Shown here in pieces: positions 1-20,882 of a DNA stretch of 20,882 nt (position 1 is its first letter; each line of letters opens with the position of its first letter). Made by a program: the position numbers and the translations under genes. Source of the stretch: a virus; IMG/VR virus record IMGVR_UViG_3300010334_000345, positions 1-20,882 of that record. One strand, given 5' to 3'. Under the pieces are notes generated by a model. That model ran no database searches and was not told the DNA's origin. It saw nothing but the letters and a program-made list of their open reading frames with translations.

Positions 1-3000
1 ATAGTCTTGTTGTCCATTAATTAAATCATTTATATGATTTTTTTGATTTTGCAAAGCTTCTGCTGCTCTATTTGCAGCATCTGCTTGATCATTTTGTTGA
101 GCATCATACTGTTGTGCATTAGAAAGAAAATCTGACATGCCCGATGTAACTGCAGACTGTGTTGAATATTGTCTTTCTAGTCCTGAAATAATCTCTGGAT
201 GAGTATTTATATTTTGTTGTTGGGCAAATGTTAGTTGTTTTAGACCCATAGACATCAGATTATTTATTCTAATAATAGATGTTCCATCTTTAATATTTTG
301 TGCATATCCTTGATCTATTTTTGCTAATTGAGGATCTACCTTTTTCATTTGATCTAATAATATATTCCACCCTGAACTTTGTCCTTGAATTCCTGCAAGA
401 TCTGTTCTCATACTTAATTTTAATTTAGCAAAATTGCTACTATTTTTGTCATAACTATCTGATGCTTTTGGATTTTTTCCAGAAAACATTGCTCCAAGTT
501 GCAACGGATCAGTTTTTGTTTGAGCTTGTGTTAAAAATGCTTTAAATTTATCTTTATCCGCAACATCATAAGTATTATATGTATCATATTTTCCTGTTTT
601 TGGATTCATTTGCCCTGATACCCTATGTGCAGTAAATGGGGTAAGAGATAAAGATTGATTTAGAATGCTTTTAGCAGTCATTTTTGTTGGATCAAGGTCT
701 TTGGTTATTTTTTGAATTGTAGTATTTCCAACACCAGCACTAGCTAAGAATGCTTTGTTATCTTCCATAACTTTTTTAATAGCTTTTGAATCTTGTGGAT
801 TTGGAAGGCTGCTAATTGCAGTACCAATTCTAGTTTTTAGCTCTGCGGTTATTCCTGAGATATCTCCGCCAGCAAGTTTATCTTTTAGTCCTTGTATAGC
901 AGTTTTTGTATCTTCATCTTGAGTATTTTTATAATCTGCTACTTGTTTTTGAAAATCTGATGTTGCTGTTGTAATTTTCCCAGAAGAATCAACCATGATG
1001 TTTGAAAAGTCTCTAGCTTTTAATCCTAGGTGCTCCATTGCTACAGCATCAACATTTAATGCATCTTTAACAAAAGCTGCTGCATTTTTTAATTTTTGTT
1101 CATGCTGTTTATACATACTATAGGCACCTGAAGCAATTGCTCCTACTACCGCACCACCAATTGGACCAAGTGGGGTCATGCCACCAATCATCGCACCCAT
1201 TCCAAGTCCTTGTATGGTAGATTTTGTTGTGCCTTCTTGCATATTAGCTGTAGCTTGTTGTGTTGCCATCATAGCCATTTGACCACCAAACATAGATCCC
1301 ATTCCTGGTCTAGATTGTCTACCCATTAAGAAACCAGCTTTTTGTCCCATAGTATTCATGTCGCTCATCTTTGCATATCGATAAGCAACTTCTCCCTTAG
1401 CATCTATGTACGGAGTTGACATTTGCCTTGCTCCAGAGAATCCAGCTCCAAAATTAGAACCAGCATTAACTATTTTTTGTGCACCTTGTTGAGCTAACAT
1501 TAATCCAGAAAGTCCTTTTTGTGCCAGAAGTGATGGGTTTGTCATTGCTCCAACATTATAGGCTATTTTTTGACCAGTAGTAAAACTTTCTGGAGCTTTT
1601 CCAAAATAAGCTGGATTTTGAACACCAGTTTTAAATGCAGACATTGTTCTACTTTCTTGCCATTTTTGTAAAGATAAAGCTTCATTTTTTAAAATCATGG
1701 CTCTAGCACCATTAGCTTGTCTAGTTGCTATTGCAGAATCTTTCATAGATTGTGCACCCATTAGAACTCCATCTCGCAATCTAGCACCAGACTCTATTAA
1801 GGTTGAACCAATTTTTGGAAGACCAGACATCATTCTGCTAAATTGTGCTTGTGTTTGAGCAGCATTAATTCTTGCTGCATCTACAGGAGTTGTTCCACTG
1901 CCCATTCCTTGTTCAGCTCTGACTAATTCTCTAGCACTTAGTCCCCTTTGTTGTTCCCTCGCACGAGTTATATAATCTCCTTGACCTCTAGGTGAACGAC
2001 CACCAGTATAGCCCGTGTCAAATCTAGGAGCTTTATTCCAGTTAATATCTTCTAATAAGCCACCATATGCCTTAGCAGCTTTTTTATTTATTACAAATTC
2101 ACCAGGCTCAAGCATGGCGGGAACCCTGTCTCCTTCACCAAATCCTGGAACCCAAGCACTTCCACCAGTCTGAAGTTTAGTAGTTATAAAGTTTTTCATA
2201 AAACTGGGTGTCATTGCTGGTTTAGACACAGGTGCATAAGTCGAAAGTATTCTTGAAAAAGAATTTGTAGGGTCTGTATACATTGCCATGCTATCTAATC
2301 TTGCATGCAAAACTTTATTAATTGCTGGAACAAAGTTTGCCCCATAACTTTTTTGTGTAAGTTCATCAAATATTGTCATTAATTCAGGAACTCCACCAGT
2401 TGCTTTTAATAATGCATTATGAATAAGTTCTTCTGAAACTTTTGACCTTAAAGTTTCTAAATAACCTTTACTAAAGTCTTCAATGTTAATTCCTTGTTCT
2501 TTAAGTAAAGTTTTTGCTACACTTGCAAGTTTGCCCATTTCATGCATGCTTCCCATATCTACATGTTCAGGTATTTTGCCATTAAATCCACCAGAATCTT
2601 TTAATAGATAATGCATGGAAGTTATTCCGCTGTCAACCACTGTTGGTACTTTGCCTACATAACCAAAATTTTCGTCATGCAGGTCTTGATTGCCAATAAG
2701 TAATGATTCCATATGTCTTTGGAATGTTTGTCTTGGATCAATTCTTCCTTTAAAATCTTGTGGAGAAACTGTTGTTGATAATCCAGAACCCTTATAAGTA
2801 TCAAAACCTTCCAAAAATTTTGATCTTAAAACAAAAGTTTCTTTTAGTGCGCCTTCACCAGCTGGGTCAATAAGTCTTGAAAATACTTGATCTATTGCAG
2901 CCTGAGATCCGCCTAAACCTCTTTGCAATTGATTAAGGAATGCCTCCATAATCATTTTTCTTTTATCTACTGGAGCCTCACCATAATCAAACATTCCAGG

Positions 3001-6000
3001 CTCAAACATTTGTTTTAGATATGCTGTTTGTGGTCCTGTGCTAGTTTCTAAATCATATGTTCCAGTAATTCCACTTTGAACAGCATAACCTAATGGACCT
3101 GTAATTTTTTTACCAAGATAATCTGTATATCCTTCTTGGAATCCTGGAATCATACCGCCAGTTTGAGCAACAGGAATTCTAACTCCATTAATCATTTTAG
3201 TTGAGCCAGGAGCAATAGAGTGAACAATTGGCAATCTAGTAGCAAGGTCACTACTGTATCCAGTTAATGGAAATTTTTGACCCTGTGGTAAAACATACTC
3301 TTTTTCATTTCCATAGTAAGTTTGTCCATTAAACAATTTTGAAACTGGAAGACCCATAGTTTCTGGTCCAGTCATTGCATGGAAGAAAAATGGAAGTTTA
3401 TTTCCACGAACCATTGCATTCCAGAATCTTTTATCATCAAAGTCTGGCATAAATCTTTTCTTTAAAAATCTAGTATCTTTAATATCAGTAAAGGATGTAA
3501 ACGGTCTTGTTGTTGATGCTTCCCAAGGACCTTGATAATTTGCCATAGCTGGAACCCTGTTACCTGATTCAGACATCCAGCCTTCTGGGTAATAACGATC
3601 TTCTGCTGCATTTACTAGACTTGTAATCCAGGGGTGCATATTTTGTCCACCCTTAACATTGTCAACAACCATTGCTCTTAAAAGATCTTGTCTACCAATA
3701 TTTCTCATCTGGTCATTAAATATATCTCTGTAGAAACCCTTGTATGTTTCTCCCATAGGTCTATAAGTATCTTTTTCGGGATTATTCCAAGGAGCCATTC
3801 CATGAAGAACTGGGCGGATCCAAGATTCTAAAGATTTTTGGAATTGTTCTTCTGTATATGGATTACCTCTAGCCATCCATGTAGGACCGCCACCTTCTTC
3901 ATATCCTGGAATTCCGCCACCTTTTTGCTTAAGCAAGCCTTGTCTCAAAAATCTCATCATAGTTGCTCTTGCTTCTATTTCTGGAATTCTATGCTGAACA
4001 TCCACTTGTTCTACATAAGCTTTATTAATAAAAGATGAATTAGGTCTATTGCCTGAAGAGCCATAATTGCCATAGGTAAATGAATTATTAAAAAGAGCAT
4101 CTGTTGTTATTCTTCTTAAAAGTCTATCTACAATATTACTTGTTGTACTTCTTGAGTCTTCTAAACCAACATCATTTTGTGAGTATAAGTTTGGTCTAAA
4201 ATCATATTCCCTGCCCGAAGTTTCTATTGGCATTCCCCGTTTTCTTAAATTTTCATACATTTTTTGACTAAACGGACTTAAATCTAATTCTTCTGGGACA
4301 ATTCCAATGCTTCCAATTCCTCTTCCTTGTTCTTTAATAGCCTGAGCTAAAGTTCTAGTAAATAAAGGAGACCTTTCGCTAGTAGAAAACATTGATGTTG
4401 GTTGCCAAGTTTGAAATTGAGTTTTACTCATACCTAAAAGGAATTTTTCATCTTTACCTAATGTATTGAAAAAGTCAAATTTAGTTTTTTCTGGTAAATA
4501 CCCTGGTTGAAGAACAAATGATTTTGTATTAAAAGTATATTCTTCTAATAATTTTGCAAGTTTTGGATTGCTTTGTAAAATTTCATGTCCGTAACCTCTT
4601 CGCATTAAATCTAATTGAGTTGGGGTAACAGCAGAATAAATTTGTTCTTGTAACAAACTTAACGCACTTGATGGGCGCATAGTTTTTTGAATATACTCTT
4701 TCATCAAAACGTCTTGTTCTTCTTTAGTTAAAGATGCCATACTTGGGACTGGTGTAACTCCACTTTGATATCCTAAAATCCCACCGCCTTTTTGATAAAG
4801 TTTTGGACCTAAAAATTTAGAACTAAAAGTTTGAAATGGTTTTGGCATAGACTCTAAGCGCAAAAGATTTTCTTCGTTTGATGAATTTTTTAATGATGCC
4901 ATTGTTTCAGCCATTGCTGGATAAAGTTCCTTTAAGTATTGTTCATCTCCATGCAATGATGGATTTGCTACTGTTCCACCAGACTCTATATATTTCATCA
5001 AATCTTGCGGAGAGCCTCTATGACTTTTAACAAAATCACTTAGTAGAGTAGCTACACCAATTCTATTATAAAGAATATGCTCATTTCCTTTGGTAACTCC
5101 CCTAAGCATTTCTTGTATGTGTTCAATAGCATTTGAAACTTTTTGTACCCCATATCTAGTAGGAACATAATTTCCCATAGTTCTAGTCATTTCTTTTAAT
5201 AATATTTCTGCACTTTTAAATTCTTCAAAATCTATTGGTTGTGTTCCACGCCTTATCATTGTTGAAATATTTGGACTAATAGACCTTACTAAATCTGGAT
5301 GCATTTGTGAGTAAATTTTATTTAAAAGTTCTGGGTTATGAGATAAATGCCCAAATATTTGATTTAATTCTCCAGAACCAATATATGCCGAACCAGTTGG
5401 AAAATGTGAGCCAAATACAATATCTTTGATTCTTTTTATTTCGGAGTTTCCAACAAGTCCATGAGATGCTTCGGCAAAATTAAATTCTGGTTTTCCAAAA
5501 TAATCTAAAAGACTTGAAACCCCTTCAACGCTTTCCCACTCTGGACCAAGTAACTCTCTTGCAAATCTAGCAACTATAGTACTTTTAGTATCTGGTTTTA
5601 CTGCTCCAGCATTTTGATATCCTCTAATTCCAATCGATTCTAATCCAGTATCCCCACCAGTCCCAAATCTTGGAGCAGCATTCCAATTAAGATGTTCTAA
5701 TAACCCGCCATATTGTTTAGCAGCATTACGATTTACAACAAATTCTCCTGGCTCAAGCATTGCAGGAACTCTATCTCCAGAACCACTACCTGGAACCCAA
5801 ACACCATCTTGTGCATGAATTGCTCCACCAGTTTGAAAACCTTTTGGAACTTGTCTAGCAAATAATAAAGCCTGAGATAATGGTTGTTTGTCCATACTTG
5901 CAACTTTGCCAAGTGCAGATGATCTAATGCCACCAGAAATTTCTGCACCACTAACAATTCCTGCTCTAAATTGCGCTGCAACAATTGCTGTTTCAAATGC

Positions 6001-8742
6001 ACTATTTGTGCTCATAATTGCTTCTTCAACTAAAAGTCGGTAAGCAGAAATATCTTCTACAATAGTTCCACCAAGAAGCTTAAAGTCTCTATTAAAATCT
6101 CCAATAACTTTTTGAATTTCTGCTGGTTTATCTGCAATGGTTGGATCAGACATAACTGTCTTAATTTTCATGTCAACAGCTTTTAGCATGTCTTCTGGAG
6201 CAGAAAGTAATGCTTGAGATTGTACAAGTGTTTCAATTAGATTTTTAAAATACTGCTCTTCGCTAAATACAACTCTATCAATAATTGATGTTAACGCTGC
6301 AGTTTGCTCTTCTATTGGCAGGGCAGCAATTTTTTCCATTTCTGCAGCTGCTTTAGAATCTGCTTTAATTTCTCCAGTAATAATGTCAAGTTTTATTTGT
6401 TCTAGTTTTTGGAATCCTCTAGTATAAACATCCTCTTTGCTTACCCCAAATTTTGGTCCATAGATAACATCTTCTTTTTTAAATTTTCGTTGAAGTTCTG
6501 CAGCAGCACCGCCAGATGGAACTGGTGCACCCCATTGCTCTGATGTACCTTTTCTCATCCAAGCTTCTTGATCTGATGTGCTAGGGAACATTGATTTATT
6601 TCCTAAGAACCTTTCAAGCATCGGGTGTTGACCTTGAATATTTTGCTCGTTATTTATCCAACCCCCCCAAGTTCTTGCTCCTGCGAACATATGTGCTCGC
6701 TCTATAGATTCAGTAGCACCAGCAGTTTTATTATAATTTGGATTAGCATATTGTAGTTCAGCTAATGTTTGTTGTGCGTATGGAGACGCAACTATTGGCA
6801 TTCTGGTACTACGAGCAAATACTTCATTAAGGCTTTTGGTCATTATGCCAATTTCATGGTTAAGTACGGTAAACGCTTCTACGGTTTTTTCAGTGGATGT
6901 TGTAAGACCATCCATATTTTTTGAAGATGCTAATGTTTCAACATTAATCATTTCAAAGAAGTTAGCCATGCTTCTAAAGCCTTCTATAACCCCGCCAGAT
7001 TTAACTCCACGAGCAAATATTCTGAAGTAATTTACGCCTTTAATAATATTACCAAAAAGGTTTCCAAACAAACCAACCAACATTAAAACTGGACCAACTA
7101 CGGCTGCCCCACCCAAAACATTAACTAACAAATTTTCTAATGGTTTAAATCTATCCAAGAAATGCATAATTTTAGTAAAAAATTCTAGAACCTTTGTTCC
7201 AAATTTCATAAACTTTTCGCCAAGTGGCATTAATGTTGCTTTAAAACTTTCTAATGCTCTAGACCATTTTGCAGTAGTTGATTCTGTAGCAATTTTCATT
7301 TCTTGATTAGCAAGATTAGCAAGTTCTGAAGCACTTGCTTTTGCAACCTTAAAAGCATTTTCGGTCTGGCTTCCTGCACGACCTAGATTTTCAAGCAGGG
7401 CGGTAACACGAGCAAACTGAAATTTTCCAAAAAGCTTTTCAATTAATTGTTCTTTTACAAGTGGAGATAATTTAGACATAGAATCCTGCAAAGCCTGAAT
7501 CATTTGAATTGGATTGCCCTGAGTACTATCTTTTATTTTTGTAAGACTAATTCCATATTTATCAAATTCAGCCCTAGCTTGGCTAGTTGGACCAATCATA
7601 GATGCAACTGCCGACTTAATTGCGTTAGCAGATTGTGCTGCTGGAACACCAGCTTCTTTCATAGCTACCATCATTACGGCAGTATCTTTATATGTTCCAC
7701 CCAATTGTGCAACAATAGGACCAACACGGGGAATTGAATCGGTCAAATCTTGCAAGTCTGTAGATGTCTGCTTTTGAATATCATTCAAGAAGTTTACAGC
7801 TTCTGCTACACCTTCTGTGCCAACCTTAAATGTTGTCTGTAGAGAAACAATTGTTTTTTGAGCAACATCTGAAGATACAGCACCAAGTTTTGAAAGCCTC
7901 ATGGCTTGTTCTGTTGCTTTAACAAGATTATCTCCAGTTACACCAACTGCAGCAAAGTTTGCAGCAGCCTTAACAGTTTCTGCTTGAGCAATACCCATAT
8001 TCTCAGCAACTGTTTTACTAAGAGCAATAACTTGACTTGATACTTTTGATATTTCTTGTTCGCTTGGTAATGTAAGACCAGTACCGTACATTCGCTGCAT
8101 TCTAGTAAGTTCTGTATTTACATCTTTAAATACCTTAGCAGCCATTGCACCAAACGCTGCAACAGGAACGGTCAAACCAACGGTAAGCTGACGACCTGCC
8201 CATTGTGTATTTTTACCCATGTTAACAAGGGATGTTCCCATTCCATGTATAACGGTATTTAATGCTTTTGTTTTTATAATTGCTGCTTCTTCTGCAGCAT
8301 TAAGTGATCTAAGATCAGATGTGAGATTTGTAATTACTCTAGCGTACCCAGTTCTTAGTGCGTCTGGTAACACAACGGATTTTGCAACCCTGGCTTGAGA
8401 TTCTGCAAGAGAGTCCAGCTCTGTACGCATACCCTTCATTGTTTGACGATAAATGCGGGCATATTCGGAAAAATGTAATTTTCCTGCCTGAAGCCTATTT
8501 CCAAAGTTGTCAATAGCATTTGACATCTTTACAGTTTCAATATTAAATGCTCTTGTTGACAAAAGCATTTTGTCAAACTGCGTTTGAATTTGAGCAAGTT
8601 GAGCGGTAGTTGCTCTTCCAGTATCTCCTAAAAGTGGTTTAGACTGCAGTTGTGCAACTGCAGCCTTTAACTCGGCTATCTGAGCATTAAGTTGACTAAA
8701 GTTTCCAGTAGCATTGACTTGAATGTCGATACGATTTACCAC
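1..8742 (-). CDS. Giant phage tape measure protein, TP901-type (3' end outside window)
   Basis: The tape measure sets tail length and leaves the virion ahead of the DNA. I read this frame through every line from the GTG at 8742 to the left edge and found no stop, giving 2914 codons with the C-terminus missing. The GTG has a GGAGG eight bases upstream and lies just after the chaperone stop. Residues 1-175 are helical. About 175-490 match the TP901 phage tail tape measure domain (GKNTQWAGRQLTVGLTVPVA, GVPAAQSANAIKSAVASM, then TTAKWSRALESFKATLMPLG). A hydrophobic stretch follows near 535-564. Residues 970-2244 hold a modular region listed separately, with kinase-like and ADP-ribosyltransferase-like motifs. 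Another Gly-rich hydrophobic segment lies near 2510-2545, and the last visible part is Gln/Ala-rich helix. The family and the position after the chaperone make the assignment firm; the size and modules are unusual. Confidence 0.95.
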   Translation of the reverse strand, partial: MVNRIDIQVNATGNFSQLNAQIAELKAAVAQLQSKPLLGDTGRATTAQLAQIQTQFDKMLLSTRAFNIETVKMSNAIDNFGNRLQAGKLHFSEYARIYRQTMKGMRTELDSLAESQARVAKSVVLPDALRTGYARVITNLTSDLRSLNAAEEAAIIKTKALNTVIHGMGTSLVNMGKNTQWAGRQLTVGLTVPVAAFGAMAAKVFKDVNTELTRMQRMYGTGLTLPSEQEISKVSSQVIALSKTVAENMGIAQAETVKAAANFAAVGVTGDNLVKATEQAMRLSKLGAVSSDVAQKTIVSLQTTFKVGTEGVAEAVNFLNDIQKQTSTDLQDLTDSIPRVGPIVAQLGGTYKDTAVMMVAMKEAGVPAAQSANAIKSAVASMIGPTSQARAEFDKYGISLTKIKDSTQGNPIQMIQALQDSMSKLSPLVKEQLIEKLFGKFQFARVTALLENLGRAGSQTENAFKVAKASASELANLANQEMKIATESTTAKWSRALESFKATLMPLGEKFMKFGTKVLEFFTKIMHFLDRFKPLENLLVNVLGGAAVVGPVLMLVGLFGNLFGNIIKGVNYFRIFARGVKSGGVIEGFRSMANFFEMINVETLASSKNMDGLTTSTEKTVEAFTVLNHEIGIMTKSLNEVFARSTRMPIVASPYAQQTLAELQYANPNYNKTAGATESIERAHMFAGARTWGGWINNEQNIQGQHPMLERFLGNKSMFPSTSDQEAWMRKGTSEQWGAPVPSGGAAAELQRKFKKEDVIYGPKFGVSKEDVYTRGFQKLEQIKLDIITGEIKADSKAAAEMEKIAALPIEEQTAALTSIIDRVVFSEEQYFKNLIETLVQSQALLSAPEDMLKAVDMKIKTVMSDPTIADKPAEIQKVIGDFNRDFKLLGGTIVEDISAYRLLVEEAIMSTNSAFETAIVAAQFRAGIVSGAEISGGIRSSALGKVASMDKQPLSQALLFARQVPKGFQTGGAIHAQDGVWVPGSGSGDRVPAMLEPGEFVVNRNAAKQYGGLLEHLNWNAAPRFGTGGDTGLESIGIRGYQNAGAVKPDTKSTIVARFARELLGPEWESVEGVSSLLDYFGKPEFNFAEASHGLVGNSEIKRIKDIVFGSHFPTGSAYIGSGELNQIFGHLSHNPELLNKIYSQMHPDLVRSISPNISTMIRRGTQPIDFEEFKSAEILLKEMTRTMGNYVPTRYGVQKVSNAIEHIQEMLRGVTKGNEHILYNRIGVATLLSDFVKSHRGSPQDLMKYIESGGTVANPSLHGDEQYLKELYPAMAETMASLKNSSNEENLLRLESMPKPFQTFSSKFLGPKLYQKGGGILGYQSGVTPVPSMASLTKEEQDVLMKEYIQKTMRPSSALSLLQEQIYSAVTPTQLDLMRRGYGHEILQSNPKLAKLLEEYTFNTKSFVLQPGYLPEKTKFDFFNTLGKDEKFLLGMSKTQFQTWQPTSMFSTSERSPLFTRTLAQAIKEQGRGIGSIGIVPEELDLSPFSQKMYENLRKRGMPIETSGREYDFRPNLYSQNDVGLEDSRSTTSNIVDRLLRRITTDALFNNSFTYGNYGSSGNRPNSSFINKAYVEQVDVQHRIPEIEARATMMRFLRQGLLKQKGGGIPGYEEGGGPTWMARGNPYTEEQFQKSLESWIRPVLHGMAPWNNPEKDTYRPMGETYKGFYRDIFNDQMRNIGRQDLLRAMVVDNVKGGQNMHPWITSLVNAAEDRYYPEGWMSESGNRVPAMANYQGPWEASTTRPFTSFTDIKDTRFLKKRFMPDFDDKRFWNAMVRGNKLPFFFHAMTGPETMGLPVSKLFNGQTYYGNEKEYVLPQGQKFPLTGYSSDLATRLPIVHSIAPGSTKMINGVRIPVAQTGGMIPGFQEGYTDYLGKKITGPLGYAVQSGITGTYDLETSTGPQTAYLKQMFEPGMFDYGEAPVDKRKMIMEAFLNQLQRGLGGSQAAIDQVFSRLIDPAGEGALKETFVLRSKFLEGFDTYKGSGLSTTVSPQDFKGRIDPRQTFQRHMESLLIGNQDLHDENFGYVGKVPTVVDSGITSMHYLLKDSGGFNGKIPEHVDMGSMHEMGKLASVAKTLLKEQGINIEDFSKGYLETLRSKVSEELIHNALLKATGGVPELMTIFDELTQKSYGANFVPAINKVLHARLDSMAMYTDPTNSFSRILSTYAPVSKPAMTPSFMKNFITTKLQTGGSAWVPGFGEGDRVPAMLEPGEFVINKKAAKAYGGLLEDINWNKAPRFDTGYTGGRSPRGQGDYITRAREQQRGLSARELVRAEQGMGSGTTPVDAARINAAQTQAQFSRMMSGLPKIGSTLIESGARLRDGVLMGAQSMKDSAIATRQANGARAMILKNEALSLQKWQESRTMSAFKTGVQNPAYFGKAPESFTTGQKIAYNVGAMTNPSLLAQKGLSGLMLAQQGAQKIVNAGSNFGAGFSGARQMSTPYIDAKGEVAYRYAKMSDMNTMGQKAGFLMGRQSRPGMGSMFGGQMAMMATQQATANMQEGTTKSTIQGLGMGAMIGGMTPLGPIGGAVVGAIASGAYSMYKQHEQKLKNAAAFVKDALNVDAVAMEHLGLKARDFSNIMVDSSGKITTATSDFQKQVADYKNTQDEDTKTAIQGLKDKLAGGDISGITAELKTRIGTAISSLPNPQDSKAIKKVMEDNKAFLASAGVGNTTIQKITKDLDPTKMTAKSILNQSLSLTPFTAHRVSGQMNPKTGKYDTYNTYDVADKDKFKAFLTQAQTKTDPLQLGAMFSGKNPKASDSYDKNSSNFAKLKLSMRTDLAGIQGQSSGWNILLDQMKKVDPQLAKIDQGYAQNIKDGTSIIRINNLMSMGLKQLTFAQQQNINTHPEIISGLERQYSTQSAVTSGMSDFLSNAQQYDAQQNDQADAANRAAEALQNQKNHINDLINGQQDY
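2011..2172 (-). repeat. VPAMLEPGEFV-type module in tape measure, copy B
   Basis: Residues about 2191-2244: QTGG, WVPGFGEGD, RVPAMLEPGEFVIN, AAKAYGGLLEDINWNKAPRF, DTG. It is very similar to copy A at 5653-5835 and closes the modular region before the C-terminal helical part. Confidence 0.85.
2173..3129 (-). other. Tape measure block 4, protein/lipid-kinase-like motif set
   Basis: Residues about 1872-2190. An N-lobe-like Gly-rich stretch (ITGPLGYAVQSGITGTYDL) leads into a strand AYLKQ, whose K1910 is a candidate ATP-binding lysine. A helix with E1933 (KRKMIMEAFLNQL) could be the partner glutamate. About 110 residues after the lysine comes LLIGNQDLHDEN (D2020, H2022, N2025), then a strand VVDSG (D2037). 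The D-x-H-x-x-N followed by D-x-G is the catalytic and metal-binding signature shared by aminoglycoside-phosphotransferase, HipA and PI3/4-kinase-like folds. Helices follow, as expected of a C-lobe. The substrate cannot be read from sequence. The motif set is complete, which argues for an active fold rather than chance. Confidence 0.55.
3130..3165 (-). repeat. Inter-domain linker QTGGMIPGFQEG, tape measure
   Basis: Residues about 1860-1871. It follows the GG-x-I-P-G-Y/F-x-E-G pattern and separates the ADP-ribosyltransferase-like block from the kinase-like block. Confidence 0.7.
3166..3891 (-). other. Tape measure block 3, ADP-ribosyltransferase-like motif set
   Basis: Residues about 1618-1859. 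Three motifs occur in the order and approximate spacing of the ADP-ribosyltransferase fold. The first is a strand with SWIRPVLHGM (R1643, H1647). The second is WEASTTRPF, with STT at 1743-1745. The third is a strand LPFFFHAMTG leading to GNEKEYVLPQGQKFPLTG, with E1813 and E1815 as an E-x-E pair. In the R-S-E class the first motif is usually an arginine before Gly; here the HG resembles the H-class, so the subclass is uncertain. If folded and active, it would use NAD+ to modify a target. The family is inferred from motifs only. Confidence 0.5.
3892..3927 (-). repeat. Inter-domain linker QKGGGIPGYEEG, tape measure
   Basis: Residues about 1606-1617. It is almost identical to the linker at 4759-4794 (QKGGG-I-x-GY) and separates block 2 from the ADP-ribosyltransferase-like block 3. 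Confidence 0.7.
3928..4758 (-). other. Tape measure block 2, possible degenerate ADP-ribosyltransferase-like fold
   Basis: Residues about 1329-1605. Features resembling an ADP-ribosyltransferase are an STS in MFSTSERSPLF (S1453-S1455), a following Gly-rich beta strand (GRGIGSIGIVP), and an acidic-aromatic REYDF (E1512) about 59 residues later. The expected arginine strand is unclear, since the candidate reads SFVLQPGYLP, and there is no clear E-x-E. It may be a degenerate relative of block 3 or unrelated. This is inference from spacing alone. Confidence 0.25.
4759..4794 (-). repeat. Inter-domain linker QKGGGILGYQSG, tape measure
   Basis: Residues about 1317-1328. It shares the Q-K/T-GG-x-I-P/L-G-Y/F-Q/E-x-G pattern with the linkers at 3892-3927 and 3130-3165. 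The three sit 245-290 residues apart, about the size of one globular domain, so they look like flexible joints between inserted modules. Confidence 0.7.
4795..5592 (-). other. Tape measure block 1, unrecognised, mostly helical
   Basis: Residues about 1050-1316, between the copy A module and the linker at 4759-4794. The sequence looks helical, with segments such as IVARFARELLGPEWESVEGV and VSNAIEHIQEMLRGV. I recognise no catalytic motif. It is not obviously transmembrane and has no cysteine cluster. It may be a folded domain like its neighbours, but nothing visible gives a function. Confidence 0.4.
5593..5628 (-). repeat. Degenerate linker with GYQNAG, tape measure
   Basis: Encodes RGYQNAGAVKPD at residues about 1038-1049. 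It resembles the other linkers (G-Y/F-Q followed by a small-residue turn) but lacks the full GG-x-I-P-G pattern. I list it as a weak member of the linker family. Confidence 0.35.
5653..5835 (-). repeat. VPAMLEPGEFV-type module in tape measure, copy A
   Basis: Encodes tape measure residues about 970-1030: QTGG, a VPGSGSGD turn, RVPAMLEPGEFVVN, AAKQYGGLLEHLNWNAAPRF and a terminal GTGG. It is closely similar to copy B at 2011-2172; copy A carries about six extra residues after QTGG. A D-x-VPAML-x-PGEFV-type motif is common in phage tape measures, where it often punctuates repeated or inserted segments. Together the two copies bracket the four-block modular region. Confidence 0.85.
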
Positions 8743-8745
8743 TTA

Positions 8746-9362
8746 TTATTCCTCCACATATCCCAAACCGAGACCAATGCCAAATCCTGCCTTTGAAGCA
8801 CTGTACCCTGTAAGGGTTTTAACATCCGAAACAAGTTCCTCATCATTTGATTTCTCATCAAGATCCACCCCTTGTAACGCAGCTTGGAATCTATTGAATC
8901 TGTCTTCACGATTATAAACTGCTTTAAGTGTAGCAAGCAATTCTTCAACAGATAAACTGGCTTCCAAGTCATCATAATTTTTCCAATGACCCAGAAGAAA
9001 GACTTCTGACTCTAGTTCAGCGAGGTCTAGTTGATCCCAGCTAGATTCGCTGCGCTTAGGTTTGGGTCATTCAGTTTTAAGCCTCCAGCAACTTCTAAAA
9101 TTTTCATAAGTGTAGGAACTTCAATAACCTCTTCAAATGCTTCAGGGTCTTCTGAAAGTTCTGGTTTTAACTGTTCTAGACAAACCATTGCACCTTCAAC
9201 AAAAATTTCCATAACTTGCTCTTCGGATTCGATCTTAGGATCTTCCATTTTCTTCATTACTTTTAAGAATTTCTTTAAGTGTTTAATTGTAAGTGGTTTG
9301 ATAACTAATGTCTCACCATTTGATAGTTGAATTTCCTCAACATCATATACTGTTGTTGCCAC
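8746..9362 (-). CDS. Tail assembly chaperone, long form made by -1 ribosomal frameshift (G-T type)
   Basis: In long-tailed phages a minor frameshift product of the gene before the tape measure binds both tape and tube subunits during assembly. Here frame 0 is read from the GTG at 9362 through Asn101 (AAC at 9062-9060). The ribosome can then slip back one base and continue from 9060 to the TAA ending at 8746, giving 101 plus 104, or about 205 residues. After the junction the protein reads PKRSESSWDQLDLAELESEV then FLLGHWKNYDDLEASLS. The pattern L-x-EVFLLGHW-x-x-Y-x-x-LE-x-SLS is one I associate with the second part of actinobacteriophage tail chaperones. The -1 frame has no well-placed start codon and ribosome site of its own, so fusion is the natural reading. 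Confidence 0.88.
8751..8755 (-). promoter_or_regulatory. Ribosome binding site deciding the GTG start of the tape measure
   Basis: The minus strand reads GGAGGAATAATAAGTG. The GGAGG is eight bases before the GTG at 8742 and lies inside the last codons of the frameshifted chaperone (GTG GAG GAA TAA). No ATG near the start of this frame has a comparable site. The tandem TAA TAA just before the GTG suggests translational coupling with the chaperone. Confidence 0.8.
9027..9362 (-). CDS. Tail assembly chaperone, short form (G-like)
   Basis: A 111-residue acidic helical protein, the major product when ribosomes do not slip. It starts at a GTG (GTG GCA ACA ACA) preceded by AAAGGAGG with five bases between GGAGG and the start. 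It begins with a beta hairpin (IQLSNGETLVIKPLTIKHLK) and continues as amphipathic helix with many Glu residues, ending at TAG after NLAGIN. Its size, charge and position between the major tail gene and tape measure match the G-like short form of tail assembly chaperones. It has its own promoter motif and follows a strong hairpin, which separates its expression from that of the tube protein. Confidence 0.88.
   Translation of the reverse strand: MATTVYDVEEIQLSNGETLVIKPLTIKHLKKFLKVMKKMEDPKIESEEQVMEIFVEGAMVCLEQLKPELSEDPEAFEEVIEVPTLMKILEVAGGLKLNDPNLSAANLAGIN
9060..9066 (-). promoter_or_regulatory. Programmed -1 frameshift slippery heptamer C CCA AAC
   Basis: The minus strand reads GA C CCA AAC CTA AGC in frame 0 (Asp-Pro-Asn-Leu-Ser). 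This is the canonical X-XXY-YYZ heptamer; slipping back one base re-pairs the two tRNAs on CCC and AAA. The -1 frame is closed by a TGA just upstream of the heptamer and is open from it to 8746, so this is the only heptamer that fits the required window. Confidence 0.88.
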
Positions 9363-9389
9363 AGCAACCTCCTTTATTTGTATACTAGA

Positions 9390-9398
9390 ATTATACCA
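9390..9398 (-). promoter_or_regulatory. Extended -10 promoter motif TGGTATAAT before tail chaperone
   Basis: TGGTATAAT on the minus strand is a perfect extended -10 (TG-N-TATAAT). It lies 27 bases before the GTG start, leaving a leader of about 20 bases that holds the AAAGGAGG site. No good -35 is visible, which is usual for extended -10 promoters. The motif recurs at 13327-13335. Confidence 0.6.
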
Positions 9399-9417
9399 AA
9401 GTTATTGTTTAATACAT

Positions 9418-9449
9418 AAACACCCCCCCAATAAATTGGAGGGGTGTTT
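9418..9449 (-). terminator. Strong hairpin terminator after major tail protein gene
   Basis: Arms AAACACCCCTCCAAT and ATTGGGGGGGTGTTT pair over 15 positions with one G-T wobble and a two-base loop. On the minus strand the stem is followed by T-rich sequence (ATGTATT) rather than a clean T run. It lies 15 bases after the major tail stop and just before the chaperone promoter. It probably ends the abundant tube transcript; partial read-through is possible. Confidence 0.75.
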
Positions 9450-9464
9450 ACTAAGTTTTAGATA

Positions 9465-10205
9465 TTAACTACCTAGAACACGGTCAATGATTACACCGTA
9501 TTCTGCGCCATCATATTTATCTGCATCGTCTGGTAGGCAACGGAACTGAACTGGGAATACAGTTGCAGAATCACGCTTCAAACCATGGGATGATGCTTCA
9601 ATCTGTACAACACGGCGAGCCACATAGACACGCTCTGACCTAGCACCTGCTGCAAGTGCAACATCACCAGTTGATGATGATGCTGATAACGAGAGTTTAC
9701 CTGGAGCATTACCAACTGCGATCAAAGAACGCTCTACAGGAGCGTCACCAAGTGCGCCACCTGAAATGTTCAATGTTGCTGAACCAGTAACCGAAGCTGC
9801 TGAACCAGTGTAACTTGATGCATTAAGAATTCCAATATTTGAAGCTGTTGAACCAGTGTATGCTGTAATTGTTTCAGCCTGACCAAATACCAAGTTGATA
9901 TTCTGAAGAGTACCTTCAGTCAATTCAGTCTTAAGCATTACCTTAATTGTTGACTTGAACAAACGAGCTGCATCTAGCAACTGATCAACCATTACATCGT
10001 TGTAACCTGGTTCGTAAGAAACCTCAAGACCAGAATTTGTGTAACCAACATCTCTCCAGTTAGTTGAGCCAAGAAGAGTTGATCTTGCACTAAGTGAAGA
10101 TGAGAAGTTTAAAGATCCTGTTGTTGTGTCTGGACGGTTTGCGTTAGTGCCTGTAGATATAAAAATCTGGGCGGCACCAACAATAATATTTTTTACATCT
10201 GCCAT
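9465..10205 (-). CDS. Major tail tube protein
   Basis: The 246-residue protein forms the stacked rings of the tail tube. Its N-terminus (MADVKNIIVGAAQIFISTG) and C-terminus (FPVQFRCLPDDADKYDG, then YGVIIDRVLGS) fit the beta-sandwich tube proteins of long-tailed phages. The middle is rich in Ser, Thr, Ala and Gly (about residues 115-180), probably a surface loop or insertion. An AGGTGA-like site sits ten bases before the ATG. Codon choice is visibly more C/G-ended than in the tape measure, as expected for a highly expressed virion protein. It has its own promoter motif upstream and a strong terminator downstream. Confidence 0.85.
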   Translation of the reverse strand: MADVKNIIVGAAQIFISTGTNANRPDTTTGSLNFSSSLSARSTLLGSTNWRDVGYTNSGLEVSYEPGYNDVMVDQLLDAARLFKSTIKVMLKTELTEGTLQNINLVFGQAETITAYTGSTASNIGILNASSYTGSAASVTGSATLNISGGALGDAPVERSLIAVGNAPGKLSLSASSSTGDVALAAGARSERVYVARRVVQIEASSHGLKRDSATVFPVQFRCLPDDADKYDGAEYGVIIDRVLGS

Positions 10206-10264
10206 AATTTATTTTTCACCTCTATTCTTTTTTAGAATATTGGCAAGTTTTCTTCCTCGTTTTA

Positions 10265-10273
10265 ATTTTACCA
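10265..10273 (-). promoter_or_regulatory. Extended -10 promoter motif TGGTAAAAT before major tail protein
   Basis: TGGTAAAAT lies about 60 bases upstream of the ATG at 10205, in an 88-base gap. A TTGCTT sits 16 bases before TAAAAT and could serve as a -35. The leader would be about 50 bases and includes a short ATTCT/AGAAT inverted repeat near 10223-10237. The same TGGTAAAAT occurs at 17983-17991. Confidence 0.5.
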
Positions 10274-10293
10274 CAATGGTCTATTAAAGCAAA

Positions 10294-10803
10294 TTAAGAA
10301 AATCTACCATTTTGATCTAAATTTCTTGCATAAGATACGCATATTTGAACTTCACCCATCATAAATCCACCTTCACTAGCAAAGTGTTGCGGAGAAATTA
10401 CGCTATCTACATATATAAAATGAAAATTATAGTATCCAGATTTGCCAGACCATGTATTTAAATCTTTTGCAGAATCGTCATATCTTCTAAATTGATCTTT
10501 TAACATATTCATAACTTGATTAATTGTGTCATAATTGGGAGAAACAATTGAGTAAGTAAGTATTTGTTCGGATATCCACCAATGTTCTGGGTTAGGTTTA
10601 TCTTCATAGTCATAAATCAAATAAGTTTGACCTGGAAGCAAATTGTTAAATTCTGGAATTTGTTGAGCGGGTACAATTGGTATTAGGATATCCATAAATT
10701 CATCTGTATAGTAGTTATTTTCATCAAGTATTTGATTATTTTTAAGCTGATCCCAAATATATTTATTTATTTCAAAGACTGGTAGTGTAGTGTAATTAGA
10801 CAT
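10294..10803 (-). CDS. Tail terminator-like protein
   Basis: A 169-residue protein. Tail terminators cap the tube when it reaches tape length and attach the tail to the head-proximal connector. Supporting points are size, position directly before the tube gene, and the alternating pattern typical of the family: a proline-rich early segment (DILIPIVPAQQIPEF), a Pro-x-x-Trp region (KPNPEHWWISEQILTYSIVS), a helix of the NQVMNMLKDQFRRYD type, and late strands (NFHFIYVDSV, GEVQICVSYA). Its ATG overlaps the stop of the upstream gene in a TAATG, with AAGGAG 14 bases upstream inside that gene, so translational coupling is likely. The family match is by pattern, not by a diagnostic motif. Confidence 0.6.
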   Translation of the reverse strand: MSNYTTLPVFEINKYIWDQLKNNQILDENNYYTDEFMDILIPIVPAQQIPEFNNLLPGQTYLIYDYEDKPNPEHWWISEQILTYSIVSPNYDTINQVMNMLKDQFRRYDDSAKDLNTWSGKSGYYNFHFIYVDSVISPQHFASEGGFMMGEVQICVSYARNLDQNGRFS

Positions 10804-11510
10804 TAAAATTGAGTTACTCCTTGTGAATATTTTTGAGCAGTACTAGCAATAGCCATTCTTGCTTCTGTTGGTCCAGCACCTTTTTTATTTAGTGTTGATG
10901 TAACAGACTTACTTAATGCATTTATTAGTCCCGATGAATTTAAAACAATATTGGATTTTTTTAAATACCAAGTATGAGCATATTTTTCAAAAGCTCCAGT
11001 TGTTTTTCTACCGCCAGGATTTTTTATATTTATTAAAACACGAGGTCCAACAAAATGAACATTGCCATCTTTTTGACTCAAGAATACAATTGTTTGTTTT
11101 GTGGTAAATGATACAGGTTTTCCAGATTCCATAACTTCTGCCTTATTTGCAAAAATACTTCTTTTTTTAACTTTAGAACTAATTTTGGCGGGAACAGGAA
11201 CATTTTTCTTAGACTTAGTAAATGCAAAATTAATACTAAGATTTCCACTAACCACTCTTGTTCTTTTAATTATAAAAAGTTTTCCAGCTGGACTTCCTAA
11301 TTGTCCCCATTCGTATACATGAAAAAATCTTTGTGGATCTAGTTTTGCTGCCACTCCAATATCTTTTATAAATTTTTTACCAGTAAGTGTAAATAATGCT
11401 TTAGAAACTTCATTTTTAGTAGCTGGAGTCATAAGTTCGGCAATTCCAGTAACTTTTTTTTCTAGTTCTTTGTACAAAGAATCTATATGTTTAAACTGTA
11501 ATGATATCAT
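10803..11510 (-). CDS. HK97 gp10-like neck / minor structural protein
   Basis: I place the start at the ATG at 11510 (MISLQFKHIDSLYKELEKKV), giving 235 residues. An earlier in-frame start at 11564 would add 18 residues (MVILLIMKLIYEG) and overlap the previous gene by 74 bases with no ribosome site, so it is unlikely. The chosen start still overlaps the previous gene by 20 bases. The sequence is Lys-rich (VKKRSIFANKAEV, NIKNPGGRKTTGAFEKYAHT), with an early helix followed by beta segments. Between a head-closure and a tail-terminator gene, the expected occupant is the gp10-like neck or tail-completion protein. Length is longer than the usual 120-180 residues, so the assignment rests mainly on gene order. 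Confidence 0.5.
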   Translation of the reverse strand: MISLQFKHIDSLYKELEKKVTGIAELMTPATKNEVSKALFTLTGKKFIKDIGVAAKLDPQRFFHVYEWGQLGSPAGKLFIIKRTRVVSGNLSINFAFTKSKKNVPVPAKISSKVKKRSIFANKAEVMESGKPVSFTTKQTIVFLSQKDGNVHFVGPRVLINIKNPGGRKTTGAFEKYAHTWYLKKSNIVLNSSGLINALSKSVTSTLNKKGAGPTEARMAIASTAQKYSQGVTQF

Positions 11511-11946
11511 TATTTTGAACCTGTGCCCTTCGTAGATTAATTTCATAATAAGCAATATGACCAAATGGATCTAAAACAGGGTGGGTAGAAACAATATCAA
11601 AAATTGTATCCTCAAGGTCCAATTTATCTGGCTCTATAAATACTCTTTCTCCATCTGCTGCAACTACATTTCCTATCCGCCAACGCTTACTAAGCCTAAT
11701 TGGAGATTGCATTTTAACATGAATATCTTCAATATATCCAGCAGATCCAGGGCTATATTTTTTATCATCTGACACACCGCGACCACCTTTATCTTGAACT
11801 GGCATAACCTTGCAATGAATTGTTTGATCATATATCCATTGACGAGTCATAGCACCACTTTCAGATTGTACATTTTTTTGAACAAATATATCAGCAGACA
11901 TATTCATAAATGTATTTACATATGAGTTAAGTTGAAATATAGCCAT
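11491..11946 (-). CDS. Head closure / head-tail stopper-like protein
   Basis: A 151-residue protein that probably seals the connector after DNA packaging. Its start codon directly follows the TAA of the adaptor gene (TAAATG) with GGTGAT just upstream, indicating coupled translation. The beta-rich layout (IHCKVMPVQDKGG, GYIEDIHVKMQSPI, KRWRIGNVVAADG, TIFDIVSTHPVLDPFGHI, YYEINLRRAQVQ) resembles the small barrel of head-closure proteins. In these, an I-V-x-x-x-P strand and a final Y-x-x-x-L-R-R strand are common. Gene order adaptor, closure, neck, terminator supports the call. Confidence 0.6.
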   Translation of the reverse strand: MAIFQLNSYVNTFMNMSADIFVQKNVQSESGAMTRQWIYDQTIHCKVMPVQDKGGRGVSDDKKYSPGSAGYIEDIHVKMQSPIRLSKRWRIGNVVAADGERVFIEPDKLDLEDTIFDIVSTHPVLDPFGHIAYYEINLRRAQVQNNDIITV

Positions 11947-12888
11947 TTAAATCACCACAATATTATAATTGCGGTATTGATCTAAGATTCCGTCAACAAT
12001 GACATTACCAGTACCATTAAAAGCTCCCGCCGATAATTCAAAGGTTACTTCAGCAAGATTTACTCTCTTTAAATATTTTGTGCGCCATGCTGAATCATTG
12101 CTCAGTAGGTCCCCTACAAGCAACAGAGAGCAAAGTTTAATATCTTGGGGTACATAATTATACCCTATTTCTCCGTAAATTTTGTAGCGGGCATTATCGC
12201 GGAATTTGCCGTAATATAAAATTGTTGGATCTACCTGATTGTCATATCTAACATCACTAAATGTATTTAAGATTCTAGCAACTTTTCCTGTAGGACTTAG
12301 TTCTATGTCATACCCAAAAACATTATATGTTGGGCTTGCGGTATAATCTATTTGCAAAGTTTCATTTTCATATACTTTATCAATATAAAGCATTTTTTCT
12401 GTTAATTCTAAAGCATCGCTGCCAGAACCAAAAATTTCTTGAAAACCATACCTTCTACCAAAGTCAAGACTTGTATAGTTATTAATTATTGTTCTAGCAA
12501 TTTGTTCTGCAGACAATATCTGTGATTGTGAATAATAATTTAATTCTGAGGGCTTTGTGCCAATATTATAATAATCAACTATATCACTAACTAAGGCGTA
12601 TGGAGTAATAATTTCTAAATATTGTGTTTGTGATGTGGATTTTCCACTTAGTGTATAGGACCAAATTATTTGAAGTACCCTATTTTCAGATGTCAAATCT
12701 GGGGTAATTTCAAAAGAGTAATAGCCTTCGGGCTGTTCGTTAATAGCAGATGCAGAGGACAGTAGGATAGTACCGTCATCTGCATCTTTAATTTTTACTA
12801 ATACTGCTCCGTCAGCATTAGTTAATTGTCCTTGCTTATAAATTTCTAATGAAACTGTTTCTTGAGTTCCATTGTGGATCTGTTGCAA
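11947..12888 (-). CDS. Head-tail adaptor with N-terminal beta domain
   Basis: The 313-residue protein probably docks on the portal. It uses a TTG start (TTG CAA CAG ATC) chosen because GGAGG lies seven bases upstream and no nearby in-frame ATG exists. Residues 1-95 are a beta sandwich of immunoglobulin or BppU type (VSLEIYKQGQLTNADGAVLV, GYYSFEITPDL, VLQIIWSYTLSG). From about residue 98, YALVSDIVDYYNIG and then SQSQILSAEQIARTIINNYT and FGRRYG give the helical entry of gp6-like connectors. Beta loops and a C-terminal helix follow. Typical adaptors have only the second part, so the front domain is an addition that could decorate the neck. Confidence 0.65.
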   Translation of the reverse strand: MQQIHNGTQETVSLEIYKQGQLTNADGAVLVKIKDADDGTILLSSASAINEQPEGYYSFEITPDLTSENRVLQIIWSYTLSGKSTSQTQYLEIITPYALVSDIVDYYNIGTKPSELNYYSQSQILSAEQIARTIINNYTSLDFGRRYGFQEIFGSGSDALELTEKMLYIDKVYENETLQIDYTASPTYNVFGYDIELSPTGKVARILNTFSDVRYDNQVDPTILYYGKFRDNARYKIYGEIGYNYVPQDIKLCSLLLVGDLLSNDSAWRTKYLKRVNLAEVTFELSAGAFNGTGNVIVDGILDQYRNYNIVVI

Positions 12889-12895
12889 TTAAATT

Positions 12896-12900
12896 CCTCC
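12896..12900 (-). promoter_or_regulatory. Ribosome binding site deciding a TTG start
   Basis: GGAGG followed by AATTTAA and TTG on the minus strand; the spacing of seven bases is optimal. This fixes the start of the adaptor at 12888 although the codon is the rare TTG. Confidence 0.75.
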
Positions 12901-12907
12901 AATAAGA

Positions 12908-13300
12908 CTAGCCGTAGAATTCCTGGACTTCTCTAGGTGTAGCTAATCTAAAACCTTCATAGGTGTCAAAAATTCTTTGAGCATCTGATTCTGCCATTGG
13001 AACAAATGGATGTTCGTAACTGAAAACATAGTTTCCAACCTGATAAGACATATTGCCTCTTTCCATCTTTACCAAAACAACATTTGGTGCAGATACATCC
13101 AGATTTTGTACCCTTGGGCTTGGATCTGGCTGTGGTTCAAGTTTTTCACTCTCAAAAAATCTTTGGTATGTGTCGTAGGTTACGCCTTCTTCTTCAAGTA
13201 GCATAATTAGCTGCTGCTTTGAAATTTTTGCTGGCAAATCTACGGCAAATGATTCTGCGATATCTCGCAATTCTTGTACTTTTAAAGTATTAAAAGACAT
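12908..13300 (-). CDS. Small head-proximal protein with SAP/LEM-like N-terminal helix pair
   Basis: A 130-residue protein of unknown role. Residues about 4-45 (LKVQELRDIAESFAVDLPAK, then SKQQLIMLLEEEGV) match the pattern of the SAP / Rho-N / HeH-LEM helix-extended-loop-helix motif, known to bind nucleic acid or protein. A proline-rich linker (EPQPDPSPRVQ) leads to a C-terminal domain (VVLVKMERGNMSYQVGNYVF, then HPFVPMAESDAQRIFDTYEG) that is probably a small beta-alpha fold. GAGG is six bases before the ATG. It is the first gene of the block after the capsid terminator and sits where actinophages often carry a capsid-associated or connector-associated small protein. Function not assigned. Confidence 0.7.
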   Translation of the reverse strand: MSFNTLKVQELRDIAESFAVDLPAKISKQQLIMLLEEEGVTYDTYQRFFESEKLEPQPDPSPRVQNLDVSAPNVVLVKMERGNMSYQVGNYVFSYEHPFVPMAESDAQRIFDTYEGFRLATPREVQEFYG

Positions 13301-13326
13301 TTTATTCCTCTTTCTCTTATATAGTT

Positions 13327-13335
13327 ATTATACCA
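13327..13335 (-). promoter_or_regulatory. Extended -10 promoter motif TGGTATAAT after capsid terminator
   Basis: TGGTATAAT, identical to the one before the tail chaperone, lies 27 bases before the ATG at 13300. That leaves a leader of about 20 bases with a GAGG site. It is placed just after the capsid terminator and would restart transcription for the connector genes. The -35 region is AT-rich without a clear hexamer. Confidence 0.6.
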
Positions 13336-13353
13336 AATAATATTAAAAATGAA

Positions 13354-13381
13354 TAAAGGGAGCCAATATATGCTCCCTTTA
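13354..13381 (-). terminator. Hairpin terminator after major capsid gene
   Basis: Perfect 10-base-pair stem (TAAAGGGAGC / GCTCCCTTTA) with an eight-base loop, starting 18 bases beyond the capsid stop. On the minus strand it is followed by TTCATTTTTAAT. Because the stem ends in A-T pairs and T-rich sequence follows, it fits an intrinsic terminator. The hairpin is symmetric and could act in either direction, but only minus-strand genes are present. Confidence 0.75.
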
Positions 13382-13399
13382 CCCATAACATGCTTAGTG

Positions 13400-14584
13400 T
13401 TAGAAGGTTGAAACTCCACCAGTACCTGGCGTAAAGTTTACATTTGAACCTCTTACTGCGGTGTCGTCTGTTAGACCAGACCCATTTGCAAGAGAACCGA
13501 ATGTTGAACTTTGTGGTGCAGTTGTTCCTGCTACCTTAACATTCTTAACGAGAACATGTGCATCGTAGTTTTCTAGGGCACAGCCGACACGAATGAATAG
13601 AGTGTATTCAATTGTATCTTTCTTTGCCACAAACTGACGATAAACAACAACATCACGCTTGATACCGACAATAAAGTTCTGTGGGAATGTCAAGTGGACA
13701 TCACCATGCAGAGAACCTGTAACTGCACCAGCGTATGTGCCAGCACGAGTCTCATCGATTAACGGAACATTGATAACTGGAATACCAAACGCGAATGGCG
13801 TTGTGGTACCTGGACCACCATCGTTAGCAGCTACATCACCACGGATGATACCTGAAGAGATATCAAATGGGAGGAAGTTGCCAACTGTGTTAGTCAAGTT
13901 GTACAAATAATCCTGAACCAAGTTAGAACCAGCGAAGAATCTTAGCTGATTACGGCGTTGCTTGTACTTACGAGGCATCTGCTTGATAGCAAGGTTGAAT
14001 ACAGCCTTATCAAGACCGTAACCCTGTGCATCAACAACATGTGCATTCGTATTAGCAAGTGTGCGGAAGCCTTTGAAAGCACCCATCAGACCTGCTGAAG
14101 AACCATCACCATTAATCAAAAGATCTTCGACATCGTTACCAGCCTGTGTTGCCATCAAACGGGCAATGTGATCTTCCAAGTCTGGACCCTCAAGGTTATC
14201 CTCAAGAGATTCAGCTGAAAGTTCCCAATCTAGACGAAGCTTGCGTGTTGTCAAAGAGATCTTTGAGAATGTTGCACCAGCCTGTGTGTACTGATTAGTA
14301 CCTGACTGACCTGTAAAATCACGAGGATTATCTTCAGAAGCTACTGTCATAATTCTCTGACCTACTGCGACACGATCAATTTCGGTTACGTTTGAGCGCA
14401 TACGGATTGTACGAGCTGACTTAGCCAAAATTGTTGCATCCCACATGTAATCTAGAAAACGATTAGCCTGATCTGGGTAAAGAAGACCTGTGCCTGACAA
14501 TGTGCGACCATCACCTGACAAATCAGATCCTGTTGTTCCAAGATTTGTTGTATCAATTACTTTCTGTAAAAGTTCGTTACTCAT
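13400..14584 (-). CDS. Major capsid protein (HK97-fold type)
   Basis: The 394-residue shell protein. Family-like features are an N-terminal arm, the early segment LLYPDQANRFLDYMWDAT, a strand-loop region around RTIRMRSNVTEIDRVAVGQR with a conserved-looking TVASED, and a helix ending QAGNDVEDLLINGDGSSAG, typical of HK97-like shell proteins. Late strands include FPQNFIVGIKRDVVVYRQFV and TIEYTLFIRVGCALENYDA. No scaffolding delta domain is fused, in keeping with the separate scaffold encoded just upstream. AGGTGA lies six bases before the ATG. Codons are more C-ended than in neighbouring genes, and the gene is followed by a strong hairpin, both fitting very high expression. Confidence 0.92.
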   Translation of the reverse strand: MSNELLQKVIDTTNLGTTGSDLSGDGRTLSGTGLLYPDQANRFLDYMWDATILAKSARTIRMRSNVTEIDRVAVGQRIMTVASEDNPRDFTGQSGTNQYTQAGATFSKISLTTRKLRLDWELSAESLEDNLEGPDLEDHIARLMATQAGNDVEDLLINGDGSSAGLMGAFKGFRTLANTNAHVVDAQGYGLDKAVFNLAIKQMPRKYKQRRNQLRFFAGSNLVQDYLYNLTNTVGNFLPFDISSGIIRGDVAANDGGPGTTTPFAFGIPVINVPLIDETRAGTYAGAVTGSLHGDVHLTFPQNFIVGIKRDVVVYRQFVAKKDTIEYTLFIRVGCALENYDAHVLVKNVKVAGTTAPQSSTFGSLANGSGLTDDTAVRGSNVNFTPGTGGVSTF

Positions 14585-14615
14585 ATTTTTTCACCTACCT
14601 TTCATAGTGGTTTTT

Positions 14616-15095
14616 TTATAGGGCATTTACTCCGAGGAAGGATCCTTGCCAAAAATCGTCATCCTTTGTTACCATTGCTGGTGAATCTACTTCACCAGAC
14701 TTTTTAATTGCAGTGTCATTCTCATAAGAGTTGACTCTTTCGTTTGTCTCTGTAAGAGACTTTTGTAGTTCGGTAACAAGGTTGTTTAAAGCATCAACTG
14801 ATTTAGCAAGCTCTTCTTTTTCAGCAGTAAGTTCATCAAATTTCTTTATCAAATCTGATGTCTCTGCCTTTAGAGCTTTTTTAAATTCTTTTGTGCTATC
14901 TTTTGCGCTATCTGCGCTTTTCTCAAGCTTTTCACCAACAAAGTCTTTGAGGTCTGTAACCATCTTTGTGAAATCTAATTCATCGACTTCTAGTTCTGAA
15001 ATATCTGCAGCCTTTTCAATTGCTGCATCATCACTTTCTTCAACCACTTCGTTAATTTCTTCAGCTTCTTGAATTTCTGTATTTTCTTCTGTCAC
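14616..15095 (-). CDS. Nested scaffold protein from an internal GTG start
   Basis: The same reading frame as the protease has an internal GTG at 15095 preceded by a near-perfect AAAGGAGG with seven bases between GGAGG and GTG. Starting here gives 159 residues, very acidic at the front (VTEENTEIQEAEEINEVVEE). A long predicted coiled coil follows (FKKALKAETSDLIKKFDELT, EELAKSVDALNNLVTELQKS), then a C-terminal tail ending WQGSFLGVNAL that could contact the shell. This composition is typical of internal scaffolds. Lambda Nu3 inside gene C is the known precedent. No site of this strength precedes the protease itself, so the scaffold would be made in excess over the protease, as assembly needs. Confidence 0.75.
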   Translation of the reverse strand: MTEENTEIQEAEEINEVVEESDDAAIEKAADISELEVDELDFTKMVTDLKDFVGEKLEKSADSAKDSTKEFKKALKAETSDLIKKFDELTAEKEELAKSVDALNNLVTELQKSLTETNERVNSYENDTAIKKSGEVDSPAMVTKDDDFWQGSFLGVNAL

Positions 15096-15998
15096 GATAC
15101 TACCTCCTTTGCTGATTTTTTTTCTAGTATCATCCATAACACCCTGTCGGGTGGTACTAATGTTATTCTGGTCAGGGTACCTATTAATTGTATCCTGCGA
15201 ATTAATTGGGCTTGATGCAGATTCCAATGCAACATTATTTGGACCATGATCTGGACCTGGAGCATCATCTTTCTGCAAGTACCCGTCAACTACTTTCTGA
15301 ATAGCTGAATTCTTTTCTGTATCATTTTTTTCAACCCAGCCAATGGTATCCATTGAATCGCCGCAAATGCTGCAATCCTTTGTTTCTCCCGAATAAGCTG
15401 TAGCAATCTGGTCTGTTCCGCACCAGAAGACATTTTCTGTTTCAATTTCTGTTGCCATACCTTTAAAAATTAAATTATCTCCACTTTTTTGAATTGAAAA
15501 AACATTTGCAAGTGGGTTGGCGGGATTGTCAACTAGACTTAATTCGTGTAGATCATATTCTTTAATAACTCTACGCTCTTCGTCTGTTTCATTATTACCC
15601 TTTTCCATAGAAGCTGTGACAATATTTCCACCTATTGAAAAACCTGTAAGGGTGCCATCAAGAACTTTTTCCCAAGTATCCTGAGCACCCTTTGAAATAT
15701 ACGCTTGTACAAATACACCTTTATAATTTTTGCCTTCGTTAGCATCGTAATAATCTTCTTCATTAAATGAAAGAACTTTTCCTACTGCAATTGGTTGATG
15801 CATTTCGCGAATGTTTCCGCGAAACCTTTCAAATGCAGCTTTGCTGGCATCCGATGTAACAATATCACCATGCTTGTCTACATTGTCCAATGTAGCAAAG
15901 CCAGATACTGTGCGATTTGCTTTATCTACTTTGGCAAATGGAAATGCAAGACTCATCTTACGATCCCCATTTAACCATGTGGCTTTTTGAATATTCAT
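14616..15998 (-). CDS. Prohead protease with C-terminal scaffold region
   Basis: The 460-residue protein cuts scaffold and capsid precursors during head maturation. Residues about 15-165 match the prohead serine protease pattern: FATLDNVDKHGDIV, then REMHQPIAVGKV (candidate catalytic His), TLTGFSIGGNI (candidate Ser), and EYDLHELSLVDNPANPLAN (acid/Asn region). Residues 193-212 form a cysteine cluster (FWCG, CSICGD) suggesting a small zinc-binding insert. From about 300 the chain is acidic and helical and is also made separately as scaffold. The annotated ATG has no clear ribosome site but lies nine bases after an extended -10-like TGGTATCAT. An alternative start at Met15 (MSLAFPF) has GGGG upstream. 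The arrangement parallels lambda C/Nu3. Confidence 0.88.
   Translation of the reverse strand: MNIQKATWLNGDRKMSLAFPFAKVDKANRTVSGFATLDNVDKHGDIVTSDASKAAFERFRGNIREMHQPIAVGKVLSFNEEDYYDANEGKNYKGVFVQAYISKGAQDTWEKVLDGTLTGFSIGGNIVTASMEKGNNETDEERRVIKEYDLHELSLVDNPANPLANVFSIQKSGDNLIFKGMATEIETENVFWCGTDQIATAYSGETKDCSICGDSMDTIGWVEKNDTEKNSAIQKVVDGYLQKDDAPGPDHGPNNVALESASSPINSQDTINRYPDQNNISTTRQGVMDDTRKKISKGGSIVTEENTEIQEAEEINEVVEESDDAAIEKAADISELEVDELDFTKMVTDLKDFVGEKLEKSADSAKDSTKEFKKALKAETSDLIKKFDELTAEKEELAKSVDALNNLVTELQKSLTETNERVNSYENDTAIKKSGEVDSPAMVTKDDDFWQGSFLGVNAL
15101..15110 (-). promoter_or_regulatory. Strong internal ribosome binding site for the nested scaffold
   Basis: The minus strand reads AAAGGAGGTAGTATCGTG, among the best Shine-Dalgarno matches in the window, placed in the middle of the protease frame. 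The residues it encodes (SKGGSIV) sit in a linker, so the site is not explained by protein constraints. Confidence 0.8.
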
Positions 15999-16007
15999 AT
16001 TACTTAA

Positions 16008-16016
16008 ATGATACCA
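16008..16016 (-). promoter_or_regulatory. Extended -10-like TGGTATCAT before protease
   Basis: TGGTATCAT differs by one base from the TGGTATAAT motif. Only nine bases separate it from the ATG at 15998, so a transcript would begin two or three bases before the start codon, almost leaderless. That would fit the absence of a ribosome site. It lies in the right arm of the palindrome, so the two may compete. Confidence 0.4.
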
Positions 16017-16050
16017 AGTTTTGTATGCAATACAAAATTTGCGGTATCAT
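16008..16050 (-). repeat. Long imperfect palindrome between portal and protease
   Basis: On the minus strand ATGATACC pairs with GGTATCAT. Inside, after a two-base GC bulge, AAATTTTGTAT pairs with ATACAAAACTT with one A-C mismatch, and the loop is TGC. The 43-base structure starts two bases after the portal stop and fills most of the gap. It may be a terminator with weak T tract, an RNA-processing hairpin, or a two-fold protein-binding site. Its right arm contains the -10-like element for the protease. Confidence 0.65.
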
Positions 16051-16051
16051 A

Positions 16052-17638
16052 TTACCCCTGAGTTCTTCCCTCACCCTTTGGACTACGAGCTTCGCCCTGA
16101 GTGTCGGGAGCGTTTATTTTTCTTTTTTGGTCTCTTTGCCGAGTGCCATTAGCATTAGTTTTTGCTTCTGCTGCATCTTTTCCACCAATTATTAATGGGT
16201 CATCTCCGCCCGCTCTAGGTGGCATACCTTTACGAAGTCTAACATCATTAGGAACAATAACTTGATCTTTAAGATAAACATCATCAATTCTTGCCTGTGT
16301 CTCTTCGTCAGTAAGTGTAAGTTCATTAAGTTGTAAAGTAAATGCATCTGTAATTTCAGCAATAACTCCACTAAGTTTCTTTTCAATATAGTCTTGCATT
16401 GGGCGACATACCTGCTCTTTAAAGGTTTTATCTGCATCCCTAGCTCCCGCCAAAGATGTGCCCTGTGGAGTTCCTAACTTACTAATTGGAACTCGGTGTG
16501 CTAAAAGAATACGGTCACGACTTTCAACTGCATAATTTGTAAAAGATGAATCTTGAATTCCAGCTTCAATTGGCTCCATATTAAACTCTACACGAGCATT
16601 TTCACCATCTGACGGAAGCGGGATGTAAAGAGTTCTGTGATTACGACCCTTAAGACCAGTCTGGAAAAATTCTAAAAGTTTTCGTTCTGATTCTGCATTT
16701 AGGCGAGCACCTTTTACAGTAATAATATATCTTGGAACAGCTTTGTTTTCAAAATAATCAAGATTAAATCTTTGAGCAAACTCATCACCAGCTACTGCAT
16801 TTTTTGCAGACATAATATCTGGAATACCATAATAAGTATTTGTTGGTGAGTATTTCTTTAAATGAATTACTTCATTTGGTCGTGGATCTGTACCAATTTG
16901 ATCTTCTGTAAAGGTATCTCCATAGTTTCTAAAAAATGTATAACGGTTATAAACAACTTGAACAAAGCCATCACGGTGACGGCGAATACGCATTGTAATT
17001 GCTGGAATATGACCAATGTATCCAATTTTACCTGATGAAGTTCTACCAATTTCAATATATGCATTTCCAGTAACTTCTAAAACTGTATATGCTTTTTTAA
17101 GTGTTTCAAGAAAACCATCGTCAGAGTTCATTCCTTCTAAATAACTTTTTAATTCTACCCGCCCACGAGCAATATTTCTTCTAATTTTATCAAGTTTTGC
17201 TGGTGTAGCCATTACATCTGCAACTTTATCTAAAGTCTTTTGTGTTTCTTGGAATTCATATCCAAGACCAATAACATTTGCAACTTTCGCTTCAACTGCT
17301 GCATGGTGAAAAGGAGATAGATCAAAAAGTTGAGCCAAGTACATAACATTATATGGTGGCTGGACAATCATAAACAGGGAATATCCTGTTAGGTCAAGTG
17401 GGTCAAGTTTTTTTGATTTAGCATCATCAACACCAGTAAATGATTTTTCTAGTCTATTTGCTCTACGTTTAAAGTTTTCACTAAGACCATCAACTTTTTT
17501 AAGTTCTCCCCAATTTTTTGAAAATGGGTCATCATACTCAAATTCTTTAGATTTTGCAACACGATCTCTATCCGAAACAATATTTATTGTTTGCATAAAA
17601 TCAAAATCATCATCAGGTACTGGTGTTAGGCTAGTCAT
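16052..17638 (-). CDS. Phage portal protein (PBSX-like)
   Basis: The 528-residue protein forms the dodecameric ring at the head vertex through which DNA is packaged and leaves. Segments typical of PBSX/HK97-type portals are FDLSPFHHAAVEAKVANVIG, a helix-strand pair around TVLEVTGNAYIEIGRTSSG, NEVIHLKKYSPTNTYYGIPD, the following helix AKNAVAGDEFAQRFNLDYFE, and the clip-to-crown segment RILLAHRVPISKLG with GTSLAGARDADKTFKEQV. The C-terminal 50 residues are basic and disordered (RQRDQKRKINAPDTQ). The ATG overlaps the TAA of the preceding gene in a TAATG with no strong ribosome site, so translation is probably coupled. Followed at once by the 43-base palindrome. Confidence 0.92.
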   Translation of the reverse strand: MTSLTPVPDDDFDFMQTINIVSDRDRVAKSKEFEYDDPFSKNWGELKKVDGLSENFKRRANRLEKSFTGVDDAKSKKLDPLDLTGYSLFMIVQPPYNVMYLAQLFDLSPFHHAAVEAKVANVIGLGYEFQETQKTLDKVADVMATPAKLDKIRRNIARGRVELKSYLEGMNSDDGFLETLKKAYTVLEVTGNAYIEIGRTSSGKIGYIGHIPAITMRIRRHRDGFVQVVYNRYTFFRNYGDTFTEDQIGTDPRPNEVIHLKKYSPTNTYYGIPDIMSAKNAVAGDEFAQRFNLDYFENKAVPRYIITVKGARLNAESERKLLEFFQTGLKGRNHRTLYIPLPSDGENARVEFNMEPIEAGIQDSSFTNYAVESRDRILLAHRVPISKLGTPQGTSLAGARDADKTFKEQVCRPMQDYIEKKLSGVIAEITDAFTLQLNELTLTDEETQARIDDVYLKDQVIVPNDVRLRKGMPPRAGGDDPLIIGGKDAAEAKTNANGTRQRDQKRKINAPDTQGEARSPKGEGRTQG

Positions 17639-17976
17639 TATTTGTAAAGACCCATCTTTCTTTTTTGTTCAATATCTTCTTTAATTGCAGGAACATCTAA
17701 TTCATCTGGAATTAACCCAAGGTCCATTCTTTGTTTCTGATATTCATATTCATCTTCAGTTACTTGTCGATGTCCAGAAAACCAAACTGGCTGACCTTCT
17801 AAGCCCATATTTTTTGCTGCTTTTTTTAATCTATTTATTCTAACAATATCACCTTTTATAGCAGGAACATTAAGGTAATTGCCATCTTCGTCTACTACTA
17901 ATTTACCCTCTGGCGTTTCCCAAAGATAAAGACCGTAAGAGACTTCTTCTACTTCTGTTATATTCATTTTTCCCAT
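17638..17976 (-). CDS. Uncharacterised small protein upstream of portal
   Basis: A 112-residue protein without a recognised catalytic motif. The front half looks beta-rich (YGLYLWETPEGKLVVDEDGN, YLNVPAIKGDIVRI). The second half is helical and charged (RLKKAAKNMGLEGQPVWFSG, then EDEYEYQKQRMDLGLIPDEL), ending in a basic tail. A VPAIK(G/E)DI phrase occurs twice, at about residues 37 and 95, which may mark an internal duplication. The ATG at 17976 has no Shine-Dalgarno site but lies six bases after an extended -10 motif, so it may be translated from a leaderless mRNA. A second ATG three codons in is an alternative. Coupling to portal by TAATG suggests a role in packaging or portal assembly, but that is inference. 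Confidence 0.75.
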   Translation of the reverse strand: MGKMNITEVEEVSYGLYLWETPEGKLVVDEDGNYLNVPAIKGDIVRINRLKKAAKNMGLEGQPVWFSGHRQVTEDEYEYQKQRMDLGLIPDELDVPAIKEDIEQKRKMGLYK

Positions 17977-17982
17977 AACTAG

Positions 17983-17991
17983 ATTTTACCA
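17983..17991 (-). promoter_or_regulatory. Extended -10 promoter motif TGGTAAAAT giving a leaderless start
   Basis: TGGTAAAAT is followed by CTAGTT and then the ATG at 17976. Transcription starting seven bases after the -10 would begin on the A of the start codon. The same nine bases occur before the major tail gene at 10265-10273. Confidence 0.5.
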
Positions 17992-18017
17992 TTTTTGTTT
18001 GCGAAAACGAAATTTTG

Positions 18018-18029
18018 TAACATATGTTA
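18018..18029. repeat. Perfect 12-base palindrome at the end of the LamG gene
   Basis: TAACATATGTTA is a perfect inverted repeat that includes the TAA stop of the LamG gene. It lies about 30 bases upstream of the extended -10 at 17983-17991. Too short for a terminator by itself; it could be a protein-binding site near the -35 region, or chance in AT-rich DNA. Confidence 0.35.
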
Positions 18030-20882
18030 ACCAAGATTAGTTATGATATAGCTTTCTTTTGACGAAGCAGAGTATAATTTTGTTGTATTTTGATCTGTAA
18101 TTGAATATATTGTTTTGCCAGTAAACTGAGAATATCTGTCTAAAATATCTTCTGAAGTTGGTGGACTATTCCAAAATTGTAAATAACCATATGTACCCTT
18201 ACTTCTTGTAGAGTTCATTACTAAATTTCCACCATTTAAATATAAATTAGATGCAGTTGGAGAAGATAAAACAAGTGTTAAATGATACACTTCATTCTGA
18301 CTAGCGGAATAAGTTCCGTCAATTACGGATGCTCCATTTATATAAAGTGTGCCCCCCAAAGATCTAAATTTTCCAAGATTATCTATGTATATAGCTGGAG
18401 CGGTAGCAATAGAAGCAGAACTAATACTTTGGTCTATTTTATTATTTATTATATGTACTGGACTAGCATATAGCAAATTTGAAGTTGATAAATTAGTAGT
18501 TCCATTCCAAGATGCTGTGGAAAATGATCCGTCAAAGTATTCATTTAATGATGACGATTGTTCTAGCATGGCTCCGTCCGTTATATAGACTTGTGTTCCT
18601 AATGCTGATGCCCCAGTTGTATTAAATATTGCTGGAATTATATATCCAGTACTAGAATTTGTTAAAATTGTTACATAGACTCTTGTCCATGAAGATGTTG
18701 ATGTTACAAATACCGCTGATGTAGTTGCAGATACCGCTAATGTAGTTGCATTAATGTCTCTAATTCTTGCAGTAATTAATCCTCCTGGAGAGTTTAAATT
18801 TTTAACATATGCCGAAAAAGTGTAATAAGTATTAGGTGATGCTGATATATATGTTGTTGCTCCAGTATTTCCATAGGCAGAAATACCTGCAGCTGTATTT
18901 GCTGCACTTTGAACAGATATACACGCTGAAGCACCAAATAAAGATGATCCAGTAGAAACTCTATTGTTTGCTACAACTGCCCAATATTGAGTGTTAGAAG
19001 ACTCAAATGATGGGTTTGCCAACCTATTTGTTCTTAATGTTTGAGTTGGAATAAAATCTGGTCTATACCACATTTCAATGGCGGAATAAGAAGATGAATC
19101 TGGTACAGTAATAAGAGCATTTGTTGGTAATCCCCCATCAAATTTAATTCCAAAATTTTTCTGTCTTGCCAAAATATTATTTGTTCCATTTGATATTCTT
19201 AAATTTGGACTAACACTAGATGTTGATGATGACAAGCTATACATTTCATTATCAGATATCAGATTCATCGGACCATAAATATTATAATAAAAATTATTAA
19301 AGGACTGCCCTTTATAATCTAATACATAATCTGTATCAATTTGAACTTTTACTGCAATATTTCCCGCAACCCCAATTGTATTATACAAACTTGCAGTTTG
19401 ATGTCTATTTACAATGTTATAGGTATTACCGTTGTCAACAGAGTAGGATACCTGACAATTATCCATTGTTTTCCAGTCAAAGACTGTTCCATAAAATTTA
19501 TAAAACGGTATAACTACGGATGGTATTTGATGTATCCAGGTTCCTCTTTGTTTAATAAGAAATGGGCTAGATGATGCTGTTAACGGCATAATGAAATTAG
19601 ATACACTACCAAAAGGAATTGATGTAACACTAGCAAAATATTGATTTGTTATACCAAAATCTTTTATATAAGAATATAAAGTTTTTGGAGAATTATAATT
19701 ATTTCCTAAAGTTAATATTGAATTTTGATTCATGTTAAGAGGTAAACCAGATGTAGATGATGCTGTTATTCCAGAATTATCAGATGTATAAAGATTAATC
19801 AAACTTCCAGAAAATTGCACAGCAACATTTGAAGTTTTTGCGGTAGATGCTAATTGACCACTAGCTAAACTAACAATTGTTGTGGTAGATCCAGTATAAG
19901 AATCATACATTTTTAAATAATAATTTGTATTTCCATCTGGAACATTGTACTCTAAAAACATGCTTTGTCCATTTACATTTGATAAACCAAATAAATATTC
20001 ATTATAACTTCCAGTAGAAGTTCTATTTATTGTCATGTATAAAGTAAATCCAGTTTTCATATTGAAATAATTTGATAAAAAATTAATATCTACTCCCGCA
20101 GAACCTGACCAATTTATACCAGAAGAACTATTTATTGTATACGATGCTGTATTGTCGTAGTTAATATTAAATGTTGGATCCTTTAGTTTTAATGGGGTTA
20201 GTCCAGATTCAGTTACATTTAATTTATCTAATTCTCCAAGTATTAAAAAATCTTGTCCAGAAATAGTTTTTGCATATCCTAAATCTTGACTGTCATCTAA
20301 AAATGTAAATATAGATGTACTTGCAGAAATAGAACCTTGAAAGTTTGGTTTTTCATCATTTCCCGCCCAAAGAATATGTCTTTTTATTTGCTCATCTGAA
20401 AGCTGGTAATCATAAAAAGCTAAACTATTTATAAGAAAATTTGATGTGGTATTTGTATCTTCAATAACAAAAGATATATTATTTTTTGTTGCTGCTGTTA
20501 TATTTGAAAAATCATTAATTGATCCAATAGAACTATTTATTCCATTTATTTTTATGGAGTGACCTCCGTTAGAATAGGTTGCAACCACATAATATTGTTT
20601 ATCTAAATCATCTAAAATAGTATAGGAATCTATATTGTTGGTTCCTGGAAAATTATATCTAATAGTATTAGATTTATAATCATATACAATTTTACTAATT
20701 ACTGTTGCGCCGTTTTTTACTGATACCAGGGTGAGTTGATCATTTGCATAAGTGCCCGCACCCGAACCATTTAATTGATTATTTAAATTAAACCAAAAAG
20801 CAATTGTAAAAGTTCTGTTTTGATAGTTATTGGAAAAACATTCATATTTTCCAGCAGTATTAGCTATAGTAGCAGTAGTAGA
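18027..20882 (-). CDS. Large LamG / carbohydrate-binding phage surface protein (5' end outside window)
   Basis: The frame is open from the TAA at 18027 to the right edge, 951 visible residues; a GTG at 20588 is internal, because LamG-like sequence continues upstream of it (RTFTIAFWFNLNNQ). At least three concanavalin-A-like LamG domains are visible: one from the edge to about 20350 (ending YDYQLSDEQIKRHILWAGN), a second near 20110-19640 (MKTGFTLYMTINRTSTGSYN to KTLYSYIKDFGITNQYF), and a third from about 19160 to 18060 split by a carbohydrate-binding-type domain. The protein is rich in Ser, Thr, Asn and Tyr, as usual for phage adhesins and appendages. It probably binds host-surface glycans as a fibre, whisker or head decoration. 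Its place just before the portal module, rather than after the tape measure, is unusual. Confidence 0.75.
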   Translation of the reverse strand, partial: STTATIANTAGKYECFSNNYQNRTFTIAFWFNLNNQLNGSGAGTYANDQLTLVSVKNGATVISKIVYDYKSNTIRYNFPGTNNIDSYTILDDLDKQYYVVATYSNGGHSIKINGINSSIGSINDFSNITAATKNNISFVIEDTNTTSNFLINSLAFYDYQLSDEQIKRHILWAGNDEKPNFQGSISASTSIFTFLDDSQDLGYAKTISGQDFLILGELDKLNVTESGLTPLKLKDPTFNINYDNTASYTINSSSGINWSGSAGVDINFLSNYFNMKTGFTLYMTINRTSTGSYNEYLFGLSNVNGQSMFLEYNVPDGNTNYYLKMYDSYTGSTTTIVSLASGQLASTAKTSNVAVQFSGSLINLYTSDNSGITASSTSGLPLNMNQNSILTLGNNYNSPKTLYSYIKDFGITNQYFASVTSIPFGSVSNFIMPLTASSSPFLIKQRGTWIHQIPSVVIPFYKFYGTVFDWKTMDNCQVSYSVDNGNTYNIVNRHQTASLYNTIGVAGNIAVKVQIDTDYVLDYKGQSFNNFYYNIYGPMNLISDNEMYSLSSSTSSVSPNLRISNGTNNILARQKNFGIKFDGGLPTNALITVPDSSSYSAIEMWYRPDFIPTQTLRTNRLANPSFESSNTQYWAVVANNRVSTGSSLFGASACISVQSAANTAAGISAYGNTGATTYISASPNTYYTFSAYVKNLNSPGGLITARIRDINATTLAVSATTSAVFVTSTSSWTRVYVTILTNSSTGYIIPAIFNTTGASALGTQVYITDGAMLEQSSSLNEYFDGSFSTASWNGTTNLSTSNLLYASPVHIINNKIDQSISSASIATAPAIYIDNLGKFRSLGGTLYINGASVIDGTYSASQNEVYHLTLVLSSPTASNLYLNGGNLVMNSTRSKGTYGYLQFWNSPPTSEDILDRYSQFTGKTIYSITDQNTTKLYSASSKESYIITNLG
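18525..19035 (-). other. CBM4/9-like carbohydrate-binding domain inserted in a LamG domain
   Basis: The segment begins TNRLANPSFESSNTQYW and ends VYITDGAMLEQSSSLNEYFD, both hallmark phrases of CBM4/9-like jelly-roll domains in phage proteins. YYTFSAYVKNLNSPGG and WTRVYVTILTNSSTGYI lie between. It interrupts a LamG domain: the strand AIEMWYRPDF precedes it, and the remaining LamG strands (YIDNLGKFRSLGGTLYING, EVYHLTLVLSSPTASNLYLN) follow. Domain limits are approximate. Confidence 0.65.

Follow-up and report, generated by a model that had tools for sequence, protein, structure and literature searches.

The phage DNA analyzed here (a stretch of 20,882 nucleotides, hereafter the window) encodes a tape measure protein (TMP) in which a kinase-like segment is embedded. 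This segment is best explained as a HipA/PI4K-like kinase effector module that is delivered by the tape measure, that represents one of at least four exchangeable TMP cassettes, and that stems from an uncultivated relative of the Streptomyces phages in the Stanwilliamsviridae; taken as a whole, we consider this explanation moderately probable. TMP residues 1872–2190 would make up an inserted HipA/PI4K-type kinase domain with both lobes complete, K1910 and E1933 serving as the N-lobe pair, D2020 as the catalytic aspartate, and N2025 and D2037 as metal ligands.

Genomic context and the tape measure protein

The window covers a tailed-phage structural module with minus-strand genes in the order portal (Pfam profile Phage_portal, E = 1e-28), prohead protease, capsid protein, adaptor-type proteins, tail tube, chaperone, and then tape measure. 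The gene order agrees with that of the Streptomyces phages Phredrick and Elmer, and the capsid protein has 54% identity to its counterparts in Streptomyces phages. A large protein rich in Ser and Thr, with a length of 951 aa or more (18027–20882, minus strand), is encoded ahead of the portal gene and has no Pfam match at E ≤ 0.01.

The TMP reading frame runs from position 8742 to position 1 over 2914 codons and is open at the window end, so that the protein is at least 2914 aa long; its intact homologue in the viral contig L002 has 3281 aa. The designation of this product as a tape measure protein, made earlier in a sequence-only reading, is borne out by the PhageMin_Tail profile (E = 1.7e-27), the PHROG tape measure family (E = 4e-100), and the position of the gene after the tail tube and tail assembly chaperone genes, as in Phredrick. 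Two hydrophobic segments bracket all of the TMP cassettes; the second is the weaker of the two, and its L002 counterpart falls under the threshold used.

1–8742, minus strand: TMP gene, residues 1–2914, extending past the window end
5803–8742, minus strand: N-terminal part of the TMP with the PhageMin_Tail core and a hydrophobic segment at residues 534–571
1129–1194, minus strand: second hydrophobic segment, residues 2517–2538

Cassette organization and exchange

Between the conserved N-terminal and C-terminal parts of the TMP lie four segments of ~250–340 residues each, with a repeated linker between them that takes the form Q(T/K)GG-IPG(F/Y) or GG-WVPG. The linker DNA is almost identical at most boundaries, roughly CAAA..GG.GG..TTCCAGGAT.

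4795–5619, minus strand: cassette c1, residues 1042–1316
3928–4779, minus strand: cassette c2, residues 1322–1605
3898–3927, minus strand: linker QKGGGIPGYE at a cassette boundary, residues 1606–1615
3166–3912, minus strand: cassette c3, residues 1611–1859
2155–3165, minus strand: kinase-like cassette with flanking GG-IPG and GG-VPG linkers, residues 1860–2196
3136–3165, minus strand: linker QTGGMIPGFQ at the start of the kinase cassette, residues 1860–1869
2098–2172, minus strand: GG-VPGF / DRVPAMLEPGEFVIN motif ending the cassette block, residues about 2191–2215

Cassette c1 is 23–27% identical to the segment in the same place in L002 and two further contigs (L003 and L006), and the TMP N-termini of the phages compared are 70–87% identical. 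Identity between phages ranges from 40 to 70% for c2, while c3 is missing in L003, which also has different cassettes. Linkers and cassettes are absent from the TMPs of the isolated Streptomyces phages Phredrick and Elmer (2104 aa), which share residues 136–568 with the window TMP. Because of the divergence of c1 and c2, the absence of c3 from L003, and the cassette-free TMPs of Phredrick and Elmer, in-frame recombination at the linkers appears to exchange the cassettes.

By eye, c2 (FSTSERSPLF...RIPEIEAR) and c3 (RPFTSFTDIKD...NEKEYVLPQGQKF) resemble the STS and ExE motifs of ADP-ribosyltransferases. An ADP-ribosyltransferase identity of c2 and c3 was set aside, as it is supported by no profile and Pfam gives no relevant match at E ≤ 10.

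The kinase-like cassette

The kinase-like domain had been placed at window positions 2173–3129, which correspond exactly to TMP residues 1872–2190. Its proposed core residues, K1910 in AYLKQ, E1933, D2020, H2022, and N2025 in GNQDLHDEN, and D2037 in VVDSG, lie precisely where they had been reported, and the Gly-rich stretch described as N-lobe-like corresponds to the QSGITGTY loop and the strand ending near K1910.

3010–3081, minus strand: N-lobe with the Gly-rich loop QSGITGTY and a beta strand ending near K1910, residues 1888–1911
2917–2964, minus strand: predicted C-helix with E1933, residues 1927–1942
2668–2700, minus strand: catalytic loop IGNQDLHDEN with D2020, H2022, and N2025, residues 2015–2025
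2626–2640, minus strand: DFG-like VVDSG with D2037, residues 2035–2039

The same cassette occurs in the same kind of TMP in two independent viral contigs, L002 (100 kb; 78% identical) and L003 (73% identical), and an assembly artefact was rejected on account of this shared architecture. These are the only close relatives in scans of viral and genome collections, giving a family of three members, and a TMP scan of bacterial genomes found no copy of the cassette. K1910, E1933, D2020, H2022, N2025, and D2037 are invariant in all three, including in both homologues the D2020, N2025, and D2037 on whose conservation the sequence-only reading had made its proposal depend. On its own, the invariance of the six residues is weak evidence because mean column identity is 85%. 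The pN/pS values of the cassette in three comparisons (0.27, 0.42, and 0.34) are similar to those of the structural N-terminus (0.26, 0.35, and 0.38), and the cassette is therefore under purifying selection.

Relationship to HipA and PI4K kinases

The core signature [GHN][ND]xDxHxxN[hydrophobic]x(6-14)DxG is confined, within 663,000 aa of related-locus ORFs, to the kinase cassette (window, L002, and L003) and one subset of another cassette family in the same TMPs. It is not a chance occurrence, appearing in none of 20 shuffles of all 663,000 aa. When a DNA pattern for I-G-N-x-D-x-H-x-x-N-F was run on the 2.9 million viral contigs of IMG/VR, it returned 52 stretches, 47 in long ORFs and five in very short frames. 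Two of the 47 are the present cassette, and nearly all of the other 45 have a kinase-type N-lobe (FKP or similar) and an [IV]D after the motif. Nine of ten tested ORFs have PI3_PI4_kinase, HipA_C, or HipA_2 among their Pfam matches; several of these matches score under the curated cut-off.

A profile built from the three cassettes matches a pooled kinase profile at P = 9e-5, with the Gly loop, C-helix Glu, catalytic loop, and D-S-G aligned in matching order. The real score is 38.0, as compared to at most 24.6 for column shuffles and 15.5 for the reversal. Masking 13 catalytic-loop residues removes the direct profile match to kinases, and shuffling of the N-lobe around an intact loop still reaches the real score in 5 of 120 trials; the direct kinase match is thus mostly the catalytic loop.

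The cassette alone has no meaningful match in Pfam, PHROGs, NCBIfam, PADLOC, or the PDB. At the level of individual families, it has no Pfam match at E ≤ 10 to HipA_C (PF07804) or HipA_2 (PF20613) and lies outside their curated cut-offs, falls below the curated cut-off of PI3_PI4_kinase (PF00454), and has no match to the APH phosphotransferase profile (PF01636). The features that it shares with the broad HipA/PI4K superfamily are the LIGNxDxHxxN[FW] loop, D-x-G, Gly loop, and Lys strand, in that order, with modest support for the N-lobe. The core had originally been described as APH/HipA/PI3-4-kinase-like; the loop motif and profiles uphold HipA, HipA_2, and PI3-PI4-kinase, while APH is rejected because the LIGNxDxHxxNF loop is of the HipA/PI4K type.

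The tblastn matches in the cultured phages Arthrobacter Tank, Gordonia Schomber, and Cronobacter CR9 are taken as chance because they run antisense to the annotated gene, and a plasmid match to a LanM stretch (E = 5) was likewise discarded. A separate 2974-aa phage protein (L191:2233-11154, minus strand) has a DnaQ-type exonuclease match together with a C-terminal PI3/PI4K-like kinase.

Other cassettes in related tape measures

A second TMP cassette family, designated f2, comprises about 90 related ORFs or loci and 46 non-redundant sequences, and features GGLY...FVKP, a Glu in the next helix, LALESK, and GDKDLxxxN. Picked without use of the catalytic-loop motif, f2 matches the kinase profile at P = 3.4e-5 across both the N-lobe and the catalytic loop. 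The window cassette in turn matches f2 at P = 4e-4 with a score that none of 120 N-lobe shuffles attain, and the relation between the two thus exceeds the loop. In sister TMPs, the position after GVF in f2 varies.

A third kinase-like cassette (GHGDMHPGN...FDWG) is found at L048:16807-17520 and in five other contigs, in TMPs that also carry f2; its matches to ABC1 (E = 0.003) and APH (E = 0.012) are weak. Further domains seen in related TMPs are an OmpA peptidoglycan-binding domain (L048:9595-19539, residues 2081–2174, E = 6.6e-18) and an NlpC/P60 domain (L047:5576-13954, residues 2539–2634, E = 3.3e-8). The TMP of L022 has HExxH metallopeptidase-like motifs close to linkers, with no Pfam match.

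Predicted fold and catalytic competence

The alignment supplied to AlphaFold2 holds 39 sequences (3 cassettes, 16 f2 members, and 20 phage kinases), and its only invariant columns are K1910, D2020, N2025, and D2037. When the N-lobe is shuffled in control MAFFT alignments, Lys still fills the Lys column in 9 of 60 cases, and Lys plus Glu are retained in 5 of 60. The resulting model (pLDDT 74.5, pTM 0.77) has kinase topology. Its elements are, in order, strands 20–29 and 32–40 (K1910 in the second), helix 56–71 (E1933), strands 78–87 and 94–104, helix 132–145, the catalytic loop, a beta hairpin of strands 155–158 and 161–164, D2037, and a helical C-lobe with a pLDDT of 82–96 over model residues 201–280. 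With kinases in the alignment, the model has a beta-rich N-lobe and a helical C-lobe and not the all-helical or unrelated fold that the sequence-only reading had named as counting against a kinase. As kinases are abundant in the alignment, the model does not count as wholly independent evidence; from just the three close homologues, AlphaFold2 gave a pLDDT of 41.9 and no usable model.

All 50 matches listed by Foldseek against the PDB belong to kinases (best E = 9e-5; query-length TM about 0.3), with TM-scores that are low overall (0.3–0.5). Among the top viral matches are PI3/PI4K-containing phage proteins as well as head-morphogenesis proteins; a few implausible matches also occur at low rank. 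The 39-sequence profile finds PI4K type II, HipT, and HipA structures in the PDB, as expected for a profile that includes phage kinases. The order of elements and the kinase-only listed PDB matches fit a two-lobe kinase, in a model that was built with kinase rows and has low TM-scores.

Overall, we regard a kinase fold as likely. If the D-x-H-x-x-N / D-S-G motif had arisen by chance in an unrelated domain, this could account for a profile signal that rests on the catalytic motif, for the lack of a library match to the cassette itself, and for the failure of AlphaFold2 without kinase rows. This reading is quite improbable given the specificity of the motif for HipA/PI4K-like kinases, the link to f2 with an N-lobe signal exceeding shuffles, the confident C-lobe and kinase topology of the model, and the Foldseek result.

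Catalytic competence is probable. Some kinase-fold enzymes carry out non-phosphate chemistry, and the domain could instead be a pseudokinase or a non-phosphorylating member (e.g., one performing AMP transfer or nucleotide sensing) that serves as a binding module, a possibility in keeping with DSG in place of DFG and with the variable position after GVF in f2. However, the three members have K1910, E1933, D2020, N2025, and D2037 without variation, related phage kinases show DKG, DNG, or DRG at the DSG position, and the cassette is under purifying selection, all of which make such a member unlikely.

Proposed function and delivery

Phage tails expel their tape measures, which arrive at the cell envelope and in some cases have peptidoglycan-cleaving domains (PMC6116005, PMC5099701). 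In the favored explanation, a HipA/PI4K-like kinase effector, the cassette would ride in the tail tube, exit with the tape measure at DNA ejection, and most likely finish in the host cytoplasm, which is a sensible site of action because a kinase needs ATP. There, much like T4 Alt, MuF-fused enzymes, and other effectors that virions deliver, it would phosphorylate, or otherwise modify with ATP, a host component in a way that favors early infection. The analogy to HipA suggests, as a guess, a translation-related protein as the candidate target.

The case for cytoplasmic delivery is one of topology. In TP901-1, the part of the TMP flanked by two hydrophobic regions has a predicted cytoplasmic location (PMC5099701), and the window cassettes, which likewise lie between two hydrophobic segments, may share this fate. 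According to earlier work as cited in PMC5099701, tape-measure deletions and insertions altered tail length proportionally; phages with cassettes would therefore either be long-tailed or have their cassettes looped out.

Delivery is only inferred here, and the kinase could instead be active in the producing cell, where tape measures are synthesized, acting on tail assembly or lysis timing without passing to the next host; a 300-aa globular domain would also have to fit or unfold in the tube in order to be delivered. Yet cassettes appear unnecessary for assembly, because the TMPs of isolated relatives have none and L003 lacks c3 and has others, and known phages eject their tape measures (PMC5099701, PMC6116005). 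A role confined to the producing cell is accordingly quite improbable.

A broader reading, possible although we hold it at somewhat less than even, extends delivery to the clade, whose TMPs would be modular effector carriers that combine a ruler with exchangeable enzyme cassettes recombined at a repeated in-frame linker. Each phage would inject its own host-modifying set, with cassettes that include two or more families of HipA/PI4K-like kinases, domains that bind or hydrolyze peptidoglycan, and others.

Comparison with known systems and significance

Cell-wall enzymes in tape measures and effectors in head (MuF) and polyvalent proteins are already known. With HipA, HipT, and HipA_2 kinases (PF07804, PF20613), the cassette shares the Gly-rich loop, beta-strand Lys, LIGNxDxHxxNF, a D-x-G after it, and a predicted helical C-lobe. 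Unlike them, it sits in a tape measure and not in a toxin–antitoxin gene, no antitoxin partner is seen beside it, and alone it has no significant family match. The PI3/PI4-kinase-like domains of phage polyvalent and MuF head proteins have the fold class and catalytic loop in common with the cassette and are also hosted by large phage proteins, some thought to be delivered with the DNA. Those domains, about 14–21% identical to the window cassette, reside in head-associated or other polyvalent proteins, whereas the cassette resides in a tail tape measure.

The polyvalent-protein kinases (Iyer et al. 2017, PMC5512222) are likewise phage-borne kinases within a multidomain delivered protein. In these, the C-terminal subdomain is missing and an insert separates the catalytic His and Asp (PMC5512222), while the cassette is insert-free, is predicted to have a helical C-lobe, and so falls outside this group. 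PMC5512222 makes no mention of tape measures. The tape measures of T5, TM4, and phiIPLA35 also contain an enzymatic domain, a peptidoglycan hydrolase (PMC6116005), but these domains target the cell wall, whereas the ATP need of a kinase points to the cytoplasm. The literature searched, which excludes most subscription papers, yielded no kinase in a tape measure, in agreement with the earlier statement that no well-described phage tape measure is known to have an intact kinase core.

If the favored explanation is true, long-tailed phages would gain a delivery route for host-modifying enzymes. The depth of tape-measure entry would become testable, since a kinase needs ATP and phosphorylation would thus report cytoplasmic entry. 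The large variation in tape-measure length would, in addition, suggest cargo besides tail length.
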